Below are positions 1 through 64,000 of a stretch of 64,000 nt of DNA, piece after piece. Every line of letters starts with the position of its first letter. The stretch's first letter is position 1. The DNA lies in the NCBI GenBank assembly GCA_029866965.1, contig CP123444.1, forward strand, positions 1,653,501-1,717,500, given 5' to 3'. This DNA comes from Flavobacteriaceae bacterium YJPT1-3. Lineage in GTDB: Bacteria > Bacteroidota > Bacteroidia > Flavobacteriales > Flavobacteriaceae. The position numbers and the translations under genes are program-made. The notes below the pieces were generated by a model. It did no database searches. It worked only from the letters and a program-made list of their open reading frames with translations, and was not told where the DNA came from.

Positions 1-24
1 CCTCTTCAAAGGCGCCTTTTTTTG
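1..24 (+). terminator. Right arm of a terminator of a gene upstream of the window
   Basis: A GGCGCC block at 11-16 runs straight into seven T residues. The matching left arm is only partly visible or lies before the window. It probably ends transcription of the preceding gene before the secreted-protein gene at 54. Confidence 0.4.
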
Positions 25-53
25 TATATTTAGGTAATAAGAAAACAAACGAT

Positions 54-830
54 ATGAAATCTCAAAATTTTCTTCAGCTGTTAGCAGTCCTGACACCTAT
101 GCTTATTTGGGCTCAGACCCCTCAGGCGCCACAAACGCCTACTTTTCAAAATGGAGCGAGTACGGTACCGGTTACTTTGAATGAAAGTGGCCAGTTACTA
201 GGGCAGGAAATAGCAGACATTGCATACAATGCGCAATCCTGGAATAATTTTGCCACTTTCGTTCTGGATGATGAAGACTTGGACAAAGTAAGAGGGCGCT
301 ATCATGCGCTGGAAGATTGGAATAATAAGGGAGTTTTGGCAGTACGAGACGGTGGGAAGTACATCATCAATAGCGTCAATCTCAACCTGCGGAAGGATTT
401 ATTCGAATCACGCATAACGGAAGATTCTCTTTTTGTGTTTAATCGTGATAATGTAGAATTTCTCGTCATCAATGGGCGTAAATTTGAATACATCAATTCG
501 GGTATTCATGGAGGCACCAAACCTTTTGAAGTGCTTTACGAAGGGGATGCAATTAAACTTTTAATGACCTACGATCTCGAGGTAAAACAGCCCGAGTCTA
601 ATGATCCCTTAATGATCAAATCCGATAAACCGGAATTTGATATCGATAATACTTACTACTTGAAGGAAGGAAATAGCCTTAGGGCCTTCAATGTGCGTAA
701 GCGGGATATCCTCGATTACTTTGGGGCTCAAAAGGATAAAATCAAAGACTTTGTCAAGGCAGAAAATTTGTCTTATCGGGATGCACGCGACTTCGCTAAA
801 ATGTTAGCCTATCAAAAAAGGGTACTTTAA
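54..830 (+). CDS. Secreted hypothetical protein, first of a tandem paralog pair
   Basis: 258 aa. Residues 1-21 form a Sec signal peptide (hydrophobic LLAVLTPMLIWAQ ending in Ala-Gln), so the product is exported. The mature part is soluble with no membrane segment. I do not recognise a named domain. It shares a clear series of motifs with the next gene: FLVINGRKFE, KPFEVLYE, DPLMIKSD, a YYLK element and an ILD-GAQ element near the C terminus, so the two arose by tandem duplication. The conserved N-G-R-K-F segment and the short beta-rich blocks suggest a small beta fold, but function is unknown. The ATG at 54 is chosen because it gives the signal peptide directly. Confidence 0.8.
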   Translation: MKSQNFLQLLAVLTPMLIWAQTPQAPQTPTFQNGASTVPVTLNESGQLLGQEIADIAYNAQSWNNFATFVLDDEDLDKVRGRYHALEDWNNKGVLAVRDGGKYIINSVNLNLRKDLFESRITEDSLFVFNRDNVEFLVINGRKFEYINSGIHGGTKPFEVLYEGDAIKLLMTYDLEVKQPESNDPLMIKSDKPEFDIDNTYYLKEGNSLRAFNVRKRDILDYFGAQKDKIKDFVKAENLSYRDARDFAKMLAYQKRVL

Positions 831-865
831 TGCACTTTAAACCGTAATTTTTTACAGGCAATTAG

Positions 866-873
866 TATTTTTG
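866..873 (+). promoter_or_regulatory. TAnnTTTG -7 box for the gene at 892
   Basis: TATTTTTG matches the Bacteroidota sigma-A -7 consensus TAnnTTTG. It lies 18 bases before the ATG, so the mRNA leader would be very short. Confidence 0.55.
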
Positions 874-891
874 CATCCAAAATAAGACGCG

Positions 892-1605
892 ATGCTAAAA
901 TATTTATTGTCACTTCCTTTCCTACTTTGCGCCTCTTTATCGATGCAGGCTCAGTTTACAGGTACAGCTACCGACGGAATTGGAACTGTAGCTCAAAGTC
1001 CAAATGCCATTAATTTTGGCACCATTTCTACTGCCAGTGGTAATAAGCAGCAAGAATTTGATGGAACGAAGTACATTTTTGATCAATGGATGAATTATGC
1101 TGTGGTTGAAGGTTTAAACGGTGAAAAATTCATTTTAAAAAACATAAATTATAATACCCAATATCAACGATTTGAGTCAAAATTTTCAGATAATGACTCT
1201 CTTTTTAGTTTTTATATCAATCAGGTCAATGACGTGATTATAAATGGTAGAAAGTTTAAAGGTTTTGAATCGCCTAAGGATAAGCGAATGAAAACCTTTG
1301 AGGTGGTATATGAAAATGATGACTTCAAAATCCTTAAGGACTATGTGTTAAAGATCCGTGAACCGAAATTCGATCCATTAATGATCCAATCTGACAATGA
1401 TAAATTCATTATCCGTGAGGAATACTTTCTAAAATCAGAGAATAGTTTTGAGGAAATTCGACTTAAAAAAGGAAAGATCCTTGACTTGTTAGGAGCCCAG
1501 GAAGAAGCAGTAGCCGATTTTGCCAAAGAGAAAAAGCTTTCGTTTAAAGATGAGTACGAACTCAAACAAATACTAACGTATTACGATTCGGTATTACAGC
1601 CGTAA
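892..1605 (+). CDS. Secreted hypothetical protein, second tandem paralog
   Basis: 237 aa with an N-terminal signal peptide (LLSLPFLLCASLSMQAQ, cleavage after Ala-Gln). It repeats the motif order of the preceding gene: a DSLFSFYINQVNDV segment, INGRKFKG, KTFEVVYEND, DPLMIQSD, an EEYFLK element and a terminal LGAQEE helix region. It lacks the Pro/Gln-rich linker seen after the signal peptide of the first copy. It has its own promoter box and is followed by a strong terminator, so it can be expressed separately from its paralog. Function unknown; the location is periplasm or outside. Confidence 0.8.
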   Translation: MLKYLLSLPFLLCASLSMQAQFTGTATDGIGTVAQSPNAINFGTISTASGNKQQEFDGTKYIFDQWMNYAVVEGLNGEKFILKNINYNTQYQRFESKFSDNDSLFSFYINQVNDVIINGRKFKGFESPKDKRMKTFEVVYENDDFKILKDYVLKIREPKFDPLMIQSDNDKFIIREEYFLKSENSFEEIRLKKGKILDLLGAQEEAVADFAKEKKLSFKDEYELKQILTYYDSVLQP

Positions 1606-1610
1606 GTGTT

Positions 1611-1641
1611 AAAGACAAAACGAAAGTTTTGTCTTTTTTTT
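1611..1641 (+). terminator. Rho-independent terminator
   Basis: Ten-base perfect stem (AAGACAAAAC at 1612-1621 with GTTTTGTCTT at 1626-1635), GAAA tetraloop, followed by a T run. It separates the secreted-protein pair from carA. Confidence 0.9.
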
Positions 1642-1644
1642 GAA

Positions 1645-1652
1645 TAATTTTG
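1645..1652 (+). promoter_or_regulatory. TAnnTTTG -7 box for carA
   Basis: TAATTTTG, an exact match to TAnnTTTG, directly after the terminator and 20 bases before the carA ATG. Confidence 0.6.
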
Positions 1653-1671
1653 AAATAAATTCAAGAGACCT

Positions 1672-2790
1672 ATGCATTATCAAGACAAAAAAGAAGCCGT
1701 AGTTCTTCTGGAAGATGGGACCATCTTCTATGGGAACTCCGTCGGGAATAAAGAAGCTACCGCATTTGGCGAGGTATGTTTTAATACCGGTATGACCGGA
1801 TATCAGGAAATCTTTACTGATCCTTCTTATTTTGGGCAAATTATGGTCACCACCAACGCGCACATCGGTAATTACGGGGCTACTGAAGTAGATACCGAAT
1901 CAGAGGATGTTAAGATCTCCGGATTGATCTGTCGTAATTTTAATTATGAGCATTCCAGACCAATAGCAGAAGAGTCACTTCAAGCGTTCTTAGATCGCAG
2001 TAATCTCTTTGCGGTCTGCGATGTGGATACACGAGCTTTGGTCTCTTACATTCGTGATCACGGCGCGATGAACGCGGTCATCTCTACGGAGGTGGATCAG
2101 ATGGATAAACTGAAAAAACAGTTAGCGAAGATCCCAAGCATGAAAGGCCTGGAACTCGCTTCTCAAGTTTCTACCAAAGAGCCCTATTTCATCGGTAATA
2201 AGGAGGCCACGTATAAAGTAGCCGCCCTTGATCTAGGCATTAAACGCAATATTCTGCGCAATCTGGCCAAACGGGACGTGTTTATCAAAGTATTCCCTTA
2301 CGACACTTCCTATGAAGAAATGAAGGCCTGGAATCCGGACGGATATTTCTTGTCCAATGGTCCTGGTGATCCAGAACCCCTTACTGGAGTTATTGCTACG
2401 GCTAAAGAGATCATTGCCGATGATCAACCCTTGTTCGGAATATGTCTGGGGCATCAGATTATTGCGCTGGCCAACGGGATCTCCACCTATAAAATGCACA
2501 ACGGGCATCGGGGTATCAATCACCCCATCATCAATCTAAAAACCGGAAAAGGAGAGATCACTTCTCAAAATCACGGTTTTGCGATCAATCGGGAGGAAGC
2601 TGAGGCACATCCGGATATCGAGATTACCCATACCCATTTGAATGATCATACGGTAGCGGGAATGCGCTTAAAAGGAAAAAATTGCTTTTCCGTACAGTAC
2701 CACCCGGAAGCAAGTCCGGGTCCCAATGACGCGACCTACCTCTTCGATGAGTTTATCGAAGCTTTGAAAAAGGAGGGAACGGCAGCCTAA
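1672..2790 (+). CDS. carA: Carbamoyl-phosphate synthase small (glutaminase) subunit
   Basis: 372 aa, normal CarA length. It hydrolyses glutamine and passes ammonia to CarB for carbamoyl phosphate, used in arginine and pyrimidine synthesis in the cytoplasm. The N-terminal CPSase domain (VVLLEDGTIFYG, then FNTGMTGYQEI) is followed by a class I glutamine amidotransferase domain. The nucleophile Cys sits in FGICLGHQ and the His-Glu pair in YHPEASPGP. The YFLSNGPGDPE loop is also present. carB is not in the window, so the two subunits are not encoded together. The next gene is eno, an arrangement I recall from other Flavobacteriaceae. The start at 1672 follows the promoter box by 20 bases. Confidence 0.97.
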   Translation: MHYQDKKEAVVLLEDGTIFYGNSVGNKEATAFGEVCFNTGMTGYQEIFTDPSYFGQIMVTTNAHIGNYGATEVDTESEDVKISGLICRNFNYEHSRPIAEESLQAFLDRSNLFAVCDVDTRALVSYIRDHGAMNAVISTEVDQMDKLKKQLAKIPSMKGLELASQVSTKEPYFIGNKEATYKVAALDLGIKRNILRNLAKRDVFIKVFPYDTSYEEMKAWNPDGYFLSNGPGDPEPLTGVIATAKEIIADDQPLFGICLGHQIIALANGISTYKMHNGHRGINHPIINLKTGKGEITSQNHGFAINREEAEAHPDIEITHTHLNDHTVAGMRLKGKNCFSVQYHPEASPGPNDATYLFDEFIEALKKEGTAA

Positions 2791-4221
<1,431 letters not shown>

Positions 4222-4245
4222 ATTATATATTGGACTGATTTCAAC

Positions 4246-4275
4246 GGAAAAAAGCGCCTCGGCGCTTTTTTTTGT
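4246..4275 (+). terminator. Terminator after eno
   Basis: AAAAAAGCGCC/GGCGCTTTTTT hairpin around 4248-4271 with a very short loop and T run. Confidence 0.85.
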
Positions 4276-4424
4276 GCATTTCATCGATAATCGAATTAAA
4301 AATGACGCTAACTAGAAGGAGTAAAAAGAGGTCTGATTCTGTAAAAATCTTTAAATAGCTGTAAACAAGTAAAATAGTAATACTTAGGAATCATAAACAG
4401 TAGGAAAAATAGTACATATAGTCC

Positions 4425-4454
4425 TTGACTGCTATTAAATTTTTATTAGCTTTA
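4425..4454 (+). promoter_or_regulatory. Candidate promoter for the small RNA at about 4460
   Basis: TTG at 4425-4427 and TAGCTTTA at 4447-4454 are separated by 19 bases, matching the Bacteroidota TTG / TAnnTTTG arrangement except for the last base. This predicts a transcript start near 4460. Confidence 0.5.
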
Positions 4455-4459
4455 CAACA

Positions 4460-4586
4460 TCCAAACTTACTATGCTAATCGCTCAGCTTTCAAACCAAAA
4501 GTAGTTAGTGAAATGCAAAGCATTTAAGATTAGGTTTGAAGTTGGGTAAGGGGTGCTGCTATGCTATGGTATGCGCCCCTTTTTTC
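4460..4586 (+). ncRNA. Structured small RNA candidate between eno and gltA (6S-Flavo-like?)
   Basis: About 125 nt with its own promoter and terminator and no open frame. Visible pairing: CTTAC (4466-4470) with GTAAG; CTTTCAAACC (4487-4496) with GGTTTGAAG (4533-4541, one bulge); and an inner hairpin AAATGC-AAA-GCATTT (4511-4525). It ends in a GGGGTGC/GCGCCCC hairpin (4550-4579) plus six Ts. A long rod with internal loops and this size would suit the 6S-type RNA known from Flavobacteria, but I cannot match a consensus by eye. The alternative is a gltA leader with an attenuator, but the terminator lies about 140 bases before gltA, which favours a separate RNA. Confidence 0.55.
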
Positions 4587-4724
4587 ATGCCTTTTTTTAC
4601 CGACTCCATACTCCCTGTCTTTTTAAGACTTATTTAACCTTCAAAAGGGGCGAACATGCCCAAAAACCCTGTTGATTTCGTATTTTAGCTATTCGCGAAA
4701 AGTTTAAAAGAGAATAGATAACCT

Positions 4725-6011
4725 ATGAGCAAAACAGCTACCCTAGAGATCGATGGTAAAAAGTATGAATTCCCTATTGTTACGGGAACAGAAGATGAAA
4801 CGGCAATAGATATTTCCGGGCTCCGTGGCCTTACAAAAGGGGTGACTACGCTGGATCCGGGATTTAAGAATACCGGTTCCTGCGAAAGTGCAATTACCTT
4901 TCTGGATGGAGAAAAAGGAATACTGAGATACCGTGGATACGCCATTGAAGATCTAGCCGAAAAGGCCGATTTTCTGGAGGTAGCCTATCTGCTAATTTTT
5001 GGAGATCTACCCAACAAAGAACAGCTGACCAAATTTCATAATGACATTAAAGCAGAATCGCATATCGATGAAGATATGAAGAAGATTCTGGACGGCTTTC
5101 CGAAGTCAGCACATCCCATGGGCGTGCTCTCTTCCCTCACCAGTGCGTTGATCGCTTTTAATCCTACTTCCGTCAATGTAGACTCCGAAGAGGAAATGTA
5201 TGCGGCCATTGTTAAGCTCTTAGCGAAATTTCCGGTTATTGTAGCCTGGAGCATGCGAAAGATCAAAAGTCAACCGTTAGATTACGGAGATAATAATCTT
5301 GGTTATGTAGAGAACCTACACAAAATGATGTTCTCCAAGCCTAATCAGGATTATCATGTAGATAAAGAGATTATTCAGGCACTGGACAAGCTCCTGATCC
5401 TACACGCTGATCATGAGCAGAACTGTTCGACCTCTACGGTACGCATCGTAGGTTCTTCTCATGCTGGCCTATTCGCTTCTATTTCAGCTGGAATTTCAGC
5501 CTTATGGGGCCCACTGCATGGAGGTGCCAATCAGGCTGTGATCGAAATGCTGGAAGCCATCAAAGAAGATGGAGGAGATACCCACAAGTTCATGGAGAAA
5601 GCTAAAGACAAAGAGGATCCGTTCCGACTGATGGGCTTTGGACACCGCGTATACAAAAACTTCGACCCTCGAGCTAAGATCATTAAAAAAGCCGCTGACG
5701 AGGTCTTAGGACAACTCGGCGTAGAAGATCCAGTACTGGATATCGCCAAGGGTCTGGAGCGCGAAGCGCTGGAGGATGACTACTTCATCAAACGTAAATT
5801 ATACCCCAATGTCGATTTCTATTCCGGTATTATCTACCGAGCCCTGGGAATTCCAGTAGAAATGTTCACGGTGATGTTCGCGATGGGGCGTGTACCTGGA
5901 TGGATCGCTCAATGGAGAGAAATGCGATTGAGAAAAGAACCCATTGGCCGTCCGCGTCAGGTATACATTGGAGAAACCTTGCGTTCCTTCCAGCCTTTAG
6001 AAAAAAGATAA
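4725..6011 (+). CDS. gltA: Citrate synthase
   Basis: 428 aa, the size of the hexameric, NADH-regulated type II citrate synthase. It condenses acetyl-CoA with oxaloacetate at the entry of the TCA cycle. Motifs: an N-terminal small beta domain (residues 1-50), the first active-site His in the LHADHEQNCSTS region, GPLHGGANQAVIEML with the second His, the GFGHRVYKNFDPRA signature, and the catalytic Asp in PNVDFYSG. It ends with the usual RPRQVYIGE tail. It is preceded by a gene-free 450-base stretch that holds the small RNA candidate, and followed closely by a terminator. Confidence 0.97.
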   Translation: MSKTATLEIDGKKYEFPIVTGTEDETAIDISGLRGLTKGVTTLDPGFKNTGSCESAITFLDGEKGILRYRGYAIEDLAEKADFLEVAYLLIFGDLPNKEQLTKFHNDIKAESHIDEDMKKILDGFPKSAHPMGVLSSLTSALIAFNPTSVNVDSEEEMYAAIVKLLAKFPVIVAWSMRKIKSQPLDYGDNNLGYVENLHKMMFSKPNQDYHVDKEIIQALDKLLILHADHEQNCSTSTVRIVGSSHAGLFASISAGISALWGPLHGGANQAVIEMLEAIKEDGGDTHKFMEKAKDKEDPFRLMGFGHRVYKNFDPRAKIIKKAADEVLGQLGVEDPVLDIAKGLEREALEDDYFIKRKLYPNVDFYSGIIYRALGIPVEMFTVMFAMGRVPGWIAQWREMRLRKEPIGRPRQVYIGETLRSFQPLEKR

Positions 6012-6026
6012 CGATCCCTAATTTTC

Positions 6027-6060
6027 CAAGAGGTGGTTCATCCACCTCTTTTTATTTTTT
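6027..6060 (+). terminator. Terminator after gltA
   Basis: AGAGGTGG (6029-6036) and CCACCTCT (6042-6049) around a TTCAT loop, followed by a T-rich tail. It ends just before the next start codon at 6064. Confidence 0.88.
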
Positions 6061-6063
6061 TAC

Positions 6064-6978
6064 ATGTTGCACTTAAACGTTCAAAACGAGACGTCCAGAT
6101 TACGGGCGGTCATTCTGGGCACGGCCAAAAGCTTCGGCGGAACTCCCAGTCTTGCTGATGCTTATGATCCTAAATCAGCCATGCATATCAAGGCAGGCAC
6201 CTATCCCTTGGAAAAGGACATGGTCAAGGAAATGGAGGCTGTGGCTGAGGTCTTTCGTAAATACGACGTGGAGGTTTTCCGTCCAAAGGTCATTGAAGAC
6301 TACAACCAAATTTTTACTCGGGATATCGGTTTTGTCATTGATGACACTTTCGTGAAAGCAAATATCCTTCCCGATCGTGAGGGAGAACTGGACGCCATAG
6401 CACATGTAATGGCACAGATCAATCCCGAGAAGATCATCCGGTTTCCGGAGGAAGCCCATATTGAAGGCGGAGACGTCATGCTTTATAACGATCATATTTT
6501 TGTCGGGACCTACCGGGAAGCAGACTACGCAGATTACATCATCGCACGCACCAATATGGAGGCGGTAGCTTGTCTGCAGGAGGCTTTTCCGCACAAGCAG
6601 ATCAAATCTTTTAATTTGCGAAAATCCAATACCGATCCCTATGCCAATGCCTTGCATCTCGACTGCTGTTTTCAGCCCGTGGGTCAGGGGAAAGCGATCC
6701 TCCATAAAAATGGGTTTTTAGAGGAATCGGAATACTTGTGGTTACGCGATTTTTTTGGAGCGGAAAATGTATTTGAGATCAGCGCCCAGGAGATGTTTGA
6801 CATGAATAGCAATATTTTCAGCATCGCTCCTGATGTGGTAATCTCTGAAAAAAAATTTACACGCCTCAATCAATGGTTACGCAATCAGGGGATTACTGTT
6901 GAAGAAGTTCCCTACGCTGAAATTGCGAAACAAGAAGGATTATTGCGTTGCTCTACCTTACCTTTGGTACGCGATTAA
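6064..6978 (+). CDS. Guanidino-group hydrolase/amidinotransferase family (arginine deiminase/DDAH-like)
   Basis: 304 aa. The five-bladed propeller GME superfamily acts on arginine-like guanidino substrates through a C-terminal Cys. Signature pieces: FTRDIGFVIDD (substrate Asp), AHIEGGDVMLY (Glu-Gly-Gly-Asp), the catalytic His in ALHLDCCFQP, and the nucleophile Cys in LLRCSTLPL near the end. Substrate is not certain: arginine, dimethylarginine or a related compound. It sits 40 bases before a CtlX-type homolog, so the pair is likely co-transcribed and linked to arginine/citrulline catabolism. The start lies only a few bases behind the gltA terminator; no Shine-Dalgarno site is visible, as is usual in this group. 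Confidence 0.82.
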   Translation: MLHLNVQNETSRLRAVILGTAKSFGGTPSLADAYDPKSAMHIKAGTYPLEKDMVKEMEAVAEVFRKYDVEVFRPKVIEDYNQIFTRDIGFVIDDTFVKANILPDREGELDAIAHVMAQINPEKIIRFPEEAHIEGGDVMLYNDHIFVGTYREADYADYIIARTNMEAVACLQEAFPHKQIKSFNLRKSNTDPYANALHLDCCFQPVGQGKAILHKNGFLEESEYLWLRDFFGAENVFEISAQEMFDMNSNIFSIAPDVVISEKKFTRLNQWLRNQGITVEEVPYAEIAKQEGLLRCSTLPLVRD

Positions 6979-7018
6979 TGCAGGCTTCGCAGCCTTTTAA
7001 AATTCCCCTAAAATAGAG

Positions 7019-7948
7019 ATGAAGCAGATTACCAATACGATTCTAATGGTTCGTCCGGTGGCCTTTCGCATGAACGAGCAGACCGCCGTAAATAACTATT
7101 TTCAAGAAGATCTCGAATTGAAAAATGCCGAGATCAATCGAAAGGCTCAACAAGAGTTTGATGCTTTTGTGGTCAAACTGCGCCAGGCCGGAATTGAGGT
7201 GATCGTATTGGAAGACGATGAACTGCTGGATACTCCTGATTCGATCTTCCCCAATAACTGGGTGAGCTTTCATGAAAATGGCGATGTGGCTAAATATCCC
7301 ATGTTCGCACCCAATCGCAGAAAGGAACGTCGGGATGAGATCTTTATACAACTGGAAGCAGAAGGGTTTACTATTGAAAACATTATAGACTATACCGCGG
7401 CTGAGGAGGAAGGGTACTTTTTGGAAGGTACCGGAAGCATTTGCCTGGATCGCGTGCATGAAAAGGCGTATTGCGCACTTTCCCCACGTGCAGACGAAGA
7501 TCTATTCATTGAGTTTTGTGAAGATTTCGAGTATTTCCCGGTGATCTTTAACGCCTATCAAACTGTTGATGGGGAGCGGATGCCGATCTATCATACCAAT
7601 GTGATGATGTGCGTGGCTGAAAAGTTTGCGGTCATTTGCCTCAGTAGCATCGATGATGCGAAAGAGCGAAAAATGGTGGTTAAGCATCTTACCCAGGATG
7701 GAAAAGAGATCATTGAAATCTCTGAAGAACAAATGCATCAGTTTGCCGGAAATATGTTGCAGGTACAAGGTAAAGACCAAAAGTATCTAGTCATGAGTCA
7801 GGCGGCCCATCAAAGTTTGAACGCTCAGCAAATAGCGCGTATTGAAAAGCACTGTGCGATCCTGAGCAGTGATCTTTCCACCATAGAGACCTGCGGCGGC
7901 GGGAGTGCACGTTGTATGATGGCCGAAGTGTTCCTGCCCAGAAAATAA
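7019..7948 (+). CDS. ctlX: CtlX-type citrulline/arginine hydrolase family
   Basis: 309 aa member of the same guanidino-modifying superfamily. The N terminus (TILMVRPVAFRMNEQTAVNN) is the hallmark of the CtlX group, named for citrulline utilisation. It has FPNNWVSFH with the substrate Asn/Asp, LEGTGSICLDR in place of the EGGD loop, the active-site His in PIYHTNVMM, and the nucleophile Cys in GGSARCMMAEVF at the C terminus. It follows the other hydrolase by 40 bases on the same strand. Cytoplasmic. The exact reaction is inferred from family name, not shown by sequence. Confidence 0.85.
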   Translation: MKQITNTILMVRPVAFRMNEQTAVNNYFQEDLELKNAEINRKAQQEFDAFVVKLRQAGIEVIVLEDDELLDTPDSIFPNNWVSFHENGDVAKYPMFAPNRRKERRDEIFIQLEAEGFTIENIIDYTAAEEEGYFLEGTGSICLDRVHEKAYCALSPRADEDLFIEFCEDFEYFPVIFNAYQTVDGERMPIYHTNVMMCVAEKFAVICLSSIDDAKERKMVVKHLTQDGKEIIEISEEQMHQFAGNMLQVQGKDQKYLVMSQAAHQSLNAQQIARIEKHCAILSSDLSTIETCGGGSARCMMAEVFLPRK

Positions 7949-7952
7949 GCAG

Positions 7953-9458
7953 TTAAGAAGAGTGGGCCTGCCGGTTGGCTCTTCGGGCCAGGGTGCGTAG
8001 CAACAACACGATCATGACGATCATGAGCATAGCGAAAGGCAGGGAGGTGATGATGAGTAGCTTTTGTACAGCAGTCAAAACGTCAATGTCCGGCCGCGCT
8101 TGTCCCAAGAACAGTAGTCCAATGGCAAACAGGGTCAGCGCAATACTCCACAGGATACGATGGTGTCTGGAAGGCTCCTCCTTTCCCTGATCGGTAAACA
8201 TACTCAAGACGAAGATCGCCGAGTCTAAAGAGGTAACTAAAAAACTGATCAGCAACAGTACAACGACCACCGTGCTAAATCCTGCTCCGGGCAGCGTTTC
8301 CAAAAAAACGAAGATGGAAGTAAATACATTGTCATAGCGCCCATCATAAGTGACCAAGTCGCCTAAGCTTTCAAAAGCGGCATCTCCAAATACGGTAAAC
8401 CAAAAAAAGCTGGCCAACGAAGGAATGAGCAGCACTCCGATGATCATTTCGCGCAAGCTTCTGCCTCTACTGATACGCGCGATGAACATTCCGGTAAATG
8501 GCGCCCAGGCCAGCCAAAAGGCCCAATAATAGTAGGTCCAATCGGCCAAAAAAGCCGGTCCCGGATCAAAATCTCCATAAGCTAAACTCAGCGGTATAAA
8601 ATCAATGATGTATTGGTAGAGTGCTACAAAGAACCGCTCCATGATCTGTGCCCAGTCTCCCTGAACGAAAACAAAGACCAACAGGGCCAGGGTCAGCAGG
8701 ATGTTGGCAGTCGATATGTTTTTAATGCCTCTGTCCACGCCACTCAGTACAGAAAGGGTCGCCAGCCCGGCGATTACGAGGGTCAAGGCGAGTACCATAC
8801 CAAAATCAAAGGTGCCTCCAAGCAAATGATTGATCCCGCCGGTGATCTGGGTGGTGCCCAGACCCAGGGCGGCTATCAGGCCGAAAACGGTAGTCAGTAT
8901 GGCCAAGGTGTCGATGCCAGTGAGCAAGGGACGCTTTCGCGAAAGCGAAACAAAAGCACTGCTCGTCGCAATTTTTTCCCGATGCACAAAAAGGGGATAG
9001 CCAATCGCGATGGCAAAGAGCGCATAAAAGGCCCAGGCGGTAAAACCCCATTGATAAAAGGTGTACTCCAGGCCCACGATTTCCGGACTGCTGCCATTCA
9101 CAATGGGTGGATGTTGCTGCATGAATACGGGTTCCTGAACGGCTCGTAAAAGGATGCCGGCGCCCATACCGGCGCTGTAGAGCATGGCTATCCAGGCAAA
9201 ACGGCTGAATTGCGGTCGATCCTCCGCTTTGCCTAGGGTCAGGCGACCCCAGGGAGAAATACTAATACCCACCAGAAGCAGTACACAGACCAGACCCAAA
9301 ACCAGATAAAAACCACCGAAAGCATTCCGGATTTGTAAAGAAAAAGTTTCAATAAAGCTGTAGGCAGACGCGGTAAATATGATAAACCAAAGGGCGAGGA
9401 GCACTAAAATAGAGATGCTCAAATAGAGTACCGGCTGCTTTTGAAAAGAACGAATCAA
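7953..9458 (-). CDS. BCCT-family (betaine/carnitine/choline) transporter
   Basis: 501 aa, about 12 membrane helices. BCCT carriers import trimethylammonium osmolytes with Na+ or H+. Recognisable segments are MLYSAGMGAGILL (Gly-rich helix, here followed by RAVQEP), TFYQWGFTAWAFY, and the long signature YYYWAFWLAWAPFTGMF followed by ISRGRSLREMI. The aromatic Trp residues of the substrate box are mostly kept. The N terminus is short and there is no regulatory cytoplasmic tail. The start overlaps the stop of the upstream gene by four bases, so the two are translationally coupled. It contains one copy of the GCTTTCGCGAAAGC palindrome at 8933, read as Leu-Ser-Arg-Lys. Confidence 0.93.
   Translation of the reverse strand: MIRSFQKQPVLYLSISILVLLALWFIIFTASAYSFIETFSLQIRNAFGGFYLVLGLVCVLLLVGISISPWGRLTLGKAEDRPQFSRFAWIAMLYSAGMGAGILLRAVQEPVFMQQHPPIVNGSSPEIVGLEYTFYQWGFTAWAFYALFAIAIGYPLFVHREKIATSSAFVSLSRKRPLLTGIDTLAILTTVFGLIAALGLGTTQITGGINHLLGGTFDFGMVLALTLVIAGLATLSVLSGVDRGIKNISTANILLTLALLVFVFVQGDWAQIMERFFVALYQYIIDFIPLSLAYGDFDPGPAFLADWTYYYWAFWLAWAPFTGMFIARISRGRSLREMIIGVLLIPSLASFFWFTVFGDAAFESLGDLVTYDGRYDNVFTSIFVFLETLPGAGFSTVVVVLLLISFLVTSLDSAIFVLSMFTDQGKEEPSRHHRILWSIALTLFAIGLLFLGQARPDIDVLTAVQKLLIITSLPFAMLMIVMIVLLLRTLARRANRQAHSS
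8932..8947. repeat. Iterated palindrome copy 1 (16 bp, CGCTTTCGCGAAAGCG)
   Basis: Perfect 16-bp palindrome inside the BCCT transporter gene; read on the minus strand as Leu-Ser-Arg-Lys. Confidence 0.95.
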
Positions 9459-10909
9459 GTGGTCGCTGTTTCTGATTTTTTGGGCCTGTACGACGCAATA
9501 TTATGAAGCATACCACTAAAAATGAAGTAGTGAAAGGGAAGCATAGCGTACCAGTACATGCGTCCCAGTAGTCCTTTGGGCCTAAAGGTCGCGGTCTGCC
9601 GAAGCACATTGTTCTCGTCAATTTCAAAATCAAGCCAGGCTTCTCCGGGCACTTTCATTTCTGCAAACAACAGCAATCGACGGTCCTCTTTATCAGCCAG
9701 GATGACTCGCCAAAAGTCCAGGGCATCCCCTTCGTAGATCCGATGCGGATGCGTACGCCCTCGACGTAAACCCACTCCACCGATCAACTTATCAATATAG
9801 CCTCTAATTTTCCAAAGCGTATTGCCGTAATACCATCCCCGATCGCCTCCAATAGACCAGATATTTTCAAGGGCTTGCTCAGGATCCTCGAGTTGTAACT
9901 GTTGTTTGTCTTTTAAGCATCCGTATTCAGGAACTTTGACAAAGCGCTTGACATCTTTGGAAAAACGGCCACTCACCATCGAATCTTTCCAGCTGGATAC
10001 TACCTGATTTTGTTCGATCTTTTTGAAGGCCATTTCTATAGCATCTTCGTAGCTGATCGGATCAACCTGGAGCAACTCTTGAAGGCGGGTGTCTCTCGTA
10101 ATGACCTCGATGCGCATGCTGTCTACCAGATTCAAGGCGAGTTTATACGAGGTAGAGGTTACAAAATAGAGCCAGTAGGAGGAGAGCTTCGGGCTCATCA
10201 CCGGCACATCCAGAATGTACAGCGGCAATTGACGCACTTTGGCATAACGTTGCATCATTTCTTTATAGGTCAGCACGTCTGGCCCTCCAATGTCAAAAGA
10301 ATCATCATAGCACTGCTCATGACCCAACACACCCACCAAATAGTGCATGACATTGCGGATGGCGATGGGCTGACACCGGGTCCGAACCCATTTAGGAGTG
10401 ATCATGACCGGTAATTTCTCGCAAAGATCTCTGATAATCTCAAAAGAGGAGCTTCCGGAGCCTACAATGATAGCTGCCCGAAGTACGGTCAGGTGAAAAT
10501 CGCCTTCAAATAAGGTCTCTTCCACATTTTTACGGGACCATAGGTGCTTACTGAGATTTTGTTCGTTGACAATGCCGCTGAGGTAAATGACCTGTTTGCA
10601 TTCCGTTTCGGCCATGTAGGTGTTGAAATTCTTGGCAGAACGCTCTTCTTTTTCATCAAAATCGGAGGTGGATCCGGTCATGGAGTGGATCAGGTAATAG
10701 GCAGCGTCTATATCTTTAGGAAGTAAATTGGGAGTAGGGTCATTGAGAAAATCGACCTCCACGATGCTGATCTGCTTGCGGGTCTCTTTGTCCACCGAAA
10801 GCCGGCTTGCACTGCGTACCGCACACACGACCTCATGACCGTCTTCAAGAAGTAAGGGAAGCAGGCGCATGCCAATGTAGCCATTAGCACCAGTAAGCAG
10901 GATTTTCAT
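9455..10909 (-). CDS. NAD(P)-binding short-chain-type protein with C-terminal DUF2867 domain
   Basis: 484 aa. The N-terminal half is an extended/atypical SDR Rossmann fold: ILLTGANGYIGMRLLPLL gives the TGxxGxxG dinucleotide loop, and YLIHSM plus YLSGIVN follow. From about residue 320 the protein continues as the DUF2867 domain (GDRGWYYGNTLWKIRG, a START-like fold), ending in a hydrophobic stretch. This two-domain architecture is widespread in Bacteroidota and without a firm function; a polyketide-cyclase-like or lipid-linked redox role is only a guess. It is the first gene of a two-gene unit with the BCCT transporter. Confidence 0.88.
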   Translation of the reverse strand: MKILLTGANGYIGMRLLPLLLEDGHEVVCAVRSASRLSVDKETRKQISIVEVDFLNDPTPNLLPKDIDAAYYLIHSMTGSTSDFDEKEERSAKNFNTYMAETECKQVIYLSGIVNEQNLSKHLWSRKNVEETLFEGDFHLTVLRAAIIVGSGSSSFEIIRDLCEKLPVMITPKWVRTRCQPIAIRNVMHYLVGVLGHEQCYDDSFDIGGPDVLTYKEMMQRYAKVRQLPLYILDVPVMSPKLSSYWLYFVTSTSYKLALNLVDSMRIEVITRDTRLQELLQVDPISYEDAIEMAFKKIEQNQVVSSWKDSMVSGRFSKDVKRFVKVPEYGCLKDKQQLQLEDPEQALENIWSIGGDRGWYYGNTLWKIRGYIDKLIGGVGLRRGRTHPHRIYEGDALDFWRVILADKEDRRLLLFAEMKVPGEAWLDFEIDENNVLRQTATFRPKGLLGRMYWYAMLPFHYFIFSGMLHNIASYRPKKSETATT

Positions 10910-11029
10910 TGCAGTGTTTTTCTTAAAATTACAGTTTATCCATCGAATTAAAGCCCTATTTTGGTGCTAAGAACCGGACATGTGAAAAAGGATTTCAAGC
11001 CGGTCAGCACAGAGTATAAAGACTAAGCT

Positions 11030-11221
11030 ATGCGTATCGTTTTAATTATTGTCGGAATTGTTCTAATTGCCATTGGTCTATATCAAGCCTTGGTACCACA
11101 GGAAGTATTAGCCATTGGTGAGTTTGAGATCAATGCCAAAGAGGGATGGACCACAGAGGCCTTAGTGATCTTGGGCCTGGGTGTGCTCGTCCTACTCGCC
11201 GGAACATTAAAGCGCAAATGA
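11030..11221 (+). CDS. Small two-helix membrane protein
   Basis: 63 aa with two hydrophobic segments (residues 3-25 and 43-60) separated by a short polar loop (GEFEINAKEGW) and ending in a positively charged KRK tail. No named family recognised. Its stop codon directly abuts the stop of the convergent gene, with no room for a terminator between them. Confidence 0.7.
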   Translation: MRIVLIIVGIVLIAIGLYQALVPQEVLAIGEFEINAKEGWTTEALVILGLGVLVLLAGTLKRK

Positions 11222-11653
11222 TTATAGATCTTCTACCGTGGTGGGATTTTGGTCGGCTTTATAATTGAGGATTTTCTTCATGAACTTGTGAATGCTCTTG
11301 TCTTTAGGCCGGGCCTTGATCTTGATAAAATAGTGGTCGCGATAAATGCTGTATTCCTCAGCTTTGCCTTTGTATAAATTCAATTTCCAGTAGGGGATCA
11401 CCAGGACATAGGATTCCAGTAAGGAGCGGAAGCCCACTAAAATCCCATTCGGTCTCATTTCAATATTACAGGTATTCACATAGCTGTCCAGCGTCAGGAG
11501 ATTGTGAATTTCCAGGCTCGTGGTGGTGATGAACAATTTAGGCGAACCTATGCCTCCCATTTTGATACGGTCTCGCAGGGTGAAGGGAGTACCAACGGCG
11601 TCAATGATCTTGCGCTTGACTTCAGGATTATTGTAAGAAACGTTCAGTAGCAT
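11222..11653 (-). CDS. Hypothetical protein, PH-like fold suspected
   Basis: 143 aa, soluble, no signal peptide. The middle (GSPKLFITTTSLEIHNLL, then VIPYWKLNLYKG and HYFIKIKA) alternates short beta strands in the manner of bacterial PH-like domains, which usually act as protein- or lipid-binding modules. That is an inference from pattern only. Convergent with the small membrane protein; upstream lies the divergent argS promoter. Confidence 0.7.
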   Translation of the reverse strand: MLLNVSYNNPEVKRKIIDAVGTPFTLRDRIKMGGIGSPKLFITTTSLEIHNLLTLDSYVNTCNIEMRPNGILVGFRSLLESYVLVIPYWKLNLYKGKAEEYSIYRDHYFIKIKARPKDKSIHKFMKKILNYKADQNPTTVEDL

Positions 11654-11718
11654 GTTCTTTTTGTTTTAATATACGCATTGCACGCTTATTGGCAGCGCAT
11701 CAACTCTCAATTTTAGGT

Positions 11719-11726
11719 TATATTTG
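11719..11726 (+). promoter_or_regulatory. TAnnTTTG -7 box for argS
   Basis: TATATTTG exact consensus. It overlaps an in-frame TTG at 11724, which therefore cannot be the argS start; the ATG at 11748 is 21 bases downstream. Confidence 0.7.
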
Positions 11727-11747
11727 CAGCCTAAAAAGTTAAGCGGA

Positions 11748-13565
11748 ATGCAATTACAGCAAGTACTGACGCAAGCGGTAAAGGACGGAATAAAAAAACT
11801 TCATCAAATTGATTTGCCAGAAGTGGAATTTCAACCCACCCGAAAGGATTTCGCGGGGGACGTCACCGTGGTTGTATTCCCTATGTTGCGCCATATCAAA
11901 GGCAATCCAGTACAGATTGGACAAGAATTGGGAGCCTATCTTCAGGAAGCCAGGGAAGAGGTGATTGATTTTAATGTGATCAAGGGATTTTTGAACCTGG
12001 TCATTAGTGACCATTATTACCTAAATGCTCTCCAGCAGATCAGTAAAACACCTTCCTATGGTGCAGAGCCGGCCAGTGGAAAAGCGGTCATGATCGAATA
12101 TTCTTCCCCCAACACCAATAAACCCCTACATCTAGGACATATTAGGAATAATCTATTGGGGTATTCCGTAGCACAAATTACAGAGGCAGCCGGGAAAAAA
12201 GTCTATAAAACGCAGATCATCAATGATCGTGGCATCCATATCTGTAAGTCGATGCTGGCCTGGAAAAAATTTGGAAACGGGGAAACGCCTGAATCCAGCG
12301 GATTAAAAGGCGACAAATTAGTAGGGAATTACTACGTTCGTTTTGATCAGGAGTATAAAAAGGAGATCGAACAATTGATCGGAAGAGGGCTGCCTAAAGA
12401 ACAGGCAGAAAAAGAGGCGCCTATACTGCTCGAAGCTCAGGAGCTATTACGCCAATGGGAAGAAGGGGATAAGGAGGTGGTCCAACTTTGGACAACCATG
12501 AACGACTGGGTCTACGCCGGCTTTGAACAGACCTATAACAATTTAGGAGTCTCTTTCGACTCTTACTACTACGAGAGCAACACCTATTTACTGGGGAAGG
12601 ACCATATTGAAGAAGGACTCCAATCGGGAGTGTTCTACAAGAAAGAAGACGGTTCGGTTTGGTGTGATCTTACCGACGACGGTCTGGATGAAAAATTGGT
12701 GCTTCGCAGTGATGGAACCGCAGTGTATATGACCCAGGATATTGGTACCGCTGTACAACGAGTGAAAGATCATCCGGATGTAGGCGGTATGGTCTATACA
12801 GTAGGTAATGAACAGGACTACCATTTTAAAGTACTTTTTCTTATCCTCAAGAAGTTGGGTTATGATTGGGCGGAAAACCTATACCATCTCAGCTACGGCA
12901 TGGTCGATCTGCCTTCCGGTAAAATGAAAAGCCGGGAAGGTACCGTGGTGGATGCGGACGAGCTGATGGTTGAAATGACCGATACTGCACGAAGCTTAAG
13001 CCAGGAGTTGGGCAAACTAGAAGGATATTCAGAAACGGAAAAAGAGGAGCTCTACCGAACCATTGGTTTAGGAGCTTTGAAGTACTACATCCTTAAAGTA
13101 GATCCTAAGAAACGCATATTGTTCGATCCTCAGGAGTCTGTCGATTTCCAGGGAAATACGGGGCCGTTTATTCAATACACCTATGCACGTATACAGTCTA
13201 TCTTACGCAAGGCTCAAGAGAACGGCGTAAAGGGCTTGGATGATTCTGTAATGACGTCTGCCGGTGCCCACCAGGCTCCAGCGGTTGTAAACTCGCTGCA
13301 TTCTAAAGAAAAAGAGCTCATCAAGATCCTATTAGCCTATCCGGAAACCGTGCAGATTGCTGCGGCCAATTACAGTCCGGCACTGATCGCTAATTATACG
13401 TATGATCTGGTTAAGGAATTCAATTCATTCTATCAGAATGTGCCTATTTTCAACGCAGATACGGAAGGGGAAAAAGAATTGCGGGTGGTGCTTTCACGGG
13501 AAGTAGCCCAGGTTATCAAAAGTGCTTTTGCACTTTTGGGTATTGAAGTGCCTGAACGGATGTAA
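11748..13565 (+). CDS. argS: Arginyl-tRNA synthetase
   Basis: 605 aa class I aminoacyl-tRNA synthetase that charges tRNA-Arg. Domains in order: the ArgS N-terminal Add-1 domain (residues 1-85), the catalytic Rossmann core with the HIGH equivalent HLGH in NKPLHLGHIRNN, a KMKSREGTVV segment standing for KMSKS, and a C-terminal DALR anticodon-binding domain ending in LGIEVPERM. The open frame begins at a TTG eight codons earlier, but that codon is inside the promoter box, so ATG at 11748 is taken. Confidence 0.96.
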   Translation: MQLQQVLTQAVKDGIKKLHQIDLPEVEFQPTRKDFAGDVTVVVFPMLRHIKGNPVQIGQELGAYLQEAREEVIDFNVIKGFLNLVISDHYYLNALQQISKTPSYGAEPASGKAVMIEYSSPNTNKPLHLGHIRNNLLGYSVAQITEAAGKKVYKTQIINDRGIHICKSMLAWKKFGNGETPESSGLKGDKLVGNYYVRFDQEYKKEIEQLIGRGLPKEQAEKEAPILLEAQELLRQWEEGDKEVVQLWTTMNDWVYAGFEQTYNNLGVSFDSYYYESNTYLLGKDHIEEGLQSGVFYKKEDGSVWCDLTDDGLDEKLVLRSDGTAVYMTQDIGTAVQRVKDHPDVGGMVYTVGNEQDYHFKVLFLILKKLGYDWAENLYHLSYGMVDLPSGKMKSREGTVVDADELMVEMTDTARSLSQELGKLEGYSETEKEELYRTIGLGALKYYILKVDPKKRILFDPQESVDFQGNTGPFIQYTYARIQSILRKAQENGVKGLDDSVMTSAGAHQAPAVVNSLHSKEKELIKILLAYPETVQIAAANYSPALIANYTYDLVKEFNSFYQNVPIFNADTEGEKELRVVLSREVAQVIKSAFALLGIEVPERM

Positions 13566-13569
13566 AAAA

Positions 13570-13600
13570 GAAAAAGGCCGCATCACTGCGACCTCTTTCA
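13570..13600. terminator. Bidirectional terminator between argS and proteorhodopsin
   Basis: AGGCCGCA (13575-13582) pairs with TGCGACCT (13587-13594) with one mismatch. It has a CTTT tail on the plus side and a T-rich tail on the minus side. Confidence 0.65.
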
Positions 13601-13616
13601 TGGATTTTAAAGATTC

Positions 13617-14369
13617 TTAAGCGGTTGTGCTCTTCCCTGGAGAAGAAAGCACTGCTAGATTATAGATCACAAGTCCAAATCCAATCTTGTTAATGGCGTC
13701 ACCAATATTATAGATTACATCAATATTGAGGTCTCCAAAGATCCCTTCATACCATCCTGGAGTACCGGCCATATACCCTATTGGATAAATCACCCAACCT
13801 ACGAGCACGAACCAGCAAAGTATTTTGTGCGCTTTTAGTACCTGTCCACCAGCTTTCTCTGCCAGTTTCTTTGCACTACCAAGCCAAATTTCATACACGA
13901 TGGCGAAATATGCAGCTCCGGAGATTGCACCCCAAATTGCCGCCTGATCGCGATAGATGGTTTCTCCAAAATATCCGGTAACGAGCATGATTACGGAATA
14001 GATGATTAGTTTCCACATTAATGATCTTTTCGCTCCTGCTACTCTGAGGATCAAATAGAATTCAACGCACATTAATGGAACTGTCAATACCCAATCTACA
14101 TACCTGAAGAATGTGGGTGACTCAGCAAATGCTTCCCAGTAACCTCTCATATAGAAATAGTGTACTGCAGCAATAAAGGTAATCAATCCAGAAACCAGGA
14201 TCGAGGTCTTCCACTTTCTCTCAAAATCATTCATCGATAAAAAGAAGAAAGCCGATGCGGCCATCATGGCCATACTACCCACAAAAAAAGTAAAACCAAC
14301 GTAATCATCGCTGGCCATCCTTTTCATCTCTTGCAGGAAAGGTTCAATTGTGTTAATCATTAATTCCAT
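13617..14369 (-). CDS. Proteorhodopsin, light-driven proton pump (green-tuned)
   Basis: 250 aa seven-helix retinal protein of the inner membrane. The proton-pump triad is present: Asp92 (acceptor, RYVDW), Thr96 (LTVP) and Glu103 (donor, CVEFY), the D-T-E pattern of proteorhodopsins, not N-D-Q of sodium pumps. His70 pairs with Asp92 as in proteorhodopsin, and Lys228 (DAINKIG) carries retinal. The tuning residue is Met100, which in Bacteroidota goes with green absorption. Gly151 lies where a helix-5 glycine leaves room for a carotenoid antenna; antenna binding is only a possibility. The retinal-forming gene blh is transcribed divergently from the adjoining 86-base gap. Confidence 0.95.
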   Translation of the reverse strand: MELMINTIEPFLQEMKRMASDDYVGFTFFVGSMAMMAASAFFFLSMNDFERKWKTSILVSGLITFIAAVHYFYMRGYWEAFAESPTFFRYVDWVLTVPLMCVEFYLILRVAGAKRSLMWKLIIYSVIMLVTGYFGETIYRDQAAIWGAISGAAYFAIVYEIWLGSAKKLAEKAGGQVLKAHKILCWFVLVGWVIYPIGYMAGTPGWYEGIFGDLNIDVIYNIGDAINKIGFGLVIYNLAVLSSPGKSTTA

Positions 14370-14455
14370 AAGTCTGGTTATTTATATTTTGTTTAGATAA
14401 ATTTACTTTATCTTAAACACAATTGTTTAAAAATTTTCTTAAAAGATTAAACAGG

Positions 14456-15364
14456 ATGCAAAATAAGGCCGCGGTAATTGATAATATGGACGGATTCAAG
14501 GTCGTGGCCACTTTTTTTGCGCTTTGGTTAACGGTCTATTTTGACAGTACGACCGAGACCTGGCTGGCTTATACGCTGATCTTTTCAATTGGCATCTTAC
14601 ACGGTTCTAACGATATCCAATTACTACAGCTAGCTCAGGGAAAAGGAAACATTAAGAGTTCCCGTTGGTTAATGATTTACGTTGCTGTGATTCTGCTTTG
14701 TATAGTCTTTTTTTTGATAGACGCGCGAGTGGCGCTTCTCGTTTTTATCGTATTCAGCGCCTACCATTTTGGGGAGCAGCATTGGCATGAAATTTTACAA
14801 AATTCAATTTGGCCTATTAGAGTGTTTTATAGCATTTATGGCCTGCTCATTTTGAATCTTCTTTTTTATAATCACAGCGAAGAAGTCAACCAAATTATTT
14901 TTGAAATGACCGGTTACGAAATTCCCGGTATGCTTTATACCTATCTCGTCTTAGGAACATTAGCTATAGTCATTTTAGGAATAGTTTTTCTAGGATATCG
15001 GAACGAGATCAAACACACGCGCGTTTTAAAGGAATTATTTTTGTTGGGATTGTTTTATCTTATTTTCTTCAATGCTTCTTTGATATGGGCCTTCAGTATT
15101 TATTTCATCGTATGGCATTCCATCCCCTCAATTCAAGAGCAGACTGGTTTGATGTATTCTGGTTTCAGCAAAGAAAATTTGATCAAATACATGAAATCTG
15201 CAGGATTGTATTGGTTTTTATCCGTGACGGCTCTTGTCCTATTTATATTGATCGTAGATAACCAATTGTTCTCCTACATGACATTATTCTTCGCCTTCCT
15301 CGCTGCAATTACGCTTCCTCACGTCCTGGTGATGTCTAAACTCTACAAAGAAACTGACATTTAA
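14456..15364 (+). CDS. blh: Beta-carotene 15,15'-dioxygenase, Brp/Blh family
   Basis: 302 aa multi-pass membrane enzyme that cleaves beta-carotene to two retinals, the chromophore of the adjacent proteorhodopsin. Iron-ligand histidines are visible in the family positions: GILHGSND, SAYHFGEQHWHE, IVWHSIPS and TLPHVLVM. About eight hydrophobic helices. The frame is open from a TTG at 14423, but the ATG at 14456, preceded by AGG, gives the better start. The stop overlaps the stop of the convergent TonB receptor gene. Carotenoid synthesis genes are not in the window. Confidence 0.92.
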   Translation: MQNKAAVIDNMDGFKVVATFFALWLTVYFDSTTETWLAYTLIFSIGILHGSNDIQLLQLAQGKGNIKSSRWLMIYVAVILLCIVFFLIDARVALLVFIVFSAYHFGEQHWHEILQNSIWPIRVFYSIYGLLILNLLFYNHSEEVNQIIFEMTGYEIPGMLYTYLVLGTLAIVILGIVFLGYRNEIKHTRVLKELFLLGLFYLIFFNASLIWAFSIYFIVWHSIPSIQEQTGLMYSGFSKENLIKYMKSAGLYWFLSVTALVLFILIVDNQLFSYMTLFFAFLAAITLPHVLVMSKLYKETDI

Positions 15365-17871
15365 AAACTGAAACGCAGCACGGCGTTTGGTGTAAAGCCC
15401 AGGCCGGTGCGTCGGATCAGAGAAATATTGTCATTAGAGTCGACGCGGTAGTACTCATTGATGATGTTTTCATTGCTTGTGAGATTCCAAACCGAGATCC
15501 CCGCATACAGTTTTTTATCATTATCCAGGTCGTAGGTATAGTTGGCGGAGAAATCCACTTTAAAATAATCCGGTAGGCGCTGGCTGTTGGCAGTTCCGAA
15601 TTCGAGTGGATTGACAGTACCCAGATCGTTTAAGGGGGTTGTTGGCTTACCGGAATGCCAATTGAGTCCGATTGCCAATTTAAATCGATCCATCAGCGTA
15701 TAACTTCCCGAGAAAGAGATGTAGTGGCGAACATCAACATTATTGTAAAAGAGTTCTGGAAATTCAAATTCGTTTGTATCGTCAAAATCATATTGATTGG
15801 TCGCCAAAGTGTACCCCAGCCAAATTCCAACATCTCTCCATTTATAATCAAACAAGAATTCCAGACCCTTGATTTCATAGGAACCCTGCTCTCGAAGAAA
15901 TTCATACTGATTTAAAAATCCTTGCGATTGGCCGGTGATCCCGTCTACTCGCTTGTAAAAGGCTTCAGCGCTGATCAATATTGTATTCCTGTTGTAATGT
16001 CCGCCAATGGAAATTTGTTGGCTACTCAATAGCGGGATCCTATCCTCATCGCTGATGATCCATCTGCGATTCTCTACGCCCAGAAAATCATTTTGAAAAT
16101 CAACCACTTGAGACGTGGTTTGACTTTTTAATTCTCCTTGAACTTCCACACGAAAATGATCCAGTAAGCGTCGCCCCAATACGATACGAGGCTCCAGGCG
16201 GTAGACGTCCGGTTTGTTATAATAATTGGCACGAAGTCCTATTCGGGCAAAGGTTTTTTTATCGGGAGAGTTCCAGGCTGATTCTCCAAAGAGGCCATGA
16301 GCACGCACCACATTTTTAATTTTCCGGAAAACCAACGGATTATTCACATCACTGGTATTGGTGATTCCGGTTTCTGTGAACTGATATCCCAGATCGTGTG
16401 TCCACCGATCATTACTTTTCAAGCGAGAAACACTCTTCACACTGGTCTCCAATACCTGATTTTGTTGTATCAGTCGCTGATTATTAAAAATATCAAAGTT
16501 GGTGGCCGCCAGCTCGTAAGACGAGGCTGTAATCAAAAGGTCGCTGGACCATCGGTGGTCCCAACGGTGATCCAAATAAACAGCCGCTCCTAAATTGTTT
16601 TGTTCGGCCTTGCTTTCCCGAGAAACCTCCTGACCTGCTATATTCGCATTTTCAGAAAAGCTTAAAGTGTTGCTTACGAGCAAACCGTTGATTCGAAGAC
16701 GGGTTTTTGTTCCTAGTTTTTGTAGGTAGCGAAAATTAACATCGTAGAAGCTAAAACGATCCTCACCGGTGCTGACCTGGTCCCCCGCGTCGGTTATTTC
16801 TGTATCCTGAAAGGCTCGTTCAAAAAAGGAAGAATAGGTAGGAGACTCCCAAACTTCATTCAATGATTTTCGCCCTGCGATAAGGAGAGACCCGTTTTTG
16901 GTGATGGGTAAGTTTAAAAAGGCATCCGCACTGATCAAATTGACGCTCGCGGCACCGCCCAATTGCTGATCGATCGTTTCTTCAGACTGCATGGATAAGG
17001 TCCCTGAAACAGCGTCCCCTAAGCTGGCGGGGGTTCCATTTTTGTAGACGTCTACTTGTGCAGTGATGTACGGATTAAATGCAGAGATCAATCCGAAGAA
17101 GTGCCCGCTTTGATACATTTTGATTCCGTCCCAGAGTAAGAGGTTCTGATCGTGAGTACCCCCGCGGATATTGATACGCGACACCCCCTCATTGACGCTT
17201 TGTATGCCCGGAAGCGCCTGTACGGTAAGCAATACATCCGATTCGATCAAACCCGGTAACACCCCAAATTCTTCATACTCAATATGGATGGAACCGTCAT
17301 TTTCTTTGCTGATCCCTTTGGTGAGATAATTGGTGATCACAACGGCTTGCAGTTCTTCTCGTAAGGCTTGCATGACAATCTCAGCGCAAGCACTAGCCGC
17401 GGGAAATTCGAGTTGTTGTGGTTGCAAATCGTCTCGCAGTAAACGAATCGTACTCACCGTAGACGGGACCTCCAAATAGAAATAACCCAGAGCATCCGTT
17501 TGGGTTTGCTGATTACCGGCAAGAACGTCCACCTGAGCAAGGGGTTGTTGGTAGGCGTCATAGACTACTCCACAAAGCAGCTGTTTCGAAGGCTGTGGCC
17601 GACTGATCGTGACGATATCTTCGCCCAGAGAAGTGAATATTAATTGGGTTTTTAGTCTAAGCAGGTGTAAGCTTTCGCGAAAGCTTAATTCTGAGGTAGG
17701 CCAGGCTACGGTCTGATCGGCTACCGCTTGAGTGGCATAGGAAAAACGTACTTCATACCGTTCTTCCAATTGAGGAAGTAGTTCATTTAGTGGTACAAGC
17801 ACTTGCTGCGCCCAAAGAGGCGCAGCAAGGCAACATAATATGATAATTCCTAGTACTTTTTTTGAGGTCAT
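15361..17871 (-). CDS. TonB-dependent outer-membrane receptor with STN and carboxypeptidase-like N-terminal domains
   Basis: 836 aa. A signal peptide (ILCCLAAPLWAQ) is followed by a short STN domain (residues 25-90) that touches the anti-sigma factor, a carboxypeptidase-regulatory-like strand domain (95-165), the plug (VLLTVQALPGIQSVNEGVSRINIRG cited in part: LPGIQSV, INIRGG) and a 22-strand-type barrel ending in RFSF, the Phe-terminal signal for BAM. It overlaps fecR by four bases, so it belongs to the sigma/anti-sigma/receptor unit. The substrate is not deducible; the acidic lipoprotein divergently encoded at 19443 is a candidate partner. It contains one 18-bp palindrome copy. Confidence 0.93.
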   Translation of the reverse strand: MTSKKVLGIIILCCLAAPLWAQQVLVPLNELLPQLEERYEVRFSYATQAVADQTVAWPTSELSFRESLHLLRLKTQLIFTSLGEDIVTISRPQPSKQLLCGVVYDAYQQPLAQVDVLAGNQQTQTDALGYFYLEVPSTVSTIRLLRDDLQPQQLEFPAASACAEIVMQALREELQAVVITNYLTKGISKENDGSIHIEYEEFGVLPGLIESDVLLTVQALPGIQSVNEGVSRINIRGGTHDQNLLLWDGIKMYQSGHFFGLISAFNPYITAQVDVYKNGTPASLGDAVSGTLSMQSEETIDQQLGGAASVNLISADAFLNLPITKNGSLLIAGRKSLNEVWESPTYSSFFERAFQDTEITDAGDQVSTGEDRFSFYDVNFRYLQKLGTKTRLRINGLLVSNTLSFSENANIAGQEVSRESKAEQNNLGAAVYLDHRWDHRWSSDLLITASSYELAATNFDIFNNQRLIQQNQVLETSVKSVSRLKSNDRWTHDLGYQFTETGITNTSDVNNPLVFRKIKNVVRAHGLFGESAWNSPDKKTFARIGLRANYYNKPDVYRLEPRIVLGRRLLDHFRVEVQGELKSQTTSQVVDFQNDFLGVENRRWIISDEDRIPLLSSQQISIGGHYNRNTILISAEAFYKRVDGITGQSQGFLNQYEFLREQGSYEIKGLEFLFDYKWRDVGIWLGYTLATNQYDFDDTNEFEFPELFYNNVDVRHYISFSGSYTLMDRFKLAIGLNWHSGKPTTPLNDLGTVNPLEFGTANSQRLPDYFKVDFSANYTYDLDNDKKLYAGISVWNLTSNENIINEYYRVDSNDNISLIRRTGLGFTPNAVLRFSF
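17669..17686. repeat. Iterated palindrome copy 2 (18 bp)
   Basis: AAGCTTTCGCGAAAGCTT, perfect over 18 bp, in the STN domain region of the TonB receptor gene; read as Phe-Arg-Glu-Ser. Confidence 0.95.
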
Positions 17872-18785
17872 TCCCCTGATAACGTAATCTTATCCTCTAC
17901 AATTGTGTATTGTAAATTTAGAGGTAAGGATAACGCTTTTAGGGCTAAGCTCAAATTATTATGGGGAAAGCTTCCGGAAAATAAGGTGTCAAGGTCGACG
18001 TTTATCGTTTCCACCTCTACCTTGTACTGGCGTTCGAACTCTTCAATAACCATGGAGAAAGGTAGATTGGCGAAGCTAGAGTAATCGGTCATCCAGCTGG
18101 GTTGTTCCTGCGTTAGGCTCGTCAGTAAACCGGGCTGATTATCCGTAAGAACATCATTGTACCCATTTCCTGCGGCCAATTGAAGCGACTGTTCTTTAGT
18201 AGCTACTGCAACCAGACCTTCAAAACAATGTACACTAAAAAGATCGCTTCGGGCATTAACATCAAATTGAGTACCTAAGACAGTCACATCACCGTGTTTG
18301 GTCTGTACCGTAAAAGTCGATCCTTTTTCAACTTTAAAATAAGCCTCTCCGTTCAATTCCAGACTTCGGTCGGATTCCCAACCGTCTGCATCATAAGACA
18401 AGGTACTTGCTGCGTTCAAGACCACCTCAGAACCATCCGGTAGAAAAACGGTGGTTTGCTCTGCAAGATCTGTAGTGATTACCGTGTTATGCTGTTGAAA
18501 AAATGCATAGTACGCTATAAGGGCGATCACCACTACGGCAGCTACGCGCCAGATCGTATATAGGGAGAGGACTGGGGTCGCTGATTTTTGATCAGATAAC
18601 TGATGAATACGGTCTTTCACCGCTTTGAATTGTGCTTCCTGATCAAAGGCAGGGGCTCTGAATTGCCTGGCATGATCAGCAATACGGGCCAGACCGGGGA
18701 AGTCTTCCGTTTGCTTCAGCTCCTCCATTTCTTCTTCAGAAATCGAGTGATCAAGCCATTTATTAAGTAGGTCGTTCTGTTTCAA
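17868..18785 (-). CDS. FecR-type anti-sigma factor with DUF4974 domain
   Basis: 305 aa. The cytoplasmic N terminus (residues 1-80) should hold the sigma factor. One membrane helix follows (IWRVAAVVVIALIAYYAFF), then a periplasmic FecR domain (TTDLAEQTTVFLPDGSEVVLN, of which LPDGSEVVLN is the signature) and a C-terminal DUF4974 that would meet the receptor STN domain. It lies between the receptor and the sigma factor on the same strand, the usual Bacteroidota order, and is likely expressed from the sigma gene's promoter. Confidence 0.94.
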   Translation of the reverse strand: MKQNDLLNKWLDHSISEEEMEELKQTEDFPGLARIADHARQFRAPAFDQEAQFKAVKDRIHQLSDQKSATPVLSLYTIWRVAAVVVIALIAYYAFFQQHNTVITTDLAEQTTVFLPDGSEVVLNAASTLSYDADGWESDRSLELNGEAYFKVEKGSTFTVQTKHGDVTVLGTQFDVNARSDLFSVHCFEGLVAVATKEQSLQLAAGNGYNDVLTDNQPGLLTSLTQEQPSWMTDYSSFANLPFSMVIEEFERQYKVEVETINVDLDTLFSGSFPHNNLSLALKALSLPLNLQYTIVEDKITLSGE

Positions 18786-18835
18786 AATATTCGTTTTCTT
18801 GCTACTAAAACAACTGGGAAGCCATTATTCCTACC

Positions 18836-19351
18836 CTAGAGTTCTTTTAATTGCGATTTCATTTTATCTAAAGCCCCGTAAAGTCGCTTCTCCACTGCCT
18901 TTCGAGAGATTCCCAATAGCGCTGCAATTTCTTTGTGGCGTTTTCCTTCGGCACGATTCAAAAGGAAGACTTCCCGTTGTGCATCGGTCAGCGTGGCTAG
19001 CGCACGCTTGTATTTCTCATGATATTCTTTTTCTTCCAATAAGAACTGCGGGTCATAGTGATCTTTTTGACTACTGACCTGAGCTTCATGCTCGCGAACC
19101 ACCTTTAAGTGTTTGTAGGCATTAAGCATGAGGTTATTCCCAATGGTAAATACAAAGCTTTTCGCTTTATCTGGAGTTACTTTCTTGCAATTTTGCCATA
19201 GCTTGACAAAAGCTTCCTGTGCCTTATCCATGGGATCCAATTGGTCTCCATACCGGTGATAGAGAAATTGATACAGATTTTCCGCATGGAGATTAAAGAG
19301 TGTGCGATAAACCTTTTCCTCACAAACGTCTTTTTCAGGGGTCTCACTCAT
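18836..19351 (-). CDS. ECF RNA polymerase sigma factor, FecI-like
   Basis: 171 aa. Region 2 (AQEAFVKLWQN) and region 4 with an HTH (HKEIAALLGISRKAVEKRLYGAL) are clear; there is no sigma region 1 or 3. It is released by the FecR-like protein when the outer-membrane receptor binds substrate, then transcribes its target genes. The 91-base gap to the divergent acidic lipoprotein gene probably carries both promoters, suggesting that lipoprotein as a regulated target. Confidence 0.94.
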   Translation of the reverse strand: MSETPEKDVCEEKVYRTLFNLHAENLYQFLYHRYGDQLDPMDKAQEAFVKLWQNCKKVTPDKAKSFVFTIGNNLMLNAYKHLKVVREHEAQVSSQKDHYDPQFLLEEKEYHEKYKRALATLTDAQREVFLLNRAEGKRHKEIAALLGISRKAVEKRLYGALDKMKSQLKEL

Positions 19352-19442
19352 GGAAGCATTTTTTTTTCATCCTTTGGGTAGGAATTCGAGCGTTTGAGTT
19401 GTTTTATGGATAGAAATGTATTTAAAACTTAAAATTCAACAC

Positions 19443-20912
19443 ATGAAAGATATAAGAAAAATTATTGCAGTGCTGCTTCTTTTAGGAAGTGGGCTCTTTT
19501 TTTCGTGTCAGGATGAGCTCGTGGAGATCAATGATGAGACTTCCCAGTTCAACTTAAGCGACCAGGCAAAAAACTTACTTTTAAACATTGCCAAGAATGA
19601 CGGTAGTGGGGATAATATTGTTGATGGAGCTAGCTGTTTTGAGGTCAAGCTTCCATTTTCTGTTATTGTCAACGGTTCAGAACTTCTGATAGAAGATGAA
19701 GACGATTATGAAGTGATCGAGGCACTATTCGAGCAATTTTCAGATGATTTAGATGAATTGCAGATCGTATACCCGGTCACAATCATATTTGAAGACTATT
19801 CAGAAGCTGTTGTCGAGAATGACGCGCAACTTGCTGAGTTTGCTGCTCAATGCGGTGGTGAAAACGAAGAAGACGATGATATTGAATGTATCGACTTCAA
19901 CTACCCTATCACATTCTCTGTATTTGACGCCAATGATGATGTCAGTACGGTAACGGTGAACAGCGACAAGGAGCTCTTGGAATTCATTTTAAGCATCGGA
20001 ACTAATGATGTGATAAGCGTTGGTTTCCCGATCACCTTTACGCTTTCAGATGGCTCCACAGTTACGGCTGAGGATGCTGACCAATTGGAGCAGATCATTA
20101 TTGATGCTAGTGACGATTGCGATGAAGATGATGACAACGACTTTGATGATGACGACAACAATGATATCACCGCTGAAGAATTGATAGCACTATTACAAGG
20201 TTGTGAGTATGAGATCGATAAGTTCAAATTGGGCAACGACAGCGATAATAAGCGTTACGAAGGGTTTGTAATCACCTTTGGAGAAGATGGAATCGTACGT
20301 GCCGATGATGGCGTTGACCTTTATGAAGGAGAATACGCAGTGATTGAAGATGGTGATAAACTCTATCTCGAATTAGTCATGGAAGAAGGTTTCTTTGATG
20401 ATATCAACGATAAGTGGAAACTGCACGTCATTGCTGGAGGAGACAGTGATAATGTGAAGCTGGATTTCCGTAATGGTAAGAATCGTATTCGCTTTGAATC
20501 CAAATGTAAATTTGATGATGATGATGATGACGATGAGAATGAAGAGGAAGGTTCTGATTTTTCGGCTGGAGAAGTCGCCGACTTATTGACTGGCTGTGAT
20601 TTTCAGATCGATCAATTCCGATTAGGAGACGAGCAGGATGACGAGCGCTTTGCAGGCTATGTCTTCACTTTTGGAGTTGAGGGCGCTGTAGAAGCTGCTT
20701 CAGGAGACGAAGTGGTTAGCGGTAGCTATACGCTGGTACAGGATGGAGACTATGTGTACTTCACTCTTGAAATGGACGAGCCGCTCACCGACCTAAATGA
20801 CACCTGGAAATTGGATGAGGTAGAATTTGAGAATGACGGCCAACAAGTGAAACTCAAATTTGAAATAAACGATAACCGCGTGCGATTTGAATCGCTGTGT
20901 GGAGACGAATAG
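19443..20912 (+). CDS. Very acidic lipoprotein with two pairs of internal repeats
   Basis: 489 aa. A lipoprotein signal peptide (LLLLGSGLFFSC) places the acylated Cys at about residue 22. The mature chain is dominated by Asp and Glu, including runs such as DEDDDNDFDDDDNND and FDDDDDDDENEEE. Two repeat types occur in A-A-B-B order: type A is about 75 aa with a Cys at each end and YPVTI/FPITF strands; type B is about 110 aa with LLxGC, FxLG, FxFGxxG, WKL and RFES marks. I recognise no named family. The acid clusters could bind Ca2+ or other cations. Placement opposite a sigma/anti-sigma/TonB receptor unit suggests a surface partner or capture protein. An earlier in-frame ATG at 19416 would spoil the signal peptide. 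Confidence 0.85.
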   Translation: MKDIRKIIAVLLLLGSGLFFSCQDELVEINDETSQFNLSDQAKNLLLNIAKNDGSGDNIVDGASCFEVKLPFSVIVNGSELLIEDEDDYEVIEALFEQFSDDLDELQIVYPVTIIFEDYSEAVVENDAQLAEFAAQCGGENEEDDDIECIDFNYPITFSVFDANDDVSTVTVNSDKELLEFILSIGTNDVISVGFPITFTLSDGSTVTAEDADQLEQIIIDASDDCDEDDDNDFDDDDNNDITAEELIALLQGCEYEIDKFKLGNDSDNKRYEGFVITFGEDGIVRADDGVDLYEGEYAVIEDGDKLYLELVMEEGFFDDINDKWKLHVIAGGDSDNVKLDFRNGKNRIRFESKCKFDDDDDDDENEEEGSDFSAGEVADLLTGCDFQIDQFRLGDEQDDERFAGYVFTFGVEGAVEAASGDEVVSGSYTLVQDGDYVYFTLEMDEPLTDLNDTWKLDEVEFENDGQQVKLKFEINDNRVRFESLCGDE

Positions 20913-21067
20913 AAGGAGCAAGCTGATGGTTAGTTTGTGTTTGTTAGATGAATTTATTTTTCAAAGACTGTTTCAAAAAACGCCCAACAGCTAAGTATTA
21001 AATGGTCAGTGCGGTAGTAAGTCCCCTAAATTAATTGCTACCGCGCTCGAAAAATAAATGATCCGTG

Positions 21068-21096
21068 AAAACCGCCTCTTTTGAGGCGGTTTTTTA
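21068..21096 (+). terminator. Terminator before ffh
   Basis: AAAACCGCCTC-TTTT-GAGGCGGTTTT stem followed by Ts. The 250-base gap from 20913 holds no gene that I can see besides this terminator and the ffh promoter box. Confidence 0.9.
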
Positions 21097-21133
21097 TTGT
21101 GCCTTGGCGTCGGGCTAATCGTCTATTATTCTT

Positions 21134-21141
21134 TAAATTTG
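21134..21141 (+). promoter_or_regulatory. TAnnTTTG -7 box for ffh
   Basis: TAAATTTG, exact consensus, 21 bases before the ATG at 21163; it excludes the in-frame start at 21097. Confidence 0.7.
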
Positions 21142-21162
21142 CACTTCAAATTCACCCATATT

Positions 21163-22491
21163 ATGTTCGATAATTTAAGCGACAAACTCGATAAAGCCTT
21201 ACATGTCCTCAAAGGCCACGGGCAGATCACAGAAATCAACGTTGCCGAGACCCTAAAGGAAGTGCGCAGAGCACTCATCGATGCTGATGTTAACTACAAA
21301 ACAGCTAAAGATTTTACGAACACGGTTAAAGAAAAGGCCTTAGGTCAGAATGTACTGACCAGTCTGAAACCGGGACAGTTGATGGTCAAACTCGTCAAAG
21401 ATGAGTTGGCAGAACTCATGGGCGGGGAAGCTGCTGAACTGGATCTTTCCGGTTCGCCCACAGTGATCCTGATGTCCGGATTACAAGGGTCGGGTAAGAC
21501 CACCTTCTCCGGTAAGCTGGCCAATTTCCTGAAGAAGAAAAAAGGGAAGAATCCCCTATTGGTGGCGGGAGATGTGTACCGCCCTGCGGCTATCGATCAG
21601 CTCCATGTGGTAGGAGATCAGATTGGAGTGCCTGTGTTTTCGGATAAAGAAAACAAGAACCCGGTTTCCATTGCGGAGCAAGGGATCGCTTTCGCGAAAG
21701 CGAATAATCACAATGTTGTGATCGTCGATACGGCAGGTCGTCTTGCGGTCGATCAGGTCATGATGAACGAGATCGCCCAAATACACGAAGCGGTAGGGCC
21801 CCAAGAGACTCTTTTCGTGGTAGACTCCATGACCGGTCAGGATGCCGTCAACACCGCCAAAGCCTTTAATGATGTACTGGATTTCAACGGGGTCGTACTG
21901 ACCAAACTGGATGGTGATACCCGCGGGGGAGCGGCCTTATCCATTAAATCGGTGGTGAACAAGCCCATCAAGTTCATCGGTACCGGTGAAAAGATGGAAG
22001 CCATTGATGTCTTCTATCCGGAGCGAATGGCTGACCGTATCTTGGGTATGGGAGATGTGGTATCGCTGGTGGAGCGCGCGCAGGAACAGTATGATGAAGA
22101 AGAAGCACGCCGTATTCAAAAGAAGATCGCCAAAAATCAATTTGGTTTTGATGATTTCCTGAGCCAGATTCAACAGGTAAAGAAGATGGGGAATATGAAA
22201 GACCTTTTAGGCATGATTCCCGGTGCCGGAAAGGCTATGAAGAATATGGATATTGACGACGATGCCTTCAAACATATTGAAGCCATTATTCACAGCATGA
22301 CCCCGGAGGAGCGCTCGAATCCTTCCTTAATGAATGCGAGCCGCAAACGGCGCATCAGTAAAGGTTCAGGGACTTCGGTTCAGGAAGTCAACCAATTGCT
22401 CAAACAGTTCACTCAAATGAGCAAGATGATGAAGATGATGCAAGGAGGCGGTGGCCGCAAGATGATGCAGATGATGCAAGGCATGCGATAA
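21163..22491 (+). CDS. ffh: Signal recognition particle protein Ffh
   Basis: 442 aa SRP54-type GTPase that binds signal sequences and 4.5S RNA and delivers ribosomes to FtsY. N domain (residues 1-85), then the G domain: P-loop GLQGSGKTTFSGKLA, DTAGRLAVD and TKLDGDTRGGAALS. The C-terminal M domain is Met-rich (RNPSLMNASRKRRIS region for RNA binding, then a KMMKMMQGGGG tail). A 16-bp palindrome copy falls in the G domain as Ala-Phe-Ala-Lys-Ala. The start MFDNLSDKLDKAL is the family start. folD follows by 39 bases. Confidence 0.97.
   Translation: MFDNLSDKLDKALHVLKGHGQITEINVAETLKEVRRALIDADVNYKTAKDFTNTVKEKALGQNVLTSLKPGQLMVKLVKDELAELMGGEAAELDLSGSPTVILMSGLQGSGKTTFSGKLANFLKKKKGKNPLLVAGDVYRPAAIDQLHVVGDQIGVPVFSDKENKNPVSIAEQGIAFAKANNHNVVIVDTAGRLAVDQVMMNEIAQIHEAVGPQETLFVVDSMTGQDAVNTAKAFNDVLDFNGVVLTKLDGDTRGGAALSIKSVVNKPIKFIGTGEKMEAIDVFYPERMADRILGMGDVVSLVERAQEQYDEEEARRIQKKIAKNQFGFDDFLSQIQQVKKMGNMKDLLGMIPGAGKAMKNMDIDDDAFKHIEAIIHSMTPEERSNPSLMNASRKRRISKGSGTSVQEVNQLLKQFTQMSKMMKMMQGGGGRKMMQMMQGMR
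21688..21703. repeat. Iterated palindrome copy 3 (16 bp)
   Basis: CGCTTTCGCGAAAGCG inside ffh; read as Ala-Phe-Ala-Lys-Ala. Confidence 0.95.
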
Positions 22492-22530
22492 GCGAATAGA
22501 TCAAGCACACTAACTCATATACACCCACTC

Positions 22531-23421
22531 ATGACCATACTGGACGGAAAAAAAGTTGCTAACGACATTAAAAATGAGATCACCGCTGAGGTTGATAAAA
22601 TGCGCGAGCGCGGGGAGAAAGTGCCCCATTTGGCCGCTATAATCGTAGGGAATGACGGCGCCAGTTTGACCTATGTAGGGAGTAAAGTACGCTCTTGTGA
22701 GCGCGTGGGTTTTGAATCTACCTTGATTAAAATGTCCAGTACGACCAGCGAATTGGAGTTGTTGGATAAAATCGAGGAATTGAACGCGAACTCTGACATT
22801 GACGGTTTTATCGTTCAGCTCCCATTACCACCACAGATCGACACTCAGAAAGTACTGATGGCCGTAGACCCGGATAAGGATGTGGATGGTTTCCATCCCA
22901 CCAATTTCGGTCGGATGGCCTTGGACATGAGTACCTTTATCCCGGCCACCCCTTTCGGGATCCTCGAATTGATCGAGCGCTACAATGTGCAGACGCAAGG
23001 TAAACATACGGTCGTGATTGGTCGAAGTCATATTGTGGGTCGTCCCATGAGCATCTTAATGGGGAGAAAAGGTTTCCCGGGAAATTCAACGGTCACCCTG
23101 ACCCATAGCCACACCAAAAATATCACGCAGATCACCTCTCAGGCCGATATCATCATTACTGCTTTGGGAGTACCCGGTTTCCTCAAGGCTGAAATGGTGA
23201 AAGACGATGCTGTAATCATAGATGTTGGCATTACCCGGGTTCCGGACGAATCTAAAGAAAAGGGGTACTATATCACGGGAGACGTCGACTTTGACGAAGT
23301 GAGTAAAAAGGCGAGCTTCATTACTCCGGTTCCGGGAGGTGTAGGTCCTATGACTATAGCTATGTTATTGAAGAATACTCTTTTGGCCAGAGAGCGGCAT
23401 CGTGCGGCGGCTAAGAGATAA
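22531..23421 (+). CDS. folD: Methylenetetrahydrofolate dehydrogenase/cyclohydrolase
   Basis: 296 aa bifunctional one-carbon enzyme of the cytoplasm. It oxidises 5,10-methylene-THF and hydrolyses 5,10-methenyl-THF. Motifs: catalytic Tyr/Lys in TYVGSKVRSC, IVQLPLPPQI, the DVDGFHPTNFGR loop, the NADP-binding GRSHIVGRPM and the closing PGGVGPMTIAMLL. It follows ffh on the same strand at 39 bases, so likely co-transcribed. Confidence 0.97.
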   Translation: MTILDGKKVANDIKNEITAEVDKMRERGEKVPHLAAIIVGNDGASLTYVGSKVRSCERVGFESTLIKMSSTTSELELLDKIEELNANSDIDGFIVQLPLPPQIDTQKVLMAVDPDKDVDGFHPTNFGRMALDMSTFIPATPFGILELIERYNVQTQGKHTVVIGRSHIVGRPMSILMGRKGFPGNSTVTLTHSHTKNITQITSQADIIITALGVPGFLKAEMVKDDAVIIDVGITRVPDESKEKGYYITGDVDFDEVSKKASFITPVPGGVGPMTIAMLLKNTLLARERHRAAAKR

Positions 23422-23424
23422 GAT

Positions 23425-24186
23425 CTATCGTAGGGTAGGAGCCTTGGAAAGATGCTCGTTATTTTCTCTTATTTGTTGATCCAGTACTTTACTCTCGGCT
23501 AAAGCCTGATCAATTAACTCCTGATCTTCTGCGGTCATCGATTTAGCTCTCAGCAAATTTAACGATAGCTGAATATTGGTAATGGGATGCCGGATATTGT
23601 GCGATTGATTGAATAATGCCAGTTCTAATTTTTTATTTTGCTTCTGGAGCGTGTTGATAGCAGGAATAAAAATGAAAAATAACTCAGCGAACAGGATGAG
23701 CATGGCAAAGATGGCAAGAAAGAGTTCGAGTTTTTTAAATTCCATTAATTTTTCTCGATTGTAGTCTTCATAGGCAAAGACAAAATCATTCATTTGTCGT
23801 AAAAAATCAAGTTGTTGCTCTGCGGTTTGATCAAGGTTTTCGCTGGTGGGCGCTGCCTCATATTGAGTTAAGGCATTCATGAATAATTGAAACTTTTGAT
23901 CTACCTTTAGATAGTCTTCACTAAAATCTAAAGGGAGTTTATTCAAACCAAGCGTATCGCTACCCGATTTTAAAGCTCGATGTACCTTAGTCAGTTCTTG
24001 CCTTTGTTCATCTCTCTGTGCAAGGGAATTAGTAGAAGCCAGTAAGCTATTTTTCATAATTGCTTGAGAAAGCATACGCTGCCTGCCGGCTAAATTGATC
24101 AGACGGCCATCGGCTTCTAAATTATCTATGGCATTATGAATCATAATCTGCGAAAGTACGGTCAATCCTACGATTGTACAGAACAT
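23425..24186 (-). CDS. Sensor-like membrane protein: PilJ/NarX-type domain plus HisKA-like helix, no ATPase domain
   Basis: 253 aa as read. After the first membrane helix comes a four-helix PilJ/NarX-type sensor stretch (LINLAGRQRMLSQAIMKNSL, typical LAGRQRMLSQ motif), a second helix around residues 155-175, and a dimerisation-type helix with SHNIRHPITNIQLSL, where the His position matches HisKA. The chain then stops; no HATPase_c domain. The first in-frame ATG (24186) cuts into the first membrane helix. Just upstream, an ATG at 24221 would give the ideal start Met-Arg-Lys-Lys-Arg but is one base out of frame across an A7 run (24210-24216). A start or sequencing problem, or a slippage site, is likely. 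A full-length kinase is excluded by the early 3' end. Confidence 0.7.
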   Translation of the reverse strand: MFCTIVGLTVLSQIMIHNAIDNLEADGRLINLAGRQRMLSQAIMKNSLLASTNSLAQRDEQRQELTKVHRALKSGSDTLGLNKLPLDFSEDYLKVDQKFQLFMNALTQYEAAPTSENLDQTAEQQLDFLRQMNDFVFAYEDYNREKLMEFKKLELFLAIFAMLILFAELFFIFIPAINTLQKQNKKLELALFNQSHNIRHPITNIQLSLNLLRAKSMTAEDQELIDQALAESKVLDQQIRENNEHLSKAPTLR

Positions 24187-24259
24187 GATCGTATAGGCAA
24201 TCGCGAGTCTTTTTTTCTCATGGCTAGGGCTCCAATACTCACGGCTAAGATACTTATTT

Positions 24260-25015
24260 TTAGGAATTGATATTTCTAGACATCTTCAACTCGGCAGCAT
24301 AGGCCGCACCAATAATGCCTGCGTGATTCTTGGTATGAGCCTGAAGAATGGGGACAGAAGTAGTCAGTTTGTGTCGGAATTCGTCCAGATGCTTACTGGC
24401 ACCGCCACCGATGATAAAAAGGTCAGGAGAGCAAAATTCTGTAATACGATGTAAAAAATAATTTACTCGCTCTCCCCATTCTGCATAGCTCAACCCTTTC
24501 TTCTTCATGACCGCCCGGGAGGCGTACTCTTCGATAATTCCTTTCTTGTACGGAAGTTGACCCAATTCAACATTAGGTATGAGTTGACCGTCATAAAATA
24601 ATCCGCTGCCAATTCCGGTTCCCAGAGTAAGGGTGATGACCAATCCTTTTTTGTCCTGTCCCACGCCATAATGCATTTCGGCCAGCCCTGCGGCATCCGC
24701 ATCATTGATCACGGTGACGGGCAGCCCTAAGTATTTTTCGAAGAGCGCGTCCACTTGTACCCCTTCCCACTTGGGATGAAGATTACTGTACTGCATGGCT
24801 TTCCCGTTGACGATTACCGTTGGGAAGCCTACACCAACAGGTCCTTTCCAATCAAAATGGTCTACGATCTGCTGCACGGTTTCAGCGATGGCTTTAGGCT
24901 TGGCAGGACGAGGTGTCGGAATGCGATAGCGTTCTGCCAGGTATTCCTCGGTCTCCAGATTAACCGGAGCCCCTTTTATACCGGTTCCGCCAACGTCAAT
25001 GCCTAAAACTTCCAT
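24260..25015 (-). CDS. ppgK: Polyphosphate glucokinase (ROK family)
   Basis: 251 aa. It phosphorylates glucose with polyphosphate (or ATP). The ROK phosphate loop LGIDVGGTGIKGAPV, the RIPTPRPAKP segment, GVGFPTVI, VINDADAAGLAE (sugar-binding) and LGTGIGSGLF are all typical for PpgK; it lacks the zinc-binding ROK Cys cluster, as PpgK does. Cytoplasmic. It stands alone on the reverse strand between the sensor-like gene and an AI-2E-type permease. Confidence 0.92.
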   Translation of the reverse strand: MEVLGIDVGGTGIKGAPVNLETEEYLAERYRIPTPRPAKPKAIAETVQQIVDHFDWKGPVGVGFPTVIVNGKAMQYSNLHPKWEGVQVDALFEKYLGLPVTVINDADAAGLAEMHYGVGQDKKGLVITLTLGTGIGSGLFYDGQLIPNVELGQLPYKKGIIEEYASRAVMKKKGLSYAEWGERVNYFLHRITEFCSPDLFIIGGGASKHLDEFRHKLTTSVPILQAHTKNHAGIIGAAYAAELKMSRNINS

Positions 25016-25079
25016 AGTATGTGCTTTGGTACGGCTGCAAAAATAAGGAAACGAAGAAAATTTAGAGAAGGGTTGTCCA

Positions 25080-26114
25080 TTACATCGTATTCTCGTCAGA
25101 AGCAGGTGGATTCTTTCCGTACTCTTGTTTATAAATTTTAACCATGATCAGGAAAATACTGACCAATATGGGGCCAAAGATCAAGCCGATAAACCCGAAA
25201 AGTGGCAAGCCCACCAAGACTCCAAACAAAGTGACCAGTGGATGTAAATCTGCGAGTTTCTTTTGAATGATCAGTCGGAAAAAATTATCAGTCGATCCCA
25301 CTACTACTAAGCCATATAGGGCCATAAAAATCGCCTGACCCACATGGCCGTTGGAATACAAGATGATACATACGGGCACGATACCTAAAGCTGTTCCTAC
25401 AAAAGGAATGGTAGACCCCAGAGCCGTAATGGTAAACCAGAAAAAGGGATTATTGATATCGAGAAACAAGAAAGCGATCAAAGCCACAAGACCTTGAAAG
25501 ATTGCGACCAGCGGGATACCTATCGCATTGGATTTTATTAATTCTACCGCATCCTCGCCGATCAATTTCAAATTGCTGCTGCTAAGCGGAATGTATTCCA
25601 ATAGGGATTCCTTCAAGGCCCTTCGGTTGGTCAGCATATAGTACAATAGAAAATACAATATACCTACCGCGATAGATGCATTGAAGGTACCTCCGGCCAG
25701 GGACTCCAGATTATTACTCAGCCAATTAGAGATTTGGGAAGGATCAATTGCATCAGTCACCGGTATACCCATGTAGTTCTCCGCCAGGGCTAGATTTTCC
25801 TTCACGATTCCAACCACCTGCTCACTGCTGGCTACAGCCTGAGAAATTTTAGACGAGAGCATGATGGCCATAAAGGCAATGGGGACCAAGATCACAATGA
25901 GAGACAGGAACATGAGAAACAAGGCGGCCAGAGTGGGACTCCAACCTCGTCGCACCAGCTTTGCCTGAAAGCCCCGCATCAATACGTAAAGGGTAATGGC
26001 ACCTAAGATACCCGAGAGATAAGTAGTCAGCTGTTGAAATATGAGAATCGCCAAAAGGATGATCAGGGCGATTAAAAAGCTTTGACGAATTAAGGCGGGT
26101 CTGATGGGAGCCAT
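25080..26114 (-). CDS. AI-2E family (PerM-type) membrane permease
   Basis: 344 aa with about eight membrane segments. The family (PF01594 type) was named for autoinducer-2 export, but members include Na+/H+ antiporters, so the substrate is open. Characteristic parts: paired N-terminal helices (LIALIILLAILIFQQL), a central soluble stretch with AVDLIKSNAIGIPLVA-like sequence, the IPFVGTALGIVPV loop and the C-terminal GLIFGPILVSIFLIM helix. Six bases separate it from the upstream VOC gene, so they form one unit. Confidence 0.9.
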   Translation of the reverse strand: MAPIRPALIRQSFLIALIILLAILIFQQLTTYLSGILGAITLYVLMRGFQAKLVRRGWSPTLAALFLMFLSLIVILVPIAFMAIMLSSKISQAVASSEQVVGIVKENLALAENYMGIPVTDAIDPSQISNWLSNNLESLAGGTFNASIAVGILYFLLYYMLTNRRALKESLLEYIPLSSSNLKLIGEDAVELIKSNAIGIPLVAIFQGLVALIAFLFLDINNPFFWFTITALGSTIPFVGTALGIVPVCIILYSNGHVGQAIFMALYGLVVVGSTDNFFRLIIQKKLADLHPLVTLFGVLVGLPLFGFIGLIFGPILVSIFLIMVKIYKQEYGKNPPASDENTM

Positions 26115-26119
26115 GCGAT

Positions 26120-26542
26120 TTAGGTGGCAAAAAGCTGTGAACGATCTTTAAACGCTTTGAATTCAAGGGCGTTTCCACAAGGATCATAGAAAAACAAGGT
26201 CGCTTGCTCACCGGGCTGCCCCTTGAACCGAATGTAGGGTTCGATGATAAATTCTACTTCGTCTTCAATGCGTTTCGCGAAAGCAAAAAAATCATCCCAA
26301 TCAAGCACGACGCCAAAATGAGGTACCGGCACCGATTTCCCGTCGACTTCGTTGTGATGTGTGGAAGCCGATTCTTCTTTGGGTTTGTAATGAATGACCA
26401 ATTGATGTCCGAAAAAATCAAAATCCACCCAATGGTCATCGCTGCGGCCCTCCTGTAACTGAAGAATATCGCGATAAAATTTTCTTGCTTTGGGGACATC
26501 ATCCACCGGAATGGCTAGATGAAAAGGAGAAAGGGCGCTCAT
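26120..26542 (-). CDS. VOC (glyoxalase/dioxygenase-like) superfamily protein
   Basis: 140 aa with two beta-alpha-beta-beta-beta modules. FHLAIPVDDVPKARKFY opens the first, and FFYDPCGNALEFKAF closes the second with the metal-ligand Glu. His in HLAIPV and Glu in LEFK are plausible metal ligands. Reaction unknown. It holds a degenerate copy of the iterated palindrome (core 26273-26282). Next to, and probably translated with, the AI-2E permease. Confidence 0.85.
   Translation of the reverse strand: MSALSPFHLAIPVDDVPKARKFYRDILQLQEGRSDDHWVDFDFFGHQLVIHYKPKEESASTHHNEVDGKSVPVPHFGVVLDWDDFFAFAKRIEDEVEFIIEPYIRFKGQPGEQATLFFYDPCGNALEFKAFKDRSQLFAT
26271..26284. repeat. Degenerate copy of the iterated palindrome
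   Basis: The 10-bp core TTTCGCGAAA (26273-26282) is perfect and the right arm keeps GC, while the left arm has CG instead of GC. Read as Phe-Ala-Lys in the VOC gene. Confidence 0.7.
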
Positions 26543-26614
26543 AGATGGTTTGTTTACAGTTAAAAGTACAAAACATCGCGCATAGGAAAACCTATAAAAA
26601 TTAAAAAGAATCTG

Positions 26615-26800
26615 TTATTGATTATCCATCCGGGTAATGAATAAGAGATGAGAAAATCCGGCAATGAATATGATCAGACCAATGATGCAGAGCAGCCAGG
26701 GATTGATACCCATGGCCACATCAAAAGTCATCCCGGAAACACCCAGAAAAAGGCCTCCCAATCCGGAAGCAATAAGCAGGTATGTGAATACTTTATACAT
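26615..26800 (-). CDS. Small two-helix membrane protein
   Basis: 61 aa from the ATG at 26800; the frame is open for 14 more codons, but MYKVFTYLLIASG starts cleanly with the first hydrophobic helix. A second helix lies at about residues 30-50. No family recognised. Confidence 0.6.
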   Translation of the reverse strand: MYKVFTYLLIASGLGGLFLGVSGMTFDVAMGINPWLLCIIGLIIFIAGFSHLLFITRMDNQ

Positions 26801-26930
26801 CCTGACAAAATTAAACAGCCGTATTGCACTAATACGACTCATTAACAGTCATTTATGGGTATTTTAGCGTGATTTTAGGAAATAATTGACCGCCTTAACA
26901 CTTCATTTGTAGTCCTTTTATGAACCTGAA

Positions 26931-27674
26931 TCAGCTGCGATTGTAACGGCTGGTTTTAGACGACTGGGCTACAGAATTTTTGAGTTCATTGAGTTCCTCA
27001 TCGCTTAGCTGGCGGTACTGACCCACCGGAAGGTCCAGCGTGATGTGCATGATGCGCACGCGCTTCAAGCGGGTCACCTGATAGCCCAAATGTTCGCACA
27101 TCCGGCGGATCTGACGGTTGAGACCTTGAGTCAGCACAATCCGAAAGCGCCGTTTACCGATGGCCTCCACCTCGCACTTACGCGTGATGGTGTCCAAAAT
27201 GGGAACGCCCTGGCTCATACGCTTGATGAATTCGGGGGTGACGGGTCGGTCGACATCCACGATATATTCTTTCTCATGGTAATTTCCGGCTCTTAAGATC
27301 TTATTGACAATATCTCCATCGTCAGTCAGCAGAATCAATCCTTCACTGGGTTTATCCAATCGCCCAATGGGGAAAATGCGAGTCGGGTAATTGATGTAGT
27401 CGATGATATTGTCAGGCTCCACCCGGGTATCTGTAGTACATACGATCCCCACCGGCTTATTAAAGGCCAGGTAGACCCGGTCTTCCTCTTGATCATTCAC
27501 AATCTTTTGTCCGTCCACTTTCACCACATCGCCAGGATTAACTTTGGTGCCCAATTCAGGTACCTCGTCATTAATGGTGACCCGGCCTTGCTCAATCAAT
27601 GTATCCGCCTTTCTACGGGAGCAGTACCCGGCTTCACTCAGGTATTTATTCAGACGGGTAGACGAAGTACTCAT
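26931..27674 (-). CDS. rluF: 23S rRNA pseudouridine synthase RluF-like
   Basis: 247 aa. An N-terminal S4 RNA-binding domain (RLNKYLSEAGYCSRRKAD) precedes the RsuA/RluF catalytic domain. The catalytic Asp is in PIGRLDKPSEGLILL. The segment GVPILDTITRKCEVE and QGLNRQIRRMCEHLGY are typical for the RluF branch rather than RluB or RsuA. It modifies U2604 (E. coli numbering) of 23S rRNA. One base separates it from the upstream hydrolase gene. Confidence 0.9.
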   Translation of the reverse strand: MSTSSTRLNKYLSEAGYCSRRKADTLIEQGRVTINDEVPELGTKVNPGDVVKVDGQKIVNDQEEDRVYLAFNKPVGIVCTTDTRVEPDNIIDYINYPTRIFPIGRLDKPSEGLILLTDDGDIVNKILRAGNYHEKEYIVDVDRPVTPEFIKRMSQGVPILDTITRKCEVEAIGKRRFRIVLTQGLNRQIRRMCEHLGYQVTRLKRVRIMHITLDLPVGQYRQLSDEELNELKNSVAQSSKTSRYNRS

Positions 27675-27675
27675 T

Positions 27676-28527
27676 TTAGGAGGCTTTAGCTTTTTGTAAA
27701 AAGGAGGTGATCATTTGATAGACCCGTGGATCATGGAGGCTATGGCCCAAGCCCTCCGTTTCTATCAATTCAGATTCTGGCCATACTGCGTGTATGTTGC
27801 GCGAGGCCGAAATGGGGGTCACAGGGTCGTGCTTATCGTGTATGAGCAGGCCTTGTTGCGTTACCGCTTTCGCGAAAGCGGGAGCAGAGAACTCGTCAAA
27901 GCTAAAGCCATAAGTCGTCTGGGTGTAATCTTCCAGAGCACGCATGACGCGTGGCTTAAGTTGACAAATCTTTTGATAATCAGCCATGATCTCCTGCAAC
28001 TCACCCGGGGGTCCTAAAAGGACTAATTGTTTAATCTCCGGTGCAGGCCTTAGGTACTGACGATAGAGTGTGGTCATGGCCCCTACCGAATGGCCAATAA
28101 TGATTTCGGGTTGGAGGTCGTCAACCATCTGTTCCAGACAATGGGTGTAACGCACCGCGTTGAGTAATTTTCCGTCTGATTTTCCCTGAGCAGGCGCGTC
28201 AAAAGCGTAGATGTCATAGTCTTCCTGCTGCAAATGTTCGATCAGGGCTTTCCAGCGGTAGGTATTGCTTTCCCAGCCGTGAACAAGCAATACTTTAGGT
28301 CCAGAACCGGGCCAGTGATAACTTTGAATTTGCAGATTTTTGACAGCGTGTCTTTTGTACTTAGCCGCATTTAAAAAGGGTTCTTGATGCGGTAAGGCCC
28401 GTCCTTTTTGCGGGGTTGAAAATAAGAGAAAGGCCTGTTCGCCGGCTTTACGCGGAGCGACTAAGGAGAGGCTGTTGAAGTAGCTTCCAATGAGTTTAGG
28501 CAGGATTTTTTGAATAGGTTTGCGCAT
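27676..28527 (-). CDS. Alpha/beta hydrolase
   Basis: 283 aa. VLLVHGWESNTYRW is the oxyanion-hole strand, the nucleophile Ser is in IIGHSVGAMTT (G-H-S-V-G), the acid Asp probably in HDKHDPVTP and the His in TEGLGHSLHDP. Substrate unknown; no signal peptide. It contains an 18-bp palindrome copy, read as Ala-Phe-Ala-Lys-Ala, placed in the lid-side region before the last strand. Confidence 0.88.
   Translation of the reverse strand: MRKPIQKILPKLIGSYFNSLSLVAPRKAGEQAFLLFSTPQKGRALPHQEPFLNAAKYKRHAVKNLQIQSYHWPGSGPKVLLVHGWESNTYRWKALIEHLQQEDYDIYAFDAPAQGKSDGKLLNAVRYTHCLEQMVDDLQPEIIIGHSVGAMTTLYRQYLRPAPEIKQLVLLGPPGELQEIMADYQKICQLKPRVMRALEDYTQTTYGFSFDEFSAPAFAKAVTQQGLLIHDKHDPVTPISASRNIHAVWPESELIETEGLGHSLHDPRVYQMITSFLQKAKAS
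27864..27881. repeat. Iterated palindrome copy 4 (18 bp)
   Basis: CCGCTTTCGCGAAAGCGG, perfect over 18 bp, inside the alpha/beta hydrolase gene. Confidence 0.95.
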
Positions 28528-28602
28528 AGCCGTAGCCGTTGATACTACTTCGCAAAGGTAGGCTACTGATTATAATTTAAGGAAATGATGCGGAAGGGGG
28601 TG

Positions 28603-28974
28603 CTAATCTTCTTCTCGGTGCACCTGCTCCAGCTGAAAGGCGGGGGTACAGATGGCGATATATTCACAGGGTTCAGTAAATGGATTGGAATAACGCACCC
28701 GCGTATTCTTCTCAATTTTGATGGATTCTCCGGGCATGAGCACAATTTTCTCCCCCTTTACTTCCACCTGTTTTCTACCGGATACGACCAGGGTATATTC
28801 TTCAAATTCCGGCGTTTGAAACGGTTCGCTCCATCCTGCAGGAGCTTTCATATGCGCAATGCTGATTTTTTGATTCCCATCAGTGGCTAAACCCCAATGT
28901 TCTCCAATGTACTTTCCATCAGTCGTAGGAACCACAAAAGGTGATCGTTGAATTTGATAGCCTGCCATTACCAA
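28603..28974 (-). CDS. Cupin-domain protein
   Basis: 123 aa single-domain cupin. The family double-stranded beta-helix shows in APAGWSEPFQTPEFEEYTLV (here only the Glu residues match metal-ligand positions, the usual His pair is missing) and MPGESIKIEKNTRVRYSN. The altered ligand set suggests a binding rather than a classical metal-dependent role, but this is inference. It overlaps the end of the upstream lipoprotein gene by seven bases. Confidence 0.8.
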   Translation of the reverse strand: MVMAGYQIQRSPFVVPTTDGKYIGEHWGLATDGNQKISIAHMKAPAGWSEPFQTPEFEEYTLVVSGRKQVEVKGEKIVLMPGESIKIEKNTRVRYSNPFTEPCEYIAICTPAFQLEQVHREED

Positions 28975-29516
28975 CCGATCATTAGATACTTTATGGGCGC
29001 ACCATCTGGAATGGAGGTCGCCTCGATCGTAGTGCTGGTGCCAAATTGCAGTTCAGAGGGTAATTCCTGCTTATCAATAGTGAAATACACCGGATGGTCT
29101 TTAACTAGAATTACCACCGCATCGAGCAGATTTTCAATACGACTGATGGTATAGGCTTGCTGAATGTCTTTAAATGTGCTTTCGAGTGAGATGCCTTCTT
29201 CGGTTTGATAGCGCGGATCGTAGATCTGTATCAGTCCGATCTTGCTTTCAGGATCATTGGCATCGTTAGGGCTTAGCGCCATTAAACGTTTTCCCTGCTT
29301 GTCGAACACCTGTATTTCATCTCCTGCACTGATGTAGTCTTGAGGAGTGTCATTTTTGACGATGCTGTCTTTGGCAAACAAGCTTTCTATTTCATTGACC
29401 GGGGTGTCTTTGCTAAGCGGACCCACCTGTGAATCGGTGATCAGAAAATTATTTTCCTGGCTACAGGAAAATAAGAGTGTACTTAGGCTGAGAATTAAAA
29501 GCGCTTTTTTAAGCAT
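28968..29516 (-). CDS. Hypothetical lipoprotein
   Basis: 182 aa. The signal peptide LLILSLSTLLFSC ends in a lipobox with Cys at residue 18, so the product is membrane-anchored. It is rich in Asp/Glu and short strands (IQVFDKQGKRLMAL, KIGLIQIYDP). No named domain recognised. Translationally coupled with the downstream cupin. Confidence 0.75.
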   Translation of the reverse strand: MLKKALLILSLSTLLFSCSQENNFLITDSQVGPLSKDTPVNEIESLFAKDSIVKNDTPQDYISAGDEIQVFDKQGKRLMALSPNDANDPESKIGLIQIYDPRYQTEEGISLESTFKDIQQAYTISRIENLLDAVVILVKDHPVYFTIDKQELPSELQFGTSTTIEATSIPDGAPIKYLMIGW

Positions 29517-29561
29517 GGTTATCGCAATTTGAGAAGGGCAAAAATAAGCGTATGCAATGAA

Positions 29562-31082
29562 TTATTTTATCATTTTACCAAGGATTCCTAACACACCTCG
29601 AATCACCGTAGCACTGGTAAGCACCTTTATAATTGCTTTAGACGTTGCACTCTGCTCACTTCCGGAACTCGTTTTGCTTGTTTTTTGACGTTCTGCTTGC
29701 GATTTTTCTTTGGCAGCCTCCGATTCGGCTTTTTCGATTTTCTCGTTGAGCATTTCGTAGGCGCTCTCCCGATCGATGGATTCATTGTACTGATCAATGA
29801 GCTGCGATTGCTTCAGCACCTCTTTGATTTCCTGAGGCTCCAATATGTCCATACGGGACATAGGGGCCCGAAGCATAGTGGCTGCGAGTGGGGTGGGTCT
29901 TCCTTTTTCATCCAGAGCAGAAACCAGGGCTTCTCCAATCCCTAAGGAGGTTAATTGTGTTTTGGTATCATAATAAGGACTGTCGGGATAATTTTCTGCG
30001 GTTAGTTTGATCGCTTTTCGGTCCTTAGCGGTGAAGGCACGCAAGGCGTGTTGCACTTTTAGTCCTAGTTGGCTCAAAACACCCTCCGGAATGTCGGTCG
30101 GATTTTGGGTCACAAAATAAAGTCCGACTCCCTTAGAGCGAATCAATTTGACAATACTTTCAATTTGATCGTGCAGGGCAGAGGAAGCTTCTTTAAAGAT
30201 CAAATGAGCTTCGTCTATAAAGATGACCAATTCAGGCTGTCCACTATCTCCTTGTTCGGGGAAAGTCGAATAGATTTCAGCCAGCAAACTGAGCATAAAC
30301 GTGGAGAACAATTTAGGCCGATCCTGAATATCGGTTAGGCGAATAATATTGATCTTTCCTTTACCGGTTTCAGTGATCCGCTGCAGGTCGGTGACATCGA
30401 ATGATTTTTCACCAAAGAATATATCCGCACCCTGCTGCTCCAATTCGACGATCTTCCTTAGGATAGATCCAGAGGAAGCCGGAGAAATCCTTCCATACAG
30501 TTCACTGATCTCATCTTTACCTTCATTGGTGGCGTAGTGCAGCGCCTTTTTAAAGTCTTTGAGGTCAAGTAACGGCAGCTTATTGTCATCGCAGTATTTA
30601 AAGAGAATGGAGATGATTCCCGATTGAGCCGGGGTCGCATCGATAATTCGGGAGAAGAGTACAGGTCCAAATTCACTGACTGTTGCCCGTAATCGTACGC
30701 CTTCTTGTTCCGAAAGGGTGAGAATCTCCACCGGAAATCCCTGGGAAGTAAAGGGCAGTCCAATTTTCTCGTGGCGCTCATCAATTTTCGGGTGTCCGGG
30801 ACTCGCTTTGGCGATTCCGCTTAAGTCCCCCTTCATGTCCATTAGCAAGACCGGGATTCCTGCCTCGGAGAGATTTTCTGCAAGTACCTGTAAAGTCTTC
30901 GTTTTACCGGTACCGGTGGCTCCCGCGATGAGTCCGTGCCGGTTTAAGGTCTTCAATGGAATCTTAACATGAGCGTTGGTGATCGTTTCGCCATTCAGCA
31001 TGGCGGCTCCTAGCGTGATGGAGTCGCCTTTAAAGGTATTTCCGGTTGTGATGTAATCGAAAAATTCTTGTTTTTTATCCAT
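29562..31082 (-). CDS. HerA-like P-loop ATPase, DUF853 family
   Basis: 506 aa. RHGLIAGATGTGKTKTLQ is the Walker A motif (about residues 49-66) and LVIFIDEAHLIF the Walker B. KGVGLYFVTQNPTDIPEGVLSQ is a HerA/FtsK-type sensor segment. After residue 440 comes a charged coiled-coil linker (EKAESEAAKEKSQAE) and a short hydrophobic tail. This DUF853 group is common in bacteria and lacks an assigned biochemical role; DNA translocase activity is inferred from fold only. No nuclease NurA partner is adjacent. Confidence 0.9.
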   Translation of the reverse strand: MDKKQEFFDYITTGNTFKGDSITLGAAMLNGETITNAHVKIPLKTLNRHGLIAGATGTGKTKTLQVLAENLSEAGIPVLLMDMKGDLSGIAKASPGHPKIDERHEKIGLPFTSQGFPVEILTLSEQEGVRLRATVSEFGPVLFSRIIDATPAQSGIISILFKYCDDNKLPLLDLKDFKKALHYATNEGKDEISELYGRISPASSGSILRKIVELEQQGADIFFGEKSFDVTDLQRITETGKGKINIIRLTDIQDRPKLFSTFMLSLLAEIYSTFPEQGDSGQPELVIFIDEAHLIFKEASSALHDQIESIVKLIRSKGVGLYFVTQNPTDIPEGVLSQLGLKVQHALRAFTAKDRKAIKLTAENYPDSPYYDTKTQLTSLGIGEALVSALDEKGRPTPLAATMLRAPMSRMDILEPQEIKEVLKQSQLIDQYNESIDRESAYEMLNEKIEKAESEAAKEKSQAERQKTSKTSSGSEQSATSKAIIKVLTSATVIRGVLGILGKMIK

Positions 31083-31200
31083 AGTGATGCAGCCTGAGAC
31101 TTTTGCCTGATTAGTGAGCGGGGTTATCTACTGCTTAAAATTAGTCATTATTGAAGAATACACGAGATATCGCGTAATTTTAGGCAAAACAATACATGGT

Positions 31201-31686
31201 ATGAAAACTTTTTGGAGTCTTGGTTTGGTGTTCTTGCTTTTTGCTTGTGGGCAGCCCCCTCAGCAGCAGGATCCAGTGGAAACGCAGTCTCAAGCGGAAG
31301 TTGTGAAACCTATATTTCACGCTTCGCACGAGCCACGGAAAAAGGACGCTCCCTATAGTGATGCGGTTCAGGTAGGGAATTTATTTTTTCTCGCCGGACA
31401 GGTGGGTATTGACGGAGAGACCCGCGCCCTGGTGCCCGGAGGGATACAGGCAGAGACTAAACAAGTTTTGGAAAATATCAAGTCGGTTTTAGAACAACAT
31501 CAAATGACGCTGGCCGATGTGGTGAAAGCGACTGTTATTCTTGAAGACATCAATGACTTCCAGGCGTTTAATGAAGTGTACACCTCCTATCTTCCTCAGA
31601 AACCTGCGCGCACCACTTTTGCTGCAGCAGGATTAGCCGCCAATGCGGCAATCGAAATTGAAGTAGTGGCCGTGAGTTCTGAATGA
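31201..31686 (+). CDS. RidA-family protein carrying a lipoprotein signal
   Basis: 161 aa. RidA proteins hydrolyse reactive enamines/imines; the family core begins at SHEPRKKDAPYSDAVQVGN and includes LFFLAGQVG and the conserved Arg in KPARTTFAAAGL. Ahead of it is a clear export signal (LGLVFLLFACGQ) with lipobox Cys at residue 16 and a Gln/Pro-rich spacer, so this copy is predicted to be an envelope lipoprotein instead of the usual cytoplasmic enzyme. The ATG at 31201 is chosen because the frame upstream has no sensible signal. Confidence 0.85.
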   Translation: MKTFWSLGLVFLLFACGQPPQQQDPVETQSQAEVVKPIFHASHEPRKKDAPYSDAVQVGNLFFLAGQVGIDGETRALVPGGIQAETKQVLENIKSVLEQHQMTLADVVKATVILEDINDFQAFNEVYTSYLPQKPARTTFAAAGLAANAAIEIEVVAVSSE

Positions 31687-31758
31687 ACGGCCGTCAGGTA
31701 GCGCTGTATGGATAAGAAGTCTGCCTTGACTAAAGGCTTCCAATGCCCCTCTTTGATG

Positions 31759-31766
31759 TATCTTTG
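31759..31766 (+). promoter_or_regulatory. TAnnTTTG -7 box for queE
   Basis: TATCTTTG, exact consensus. Transcription should start near 31773, which rules out the in-frame ATG at 31743 and leaves 31773 or, better, 31782 as the start. Confidence 0.65.
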
Positions 31767-31781
31767 CCGCCCATGAACACA

Positions 31782-32405
31782 ATGAGCACAACAGAACAGG
31801 TAAACGCCGGAATCCAACTGCCTTTGATGGAAGAATTCTACACCATTCAAGGGGAAGGTTATCATACCGGTACCGCAGCCTATTTTATACGGATCGGGGG
31901 TTGTGATGTGGGCTGTCACTGGTGCGATGTTAAAGAAAGTTGGAATGCAGAAACGCATCCGCCTACACCCATCACTTCCATTGTTCAACACGCCAAGGCT
32001 TACAGTGATACAATCGTAGTGACCGGTGGCGAGCCACTGATGTGGAATATGGATCCGCTGACTCTCGCATTAAAAGAATGCAACTTAAAAGTGCACATTG
32101 AAACTTCTGGAGCACATCCCTTAAGTGGTCACTGGGATTGGATCTGCTTATCTCCTAAAAAACGAATGGAACCTAAGGCAGAGGTACTGAAAGCGGCTAA
32201 TGAACTCAAAGTGATCATTTATAATCGTTCTGATTTTGAATTTGCAGAAAAGTTTGCTAAACAGGTGAATGTCGATTGTCAATTATTCCTTCAGCCCGAA
32301 TGGAGCGTGCGCGAAAAAATGACGCCAACTATTGTTGACTATGTCATGAAACACCCCAAGTGGAAGATCTCCTTGCAAACCCATAAGTATTTGAATATAC
32401 CCTAA
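31782..32405 (+). CDS. queE: 7-carboxy-7-deazaguanine synthase
   Basis: 207 aa radical-SAM enzyme that makes the deazapurine ring of queuosine precursors. The cluster motif is C-x3-C-x2-C in GGCDVGCHWCDV, followed by TGGEPLMW (SAM-binding GGE). The compact size and YTIQGEGYHTGTAAYFIR N terminus match QueE. The promoter box decides against the longest frame; ATG at 31773 is an alternative. queC, queD and queF are not in the window. It is followed by a terminator shared with the convergent gene. Confidence 0.93.
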   Translation: MSTTEQVNAGIQLPLMEEFYTIQGEGYHTGTAAYFIRIGGCDVGCHWCDVKESWNAETHPPTPITSIVQHAKAYSDTIVVTGGEPLMWNMDPLTLALKECNLKVHIETSGAHPLSGHWDWICLSPKKRMEPKAEVLKAANELKVIIYNRSDFEFAEKFAKQVNVDCQLFLQPEWSVREKMTPTIVDYVMKHPKWKISLQTHKYLNIP

Positions 32406-32408
32406 TTA

Positions 32409-32434
32409 AAAAGCGCCCTGAGGCGCTTTTCTTT
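32409..32434. terminator. Bidirectional terminator between queE and the DUF2911 gene
   Basis: AAAAGCGCC (32409-32417), CTGA loop, GGCGCTTTT (32422-32430) with T/A runs on both sides. Confidence 0.88.
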
Positions 32435-32452
32435 ATTTGATCTGGTCTTGCG

Positions 32453-32989
32453 TTAAGCCTTTTTGAAAGGAACTTCTACACGAGTATCATCCCAGCCCAT
32501 GACCATATGATAACCGTTGTCTACCGGTTTAAACATGATGGAGAATACTTCTAAGGTATCGCCCTTGCCTGCTGGAACCTGAATTCGAGCAACATCCTTG
32601 CTTTCATCGTAGCTATAGGCGCCCCAGACATCGGTTTGACTACTTAGTATAACGGTCCATTCTTCTTCTCCCGGAATGGTGAAGAGCGAGTAGGTCCCTG
32701 CTTCAATGCGCTTTCCGCCCATCATCATATCACTGTACAACTTGATTTCTGTGGCTTCATCAGCTCCGGTTCTCCAGACTTTTCCATAAGCCTCGAGATC
32801 GCCAAAAATAACTCGGCCATTCTTTTGAGGACGGCTGTAGATGACTTTGATATCTGGAGTCGCGTTGCGATCAGCCCGAGCGTAAGCGATATCCGTTGGA
32901 CTCTTTTGCAAGCCCGGAAACTGTGCCCAGGCCTGAGGCGCTGCCAAAAAGGCAAGAACCAGTATTGCTGTAGTAAAAATTGATTTCAT
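32453..32989 (-). CDS. Secreted DUF2911-domain protein
   Basis: 178 aa from the ATG at 32989. Signal peptide TAILVLAFLAAPQAWAQ. The DUF2911 fold covers almost all the mature part: DIKVIYSRPQKNGRVIFG, WRTGADEATEIKL and GTYSLFTIPGEEEWTVIL are its marks. Function unassigned; periplasmic or outer-membrane-associated. A longer frame reaches to 33313, but it crosses the divergent promoter region and one palindrome copy and is not credible. Confidence 0.88.
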   Translation of the reverse strand: MKSIFTTAILVLAFLAAPQAWAQFPGLQKSPTDIAYARADRNATPDIKVIYSRPQKNGRVIFGDLEAYGKVWRTGADEATEIKLYSDMMMGGKRIEAGTYSLFTIPGEEEWTVILSSQTDVWGAYSYDESKDVARIQVPAGKGDTLEVFSIMFKPVDNGYHMVMGWDDTRVEVPFKKA

Positions 32990-33088
32990 GATATGATTTT
33001 TAAAGTTCGCTCTAAGATAAGGAGACCTCAGTGAATCAAAGGTTATAAAAACGCTAAAATGGACCGACTTATAGATTTTAAGGAGACT

Positions 33089-33104
33089 TGCTTTCGCGAA
33101 AGCA
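33089..33104. repeat. Iterated palindrome copy 5 (16 bp, intergenic)
   Basis: TGCTTTCGCGAAAGCA in the 241-base divergent gap between the DUF2911 gene and asnB; the only copy outside a gene. Confidence 0.9.
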
Positions 33105-33230
33105 TTGAAATTACATAATTGACCTAATCGATTAATTATACTTATAAATGTTAACTGTTTATTGGATAAAATTTGTCGTTTATGGGGATATATGCATATT
33201 TGAGCTTTCAAATGATAAAAAAATAGACTC

Positions 33231-34901
33231 ATGTGCGGAATTGTATGTGCCTTTGAACTCAAAAAATCAGCAGAAGAGCTGCGTCCACAATTGCTGGAAA
33301 TGTCTAAATGCATTCGTCACCGTGGTCCCGATTGGAGCGGGGTGCATGATGCAGATAATGCTATACTTGCCCACGAGCGGCTTTCTATTGTAGACCCAAC
33401 CTCGGGTAAGCAGCCTTTGTACTCGCCGGATCGAAAATTGATCCTGGCTGCCAACGGCGAGATCTATAACCACAGGGAATTACGCAAGCAATTTGAAGGG
33501 CGCTACGATTTTCAAACCCAGTCCGATTGTGAGATTATACTGGCCTTATATCAGGAAAAAGGACCGGAATTCATCGATGAAATGAACGGGATTTTTGGCT
33601 TTGCGCTCTACGACAGCGAGAACGATGAATACTTTGTCGCTCGTGACCATATGGGCATCATTCCGCTCTATATGGGCTGGGATCAGGACGGAACCTTCTA
33701 TGTGGCTTCTGAGCTTAAGGCCCTGGAAGGCGTTTGCTCAAAGATTGAATTGTTCCCTCCGGGACACTATTTGCACAGTGCAACTGGTGAGTTGGTGCGC
33801 TGGTACGAGCGCGACTGGATGGAATATGACGCCGTTAAAGATAACGAAACCGACATTGAAGCCTTGCACGATGCCCTAAGTGATGCCGTACGCCGTCAAT
33901 TGATGAGTGACGTGCCTTATGGGGTTTTGCTCTCCGGCGGCCTGGATTCTTCAGTGACTTCAGCCATTGCTAAGCTATATTCTGAAAAGCGGATTGAATC
34001 GGGCAGTCAGCAAGCGGCCTGGTGGCCTCAATTGCATTCCTTCTCTGTGGGACTGGAAGGCTCCCCGGATCTCGCTGCTGCCCAAAAGGTAGCCGATCAT
34101 ATCGGTACTGTGCATCACGAGATCAAGTTTACCATTCAGGAAGGCCTGGATGCCATCAAAGATGTGATCTATTATTTGGAGACTTATGACATTACTACCA
34201 TACGAGCCAGTACGCCCATGTACCTCATGGCGCGGGTGATCAAATCCATGGGAGTAAAGATGGTGCTTAGCGGAGAAGGGGCCGATGAGATCTTTGGAGG
34301 CTACCTCTATTTCCATAAGGCACCCAGTGCTAAGGATTTTCATGAGGAGACCGTACGTAAATTAGATAAACTTCATATGTACGATTGTTTGCGCGCCAAC
34401 AAGTCGCTGGCCGCCTGGGGGATCGAAGGCCGGGTACCCTTCCTGGACAAAGAATTTATGGACGTAGCCATGCGCCTGAATCCAAAAGACAAAATGATCA
34501 CCAAAGACCGGATGGAGAAATGGGTGGTGCGCAAAGCTTTTGAAAAATACTTGCCTGAGAGTGTCGCCTGGAGACAGAAAGAGCAGTTTTCAGACGGAGT
34601 AGGCTACAGCTGGATCGATACCCTAAAGGAGGTGGTGAACGAAGCCGTGACCGACACCCAAATGGAGAACGCCCATCATCGCTTCCCTATCCATACCCCC
34701 CAGAATAAAGAAGAGTTCTATTACCGAAGCATTTTTGAAGAGCATTTCCCTTCCGATGCGGCTGCCTTATGTGTGCCCTCCGTACCTTCGGTGGCTTGCA
34801 GTACTCCTATTGCGCTGGAATGGGATGAAGCCTTTAAAAATATGAACGATCCTTCGGGGCGTGCCGTAGCCATGGTGCATGATGATGCCTATGTCAAATA
34901 A
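33231..34901 (+). CDS. asnB: Asparagine synthase B (glutamine-hydrolysing)
   Basis: 556 aa. Cys2, exposed after Met removal (MCGIVCAF), is the glutaminase nucleophile, and the N-terminal Ntn-hydrolase domain carries RHRGPDWSG and ERLSIVD. The C-terminal synthetase domain has the PP-loop LLSGGLDSSVTSA and LSGEGADEIFGGY. It forms asparagine from aspartate, ATP and glutamine. The length fits E. coli AsnB. The start at 33231 is fixed by the requirement for Cys2. A strong terminator follows. Confidence 0.96.
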   Translation: MCGIVCAFELKKSAEELRPQLLEMSKCIRHRGPDWSGVHDADNAILAHERLSIVDPTSGKQPLYSPDRKLILAANGEIYNHRELRKQFEGRYDFQTQSDCEIILALYQEKGPEFIDEMNGIFGFALYDSENDEYFVARDHMGIIPLYMGWDQDGTFYVASELKALEGVCSKIELFPPGHYLHSATGELVRWYERDWMEYDAVKDNETDIEALHDALSDAVRRQLMSDVPYGVLLSGGLDSSVTSAIAKLYSEKRIESGSQQAAWWPQLHSFSVGLEGSPDLAAAQKVADHIGTVHHEIKFTIQEGLDAIKDVIYYLETYDITTIRASTPMYLMARVIKSMGVKMVLSGEGADEIFGGYLYFHKAPSAKDFHEETVRKLDKLHMYDCLRANKSLAAWGIEGRVPFLDKEFMDVAMRLNPKDKMITKDRMEKWVVRKAFEKYLPESVAWRQKEQFSDGVGYSWIDTLKEVVNEAVTDTQMENAHHRFPIHTPQNKEEFYYRSIFEEHFPSDAAALCVPSVPSVACSTPIALEWDEAFKNMNDPSGRAVAMVHDDAYVK

Positions 34902-34920
34902 AAGACCTCAAGTCTGATAA

Positions 34921-34957
34921 AGGTGTTCTCGGGTGATCTGAGAACACCTTTTTTTTA
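34921..34957 (+). terminator. Terminator after asnB
   Basis: AGGTGTTCTC (34921-34930) and GAGAACACCT (34940-34949), perfect 10-bp stem, then eight Ts. Confidence 0.92.
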
Positions 34958-34981
34958 GGGAGTAAACGCTATTTTTAGGGC

Positions 34982-36007
34982 ATGAACTTGCGCTACCGCT
35001 TCTACGACCTTCCCTTAAAGGATGCCTTTACCATTTCCCGATATACAGTGACGATCCAGAAGACGGTTATCGTGGGCTTATCCCATCAGGGACAAACCGG
35101 ATACGGAGAAGCGACGGTAAATCCTTATTACCAAAGTACCCAGGAACGTTTGCAGCAGGCTTTGCACCGTGTACAGCGTGAGTTTTCCCGGAACACTAGA
35201 GATCAACTGGAAGAACCAGCTCAGTTCCATAAACGAATAGCTGCTCTTATCCCCGGAGAATCTTTCGCCTTATGCGCTTTGGATACCGCTTACTGGGATT
35301 TGTACGCCCGCTTAAATTCGCGTACGCTAAGATCGTATTGGAGTGAGACTGACCAGACCCCGAAAAGCAGCTATACCATTGGCCTGGATACTGTGGAACG
35401 GATGCAGACTAAAATACAGCAGCAGCCCTGGCCCATCTATAAAATCAAACTGGGTGGAGAAAATGATCTGGAGTGTATCCAAAGTTTGCGCGAGGTGACC
35501 TCGGCCGAGTTTCGGGTGGATGCTAACTGCGCCTGGACGGTCAAGCAAACTTTAAAATACAGTCGCGAAATGAAGGATTTGGGTGTGACGCTGCTGGAAC
35601 AACCTTTAGCTCGGGAACAGCAGGCCGAGATGCAGCTATGCTTTCGCGAAAGCGCACTCCCGCTGATGGCCGATGAAAGCTGTCAAACGGAAGATGATGT
35701 AAAGCGCTGCGTTGGGCATTTCCACAGCATAAACATCAAATTGATGAAATGCGGCGGCATCACTCCGGCCTTACGCATGATTCAGGAAGCAAGAGCACTC
35801 GGACTTCAGATCATGTTGGGCTGTATGACGGAATCGACTGTAGGTATTTCTGCTGCGGCCCAATTGGCTCCTTTGGTCGATTATCTGGATTTGGACGGTG
35901 CCTTGCTGCTGGCAGAAGATACTGCGGAAGGTGTCAAAGTGGCTCACGGAGTTATTAAATTCAGTGAGAATAACGGCACAGGAGTGACTCTTAAACACTC
36001 CTTTTAA
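34982..36007 (+). CDS. Dipeptide epimerase (enolase superfamily, MLE subgroup)
   Basis: 341 aa. L-Ala-D/L-Glu epimerases interconvert dipeptides from peptidoglycan. Visible residues: the catalytic Lys pair in YKIKLGG and INIKLMKCGG, metal ligands Asp in FRVDANCAW, Glu in LLEQPL and Asp in LMADESCQ. The DLDG tail motif of this subgroup is present (YLDLDGALLL). Specificity beyond dipeptide cannot be read. It contains one palindrome copy (Phe-Arg-Glu-Ser). Confidence 0.88.
   Translation: MNLRYRFYDLPLKDAFTISRYTVTIQKTVIVGLSHQGQTGYGEATVNPYYQSTQERLQQALHRVQREFSRNTRDQLEEPAQFHKRIAALIPGESFALCALDTAYWDLYARLNSRTLRSYWSETDQTPKSSYTIGLDTVERMQTKIQQQPWPIYKIKLGGENDLECIQSLREVTSAEFRVDANCAWTVKQTLKYSREMKDLGVTLLEQPLAREQQAEMQLCFRESALPLMADESCQTEDDVKRCVGHFHSINIKLMKCGGITPALRMIQEARALGLQIMLGCMTESTVGISAAAQLAPLVDYLDLDGALLLAEDTAEGVKVAHGVIKFSENNGTGVTLKHSF
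35640..35653. repeat. Iterated palindrome copy 6 (14 bp)
   Basis: GCTTTCGCGAAAGC inside the epimerase gene; read as Phe-Arg-Glu-Ser. Confidence 0.95.
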
Positions 36008-36046
36008 ACCTAGTTTGACGTATCTTTCGAGTAAACAGAGTGGTAG

Positions 36047-38386
36047 ATGCTAACACTGAGGCCCGCATGGAGTATATGTTTACTTGTTTTTATACATGTC
36101 TGGAATAGCTATGCTTCTTCTCCAAAGGGGCCTATTTCTGCGGAATTGTTGAAGAGTAAAAAGACTTTGGAAAAGAAAGCAGTCGGGGAGATAGTACTGC
36201 ATCTCAACAAGTCTATTTTTTATCAAGGAGAATCGCTCTGGTTTACAGCCTATGTCACAGGTGACTCAGAATTAGCCACAATCGATTTAAACTTTACGCT
36301 AGGTATTTATGATGCTCAGGGACGTCTATTGAAAAATGGATTTTTTTACCTAGAGGATGGCGTAGCCCAAGGCACACTTTCCTTGAAGTATCCTCCCGGG
36401 GAATATGTCATAAAAGCCGGATTGCAGCAAGAAGATGAAATAATAGAAGGAGTAAAAAGTACCACTATTATTCGGGTTCAGGATCAATTGGGATCCGGTT
36501 CGGAAAATTCTGCAAGTCTTTGGGAGGTGGAGTGGCATCCTGAAAATAAACGGTTGGTGACCAATGTTCCTAATCGCCTCATGTTTAAATACGTTTCCTC
36601 GGGACCATTCATGCAGCAGATTGACGAACTCTACCTGAGTGATGGGGAACAGCGGATTTCGAATGCATCAGTCTACCATAATGCTCTAGGATATGGGAGT
36701 ATTACGTGGACTCCCGAGTTTGATCGTGAATACCAATTGGTCATCAAAACCTATGACAGAAAGAGTTACGAGATCGGGCTTCCCAAAGTCTATAAAAAAG
36801 GCTTTTCCGCTCAGTTAAATCCCCTGCTAAACAAGTCAATTCTGGTTACCTTATCGGATACTCGATTGCGAGAGGGAGAGGAAGAAACCTATACCGTGCA
36901 GCTAGGTAAAAAGGGTGCATATCTCACCACCATGGTTCAACTAGGACAAGAACCAAGATCCCTCCGTTTTACAAAGTCAGAGCTACCTCCCGGTATTACT
37001 ACCATATGGATTTTTAACCAAGGAGATTCTTTGGTGTATCAGCGCACATTTCTAACCGAATCCGCAAGACCAGTTTTTGACTTCCGAGGTCTGAACATTC
37101 ATTCGAAATTGGAAAAAGATTCAGTTATCCTAAATCTTTCAGGAGGAGGTCATTTTCGTTCTTTATCGATGACAGTGCTTCCCAAAGATTCTGGAGCAAA
37201 AAGTTATAACGACTGGAGCGAGCATTTGTCTCCCGGTAGAAGACTCAGTGTTTTAGTTGGGCAAGAGCAGTCGAAAAATACCCGAAAGCGATTAGCCGAT
37301 GCCAATCTCGTATTAATGGAGTCAACTGATTCTCTCAATATATCAGACGCAGCCTACCCCGCCATACCGCTATCTTCATCTGGATTTAAAATGAAGGGCC
37401 AATTGCGCCTGACGGGAATCCATGAGCAGCGGAATATCATGCTCTACCAACAATCGGTAGGGAAGTTGTACACTACTTCATTGAGTAGTAATGGACAGTT
37501 TGAATTCAAAGGATTATATCTGGCTAGAGAGGAAAACATTCAATTTACCGCCAGACTGGACGAAAAGATGGTTTATAATCCTGAAGTTAAGTTTCAAATC
37601 AGTCCGAATTTGGTCGAAGATTCTATAGAGGTCGAGGGCTTTTTTGTGAGTCGAGAAGCATTGAATTCCGAAAATTCGACGGATAGTGTGGACTCCACTC
37701 AGGTCTTTTTAGGAGAAAACAGAACACTATTGGAGGAAGTAGTATTGACTGGTGAAAGTAAGGAAAATCAGCTGGAAAGGCGAGAGGAGTTTAATCCCTT
37801 CTTCGATGGTTATAAGATTGGGCCGGAACTGTTGAAAAAGTATACTATGCTTTCCATGTTTATACGAAAACTGGGCTATCGAGTGGAATATACAGCCAGC
37901 GGCAGATTGGTAATTCTTAGCCGTAGGATCAAGGAAGGACCACCTAATATTTACGTAAATGGAGTGCGATCAAGTAATGTGTTTGATGACATTCCAATGG
38001 ATGTGGTGAATGAAATTTACCATGAAAATGTGGGCTTGGATTGGAGTCCAGCGGGCTCCATTCATATCTATCGGCGTGCAGGGAAGTATGAAAAGCGTCC
38101 GGTGGTCTTCAGTGAGCCCGCTTCTGTTGGATTTTTACCGGCATCAGTATATGAGAACCCTATAGTTTCTGGGGCATTTTTTAAGCGCTTTCGCGAAAGC
38201 GCAGCGGTGCACTGGGAAGGTGAAATTGAATTCAATAATCTGGGTGAGGCCCAGATCGAATTTCCACATTTTGGCCTGGATGCAGTCTGGATTCGTTTCG
38301 CCGGATGGACCAAAGAGGGTGAATGGGTCTCCTGGGATTCTGAAATCTCCTTAACTCCCGTTCAAAGTGCTGAAAATTCCCGCTGA
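36047..38386 (+). CDS. Large secreted envelope protein with MG2-like N terminus and plug-like C terminus
   Basis: 779 aa. Signal peptide (SICLLVFIHVWNSYAS). The first 130 residues resemble the macroglobulin-type MG2 strand domain seen in Bacteroidota envelope proteins: VLHLNKSIFYQGESLWFTAYV, with LHxNKxxFYxGE as core. The middle is low-similarity beta-rich sequence. Residues 600-690 look like a TonB-receptor plug remnant (PNIYVNGVRSS, EIYHENVGLDW, SIHIYRR). No barrel follows, so it is not a receptor itself. Family members of this shape are usually annotated only as hypothetical. It holds one palindrome copy (Phe-Arg-Glu-Ser). Confidence 0.8.
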   Translation: MLTLRPAWSICLLVFIHVWNSYASSPKGPISAELLKSKKTLEKKAVGEIVLHLNKSIFYQGESLWFTAYVTGDSELATIDLNFTLGIYDAQGRLLKNGFFYLEDGVAQGTLSLKYPPGEYVIKAGLQQEDEIIEGVKSTTIIRVQDQLGSGSENSASLWEVEWHPENKRLVTNVPNRLMFKYVSSGPFMQQIDELYLSDGEQRISNASVYHNALGYGSITWTPEFDREYQLVIKTYDRKSYEIGLPKVYKKGFSAQLNPLLNKSILVTLSDTRLREGEEETYTVQLGKKGAYLTTMVQLGQEPRSLRFTKSELPPGITTIWIFNQGDSLVYQRTFLTESARPVFDFRGLNIHSKLEKDSVILNLSGGGHFRSLSMTVLPKDSGAKSYNDWSEHLSPGRRLSVLVGQEQSKNTRKRLADANLVLMESTDSLNISDAAYPAIPLSSSGFKMKGQLRLTGIHEQRNIMLYQQSVGKLYTTSLSSNGQFEFKGLYLAREENIQFTARLDEKMVYNPEVKFQISPNLVEDSIEVEGFFVSREALNSENSTDSVDSTQVFLGENRTLLEEVVLTGESKENQLERREEFNPFFDGYKIGPELLKKYTMLSMFIRKLGYRVEYTASGRLVILSRRIKEGPPNIYVNGVRSSNVFDDIPMDVVNEIYHENVGLDWSPAGSIHIYRRAGKYEKRPVVFSEPASVGFLPASVYENPIVSGAFFKRFRESAAVHWEGEIEFNNLGEAQIEFPHFGLDAVWIRFAGWTKEGEWVSWDSEISLTPVQSAENSR
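38185..38202. repeat. Iterated palindrome copy 7 (18 bp)
   Basis: GCGCTTTCGCGAAAGCGC, perfect over 18 bp, near the 3' end of the MG2-like gene. Confidence 0.95.
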
Positions 38387-38549
38387 AGCAGGTCATTTTG
38401 ACAGATTTTTAAATCTCAAAATCAGCGTATTAAGACTATCCATTCCTGGGATGATAGAGACCTCTCTAAATGGCCTGTTTTCTTCACATTTTGTTGATAA
38501 CTTGCCGCAATTGGCGTGGCTTTTGCACGGGTTAGGGTACCCCTTTTTT

Positions 38550-38557
38550 TATATTTG
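38550..38557 (+). promoter_or_regulatory. TAnnTTTG -7 box for gyrB
   Basis: TATATTTG, exact consensus, 36 bases before the ATG at 38594. The 207-base gap from 38387 contains this box and no gene. Confidence 0.6.
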
Positions 38558-38581
38558 TTTGTTATACAATTTGACTAGTAA

Positions 38582-40534
<1,953 letters not shown>

Positions 40535-40557
40535 GCTCAAGCGTATAGAAGAGTAAG

Positions 40558-40584
40558 AATACCCGCCACGAGCGGGTATTTTTA
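40558..40584 (+). terminator. Terminator after gyrB
   Basis: AATACCCGC (40558-40566), CACGA loop, GCGGGTATT (40572-40580) and Ts. Confidence 0.9.
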
Positions 40585-40672
40585 TGAATACGATATGCAT
40601 TTAATCGTTAAAAAAGTGTATTTCAGCGTATTTTTTATTTAATTTGCTGCAGTAGAAACCTAACTTAACTGT

Positions 40673-41686
40673 ATGAAACGCCTAATTTTAATTGTCGGTC
40701 TATTGACCGGAAGCCTCGCTCAAGCCCAGATCAGTAGCGGGTTTGAGTCGGTGATTGCCGCCGGACAGGAGGATGCGAATACCATCATGGACGCCTATAT
40801 GAATCCAGCGATGGAAGGACTAGTGTATGCCATGAATGGAGGTTGGTATCATTCGGCAAAAACGCATAAGAAACTTGGATTCGATTTGACGATTGCCTAT
40901 AGTGGCGCAATGGTGCCTGAGGATAAGGAGTTATTTGCTTTTTCTGAATTGGAGTTCAATAACATGATAACAGCCAATCCGGATCTTTCTCCTACTGCAG
41001 CCGGTGGAGGAGAAGGCGCTCTGGTTACGGTTATGTTAGAGGGCACCGATGAAGAAGTGCAATTCCGTATGCCTCAAGGCGCCAAGGACGAACTGCCGTT
41101 CAATGCAGTTCCAGCACCCATCCTACAGGCTTCTGTTGGATTGATTTATGATACGGATGTCATTGTTCGATTTGTCCCGGAAGTGGGTAGTGACGATATT
41201 AAAGGCAGTCAGTTTGGAGCCGGATTAAAACACAACCTGATGCAGTACCTGGGACCCTTGGATAATTTACCCTTGAACATCTCTGTTTTAGGGGCTTTCT
41301 CGACCATGAATGTCGATTACGATTTTACCGATGGTGAGATTATCGCCGGAGATAACCAACGGGCTGAATTTAAATTGAACTCGTTTACGGTGCAGGCCTT
41401 AGCTTCTCTTGATTTCCCGATCGTTAGTGTATACGGTGGCTTGGGCTATGCAGGAGGTTCTTCCTCATTGAAAGTACTGGGGACCTATGAGATCGACTAT
41501 GAGGTGGCCGGTGTATTCAGTCGTACCGAGACCTTTGTTGATCCTATCGATCTGGACTACGACCCATCCGGGGTTCGTGCCACGCTGGGTGCCCGATTGA
41601 ATCTGGCCTTCTTCAAACTATTTGCAGACTACACCCTGCAAGAATACAATACATTAACGGCTGGTATCGCCTTTAGTTTTAGATAA
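40673..41686 (+). CDS. Outer-membrane beta-barrel-like protein, DUF6588 type
   Basis: 337 aa. Signal peptide LILIVGLLTGSLAQAQ. The start of the mature chain (FESVIAAGQEDANTIMDAYMNPAMEG) and the GGWYHSAKTHKKLGFDL segment fit the DUF6588 family found beside gyrB/mdh in Flavobacteriaceae. Amphipathic strands and the terminal AFSFR, close to a BAM-type Phe signal, suggest a barrel. Function unknown. Confidence 0.82.
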   Translation: MKRLILIVGLLTGSLAQAQISSGFESVIAAGQEDANTIMDAYMNPAMEGLVYAMNGGWYHSAKTHKKLGFDLTIAYSGAMVPEDKELFAFSELEFNNMITANPDLSPTAAGGGEGALVTVMLEGTDEEVQFRMPQGAKDELPFNAVPAPILQASVGLIYDTDVIVRFVPEVGSDDIKGSQFGAGLKHNLMQYLGPLDNLPLNISVLGAFSTMNVDYDFTDGEIIAGDNQRAEFKLNSFTVQALASLDFPIVSVYGGLGYAGGSSSLKVLGTYEIDYEVAGVFSRTETFVDPIDLDYDPSGVRATLGARLNLAFFKLFADYTLQEYNTLTAGIAFSFR

Positions 41687-41747
41687 TTTATGCAAATATG
41701 CGCCCGCTCACCGGCGGGCAGGAATGCGTATTTAAAAATATCCCCCT

Positions 41748-42290
41748 ATGAAAAATCCAATAGCTTTAGTAACGGCTTGTCTAATACTGTTCTCTTCTTG
41801 CGAAATGGCCGATGAGAATATTCCGGTCACCGAGTTTGAAGAGAGTGTAGCCCTTAAAGCCTATTATGACGTATCTTTTTCTCTGGACAATAGTGCTCGT
41901 TTGTTTTCTACGCTTACTGGCGAAAGCTATGCAGAAGAAATGGTTGACGAGACCAGCGGGCCCTTGATTGATCTGGTATCGATCACTAATGAGGCCTTTA
42001 TCGCATTCACCTCACCCGATGATGAACAGGATGATTACGAGGTGCCTAATGCTTCATTTACCGCTATTCAACATCTCGACAGTCCCATTACAGCAGCACA
42101 GTTTGATAATATGGTCAACGGAAATCTCCTCGCCGAAATGGAAGTTGAAGCTGATAATGAGTCTATAGGGATCAGCGACTTTAAAGACCATATCATCGTG
42201 TTTAGAAATGCGGCCGGTGAGCAGGGTGCCATTAAGTTAAGAATGCTCAACGCTGAACGTTTGGTGGTCGACATAAAAATTACCCAATAG
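41748..42290 (+). CDS. Hypothetical lipoprotein
   Basis: 180 aa. LVTACLILFSSC is a lipoprotein signal with lipobox Cys at residue 18. The mature part is acidic, with no recognised domain. A hairpin without T tail (GCCCGC/GCGGGC, 41702-41719) sits between it and the upstream gene. It is the last core-like gene before the AT-rich island and has its own terminator. Confidence 0.78.
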   Translation: MKNPIALVTACLILFSSCEMADENIPVTEFEESVALKAYYDVSFSLDNSARLFSTLTGESYAEEMVDETSGPLIDLVSITNEAFIAFTSPDDEQDDYEVPNASFTAIQHLDSPITAAQFDNMVNGNLLAEMEVEADNESIGISDFKDHIIVFRNAAGEQGAIKLRMLNAERLVVDIKITQ

Positions 42291-42310
42291 TCTGAGACCA
42301 TTTTAGTTGT

Positions 42311-42338
42311 AACCCGACCCTGGCGTCGGGTTTTTTTG
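42311..42338 (+). terminator. Terminator at the left edge of the island
   Basis: AACCCGAC (42311-42318) and GTCGGGTT (42325-42332) with T7. Confidence 0.88.
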
Positions 42339-42431
42339 TGGGATGCCACCGGGAGTTGGATTTTAGGCTTTTGTTAAAATGATTCTGTCTCGTAAATTGT
42401 ATTTGACCTACCCAAAATACTAAACTAATTA

Positions 42432-42930
42432 CGTGAAGAAAACAAGGTTAAAAAGGCGATGAACGCCGATTTTAGACTCGATACCTTTTTGTAATTAACA
42501 CTACCAAAAAAGTTCTGAGGCCTCATTCGCGCAGGGCTTTAGTAGAGAGAATCGTTAAGGATGAAGGTCGAGCATCTTATGAACTCGTGCGATCGAATGT
42601 TTGTACCGTTCGATGCGCTACTACCCAAACAAGCCCGATACTTACGATTTCATCGACTAGCTGACAGAAGTGTCTGATAACCGCCAATAGAAACTTCGAC
42701 TTGCTCTATGAACGCATTAACAAGCAAGGACTTCAATGAAATTGTAAGAGGTTGCCAAGCATGTGACTCAGTTGAAGACAAAGACGCGGCTGCTAAAAGG
42801 AACTAAAAAGCTTTAGGGGGTTCCTTATGCACTCATGGAAGAATAAAGGACAGATTTCAAATGTGGACCACCAATACAAGGTAAAAAGCTTTTTATGTTA
42901 AACCGTAAGTACGACTTTAACATTTAGTTA
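42432..42930 (+). pseudogene. Decayed IS3-family transposase (orfA end plus orfB start)
   Basis: Several short translated pieces line up in order with IS3-type proteins but in different frames and with stops. Frame 42432-42494 reads REENKVKKAMNADFRLDTFL then stop, like the leucine-zipper end of orfA. From 42533 comes ALVERIVKDEGRAS, from 42607 RSMRYYPNKPDTYDF, and from about 42692 NFDLLYERINKQG, which follow the orfB start (VERIVK.EG, SMYYY.., FD.LYERI...G). The rest of orfB with the DDE residues is lost or unreadable. No intact inverted repeats were found. It shows mobile-element traffic at the island edge. The stretch 42931-43429 has no gene that I can support. Confidence 0.65.
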
Positions 42931-43429
42931 TTATATATTAAAAGAAAATTTTGTGAGCTGCAAATATGATTTGGTTAGTATCAGAGAGGAAATAGCGATC
43001 TATTTTAAGTACATGGCTATAATGGTCGAAAACATACCTAAGACCATGTCCAGTGTCATTATAAATTATTAAGAGTAATTGTAGTACATCGAGATGAAGA
43101 TATTCCGCTAGGCAAGCCAGTGGGCATGGCTTTGTCGGAAGGTTCGACAGAACCTATGATTAAGGTGTATTGGCTAAGTATTACTCCATGTATATAGATA
43201 AAATATCCTGAAGACCGAACAATTCAAAAAGTGACACAAACTTTTCCCTTTCCTCGAGCCCTATGAGAAGCAGATCGACCGAATTTTTTGTAAGATTTTT
43301 TCAAAGGGGTTCGCTGCTTTGAAAATTTATTTGCGTACCATACGAAAACGGGTTAATTTTTTTGAGTAATTTTTGATTCTTATAGAAATAAACGTAATTT
43401 ACTTGCTTAATAAATTACAAGTAATTCTG

Positions 43430-45007
43430 ATGGACAGTATGCTGTATATCCTGTTAAAGTTGTTGAAGGCTCATGGATATAAAATCAAAGTTCAAGAACT
43501 AAGAGAAAGATTATTTAGCGACCCTGATAAAAGCGCAGTCGCACTTATAAATACACTCGACTATTTTGAGGTAAAAAATGTGGTTGCTAATGTTCCTGAA
43601 AGCGCTTTTAATGAATTGCCTAAATCTTTTATTGCACAAATTAAAGGGAGCAATCAATTAAAGCTTGTTTTAGCGACAAAATGCGATGATAAAAAAGTAA
43701 AATTTGATTCAAGGAATAAACCGTCTACTTTTGTACCAATCAGGGATTTTTTGAATAGTTGGACTGGTTTTGTAATTGCTATTGAGAAAAATGCAAGTCC
43801 ACCTCAAAAAAAACCACGTAAACAAAAGATAAACTACTGTATTATTCTATCTACGTTGTTGGCAACTTACTATATCGGTATAACAAGTATGCCTTTTTTA
43901 AAGTCAGTATATTTTTCATTAGCTTTAATTGGCGTTTATGCGAGTTATTTGGTGGTGAAGGAGAAATTGGCCTCTTTAGGTAATTTATCAAAGTTTTGTG
44001 TAGGTTCTAAAATTATGGGCTGTCAGTCGGTTGTAAATTCTGATGGGGCAATTTTTTTTAAAAAAATAGATCTTGCAGACGCCTCTATTGTTTACTTCTC
44101 ATTTATTTCAATAAGTTTTATTTTTTTCCCTATTATTATATTATTCAAAGCACTATCTCTTCTCTCATTACCTTTAATTCTGTACTCAGTTTATTATCAA
44201 TTATTTATTATAAAAAAAATTTGCGTCCTTTGCTTAGGAATTGTTGGGATTTTGCTATTACAATTTGTTGTTATAACTATGATGACTAACGATGAGAATA
44301 TAAATTTGTTAACATTGTTGCCGACGTCCTTACTTTTGAGTTTAATTACAGTATCTTGGATGAATATTAAGAGAATGTATTTAAACCAGATATTAAGCGA
44401 AGAATTAAGCTTAAATAATTTGACTTTTAAAAGAAATTATCATTTGTTTTTAGCCTATTATGATAATTTACCCCGGGTTGAAACAAATGAGGATTCCATT
44501 TTTGATATTTATCTAGGCAATCCTAATGCTGACGTTAGAATTCTAACTGTAACCAATCCCTTATGTGAATTCTGTTTTGAGACATACAATGTATTCATGG
44601 ACCTGCTTAAGAAATATGAAAATGAAATCGTAATAAAATTTCGGTTTTTTATTTCAGACATGAATAGAAATAATGCAGAAACAAAAATTGCGGAAAGATT
44701 AATTGATTTATTCCTAAATGAAAAAGACTCTTTTGAAGATGCATTTCAGCATTGGTATGCAAAAAAAACTTCTATTCAAGAATGGTTTAATAAATGGGGC
44801 TATTGTAAGAACGAAAGTATAAATGAAATACTGAATTTGCAAAGACAATGGTCTGTCAATAGCAATGTTCAATCTAGACCTTCAATATTTATCAATGGTA
44901 AATATTTTCCAAAATTTTATAATCCAGAGGATATAAGGCACTTCATTAGGCCTCTCATAGATTTTGAAGGTAAAAAGAAAAATACAATTGTTGATCCTCT
45001 CCTTTGA
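43430..45007 (+). CDS. VKOR/thioredoxin fusion with degenerate C39-like N-terminal domain
   Basis: 525 aa from the ATG at 43430 (a TTG at 43373 is in frame but lies in the promoter-like stretch). Residues 1-120 resemble a C39 peptidase-like domain (ALINTLDYFEVKN, LPKSFIAQ, FLNSWTGFVIAIE) but have no N-terminal Cys and no active His, so it is a dead version, perhaps for leader binding. Residues 135-285 are a four-to-five-helix VKOR domain with Cys190, Cys198 and the CVLC pair Cys265/Cys268. Residues 355-510 are a thioredoxin-like domain with CEFC (Cys379/Cys382). It should make disulfides outside the inner membrane. It is the first intact gene of the RiPP island and the likely oxidant for the CSGC precursor tail. 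Confidence 0.88.
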   Translation: MDSMLYILLKLLKAHGYKIKVQELRERLFSDPDKSAVALINTLDYFEVKNVVANVPESAFNELPKSFIAQIKGSNQLKLVLATKCDDKKVKFDSRNKPSTFVPIRDFLNSWTGFVIAIEKNASPPQKKPRKQKINYCIILSTLLATYYIGITSMPFLKSVYFSLALIGVYASYLVVKEKLASLGNLSKFCVGSKIMGCQSVVNSDGAIFFKKIDLADASIVYFSFISISFIFFPIIILFKALSLLSLPLILYSVYYQLFIIKKICVLCLGIVGILLLQFVVITMMTNDENINLLTLLPTSLLLSLITVSWMNIKRMYLNQILSEELSLNNLTFKRNYHLFLAYYDNLPRVETNEDSIFDIYLGNPNADVRILTVTNPLCEFCFETYNVFMDLLKKYENEIVIKFRFFISDMNRNNAETKIAERLIDLFLNEKDSFEDAFQHWYAKKTSIQEWFNKWGYCKNESINEILNLQRQWSVNSNVQSRPSIFINGKYFPKFYNPEDIRHFIRPLIDFEGKKKNTIVDPLL

Positions 45008-45117
45008 AAGATTTTTCAGAAATTTAGTAATAATATTTTTACAATCGAACAAGATGGCCATTAAATAGGGATAGCTTGAACTATTATTTAAAGCAATATT
45101 GATAAAATTGGAAAGCG

Positions 45118-45357
45118 TTGGAATTTCTTCGTAAAGTACAACTCATAGAGAGGATAGATAAATTAATTAAGTTAAACTCGACGGGCACAGCCGATGATTT
45201 ATCAAGACGTTTAAATATATCTAGGCGAAGTGTTTACAACGTTATCGAGCTAATGAAAAAAATGGGCGCACCTATTGTTTATTCAAAAAGTAGGAGAACA
45301 TTTTATTATTTGTATCGATGTGATTTGGTATTCGGTTTTATAAAGAGCGAAGATTAA
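45118..45357 (+). CDS. Small helix-turn-helix protein
   Basis: 79 aa from a TTG start; no ATG is available in frame before a stop at 45103. The sequence LIKLNSTGTADDLSRRLNISRRSVYNVIELMKKMG is an HTH_11/DeoR-type winged helix, followed by a two-strand wing (APIVYSKSRRTFYYL). No effector domain. Likely local regulator of the RiPP cluster; the precursor promoter begins just downstream. Confidence 0.75.
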   Translation: MEFLRKVQLIERIDKLIKLNSTGTADDLSRRLNISRRSVYNVIELMKKMGAPIVYSKSRRTFYYLYRCDLVFGFIKSED

Positions 45358-45478
45358 TAGTTATAAAAAAAAGTATCATTTAGTTCAGAGTGCAGAAAAA
45401 ATGCATAGTTTATTTCTAAATTTATCTCAGTGCAAAGTTTAAAAAGCGCCTAGGGCTTTCTCTGAACCCCTTAAAGTG

Positions 45479-45485
45479 AGGAGGT
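45479..45485 (+). promoter_or_regulatory. Displaced Shine-Dalgarno-like AGGAGGT before the precursor gene
   Basis: AGGAGGT, fully complementary to an anti-SD core, but 19 bases before the ATG at 45505, far beyond the usual 5-9. Flavobacteria rarely use SD sites, so the match is odd: either part of a folded leader, a foreign ribosome site, or chance. Confidence 0.4.
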
Positions 45486-45504
45486 AATCATAAATACATT
45501 TATT

Positions 45505-45690
45505 ATGTTAAAATTAGAAGATTTTAAAATCAAAGAGATTGAAACTTTAGATTCAGTAACTGGTGGTGGTGAATGGGATACTATTTACGCAAGTACACGC
45601 ACACTTTACATTAATGGCTGGAAAATCTTAAGCTACGAAACAGGCGGAGACTGGTGTAGCGGGTGTGACCAACCTGAACCTCAACAATAA
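45505..45690 (+). CDS. RiPP precursor peptide, double-glycine leader, CSGC core
   Basis: 61 aa. Leader residues 1-21 (LEDFKIKEIETLDSVTGG) have the amphipathic pattern and Gly-Gly end of Bacteroidota natural-product precursors. The expected cut after Gly21 leaves a 40-residue core with Thr26, Ser30, Thr31, Thr33, Ser43 and Thr46 as possible ester donors and Glu23, Asp25, Glu45, Asp49 and Lys40 as partners for an ATP-grasp ligase. The tail has Cys51-Ser-Gly-Cys54, then DQPEPQQ. It is followed by a perfect terminator before the ligase gene, which should give precursor in excess over enzymes. Only one copy is present. Confidence 0.88.
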   Translation: MLKLEDFKIKEIETLDSVTGGGEWDTIYASTRTLYINGWKILSYETGGDWCSGCDQPEPQQ

Positions 45691-45878
45691 TTACAATACA
45701 AAATGTGAACACTGCCATACTACGTTTCAAAATAGTCAATCAAATGGTTTGTTCGATTTAAAATTTTAGTATTTACGAGCATTATAATTGATTTTGGGTA
45801 TGCGGTAAAGACGTTTGCCGAAATTGTGAAATGTTTCAAATGCTGGGCAACCCTGGTAATTATCAAAAGTATAAATTT

Positions 45879-45918
45879 ACCTCTACGTACAAATTAATTT
45901 CTACGTAGAGGTTTTTTA
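45879..45918 (+). terminator. Terminator between precursor and ligase genes
   Basis: Perfect 11-bp stem ACCTCTACGTA (45879-45889) / TACGTAGAGGT (45902-45912), 12-nt loop, T6. The gap 45691-45878 has no supported gene; a broken Cys-rich frame is noted separately. Confidence 0.92.
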
Positions 45919-45935
45919 AGTTATTACTAATCTAA

Positions 45936-46964
45936 ATGACGGATCATTTAATTATAACTGCAGATGCGGACCATTCTTCAAATGAAGTATGTAATTGGTT
46001 TTACAGATACGGAGTACGTTTTAAGAGGTTAAATCTCGATTCTTACAAAGAAATTAATAGTAAGAGTGACTTATACTCAGACTATTTCAATTTCGATAAT
46101 ATTGATCTGAGTATTCCTGACGAAATAGTATCGTTTGATATAGATTTCAAAGAGAAATACCGTTCCATATGGTACAGAAGACCAAATTATAATATTGATA
46201 ATATGGTTGTTGAGCAAAATCTCTCAGGGATTTCGAAGTTTCTTTTCGAGAAAATAAGATTAAATCAGAAATCTGAATTAAAAGAACTTTATGAGTACAT
46301 TTTCAATTTTTCATTGAAAGGATCACGCGTATTGGGTAATAGGATGAAAACTAGAGTAAATAAATTGGAGACTCTTTCACTAGCTGTCGAGTTAGGTATT
46401 TCTATTCCCAGGACTAAAGTGTTGTCATGTAAGAGTAAATTGTTGGAATTTCAAAGTGAGGTTAATAAAACTTTGATAACAAAATCGATTTTTGAACCAA
46501 TATTAGCTTCGGATGATTTGGGGCGATCATTTACTTCTTATACCAACCTTTTAACAGATTCAGTTTTAGATAAGATACCTGATCAATTTTTTCCAAGTTT
46601 AGTGCAAGAAGAAATAGAGAAAGATTTTGAGATAAGAACTTTCGTTTTGGGAGATGAATTTTATAGTATGGCTATATTCTCTCAGAATAATGAACAAACA
46701 GCCGTAGATTTCCGCAGATACGATCTGAAGAGACCTAATCGGACTATTCCTTTTATTTTACCGAATGAATTCACTGATAAAATAAAAGATTTGTTAAAAA
46801 TTATAGGACTTAATACGTGTTCAATTGATATAATCAAGGGTGCGAATGGGAAATTATATTTTTTAGAAATCAATCCTGTTGGCCAATTTGGAATGGTTAG
46901 TAAGCCGTGCAACTATAATCTTGAGTATAGAATATTTAAATATTTAACGAATGATGATGAATAA
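45936..46964 (+). CDS. ATP-grasp peptide ligase of the grasp-with-spasm type
   Basis: 342 aa. ATP-grasp ligases of this group, related to the microviridin (graspetide) ligases, activate Asp/Glu side chains and join them to Thr/Ser or Lys of the precursor core. Marks: SIWYRRP near residue 70, LVQEEIEKDFEIRTFVLG in the grasp lobe, and the metal-binding end ...FLEINPVGQFGMVSKPCNY (ExNPxGQ). It follows the precursor terminator by 18 bases and overlaps the following small ORF. The ring pattern it makes cannot be read from sequence. Confidence 0.9.
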   Translation: MTDHLIITADADHSSNEVCNWFYRYGVRFKRLNLDSYKEINSKSDLYSDYFNFDNIDLSIPDEIVSFDIDFKEKYRSIWYRRPNYNIDNMVVEQNLSGISKFLFEKIRLNQKSELKELYEYIFNFSLKGSRVLGNRMKTRVNKLETLSLAVELGISIPRTKVLSCKSKLLEFQSEVNKTLITKSIFEPILASDDLGRSFTSYTNLLTDSVLDKIPDQFFPSLVQEEIEKDFEIRTFVLGDEFYSMAIFSQNNEQTAVDFRRYDLKRPNRTIPFILPNEFTDKIKDLLKIIGLNTCSIDIIKGANGKLYFLEINPVGQFGMVSKPCNYNLEYRIFKYLTNDDE

Positions 46965-47154
46965 GGAATTTCTCGAATCAGATATTTCTCTTGAAAAATT
47001 TTCTCTCAATACTATTTTGATTGATACAATTGAAAATACAGATGATAATATTAGACATGTTTATATAAGTAAGAATTCCTGGTTAAAGACTAATCAATAT
47101 AGCGTTAGGCATTCGTATAAATTGAATACGAGTATAATTCTCAATTATGGATAA
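46957..47154 (+). CDS. Unknown small protein overlapping the ligase and SPASM genes
   Basis: About 65 aa from the ATG at 46957 (or 67 from 46951). It overlaps the ligase gene end by about eight bases and the SPASM gene start by eight, so it is placed for translational coupling between the two enzymes. Sequence is polar with no signal peptide or Cys (FLESDISLEKFSLNTILID, then HVYISKNSWLK). No GG leader. I do not recognise it; it could be a helper for leader recognition. A chance ORF is possible, but the tight overlaps on both sides argue for a real gene. Confidence 0.6.
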   Translation: MNKEFLESDISLEKFSLNTILIDTIENTDDNIRHVYISKNSWLKTNQYSVRHSYKLNTSIILNYG

Positions 47155-48145
47155 AACTAAATATCTAAAAATTTTTACAGATTGTCATTTGGTAGATGGA
47201 GATAATGGATATTTAATTTATGATTTAAAAAGGTGCAAACTTCATTCTATCAGTAGAAAAGCATACCATTTACTCAAGGAAATTGACGGAAAAAAACTTT
47301 CTTCTATAGTATCAAAATTTGGAAGCGGGATAAATAAAATAATTGATTATTATATCTCAGAGGAAATCTGTTTTTTAACGAACAGTCCAGATAGTTTTCC
47401 AAAGATTAGCGAAGATGTTCATTTTGACAATGAATGCTATTCAGCAATCATAGAAATAGGAAAATCTGCTAAGTATGATTACCTGAAAGTAATAAATGAA
47501 CTCAATGAATTGGGATGTCAAATGTTGATGCTTTCTATAAAATCAACTAGTGATATTACATTTGAAGAAATTCTAAAAATATTTGATACTATAAGTGATT
47601 CTTTTTTAAGAGTTATAGATGTTGTTGTTCCCATCTCTTTCGAAAAAATGTTTTCAGAAGATTTTGTTAACCAGAACATAAGAATTAGTTCGATTACTTA
47701 TTTAAGTTCTGTACAACTAAAAACTCTGCGAACAGATAGCCGTGTATTCATCAACTGGATATTAGATGAGGAATTAAATTGGACGGAAAAAGTAGTTCGC
47801 AAAAATTTTACTTTTTCCTTAAAAAGTTATATGGAATCAAAGAAGTATAATGTCGCTCTCAACAGAAAAATATGTATAGATGAATTTGGATTTATTAGAA
47901 ATTATTTGAATCATGAGGAGCATTTCGGAAATTTATCGGATGCTTCTACATCAATAAAACATATATTTAGAAGCTCAAAATTTCAGAAAAAATGGAAAAT
48001 AAGCAATGATCTAATTGATAAATGTGAATTATGTAAGTATCGTTACTGCTGTTTTTCTAATACAGATCTCAAATATTCTAATAGAAAATGGCACAAATTA
48101 AATCCTTGCCAAGATTTTGAATATTTAAGAGAAGGCAAGGACTGA
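47147..48145 (+). CDS. SPASM-domain peptide maturation protein (grasp-with-spasm partner), no radical-SAM core
   Basis: 332 aa. The N terminus (residues 1-75) is like a PqqD/RiPP-recognition-type lead (YLIYDLKRCKLHSISRKAYHLL). The C-terminal SPASM-type Cys cluster is KICIDEFG, then CELCKYRYCC, and NPCQDF at the end, able to hold an Fe-S cluster. The middle has no C-x3-C-x2-C radical-SAM loop, which is the known feature of the partner in grasp-with-spasm systems. Its chemical role is not established. Overlaps the small ORF upstream; 59 bases precede the exporter. Confidence 0.88.
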   Translation: MDKTKYLKIFTDCHLVDGDNGYLIYDLKRCKLHSISRKAYHLLKEIDGKKLSSIVSKFGSGINKIIDYYISEEICFLTNSPDSFPKISEDVHFDNECYSAIIEIGKSAKYDYLKVINELNELGCQMLMLSIKSTSDITFEEILKIFDTISDSFLRVIDVVVPISFEKMFSEDFVNQNIRISSITYLSSVQLKTLRTDSRVFINWILDEELNWTEKVVRKNFTFSLKSYMESKKYNVALNRKICIDEFGFIRNYLNHEEHFGNLSDASTSIKHIFRSSKFQKKWKISNDLIDKCELCKYRYCCFSNTDLKYSNRKWHKLNPCQDFEYLREGKD

Positions 48146-48204
48146 AAACTATTCCTTTTTCGTAATAATAAATTATTATTCATTTCAAGTTTTGGTAGAA
48201 TTAA

Positions 48205-50397
48205 ATGGCTAAGTCATTTCCTCATTACAAACAACCCGATCTTAAAGATTGCGGTTCAACTTGTATTAAAATAATTGCAAAATATTACGGGAAAACTGTC
48301 TCCATTCAATATTTGCGCAAGTTAAGTGAAACTACGAGAGTCGGAAGTAGTTTGTTAGGCTTAAGCAATGCTTCGGAAAAAATTGGCTTAAGAAGTTTAG
48401 GAGTTAAAATTAACGCTAAAGATTTATGTCAAGCTCCATTACCTTGTATTATTCACTGGAGGAATAACCATTATGTCGTACTCTACAAAATCAAGAAAAA
48501 TGACTTTTACGTTTCAGATCCTGGACATGGTTTATTGAAGTATAAGAAGCCAGAATTTTTAGAAGGTTGGATTGGTAATAATGCTTCTGATTTAACAGAG
48601 GAGGGTATAGCTTTATTAATAGAACCAACCGCAAAATTCTACAATTCAGATTTTGATAAAAACAAGCGCGAATATGGCTTTAAATTTTTATTCAAATATC
48701 TACTTAAGTACAAGGCTCTCATATCTCAATTAGTGATCGGGTTACTAGCAGCTAGTTTGCTACAGCTGATCTTCCCGTTCCTTACTCAAAGTGTTGTTGA
48801 TGTCGGCATTAAAAATCAAGATATACATTTTATATATTTAATACTATTTGCTCAATTAGCACTATTTATTGGTAGAACAGCTATACAGGTCATAAGAAGT
48901 TGGATATTACTGCACCTCAGCGCGAGGATAAATATTTCTCTGGTTTCAGATTTTTTTATAAAGCTTATGAACTTACCAATTGCATTTTTTGATACTCGCA
49001 TGACTGGAGATATTTTGCAGCGTATAAATGACCATAAACGCGTTGAACAAATTTTAACAACTTCATCATTAAATGTGCTATTTTCAACCGTCAATTTATT
49101 GGTGTTCAGCATTGTGCTAGCCTACTACAATTTGATGTTGTTAAGTATATTTTTAATAGGAAGCTTTTTATACTTTTTATGGGTCATAATTTTTCTTAAA
49201 AGACGACAGGATTTAGATTATAAGCGTTTTTCCGTAGTTAGCCAAGAACAGAGTAAAGTGATTGAGCTTATTAATGGTATGCAGGAAATTAAGTTGCACA
49301 ATGCAGAAAAACAAAAGCGTTGGTCGTGGGAGTTCTTACAGGCGCGTTTATTTAAAGTTTCAATCAAAGTTTTGGCACTGGAGCAATATCAAAGTGTAGG
49401 TTCAGAATTTATTAATGAAGTAAAGAATATTTTGATTACTATACTATCTGCAAAGTTAGTTATTGATGGAGATATCACTTTGGGTATGATGTTAGCTATT
49501 AGCTATATTGTTGGACAATTAAATTCACCAATCACACAACTTATTAATTTTATAAGAGAAGTCCAAGATGCCAAAATCTCATTAGATCGATTATCAGAGA
49601 TTCACAATAAGGAGGATGAAGGGCAACAAGATTACGAGAAAATTTCTGACATTCCTCTGGATGTAGATCTTCAACTTTCTAAAGTGTCATTTCGATATAT
49701 TGGAACAGAGTCAATGGTATTTCAAGGATTGGATTTCAACATACCTGCAAAAAAGATTACTGCAATAGTTGGAGTCAGTGGAAGCGGCAAAACGACGCTA
49801 ATGAAATTGCTATTAAAATTTTATGAACCCAATAGTGGTCAAGTGAAAATTGGCACTCATGATTTACGAAATGTATCACAAAGATCATGGAGACATCAGT
49901 GTGGGGTAGTAATGCAGGAAGGCTATATTTTCAATGATACTATCGCTAATAATATTGCGGTTGGTGAAGATTATGTGAATAAAGAGAAACTCCTTCATGC
50001 GGTTGAGGTTGCTAACATCAAAGGGTTCATAGAAAAGTTACCACTTTCATATAATACTAAAATAGGAATGGAGGGTGTTGGTATTAGTACAGGCCAAAAA
50101 CAACGCTTGCTTATTGCAAGAGCGGTATATAAAAATCCAAATTTTTTATTTTTTGATGAAGCTACAAGTGCGTTAGATGCAAATAACGAAAAAGTGATAA
50201 TGGAAAAACTGGATGTTTTTTTTGAAAATAAAACGGTGGTTATCATTGCTCACAGATTAAGTACTGTAAAAAATGCCCATCAAATAGTAGTTTTAGATAA
50301 GGGCAAAATTGTAGAAATTGGCAATCATCAGGAACTTGTTAGACAAAAAGGAAATTACCATAACTTAGTTAAAAATCAATTAGAATTGGGACAATAG
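48205..50397 (+). CDS. Peptidase-containing ABC exporter (C39-PCAT)
   Basis: 730 aa. An N-terminal C39 peptidase with Cys16 (KDCGSTC), His89 (NNHYVVLY) and Asp105 (DPGHG) is complete and should cut the precursor after Gly-Gly. It is followed by six membrane helices (residues 160-440) and an ABC ATPase: Walker A GVSGSGKTTL, signature STGQKQRL in place of LSGGQ, Walker B FLFFDEATSALD, and the His switch IIAHRLS. Functions as a dimer in the inner membrane with an HlyD-type adaptor. The stop is directly followed by that adaptor's start. Confidence 0.94.
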   Translation: MAKSFPHYKQPDLKDCGSTCIKIIAKYYGKTVSIQYLRKLSETTRVGSSLLGLSNASEKIGLRSLGVKINAKDLCQAPLPCIIHWRNNHYVVLYKIKKNDFYVSDPGHGLLKYKKPEFLEGWIGNNASDLTEEGIALLIEPTAKFYNSDFDKNKREYGFKFLFKYLLKYKALISQLVIGLLAASLLQLIFPFLTQSVVDVGIKNQDIHFIYLILFAQLALFIGRTAIQVIRSWILLHLSARINISLVSDFFIKLMNLPIAFFDTRMTGDILQRINDHKRVEQILTTSSLNVLFSTVNLLVFSIVLAYYNLMLLSIFLIGSFLYFLWVIIFLKRRQDLDYKRFSVVSQEQSKVIELINGMQEIKLHNAEKQKRWSWEFLQARLFKVSIKVLALEQYQSVGSEFINEVKNILITILSAKLVIDGDITLGMMLAISYIVGQLNSPITQLINFIREVQDAKISLDRLSEIHNKEDEGQQDYEKISDIPLDVDLQLSKVSFRYIGTESMVFQGLDFNIPAKKITAIVGVSGSGKTTLMKLLLKFYEPNSGQVKIGTHDLRNVSQRSWRHQCGVVMQEGYIFNDTIANNIAVGEDYVNKEKLLHAVEVANIKGFIEKLPLSYNTKIGMEGVGISTGQKQRLLIARAVYKNPNFLFFDEATSALDANNEKVIMEKLDVFFENKTVVIIAHRLSTVKNAHQIVVLDKGKIVEIGNHQELVRQKGNYHNLVKNQLELGQ

Positions 50398-51694
50398 ATG
50401 CCAGAAAAAATGTTAAATCATATTGAACTTCGTAGCGAAGAAGTACAAGAAATCCTGACAAAAGTGCCACATTGGATGATACGCTGGGGGAATGTTGTAT
50501 TTCTTTCGCTTATATTGGTGATATTGTTTTTATCATGGTTAATTAAATATCCTGATATCATTACTTCAGAAGCGATAATTACCACTCAAATTCCACCTCA
50601 AAAAAAATACGCTCAAAAGACAGGGGCTATTGATGCTATTTTTGTTGAAGATAATGATGGAGTAAATGTAAACCAAGTATTAGCCATAATAGAAAATACT
50701 GCCAATTATAAGGACGTTTATAAGCTCAAATCTGTGATTGATACTACAACTATAAAAAGCGGAACGTTTAGTTTTCCAATAGATAGCCTTCCTCTTCTAT
50801 TCTTAGGAGACATTGAATCGCATTTTGCATCATTTCAAAATAATTATATACGATACAAGTTAAATAGTGATTTACAGCCATTTTCAAATGAAGCCGTAGC
50901 AAATCGTTATTCTATTTCTGAACTTAATAGACGTTTGAAAAGTTTAAAAGCACAACGTAACTTAAACAAAGTCGAATTGGATTTAGCAAAAGAAGAATTT
51001 ATCCCGACAAAAAAAACTGTTTGAGAAAGGGGTTATCTCTGCACAAGATTACGAGAATGAGCAACTGCGCTATGCTCAAGCAGGACGAGATTACAAAAAC
51101 TTCGAATCTTCTATATCTCAAATTAGAGAAGCGATAAGTACAGCCCGTTTGAATTCAAAGGGCACTGAAATAAATCGAGTAAAGGAGGAAATGATTTTAC
51201 TTAATGGTGTCATTCAATCTTTTAATCAACTAAAAAAAAGCATTAAAGATTGGGAACGTTCATATGTACTTAAAACGGATATTAAAGGAAAGGTGTCTTT
51301 TTTGAATTACTGGAGCATAAATCAGACTGTAAATCAAGGCGATTTGGTTTTTACAATTATACCTAGTGAAAACTCCTCTTTTATTGCCAAGCTCAAAACG
51401 CCTGTACAAAATTCGGGCAAAGTCAAATTAGGTCAAATGGTTAATATTAAGATAGAGAACTATCCAGAGTACGAATTTGGAGTTCTCAGTGGAGAAGTTA
51501 AGAATATTTCGTTATTGCCAGACGCATATGGCTTATATTCTGTTGACGTCGAGTTGCCCAAAAAACTAATAACTTCTTATAATAAAAATATTGAATTTAA
51601 ACAAGAGATGCGGGGCGTCGCAGAAATTATAACTGAAGATTTGCGATTAATTGAGCGTTTCTTTTATCGGTTCAAGGAAATCATTAGCCGTTAG
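50398..51694 (+). pseudogene. HlyD-type secretion adaptor, frameshifted at about 51001-51016
   Basis: The first frame (50398-51024) gives 208 aa with the inner-membrane helix (VVFLSLILVILFLSWLI) and the beginning of the coiled coil, then stops. In the +1 frame the coil goes on at once with RQKKLFEKGVISAQDYENEQ and runs to 51694 through the lipoyl/barrel part (FLNYWSINQTVNQGDLVFTI, VKLGQMVNIKIENYP). Loss of one base from CCC (51003-51005) or from A8 (51009-51016) restores one frame. It may be a sequencing error, a true mutation, or slippage at the A8 run. If real, export by the adjacent ABC protein would need another adaptor. Confidence 0.85.
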
Positions 51695-51986
51695 CTTCTT
51701 CTAATAGCTCCTGAAAGTTTGGAAATAGTAGTCCTTAAATGCAATAGAAAATTAAAATATTTAGGTAAATTTTCTCAGAAAATAGTAAATCCTTGCTTCT
51801 TAATTATAGTTTTAAAAACGATAACTTATAACGTAACTTTTAATTTAGCACCTAATTATAATACTAGAACAAGGAATTGTATTAGTCTCAATCATTGGTC
51901 GGTACAAATCTAACCTCTCTTTAGGACGAGATAGGAGAGATATAATATTTTTACATTTTTAATAATTTACAAATAAACAGAGTCAT

Positions 51987-52913
51987 ATGAAAATTACCGT
52001 AGTAGGTGCAGGAGCTGTAGGAGCAAGCTGTGCCGAATACATCGCCATGAAAAATTTTGCAGCTGAAGTAGTGTTGCTGGATATTAAAGAGGGTTTTGCT
52101 GAAGGTAAGGCCATGGACTTAATGCAAACAGCTTCCCTGAACGGATTTGATACTAAAATAACAGGGACCACCGGAGACTACTCCAAAACGGCAGATAGCG
52201 ATATTGCGGTAATTACTTCAGGAATTCCGCGAAAGCCAGGAATGACCCGAGAAGAATTGATCGGGATCAATGCAGGAATCGTGAAAGATGTATCCAGTCA
52301 ATTGGTTAAACATTCTCCCAATGTCATCTTAATTGTAGTGAGCAACCCCATGGATACCATGGCGTATCTTGCACATAAGGTAACCGGGCTTCCCAAACAC
52401 CGAATCATTGGGATGGGAGGAGCCTTAGATAGTGCTCGATTCAAGTACCGTCTTGCAGAAGCCTTAGGTGCTCCTATTTCTGATGTTGATGGAATGGTGA
52501 TCGGAGGGCATAGTGATAAAGGCATGGTGCCACTGACTCGCTTAGCCACTCGAAATAGTGTGCCGGTATCTAAATTTATCGATGAAGACCGCCTGGATCA
52601 GGTAAAAGAAGATACCAAAGTGGGCGGGGCGACCCTGACCAAGCTCTTGGGAACCAGTGCCTGGTATGCTCCGGGAGCCGCAGTTAGTGGTCTGGTTCAA
52701 GCGATTGCTTGCGATCAACATAAAATGTTTCCATGCTCGGTATTGCTTGAAGGGGAATACGGTCTCAATGATATCTCTATTGGAGTTCCTGTGATCTTAG
52801 GTCGTAAGGGTATCGAGCAGATTGTAGAAATAGACCTCACTGATGCAGAAAAAGACCATATGAAAGAAAGCGCTGAGGCGGTAAGAGCAACCAATGGTTT
52901 GCTAGACGTTTAA
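51987..52913 (+). CDS. mdh: Malate dehydrogenase
   Basis: 308 aa, LDH-like MDH. NAD-binding KITVVGAGAVGASCAEYI, the specificity loop with SGIPRKPGMTREEL (Arg for malate), VVSNPMDTMAY, and the catalytic His in VIGGHSDKGMVP. TCA cycle, cytoplasmic. It marks the right shoulder of the island. The gap 51695-51986 is AT-rich and holds no gene that I can support. Confidence 0.96.
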   Translation: MKITVVGAGAVGASCAEYIAMKNFAAEVVLLDIKEGFAEGKAMDLMQTASLNGFDTKITGTTGDYSKTADSDIAVITSGIPRKPGMTREELIGINAGIVKDVSSQLVKHSPNVILIVVSNPMDTMAYLAHKVTGLPKHRIIGMGGALDSARFKYRLAEALGAPISDVDGMVIGGHSDKGMVPLTRLATRNSVPVSKFIDEDRLDQVKEDTKVGGATLTKLLGTSAWYAPGAAVSGLVQAIACDQHKMFPCSVLLEGEYGLNDISIGVPVILGRKGIEQIVEIDLTDAEKDHMKESAEAVRATNGLLDV

Positions 52914-52932
52914 ACGGTGCAGTCAAAAGATA

Positions 52933-52962
52933 AAAAAAGGTGCCATCAAGGCACCTTTTTTG
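52933..52962 (+). terminator. Terminator after mdh
   Basis: AAAAAAGGTGCC (52933-52944), ATCAA loop, GGCACCTTTTTT (52950-52961). Confidence 0.92.
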
Positions 52963-53009
52963 TTGCATAATTGCCGGGATTTGCTTGTAAAAAGGGAATC
53001 AAAAATAAA

Positions 53010-53040
53010 TTGGCTTTTGATACTTGAAACCCTATATTTG
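53010..53040 (+). promoter_or_regulatory. secDF promoter (TTG / TATATTTG)
   Basis: TTG at 53010-53012 and TATATTTG at 53033-53040, 20 bases apart. The in-frame TTG at 53024 lies inside this promoter and is not a start. Confidence 0.7.
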
Positions 53041-53089
53041 CACGTTTTCTAAAACGGGTAAACCCCCAATAACCAATAATTCAAGGAGA

Positions 53090-56000
53090 ATGCAGAATAA
53101 AGGACTCATCAGAGGATTTGCAATTGTTTTTGGCCTGGTCAGTTTGTACCAGCTTTCATTTACGTATTTCACCAACAAAACTGAGGCCGAGGCTAAAGCC
53201 TACGCAGTGGCTCAGGTTCCGGAAACTGCCGACGAGTATGTGGAGCGCAGAGGAGCTGTTGAAAGCCAGTATTTAGATTCTATAGCCAATGATCCTATCG
53301 CTTTAGGAATTTCTTATGCTGACGCGAAAGAGAAAGAACTTAATAAAGGTTTGGACTTAAAAGGAGGCATCAATGCGATTCTTCAAATTTCAGTCAAAGA
53401 CATTTTACGAGGTCTTGCCGATGGTAGCAATGATCCTGCTTTCGTGCAAGCGCTGGAAACAGCAGATGAGGCACAGAAGGACAGTCAAAACACGTATTTT
53501 GAAGATTTTTATTCAGCGTTCACGGCTCAACCCGGTAACCCACAGTTAGCTTCCCCCGATATTTTCGCTAACAGCACCTTGCAGGACAAAATCACCTTTG
53601 ATATGTCCAATGAAGAGGTACGCCCGGTATTGGAGCAAGAAATTGACGCCTCTATTCTTTCCGCCTTTGAGGTTTTGCGTAATCGTATCGATAAATTCGG
53701 GGTGACCCAACCAAACATTCAGCGTTTAGGAAATTCAGGGCGTATCCTCATCGAGCTTCCCGGAGCGAAAGACATTGACCGGGTAAAGTACCTGTTGCAG
53801 AGTACGGCTCAGTTGGAATTTTATCAAACGCACTTTGCCAGCGAGGTCATTGAGTACCTGGTCGCTGTCAATGAAGAATTAAAAGATATCGTCAATCCGG
53901 TGAGTCAGCAAGAGGCAGAGACTCAGGCCGATACCGAAGAAACTGAAGACAGTACTATTGATGATCTTTTAGCCAGTGAAGAAGACAACGATTCTTTGGA
54001 CGCGGCCTTGGCTAACAATCCGCTGTATGAAGTGTTCCAGTTCAATCCGGCCATTCAGCAATTTCCTCAGACCGCGATTATAGGGTATGCGAGTGTCAAA
54101 GACACCGCTACCATAAACGGTTATCTTCAACGTCCTGAGATCGCTCGTTTACGCCCTCAAAATTTGCGATTCACTAAATTCCGTTGGGGAACCGACGAAG
54201 AAGATTCTGGGGTCGTTCCATTCTATGCTTTAGTTTCTGATCGTGCGGGTACACCTGCTATGGAGGGCGACGTGGTTAATGACGCTCGCCAGCAGTTTTC
54301 ACAGACGCAACAGCCTGCCGTTGGCCTTGATTTTGAAGGGCAAGGCGTAGATTTATGGGCACGAATTACAAAAGCCGTGGCTCAAAAAGGAAATACTATT
54401 GCCATCGTACTTGATAATATCGTATATTCTGCAGCGACTGCACGACAAGAAATCAAATTAGGGAGTACAGAGATAACTGGTAATTTTACAGTAGCTACTG
54501 CCCAAGACCTAGCGAATGTATTGAAGGCGGGTAAACTCCCTGCTTCCGCGGATATTATTCAGAGTGATGTAGTAGGTCCTTCTTTGGGTCAGGAGGCCAT
54601 TGACAGTGGAACCTTGTCTTTTGCTATTGCGTTGGCCTTCGTTTTGATCTGGATGATCTTCTATTACGGAAAGGCAGGGGCTTTTGCCGATGTCGCTTTG
54701 GTCGTGAACATCTTGTTCATTTTTGGAATACTGGCGGGATTGGGAGCAGTACTAACGCTGCCCGGAATTGCAGGTATCGTCTTGACCATCGGTATGTCGG
54801 TGGATGCGAACGTGCTTATCTTTGAACGCATACGAGAAGAACTCTATAGCGGAAAATCGGAGAAAGATGCAATCAAAGATGGATTCAACAATGCGTTGTC
54901 ATCTATTTTAGATGCTAACATTACAACATTCTTGACTGCAGCTATCCTCTTTCTCTTCGGGACCGGACCTATTCAAGGTTTCGCAACGACCTTGATGATC
55001 GGTATCGCAACTTCCTTGTTTACGGCCATCTTTATTACCCGTCTCTTTATTGACGGTTACGGGAAGAATGGAAAATCATTGGCTTTCTCTACAGCGGTCA
55101 CCAAGAATTTATTCCGGGACATGAAGATCAAATTCCTGGAAAAAAGAAAGATCGCTTACGTGATCTCATTGATCATCATCGCTATTGGAGTCGGGTCTTT
55201 GTTTACCCAAGGCCTAGATCAAGGGGTCGATTTTGCCGGAGGACGCACCTACACCGTACGTTTTGAGCAGGCAGTAAATCCCGTGGAGGTTAAAGAGGCT
55301 TTGATTGCTGAATTTGGTAGTGCTGAAGCGAAAACCTTAGGTGGAGCAAATCAGTTAAAAATCACCACCAAATATAAGATCGACCAAACCGCAGCGGAGG
55401 TCGATAATGAAGTGGAGCAGAAGCTCTTCGATGCAACACAATCCTTCCTGCCGAACGGCTTGACTTTCGAGCGTTTTGTGACCTTATACGAAGGTAAAAC
55501 CGTTGGAATCATGTATAGTGGTAAGGTAGGACCGACCATTGCGGATGATATTAAGAAATCGGCACTCTTTGCGATTATCGGCTCTTTGATTGTGGTCTTC
55601 CTTTACATCCTCTTACGATTTAGAAGATGGCAATTTAGTTTAGGAGCGGTAGCGGCCGTTTTTCACGATGTACTTGTAGTGCTGGGTATCTTCTCCTTAC
55701 TGTATAAGTTCATGCCGTTCAATATGGAGATCGATCAAACTTTCATTGCAGCTATACTGACTGTGATTGGATATTCCTTGAACGATACGGTGGTTGTATT
55801 TGACCGTATCCGTGAATATTTTAATGAGCATCGCAACACCCGCCCTATGGGTACGATCATCAATCAGGCCTTAAACAGTACGTTGAGCCGTACCTTGAAT
55901 ACCTCGTTGACCACCTTGATCGTTTTGATTGCTATCTTCATATTCGCAGAACCGCTTCGTGGATTCATGTTTGCCTTGATCGTAGGGGTTATTGTAGGTA

Positions 56001-56113
56001 CGTATTCTTCCTTGTTTATCGCAACTCCTGTCATGTTTGATACGGTACAGAAAAAGGCATTGAAGCCAGAGAAGAAAAAAACAAAAGAAGAGGAGGAGCC
56101 CGTTAAGGCTTAG
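53090..56113 (+). CDS. secDF: SecDF fusion, protein-export motor
   Basis: 1007 aa; SecD and SecF in one chain, usual in Bacteroidota. It uses the proton gradient to pull exported proteins through SecYEG. First helix FAIVFGLVSLYQLSF; the P1 domain has KGLDLKGGINAILQI (D1 motif) and an acidic insert (about residues 285-315) rich in Glu/Asp. SecD membrane part with GIAGIVLTIGMSVDANVLIFERI (D4). The SecF part starts about residue 685 (FLEKRKIAYVI) with DFAGGRTYTV and IGYSLNDTVVVFDRIRE. The start at 53090 is preceded by AAGGAG, one of the few SD sites here. Lys/Glu-rich tail. Confidence 0.96.
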   Translation: MQNKGLIRGFAIVFGLVSLYQLSFTYFTNKTEAEAKAYAVAQVPETADEYVERRGAVESQYLDSIANDPIALGISYADAKEKELNKGLDLKGGINAILQISVKDILRGLADGSNDPAFVQALETADEAQKDSQNTYFEDFYSAFTAQPGNPQLASPDIFANSTLQDKITFDMSNEEVRPVLEQEIDASILSAFEVLRNRIDKFGVTQPNIQRLGNSGRILIELPGAKDIDRVKYLLQSTAQLEFYQTHFASEVIEYLVAVNEELKDIVNPVSQQEAETQADTEETEDSTIDDLLASEEDNDSLDAALANNPLYEVFQFNPAIQQFPQTAIIGYASVKDTATINGYLQRPEIARLRPQNLRFTKFRWGTDEEDSGVVPFYALVSDRAGTPAMEGDVVNDARQQFSQTQQPAVGLDFEGQGVDLWARITKAVAQKGNTIAIVLDNIVYSAATARQEIKLGSTEITGNFTVATAQDLANVLKAGKLPASADIIQSDVVGPSLGQEAIDSGTLSFAIALAFVLIWMIFYYGKAGAFADVALVVNILFIFGILAGLGAVLTLPGIAGIVLTIGMSVDANVLIFERIREELYSGKSEKDAIKDGFNNALSSILDANITTFLTAAILFLFGTGPIQGFATTLMIGIATSLFTAIFITRLFIDGYGKNGKSLAFSTAVTKNLFRDMKIKFLEKRKIAYVISLIIIAIGVGSLFTQGLDQGVDFAGGRTYTVRFEQAVNPVEVKEALIAEFGSAEAKTLGGANQLKITTKYKIDQTAAEVDNEVEQKLFDATQSFLPNGLTFERFVTLYEGKTVGIMYSGKVGPTIADDIKKSALFAIIGSLIVVFLYILLRFRRWQFSLGAVAAVFHDVLVVLGIFSLLYKFMPFNMEIDQTFIAAILTVIGYSLNDTVVVFDRIREYFNEHRNTRPMGTIINQALNSTLSRTLNTSLTTLIVLIAIFIFAEPLRGFMFALIVGVIVGTYSSLFIATPVMFDTVQKKALKPEKKKTKEEEEPVKA

Positions 56114-56131
56114 TTCTATTCTTACTGAATA

Positions 56132-56170
56132 AAAGAACCACCAATGAAAATTGGTGGTTCTTTGTTTTCG
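56132..56170 (+). terminator. Terminator after secDF
   Basis: AAAGAACCACCAA (56132-56144) / TTGGTGGTTCTTT (56151-56163), 13-bp perfect stem with TGAAAA loop. Confidence 0.92.
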
Positions 56171-56236
56171 TAGGCTTTCGAATGAATGCTTTGCGCTCCA
56201 TTTGCGTTACTTTTATACGCTAAACGTTGACTAACC

Positions 56237-56707
56237 ATGGGTCGATTGCGCATAGAAGAATTCCGTCCTGCATATGCCAAAGCTTTTAAAAAGCTTAATG
56301 TGCAATGGATCCGGAAGTATTTTAAAATGGAAACCAGTGATTATCAATCGCTCGATCATCCTCAGGAATATATCATTGACAAAGGAGGAGCTATACTTGT
56401 AGGGCTGGAGGAGGAGCAGATACTAGGCGTTTGTGCGTTGATCCCTATGGCTGGTGATGATACTACTATGGAGTTAGCAAAGATGGCTGTCGCGAAAGAA
56501 GCTCGCGGTCGCGGTATAGGTCGATTCCTGGGACAGGCCATCATCGAAAAGGCGATTGAATTTGGCGCTGATAAACTCTATTTAGAAAGCAATACTGTCC
56601 TGACTCCGGCCATCCATCTTTATAGAAAATTGGGATTTAAAGAGGTGAGGGGAAGAGCGACCCCTTACGAACGCTGTAATATTCAAATGGAATTAAAGCT
56701 GAGCTGA
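56237..56707 (+). CDS. GNAT-family N-acetyltransferase
   Basis: 156 aa. The acetyl-CoA loop is EARGRGIGRFLGQ, preceded by MELAKMAVAKE, and followed by YLESNTVLTPAIHLYRKLGFKEV, all standard GNAT motifs A and B. Substrate unknown. Convergent with the DUF192 gene; only 14 bases between stops. Confidence 0.9.
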   Translation: MGRLRIEEFRPAYAKAFKKLNVQWIRKYFKMETSDYQSLDHPQEYIIDKGGAILVGLEEEQILGVCALIPMAGDDTTMELAKMAVAKEARGRGIGRFLGQAIIEKAIEFGADKLYLESNTVLTPAIHLYRKLGFKEVRGRATPYERCNIQMELKLS

Positions 56708-56721
56708 GAAAGAGGTAAGTC

Positions 56722-57201
56722 TCACCTTCGTTTCCATACGATTTGATCTCCGATTTCTAAACCCCATTGCTCAACCAAACCAGCATTGACTTCAAGCACG
56801 TACTGAACATCAGCCTCTGAAAATATACTGGTTTCATCCATAGGTTGAGCGTTTTCCGAAATGTTCTTGATGACCTGATCAGCACCGATCCAAATGATGT
56901 CGAGAGGGATCAGGGTGTTTTTCATGTAGAAACTGTGGGGACGCTCGTCTTCAAATACAAATAGCATTCCTTGATCATCTTGCATTTGAGTGCGATGCAT
57001 GAGTCCGGTTTCCGTTTCGTAATCATTATCGGCTATTTCTATTTTAAGTGCAGTCAAGGTGTCTCCAGATTGCTTGATCAGCTTTAATTCACCCTCCTGC
57101 GTAAATTGTGGAGCACTGGGCTGAACCGATGGAGCCTTTTTTTGCTCTTGACAACTTAGCGTTGTCAGTGCAACCAGCAGAAAAATCATGAGTATTCTCA
57201 T
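56722..57201 (-). CDS. DUF192 lipoprotein
   Basis: 159 aa. Signal LLVALTTLSC with lipobox Cys17 and a Pro/Gln linker. The DUF192 domain shows ETGLMHRTQM, GMLFVFEDERPHSFYMKNTLIPLDIIWI and VLEVNAG. Function unassigned. It overlaps the upstream lgt gene by four bases, fitting: its own lipidation needs Lgt. Confidence 0.9.
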   Translation of the reverse strand: MRILMIFLLVALTTLSCQEQKKAPSVQPSAPQFTQEGELKLIKQSGDTLTALKIEIADNDYETETGLMHRTQMQDDQGMLFVFEDERPHSFYMKNTLIPLDIIWIGADQVIKNISENAQPMDETSIFSEADVQYVLEVNAGLVEQWGLEIGDQIVWKRR

Positions 57202-58127
57202 GGCTCGCTGGTTGTTTTCTTTGGACGAAACATAAAATACAATCCGATCAGGATAAATGGAATACTTAAGATCTGCCCCGTGTTAAGCCCAAATATCCAA
57301 TCTTCGCGGCCTTCTACCTGAGCCCGTTTATAGAACTCTACAAAGAAGCGTACGGTCCATAATAAGACCAGAAATAAGCCAAACAGGAACCCTTGTTTGT
57401 GGCGTAAATCGGTCTTCCAATAAACATATAGGAGTATTAGGAAGACGAATACGTATCCGGTAGCTTCCATAAGCTGCCCGGGATAACGATAAGGAACCTC
57501 TGCCAACAGGCTAGCAAATTCTGGGTTGTCAGTGACTGCCTGATAGGCTTTCTTCGGGTCAGCGATACCGGTAAGTCTTGATATTTGGTACTCATTGAAT
57601 CGGTCTTGAACAAATTGAACACCCAGAGGCCCATCCGTTAATTTACCGACCATTTCCGAATTGAAGAAATTACCCAATCGAACAAATATGGCACCGGAAG
57701 CCACGGGGAGCACCACGCGATCTAAAATATAAAGGATGGGTTTTCCTAAGACTTTTTTGCTGAACAGATACATAGCGACAATCATACCAATGGCTGCGCC
57801 ATGACTGGCCAATCCGCGGAAGCCGGTATATTCTATTTCCGGCACAAATGAAAAGGGAAGGATTACCGATAAAGGATCTTGCCAAAGGAGCTCGGTTTGA
57901 TAAAAGAACACATGACCTAAGCGCGCCCCGATCAAAATGGCAAGTACCGAATAAATAAAAAGAGAATCTAATTTCTCCATCGAAAGACCCTCTCGTTTTA
58001 ACATGCCCTTCATTAAGTACCAGCCCAGCACAAAAGCTACAACGAACATCAGACTGTAAAAATGAAGGGTCACAAATCCAAGGTCAATTCCAGTTGGAGG
58101 ATTCCAGGTAAATTTTAGGGCAAGCAT
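57198..58127 (-). CDS. lgt: Prolipoprotein diacylglyceryl transferase
   Basis: 309 aa from ATG 58127 (MLALKFTWNPPTGIDLG, family N terminus; 28 upstream codons are rejected). Seven membrane helices; ASHGAAIGM, the Lgt signature RLGNFFNSEMVG, and GQLMEATGY. It transfers diacylglycerol from phosphatidylglycerol to the lipobox Cys of lipoproteins, of which this window encodes several. Confidence 0.95.
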   Translation of the reverse strand: MLALKFTWNPPTGIDLGFVTLHFYSLMFVVAFVLGWYLMKGMLKREGLSMEKLDSLFIYSVLAILIGARLGHVFFYQTELLWQDPLSVILPFSFVPEIEYTGFRGLASHGAAIGMIVAMYLFSKKVLGKPILYILDRVVLPVASGAIFVRLGNFFNSEMVGKLTDGPLGVQFVQDRFNEYQISRLTGIADPKKAYQAVTDNPEFASLLAEVPYRYPGQLMEATGYVFVFLILLYVYWKTDLRHKQGFLFGLFLVLLWTVRFFVEFYKRAQVEGREDWIFGLNTGQILSIPFILIGLYFMFRPKKTTSEP

Positions 58128-58249
58128 ACAGGCTGTTTTAGATTTTGGTAAAGATAGAAAAGTGGTGGGTTTAACAAACATCTTAGCAGTAGCTTTCGAC
58201 CTGTTATACACGCTAGTTTGTGTTGATCTAATTTTTTTTGAGCGTATTT

Positions 58250-58501
58250 CTAGGTTGGCGAGTTGTCATCCCTTTTGGGGACGGGATCGTACCCGGAACC
58301 GCCCCATGGATGACAACTCCCAATACGTTTGATCGCCAACCAGCTGCCTCTTAGCAGTCCGTGTTCGTGCAGCGCTTCTTTCGCGTATTGAGAACAGGTG
58401 GGTTGGTATCGACAGCTGGCAGGAGTCCAGGGTGAGATCAGGTGTTGATACAGCCAGATAAGACCGAGGAAAGGAACCGTTAGTAGCCGTTTAATTGTCA
58501 T
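58250..58501 (-). CDS. yidD: Membrane protein insertion efficiency factor YidD
   Basis: 83 aa. [19 protein letters not shown], then [11 protein letters not shown] and [12 protein letters not shown] are the full YidD signature with conserved Cys residues. It sits at the inner membrane and helps YidC. Start and cysS stop share one base (TGATG), so translation is coupled. Confidence 0.95.
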
Positions 58502-59985
58502 CAGACCAAAGTATAGGTGGTTCCCTCTCTATTGTCTTTAAGTTGAATGCCCAGTGCCAAAAGTTGATCACGAATTTGATCACTAGTGGCAAAATCCTTT
58601 CGCTCTCGGGCATCTTTGCGCATTTGGATCAGAAGATTCACCACTCCTTCTAAACGCTCCTGATCTTCCTCACGACCACTGGATTGCTCCTGAAGTCCTA
58701 AAATTTCGAATACGAACACGTCGAGTAAGTGCTTAATCATTTCTAAATCACTTTCGGAGATCGTGGTTTTACCGTCTTTTATCAAATGGATTTGCTTGAT
58801 TGCTTCAAACAACTGAGCAATAAGGATGGGGGTATTGAAGTCATCATTCATCGCTGCATAAGCCTCAGCTCTCCAAGTGTTCCAGTCAAAAGAGCTTTCG
58901 CCAGACGCTTTCAGTTGATCCATTATTTTAACTCCCTCCAGCAGTCGGGTAAAACCCTTCTCACTAGCCAAAAGGGCATCGTTGCTGAAGTCCAGTACGC
59001 TACGGTAGTGCGCTTGGAGCATAAAAAAACGGACCACAGTGGGAGTAAAGGCTTTTGATAAATGCTCGCTATCGCCAGATAATAATTCAGCCGGCATGAT
59101 GCTATTACCGGTGCTTTTAGACATTTTCTGTCCGTTAAGGGTAAGCATGTTGGCGTGCATCCAATAATTTACCGGACTCTGACCTGAGGAGGCTTCGCTT
59201 TGTGCAATCTCGCATTCATGATGTGGGAACTTCAAATCCATTCCTCCACCATGAATGTCAAACTGATCTCCCAGGTATTTGGTACTCATAGCCGTACATT
59301 CCAAATGCCAACCGGGAAATCCATCACCCCAGGGAGAGGGCCAGCGCATGATATGCTGGGGTTCCGCTTTTTTCCAGAGGGCGAAATCCTGTGGATTTCT
59401 TTTTTCACTTTGAGCGGTCAGTTCCCGGGTATTGGCGATCATATCTTCGATATTACGACCGCTCAGTTTCCCATACTCATGATCTTGATTGAATTTGATC
59501 ACATCAAAATATACCGAACCGTTTTTCACATAGGCGTATCCTTTTTCTAGGATCTCTTTGACAATCTCCATTTGTTCGATAATATGTCCGGTAGCCGTGG
59601 GTTCAATGCTGGGTGGGAGTAAATTAAATTGATTGAGAATATGATGAAAATCAAGGGTGTACTCCTGCACCACTTCCATAGGTTCTATCTTCTCCAACCG
59701 CGCTTTCTTGGCGATCTTATCTTCCCCCTGGTCAGCATCGTCAGTCAAATGGCCTGCGTCCGTTATATTCCGCACGTAGCGCACCTTGTAGCCAAGGTGC
59801 TTCAGGTACCTGAACACGACGTCAAAGGACATAAAAGTTCTTACGTTCCCTAAGTGCACATTACTGTAGACCGTAGGCCCACAAACATACATGCCTATGG
59901 CACCTTCGTGAATGGGTTTAAATTCCTCCTTTTGACCAGAAAGGGAATTGTAAATCTGTAGCGTCTGTTCTTGATACAGCGGCAT
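58501..59985 (-). CDS. cysS: Cysteinyl-tRNA synthetase
   Basis: 494 aa class I synthetase. Zinc and HIGH region: [15 protein letters not shown] (HLGN for HIGH); zinc ligands also in HLECTAMS and [19 protein letters not shown] near residue 285. The C-terminal DALR-like part ends at YTLV. It charges tRNA-Cys. First gene of a unit with yidD. Confidence 0.96.
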
Positions 59986-60053
59986 GGATTAAAGTTTTAG
60001 TAAATGTAACAAAGTATCGCGGACTATACCTGATGCAGTTCAAAGACGCGCTA

Positions 60054-60758
60054 TTAAAATTCTGTACTTAAATTAATATAGTCCAGAAGTTCACGACGTA
60101 CAGCCTCTTCTTTAAATTTACCGCCAAATTCGCTGGTCACAGTACTGCTCTCAATGTCGCGGATGCCCCGACTGTTGACACATAAATGCTTGGCGTCAAT
60201 AACGCAGGCTACGTCAAGGGTTCCAAGTACTTCCTGCAGTTCTTTAACGATCTGCATAGTAAGCCGTTCCTGAACTTGTGGTCGTTTGGCGTAATAATCA
60301 ACAATACGATTCATTTTTGATAGGCCAACCACTGTACCATTGGAAATATAGGCCACATGAGCCCGGCCGACTATGGGGAGCAAATGGTGTTCACAAGTGG
60401 AATACACCGTGATGTTCTTTTCAACCAACATTTCCCCATATTTATAATTGTTGGAAAAAGTAGACGCTTTAGGTTTGCGATCCGGATGTAGACCTCCAAA
60501 AATTTCGTTGACAAACATTTTAGCCACACGATTAGGAGTGCCCTTGAGACTGTCATCAGAAAGATCGAGACCCAAGGTTTCCATAATATGAGCGACATCT
60601 TTTTTAATCAGTGCGATTTTCTCAATATCGCTTTTGTCGAAAGCATCTTTACGGAGCGGAGTCTCACTGCTCGATGACGCATGTGCATCTCCGGCAGCAT
60701 CTATCGCATCCTGGTCTACTAGTGATTTATTTTTTTTCAAATCGGTTTTCATAGTCAT
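60054..60758 (-). CDS. folE: GTP cyclohydrolase I
   Basis: 234 aa. It converts GTP to 7,8-dihydroneopterin triphosphate for folate (and possibly queuosine) synthesis. Zinc ligands in YSTCEHHLLPIVG and in CVIDAKHLC; the VGLSKMNRIV and VNSRGI segments are also typical. The first 50 residues are a charged extension. ATG at 60752 is an equally good start. Confidence 0.95.
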   Translation of the reverse strand: MTMKTDLKKNKSLVDQDAIDAAGDAHASSSSETPLRKDAFDKSDIEKIALIKKDVAHIMETLGLDLSDDSLKGTPNRVAKMFVNEIFGGLHPDRKPKASTFSNNYKYGEMLVEKNITVYSTCEHHLLPIVGRAHVAYISNGTVVGLSKMNRIVDYYAKRPQVQERLTMQIVKELQEVLGTLDVACVIDAKHLCVNSRGIRDIESSTVTSEFGGKFKEEAVRRELLDYINLSTEF

Positions 60759-60812
60759 TCCGGCTTAGGCCTAAAGAGCGCAAAGATACGCAATAATGAT
60801 AGGTTTAAAACC

Positions 60813-60845
60813 AAACAGCCACCCAGATGGATGGCTGTTTATTTG
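60813..60845 (-). terminator. Hairpin after the FadL-type gene
   Basis: AAACAGCCA (60813-60821) / TGGCTGTTT (60832-60840) between the ends of folE upstream and the porin gene; the T tail on the minus strand is modest. Confidence 0.5.
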
Positions 60846-60860
60846 ATTTTTAAGAACCTT

Positions 60861-62387
60861 TTATAATTTGAAACTTAGGGTAGCCACAAAATTGCTTAAG
60901 CTTTGCTCCACCTGTGCTGTAGTGGTAAGCCCTGTCTCGTATAAGAATTGCGCGCGTTCTCGTTGTGACCGGTCATACGCAAAATCCAATCGGGTGTTGC
61001 CAAAGGAATAACCGAGTCCCAGAGAGAACCCTTGCAGAGAACCTATGAGATTTTCATCCTCAGTAGGAGATTCTTCAAAGCGATATCCACCACGAAGACT
61101 CCATTGTTCTACGCGATACTCGCCGCCTATTCGATAGGTCGCTGCGCCTTTAAAAGTGGAGCCGATGGCATTATTCTGCTGTTGAAAAAAGGCGTCACCG
61201 GTAGGGCGAAATTCCATGGAATCGTAATTGGTGAAGGTGTAATCAAAACTGATCAAACCTTGGGGGCCAAAAATATAGGAGGCACTTCCAGTATAGCTGT
61301 CCGGAGTTTTTAAGCGGTAGTTCTCGTAAATATTAATGACATTAGGACGAATCAATTCGGTAAGCACTTGGTCGTCTACGCTTCGCTCGGTCCGGATTCC
61401 TTGCGTGGTTTCCTCAGAAATTTCAAACCAGGTCGGCGAATTGTAGGTCGCTCCTAAGCGCAGCTGAGGATTGACCTCCAAAATTCCTCCTAATTGAAAA
61501 GAGAAGCCTGACCCTAAAGATCTTAGGTTATTTTCAAACTGAATGGAATTGATTAAGCTGCCTGAATTGCTATTCTGTTCCTCCAAAATTGTGGTGCGTG
61601 ACAGGTCAAAAAAATGGGTATTTAAATTAACTCCTAAATAAAGTTGCTCGCCATATTGGGTGCTCAGGTTGAAGTTTCCCTGACCGTTATAGCCGAACGA
61701 GGAATACAAATACCGTTGATCAAAATTGCCACTGGCCACATTGGAGAAATACGCCGTATTATTAGGATCGTTATTATCATTAGGTTCAATGACAAAGGCC
61801 TGATAACCCAAAAAGGCTTGTTGTGCGCTAAAGCCCTCATTTTCCCCTAAGAATTGATACAAGTCGTCGATGGATTCATTATCCTGAAGCTGCAAGAGAT
61901 CTAAAGGTACTCCCTGAGCATTGATTAGAAAGTACTGATCGACGGAGGTATTTGAAATTCCAGAAGCGACGAATTCATCATCAAAATTAGAGGTACGATC
62001 GTAATTAAAGGCTAATGCTATTTTTTTCCAGGGGGAATTGCTGTTGCCGTTATTAAATACGATCAGCCCACCACCCTGATTGAACTCTACATCTCTAATA
62101 GAGGTTGTCGTAAATTCATTAAAGTATCCGGTTTCATTATCTAAGGTATAGGTAGACAGGGTGAATGCAGCAGCGCCACGCTCAAAAATGGCTCCTCCGG
62201 CAGGATTGCGATGAAGCGCTGACAAGTCTCCTCCTAAGGCCCCAAAAGCCCCACTCATCCCTCGATACCGAGCGGTTCCCAAGATATCCTGTTTGCTGTA
62301 TTGATAAGCGTCAAATATGCTCTGAGCGTTGAGATTAGGCACGACTAAGCCCAGTATGAAAATTATAGCTAGTTTTTTCATGATCAA
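60861..62387 (-). CDS. OmpP1/FadL-family outer-membrane transporter
   Basis: 508 aa (ATG at 62381 possible). Signal IIFILGLVVPNLNAQ. The mature N terminus YQYSKQDILGTARYRGMSGAFGALGGDLSALHRNPAGG (key piece MSGAFGALGGDLSAL.RNPAG) is typical of Bacteroidota FadL-like barrels that take up hydrophobic compounds; the chain ends in LSFKL. Aromatic-rich loops. Substrate unknown. Confidence 0.88.
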   Translation of the reverse strand: MIMKKLAIIFILGLVVPNLNAQSIFDAYQYSKQDILGTARYRGMSGAFGALGGDLSALHRNPAGGAIFERGAAAFTLSTYTLDNETGYFNEFTTTSIRDVEFNQGGGLIVFNNGNSNSPWKKIALAFNYDRTSNFDDEFVASGISNTSVDQYFLINAQGVPLDLLQLQDNESIDDLYQFLGENEGFSAQQAFLGYQAFVIEPNDNNDPNNTAYFSNVASGNFDQRYLYSSFGYNGQGNFNLSTQYGEQLYLGVNLNTHFFDLSRTTILEEQNSNSGSLINSIQFENNLRSLGSGFSFQLGGILEVNPQLRLGATYNSPTWFEISEETTQGIRTERSVDDQVLTELIRPNVINIYENYRLKTPDSYTGSASYIFGPQGLISFDYTFTNYDSMEFRPTGDAFFQQQNNAIGSTFKGAATYRIGGEYRVEQWSLRGGYRFEESPTEDENLIGSLQGFSLGLGYSFGNTRLDFAYDRSQRERAQFLYETGLTTTAQVEQSLSNFVATLSFKL

Positions 62388-62414
62388 ATGATTTAGATAA
62401 CTTAGGAATCTTGC

Positions 62415-63632
62415 TTATAGTCCTCCGCCACGGCGTGATCCACCACCTCGGGAACCCCCACTACTTCGCGATCCACCTCCACCTCGGGAAATAGAACCAC
62501 TACTTCTGGATGAGCCACCCCCTCGTGAAACGGAGCTACTGCTTCGAGACGAACTACTCCGTGAAGAACTCGCAGAAGATCGACTTCTGGATCCGCTGGA
62601 AGAGCGTGCAGCACGTGAAGAACGACTGTTGGCGCTTCTAGAGTAGGTGGATGAACCCACACGTCTCGAATCACTATTGTATGGAGACACTGATCTGCGC
62701 GTACTTGGGGAATTATAGGAGCTGCGACTGTTACGCGTGATGTTTGATCCTGAGCGCGAAGCGTCTGCATTTCTACGAGAAACTCTACGGTAATCTACGC
62801 CAACCCCGTTTCTTGAATAACTTCTAGATGATCTTGAGGTAGTAGCTCGTGAAATGCGTCCCTGACTGACAGCAGAGCTATTTCTAGAGACTGCGCGTCG
62901 TCCATTGGTATACCCGTAACGATTATTGTAAGCTACTGCTGAACCCCAGCCAACGTATGGCGATAAGTATCCTCCGCGATAGAAATAGGGAGTAACATAT
63001 CCGTTCCAGCCCCAGCCGTTAAAGCCCCAGCCGCCGAAGCCCCAGCCCCAACCAAGACGTGCTCGATTGAATCCGATGCCGAAGCGATTCCAACCCGGAC
63101 CGTATCCGCCATATCCCCAACCCCAGGAATTAACAAAGTAAGGATCGTGTAAAGGCCATCCCCAGCCGCCCCAAGGAGCTCCCCAGCCGAAGCCACCGCC
63201 CCAGCCGAAGCCACCACCCCAACCAAAGCCACCGGCAAATTGGGGACTGTCATATACATTGACAACGATGTTGTCGGGCTGGTCTCCCCAGCCTGCATTA
63301 CCGCCCATCTGATAATCAAGAGAATCAGCTTCTACGGTCGCTTGCTCTTCATATCCGGAGCTGTAACCGTCAACATCAGTGAATATGGCACCTTCTTCCA
63401 AAACATTGGAAGTCATTTCAGCTTCTTTCTGGAAATAGTTTTTATACTTAGCGCTTTCATTATAGGTAACCTCACGATCATCTTGTCCTGCAAAAGCGCT
63501 TTGATTGCCATATACAGGGTCATTTTCGTAACCCGCATATTGGAACGACCCGCAAGATACCAGACTAGCCATGAGAATGGCGCCCAGAAGGGGTCTTAGT
63601 AATTTCTTTAAATAAGTAGTTTCGCTTTGCAT
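62415..63632 (-). CDS. Low-complexity lipoprotein: Gly/Trp-rich middle, Ser/Arg-rich tail
   Basis: 405 aa. Signal LLGAILMASLVSC, lipobox Cys. Residues 30-130 are ordinary acidic sequence. Residues 130-235 are built of FGWGG repeats with many Trp, Tyr and Asn. Residues 240-405 are almost only Ser, Arg and Gly (SRSSRS, RGGGS), strongly basic. This resembles structural or adhesive coat proteins with separate acidic, aromatic and basic blocks, but I recognise no family. It is just upstream of the FadL-type gene and 28 bases from it, so likely one transcript. Confidence 0.85.
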   Translation of the reverse strand: MQSETTYLKKLLRPLLGAILMASLVSCGSFQYAGYENDPVYGNQSAFAGQDDREVTYNESAKYKNYFQKEAEMTSNVLEEGAIFTDVDGYSSGYEEQATVEADSLDYQMGGNAGWGDQPDNIVVNVYDSPQFAGGFGWGGGFGWGGGFGWGAPWGGWGWPLHDPYFVNSWGWGYGGYGPGWNRFGIGFNRARLGWGWGFGGWGFNGWGWNGYVTPYFYRGGYLSPYVGWGSAVAYNNRYGYTNGRRAVSRNSSAVSQGRISRATTSRSSRSYSRNGVGVDYRRVSRRNADASRSGSNITRNSRSSYNSPSTRRSVSPYNSDSRRVGSSTYSRSANSRSSRAARSSSGSRSRSSASSSRSSSSRSSSSVSRGGGSSRSSGSISRGGGGSRSSGGSRGGGSRRGGGL

Positions 63633-63729
63633 ATCTATATGTTTATATTGTTGAACATCGTTTAATTACCTAGTTTTGCCAAGAACTTAAGTATTAATAA
63701 TTGCACAATATCTGTGCCAAAGTCTATAT

Positions 63730-64000
63730 ATGGGTAAGAATCTAACCAGTCGAAGCGAAGATTATTCTAAATGGTACAATGAATTGGTCGTAAAGGCTGA
63801 TCTCGCAGAAAACTCGGCTGTTCGCGGGTGTATGGTCATCAAACCCTACGGGTTTGCCATATGGGAAAAAATGCAAGCCGAATTGGATCGCATGTTTAAA
63901 GAGACCGGTCATCAAAATGCTTATTTTCCATTGTTCGTGCCCAAGAGTTTATTTGAGGCAGAAGAGAAAAATGCAGAAGGATTTGCTAAGGAATGCGCGG
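63730..64000 (+). CDS. proS: Prolyl-tRNA synthetase, 5' part
   Basis: First 90 codons; the gene runs off the window. [25 protein letters not shown] (key piece [13 protein letters not shown]), [15 protein letters not shown] and [10 protein letters not shown] are the N terminus of the archaeal/eukaryotic-type ProRS common in Bacteroidota. The start lies 98 bases from the divergent low-complexity lipoprotein gene. Confidence 0.93.

Follow-up and report, generated by a model that had tools for sequence, protein, structure and literature searches.

In flavobacteria, a kind of putative surface lipoprotein has its gene next to one sigma-factor signalling system in nearly all cases, and appears to be switched on by that system. 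The member described here lies in a window of 64,000 nucleotides (the whole stretch of DNA that was analysed), where its gene is divergent from a gene for an ECF sigma factor, which is followed by genes for a FecR protein and a TonB-dependent receptor. In our opinion, it is rather likely that this unit is a FecI/FecR/FecA-like surface-signalling cassette with a fourth part, namely a lipoprotein of an undescribed family that serves as ligand-capture partner of the receptor. The lipoprotein probably works with the receptor to catch a nutrient or a signal. The sequences compared bear out the gene order, the conserved linkage, the joint presence of lipoprotein and receptor in genomes, the promoter that both have and the signalling-type domain. 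Among open-access papers, judged by their titles and the openings of their abstracts, we found no description of such a cassette.

Layout and conservation of the cassette

The elements of the unit in the window are the following.

15361-17871, minus strand: TonB-dependent receptor P0004; Pfam plug domain over cut-off
17868-18785, minus strand: FecR anti-sigma factor/transducer P0003, TTG start; FecR (67.1 bits) and FecR_C (37.8 bits), both over cut-off
18805-18836 (core 18809-18835), minus strand: predicted ECF promoter of fecR-receptor, GGTAGGAA-N13-GTTGTT
18836-19351, minus strand: ECF sigma factor P0002, FecI-like; Sigma70_r2 and r4_2 over cut-offs
19352-19442: divergent region between sigma and lipoprotein genes, 91 bases
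19376-19407 (core 19377-19403), plus strand: predicted ECF promoter of the lipoprotein, GGTAGGAA-N13-GTTGTT, spacing as in the fecR site
19443-20912 (ORF open from 19416), plus strand: acidic lipoprotein P0001; signal peptide, Cys31-Q-D-E
19629-20123, plus strand: A1-A2 module, residues 72-236; putative beta-beta-beta-alpha units, no Pfam or NCBIfam family
20112-20156, plus strand: acidic junction after A2, residues 233-247; kept in close relatives, not in divergent ones
20169-20507, plus strand: B1 lipocalin-like domain, residues 252-364
20514-20558, plus strand: acidic B1-B2 linker with 7 Asp before E/N; not conserved
20562-20900, plus strand: B2 lipocalin-like domain, residues 383-495; 4qrl Z 11.1, 93 residues, 2.1 A

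The sigma gene and the lipoprotein frame (19416-20912) stand where the original prediction, made from the sequence of the window, had placed them. The FecR and receptor genes, which overlap by 4 bases, fall outside the stretch that it covered, yet are part of the unit. ATG 19443 is the most likely start of the lipoprotein; it is followed by a signal peptide and then by Cys31-Q-D-E (numbered from 19416), and gives a protein of 489 aa (498 aa as an open frame). With this start, the divergent gap is exactly the 91 bases that had been proposed. The receptor gene has a rhodopsin and a retinal-making enzyme as neighbours, encoded by a bacteriorhodopsin-like gene (PF01036, E 3e-39) and by a beta-carotene 15,15'-dioxygenase gene (PF15461, E 8e-35) divergent from the former, both within 13617-15364 of the window.

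The sigma gene lies beside fecR, and its product additionally matches TIGR02985 with 101.7 bits, under the cut-off of 126.4. P0003, which carries both the FecR and the C-terminal domain, is the sole FecR match of the genome (one PF04773 match, with 25 matches to the plug domain), the genome searched being a single contig of 3.16 Mb that holds the window. The receptor P0004 consists of a signal peptide, an N-terminal FecR_C/STN-like signalling domain (approximately 23-97), a plug (33.5 bits; cut-off 23.9) and a barrel; a carboxypeptidase-regulatory-like domain is also found, weak in this copy. In Pfam, the N-terminal domain of P0004 is weak as well (FecR_C E 0.012, no STN match), and receptor relatives match FecR_C in 18/33 and STN in 2/33 cases at E 0.01. 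A home-made profile finds the signalling domain in all 69 receptor ORFs over 700 aa, and six receptors that lack the carboxypeptidase-like domain still keep it; a receptor that signals would require such a domain.

Relatives were collected by a seeded search (best 80 loci of 116 relatives) and by profile searches for further A-A loci in 60 relatives and 296 genomes of the phylum. The linkage set comprised 123 distinct A-A loci (at least 80 bits, window included), 121 of which had at least 900 bases upstream. Of the 121 loci with room, 119 have the sigma gene on the strand opposite to that of the lipoprotein, and 119 have FecR there; the receptor is present in 67/67 A-A loci with enough room. 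Thus, the adjacency by which the original prediction was to be judged is conserved in relatives. In a few A-A loci the sigma gene is some kilobases away. Exceptions are L104, in which sigma, FecR and receptor lie a little further out, behind two other genes, one for a lipoprotein of the DUF4382 kind and one for a small barrel of the outer membrane, and L052, which shows no sigma gene within its 2 kb of upstream DNA. In locus L074 (135-7858), the full receptor-FecR-sigma set is present twice, in tandem and on the same strand, and a divergent lipoprotein lies beside just one of the two.

Co-occurrence was counted by hand, with cut-offs of 100 bits over the A-A part and of E 1e-60 for the receptor. 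Among the 60 relatives, the A-A module is present in 21 genomes and the receptor in 22; 21 have both, none has the A-A module only, one has the receptor only and 38 have neither. This pattern backs the TonB receptor as the predicted partner of the lipoprotein, while a physical or uptake partnership is something we infer. The receptor-only genome (G033) in fact holds a full cassette, whose lipoprotein has very divergent A-like repeats. At that locus (L170) the lipoprotein is apparently a run of A-like repeats and both promoters are present, which suggests, by comparison of the sequences, that the A unit may be older than the A-A-B form.

The pairing was also counted from the receptor side. Among the 30 best receptor hits (at least 547 bits), 29 are accompanied by an A-A match at most approximately 6 kb away on their contig; the 30th (G008:C54) is on a contig without one. 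Among 11 weaker hits (303-412 bits), one has a strong A-A neighbour (G002:C76), three have weak A-like neighbours (G019:C4, G033:C43 and G029:C4) and seven have none, indicating that more distant receptors do without the lipoprotein. At L171 (G019), the gene for the weak A-like lipoprotein is not divergent; it shares the strand of the receptor gene and lies downstream of it. Weak or partial A-like matches in G010, G020 and G025, genomes with no receptor hit at E 1e-60, were left out of the A-A counts. In the phylum genomes, an A-A match of at least 100 bits was found in at least 25/30 of the same family and at least 1/266 others; these are lower bounds, four candidates per genome having been scored.

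Beyond the cassette, no gene family recurs in more than 16/80 of the loci (best 80 of 116 relatives). The commonest neighbours are ffh and folD, which come after the lipoprotein in 16/80, then a family of lipoproteins (15) and a regulator that by eye is Crp-like (13). The neighbourhood therefore gives no hint on the ligand, and gene context was rejected as a guide to it.

A shared promoter and its regulon

The gap between the sigma gene and fecR holds a conserved two-block element. It should be noted that the promoter pattern was drawn up after the sequences had been seen, and that the denominators are loci already having a sigma gene. At fixed spacing, the pattern precedes fecR-receptor in 113/120 loci and the lipoprotein in 107/121; the controls gave 1/121 on the opposite strand, before sigma, and 0/121 inside the sigma gene. 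Other spacings are nearly empty, except for 20 and 21, which result from doubled -35 blocks. The pattern is missing from 7/120 fecR regions and, in its exact form, from 14/121 lipoprotein regions. Nine of the latter contain near-variants by eye, L051 has only the -10 block, and in four (L049, L071, L081 and L103) the region was shortened by the start call; all 14 were kept as misses. Given the single match before sigma, the sigma factor very probably does not use the predicted ECF promoter for its own gene.

The -35 block is either CAGGA-like or TAGG, and the two promoters of a locus agree in 102/102 cases (60 + 42); under a finer three-way split the agreement is 100/102, with L092 and L114 differing. 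On the sigma tree, this agreement corresponds to one change and not to 102 independent events. For this reason, its treatment as 102 independent tests was rejected, and Fisher values are not used. The receptor tree splits by -35 class in the same way as the sigma tree, and the A-A tree needs two changes.

For a weight matrix, fecR promoters of the TAGG type were taken from 50 other loci, and all positions on both strands were scored with it. In the 64-kb window, the fecR site scores best (22.6) and the lipoprotein site second (17.2), the next site reaching 11.5. Together, the shared promoter at fixed spacing and the matrix ranks argue that the lipoprotein very probably belongs to the sigma factor's regulon. 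The control of the lipoprotein by the sigma factor, which the original prediction had proposed, has strong backing from sequence alone, the promoter being conserved in both place and spacing.

The exact core, GGTAGGA-N15-TTGTT, occurs four times in the genome: before fecR, before the lipoprotein, before a further lipoprotein (P0005) and before a small ORF. P0005 (G000:C1:2504726-2505496; L144 757-1527) is a DUF4382/MbnP-like lipoprotein with SCSSDD after its signal peptide, and the exact promoter lies just before its start. Its relatives were found in 2/22 other genomes, as three copies, each preceded by a promoter of this kind; one copy, in G372, carries the other -35 type. Among DUF4382 loci, 4/24 have the promoter, two of them inside the cassette, and DUF4382 lipoproteins sit inside the cassette in G007 and G002. 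By its predicted promoters, then, this second lipoprotein family has joined the same regulon in some genomes; DUF4382 as a general regulon member was rejected, since 20/24 loci lack the promoter. The fourth core (G000:C1:1158978-1159004; L141 1501-1527) precedes, by eye, an ORF of approximately 50 aa starting MSKKEYLD, which has no Pfam match; this site may be what is left of a lost operon, or may belong to a small member of the regulon. With up to 1 mismatch the genome contains 21 sites, compared with 10 for the pattern read backward, and with up to 2 mismatches 30 compared with 20. In view of these counts for the backward pattern, near-matches elsewhere in the genome were rejected and only the four exact sites were used.

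The arrangement resembles E. coli FecI/FecR/FecA, as outlined in PMC9249621, in its ECF sigma factor, in a FecR protein with FecR and FecR_C domains and in a receptor with an N-terminal signalling domain, which in FecA contacts FecR. In both systems the sigma gene is, by description there and by prediction here, not read from the ECF promoter. Unlike in the E. coli system as given in that source, fecR and the receptor gene here form one operon behind the predicted ECF promoter, and there is a fixed fourth part, a putative surface lipoprotein that has a copy of the promoter to itself. For Bacteroides thetaiotaomicron, TGTT has been noted near the -10 region of ECF sigma promoters, as a motif described as non-significant there (PMC12596196), and a second promoter motif, PM2, has been described (PMC7366714). 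The -10 block found here, TTGTT, contains this TGTT; in contrast with those promoters, the ones found here have a definite -35 block, which reads GTAGGA, GTAGGG or CAGGA-like and stands at one fixed spacing.

Repeats and folds of the lipoprotein

The A-A-B-B internal duplication claimed for the lipoprotein is borne out, for the B pair by BLAST identity and for the A pair by profiles. The two B domains share 44% identity (E 5e-32). Between A1 and A2, BLAST shows hardly any similarity (E 0.068), and a comparison of their profiles shows a clear relationship (hhalign 98.2%, E 6e-14). Weaker profile matches among the halves of these repeats hint that the A-A module may be built of four beta-beta-beta-alpha units (structure model mean pLDDT 82).

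In Pfam and NCBIfam, P0001 has no match near a cut-off, and the A-A module has no family in 81 members, scattered weak matches aside. Fold comparison of the module yielded nothing convincing (Foldseek best E 0.26, VIA best Z 4.7; model mean pLDDT 75). For this reason, a fold assignment was dropped, and newness of the fold is not claimed either; it follows that ligand capture lacks the backing of a known binding fold.

B1 and B2, in contrast, are by structure comparison eight-stranded barrels of the lipocalin-like (calycin) kind. The closest neighbour is 4qrl, followed by 5byp and 4zgf (Z 10.3), and potempin E is also among them (Z 9.8). DUF4923 is matched in 14/81 relatives at E 0.1 (best 4.7e-5), and the window lipoprotein itself matches no lipocalin model in Pfam. 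Thus, the fold of the B domains is common to Bacteroidota lipocalin-like proteins (4qrl, 5byp, DUF4847 4zgf and DUF4923; Z 10.3-11.1), from which the present protein differs in having B in tandem behind an A-A module. Among relatives, the A-A core is constant and the B copies, counted with our own profile, vary from none to four. B also occurs by itself in small lipoproteins. The present genome holds one at another place, a single-B lipoprotein of 147 aa with SCSSDD (G000:C1:850667-851110; L163 4668-5111), with no ECF promoter pattern before it. Lone B ORFs directly downstream of the lipoprotein are present in several other genomes.

Position 34 is acidic in 98% of 81 aligned rows. According to the surface-export (LES) rule as given in PMC5080379, the Cys is followed directly by a polar or basic residue and then by two acidic ones, and the C-Q-D-E of the lipoprotein agrees with this. 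Export to the surface is therefore plausible, as far as the rule in that source extends.

Possible roles of the lipoprotein

We suggest the following course of events. The lipoprotein, anchored by Cys31, would be carried to the cell surface, would catch a ligand with its A-A module, its lipocalin-like B domains or both, and would hand it over to the receptor. By analogy with Fec, the ligand-occupied receptor would signal through its N-terminal domain to FecR, which would free or activate the sigma factor. The latter would then transcribe the fecR-receptor operon and the lipoprotein gene from the two matching promoters, and not its own gene. Points against this account are the A-A fold with its lack of convincing matches, the exceptional loci L052 and L171, the more distant receptors with no A-A neighbour and the number of B copies, since a range from none to four is unusual for a single fixed ligand.

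Two known systems invite comparison. In Bacteroidota, SusC/SusD glycan uptake involves a TonB receptor and a surface lipoprotein under ECF/anti-sigma control. The present unit likewise combines a TonB receptor, a predicted surface lipoprotein and an ECF/anti-sigma gene pair, and differs in that the lipoprotein has no SusD match: no SusD model is found for P0001 at E 1 (Pfam, NCBIfam), nor is SusD among the 25 of 31 families listed for the 81 lipoprotein relatives. By eye, no glycan-degrading enzyme is found among the 22 commonest neighbour families listed. The second system is BtuB-BtuG of Bacteroides, a lipoprotein-assisted uptake of vitamin B12 by a TonB transporter; small-molecule uptake with the help of lipoproteins is proposed to be general in Bacteroides (both as presented in PMC10404256). 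A TonB transporter is paired with a surface lipoprotein in both cases, whereas an ECF/FecR pair is built in here, by comparison with BtuB-BtuG as presented in that source. A PDB sequence search, with no direct alignment to BtuG, gave no match for P0001 and nothing relevant for the A-A profile. A more far-reaching proposal, to which we assign a little less than even weight, is that the A-A module represents a new class of surface lipoproteins that go with TonB receptors: an obligate partner, for capture or as a lid, of a single family of signalling receptors throughout the Flavobacteriaceae, with a role like that of SusD or BtuG, an unrelated fold and its own ECF/FecR circuit, in which the capture module (A-A, DUF4382) would be exchangeable and the sensor core fixed.

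The strongest alternative, which we regard as rather unlikely, is that the lipoprotein is a co-regulated effector, such as a surface coat, an adhesin or an inhibitor, made when the receptor senses its signal and taking no part in uptake. The variable number of B domains and the lineage-specific acidity would fit a fast-changing surface protein; potempin E, a structural neighbour of B, is a protease inhibitor of Tannerella; and a second, unrelated lipoprotein family has the same promoter in some genomes. However, the near-perfect co-occurrence with one receptor family, and the linkage in both promoter clades, are tighter than a downstream effector needs. It is improbable that the lipoprotein is a sensor only, binding a ligand and modulating receptor signalling with no transport involved. 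The presence of the signalling domain in every receptor tested, including the six devoid of the carboxypeptidase-like domain, agrees with such a role, as does the fact that no transporter was seen by eye among the commonest neighbour families; nevertheless, FecA both transports and signals (according to PMC9249621), and inner-membrane transporters may be encoded elsewhere.

The remaining alternative concerns acidity. With 134 D+E of 498 residues (27%, the next window ORF having 18%), the lipoprotein is by far the most acidic of the 49 non-overlapping window ORFs of at least 150 aa, which bears out the extreme acidity noted in the original prediction. The finer counts of that prediction were each off by one: residues 235-250 (CDEDDDNDFDDDDNND) hold 14/16 D/E/N, not 15, and at 20514 an E comes after 7 Asp, where eight Asp had been counted. 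In the 81 aligned rows, the A-A boundaries hold near-invariant acidic residues, and the junction string DDCDEDDD came out as invariant; this apparent invariance is partly due to the search, as the acidic junction DDCDEDDD was one of its six initial seeds. Twenty divergent loci that hold the same cassette have D+E contents of 7-18% and, for the most part, no junction runs. These 20 are among 47 profile-found A-A loci, which may include copies of loci from the seeded search; across all 47, acidic residues occupy positions 236-240 of the junction in about half to 70%, and what is kept throughout is D66 (47/47), D70 (97%) and four prolines. Judged by these alignments, the acidic runs are a feature of part of the family, located at domain junctions, and not what the system depends on; the Asp runs were accordingly dropped as a defining feature and as functional evidence. 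That the runs bind Ca2+ or another cation, and that cation capture is the function of the lipoprotein, as had been proposed, is the least probable reading and very doubtful: the overall acidity, the near-invariant junction residues and the retained D66 and D70 would favour it, but the runs are absent or short in most of the divergent cassette members, relatives do not conserve the long Asp linker that joins B1 to B2, and the junction was itself a search seed.

A capture partner of the receptor remains, in our opinion, the preferred reading of the lipoprotein. As a receptor, its likely partner lipoprotein and exact promoters are now tied together, searches for the ligand become simple reporter assays, for which a genome with one FecR and four exact promoter cores offers a simple setting. 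If the lipoprotein is indeed a capture partner, a new fold would join the short list of lipoprotein partners of TonB receptors, such as SusD and BtuG, and one sensor core may be combined with different surface lipoproteins.
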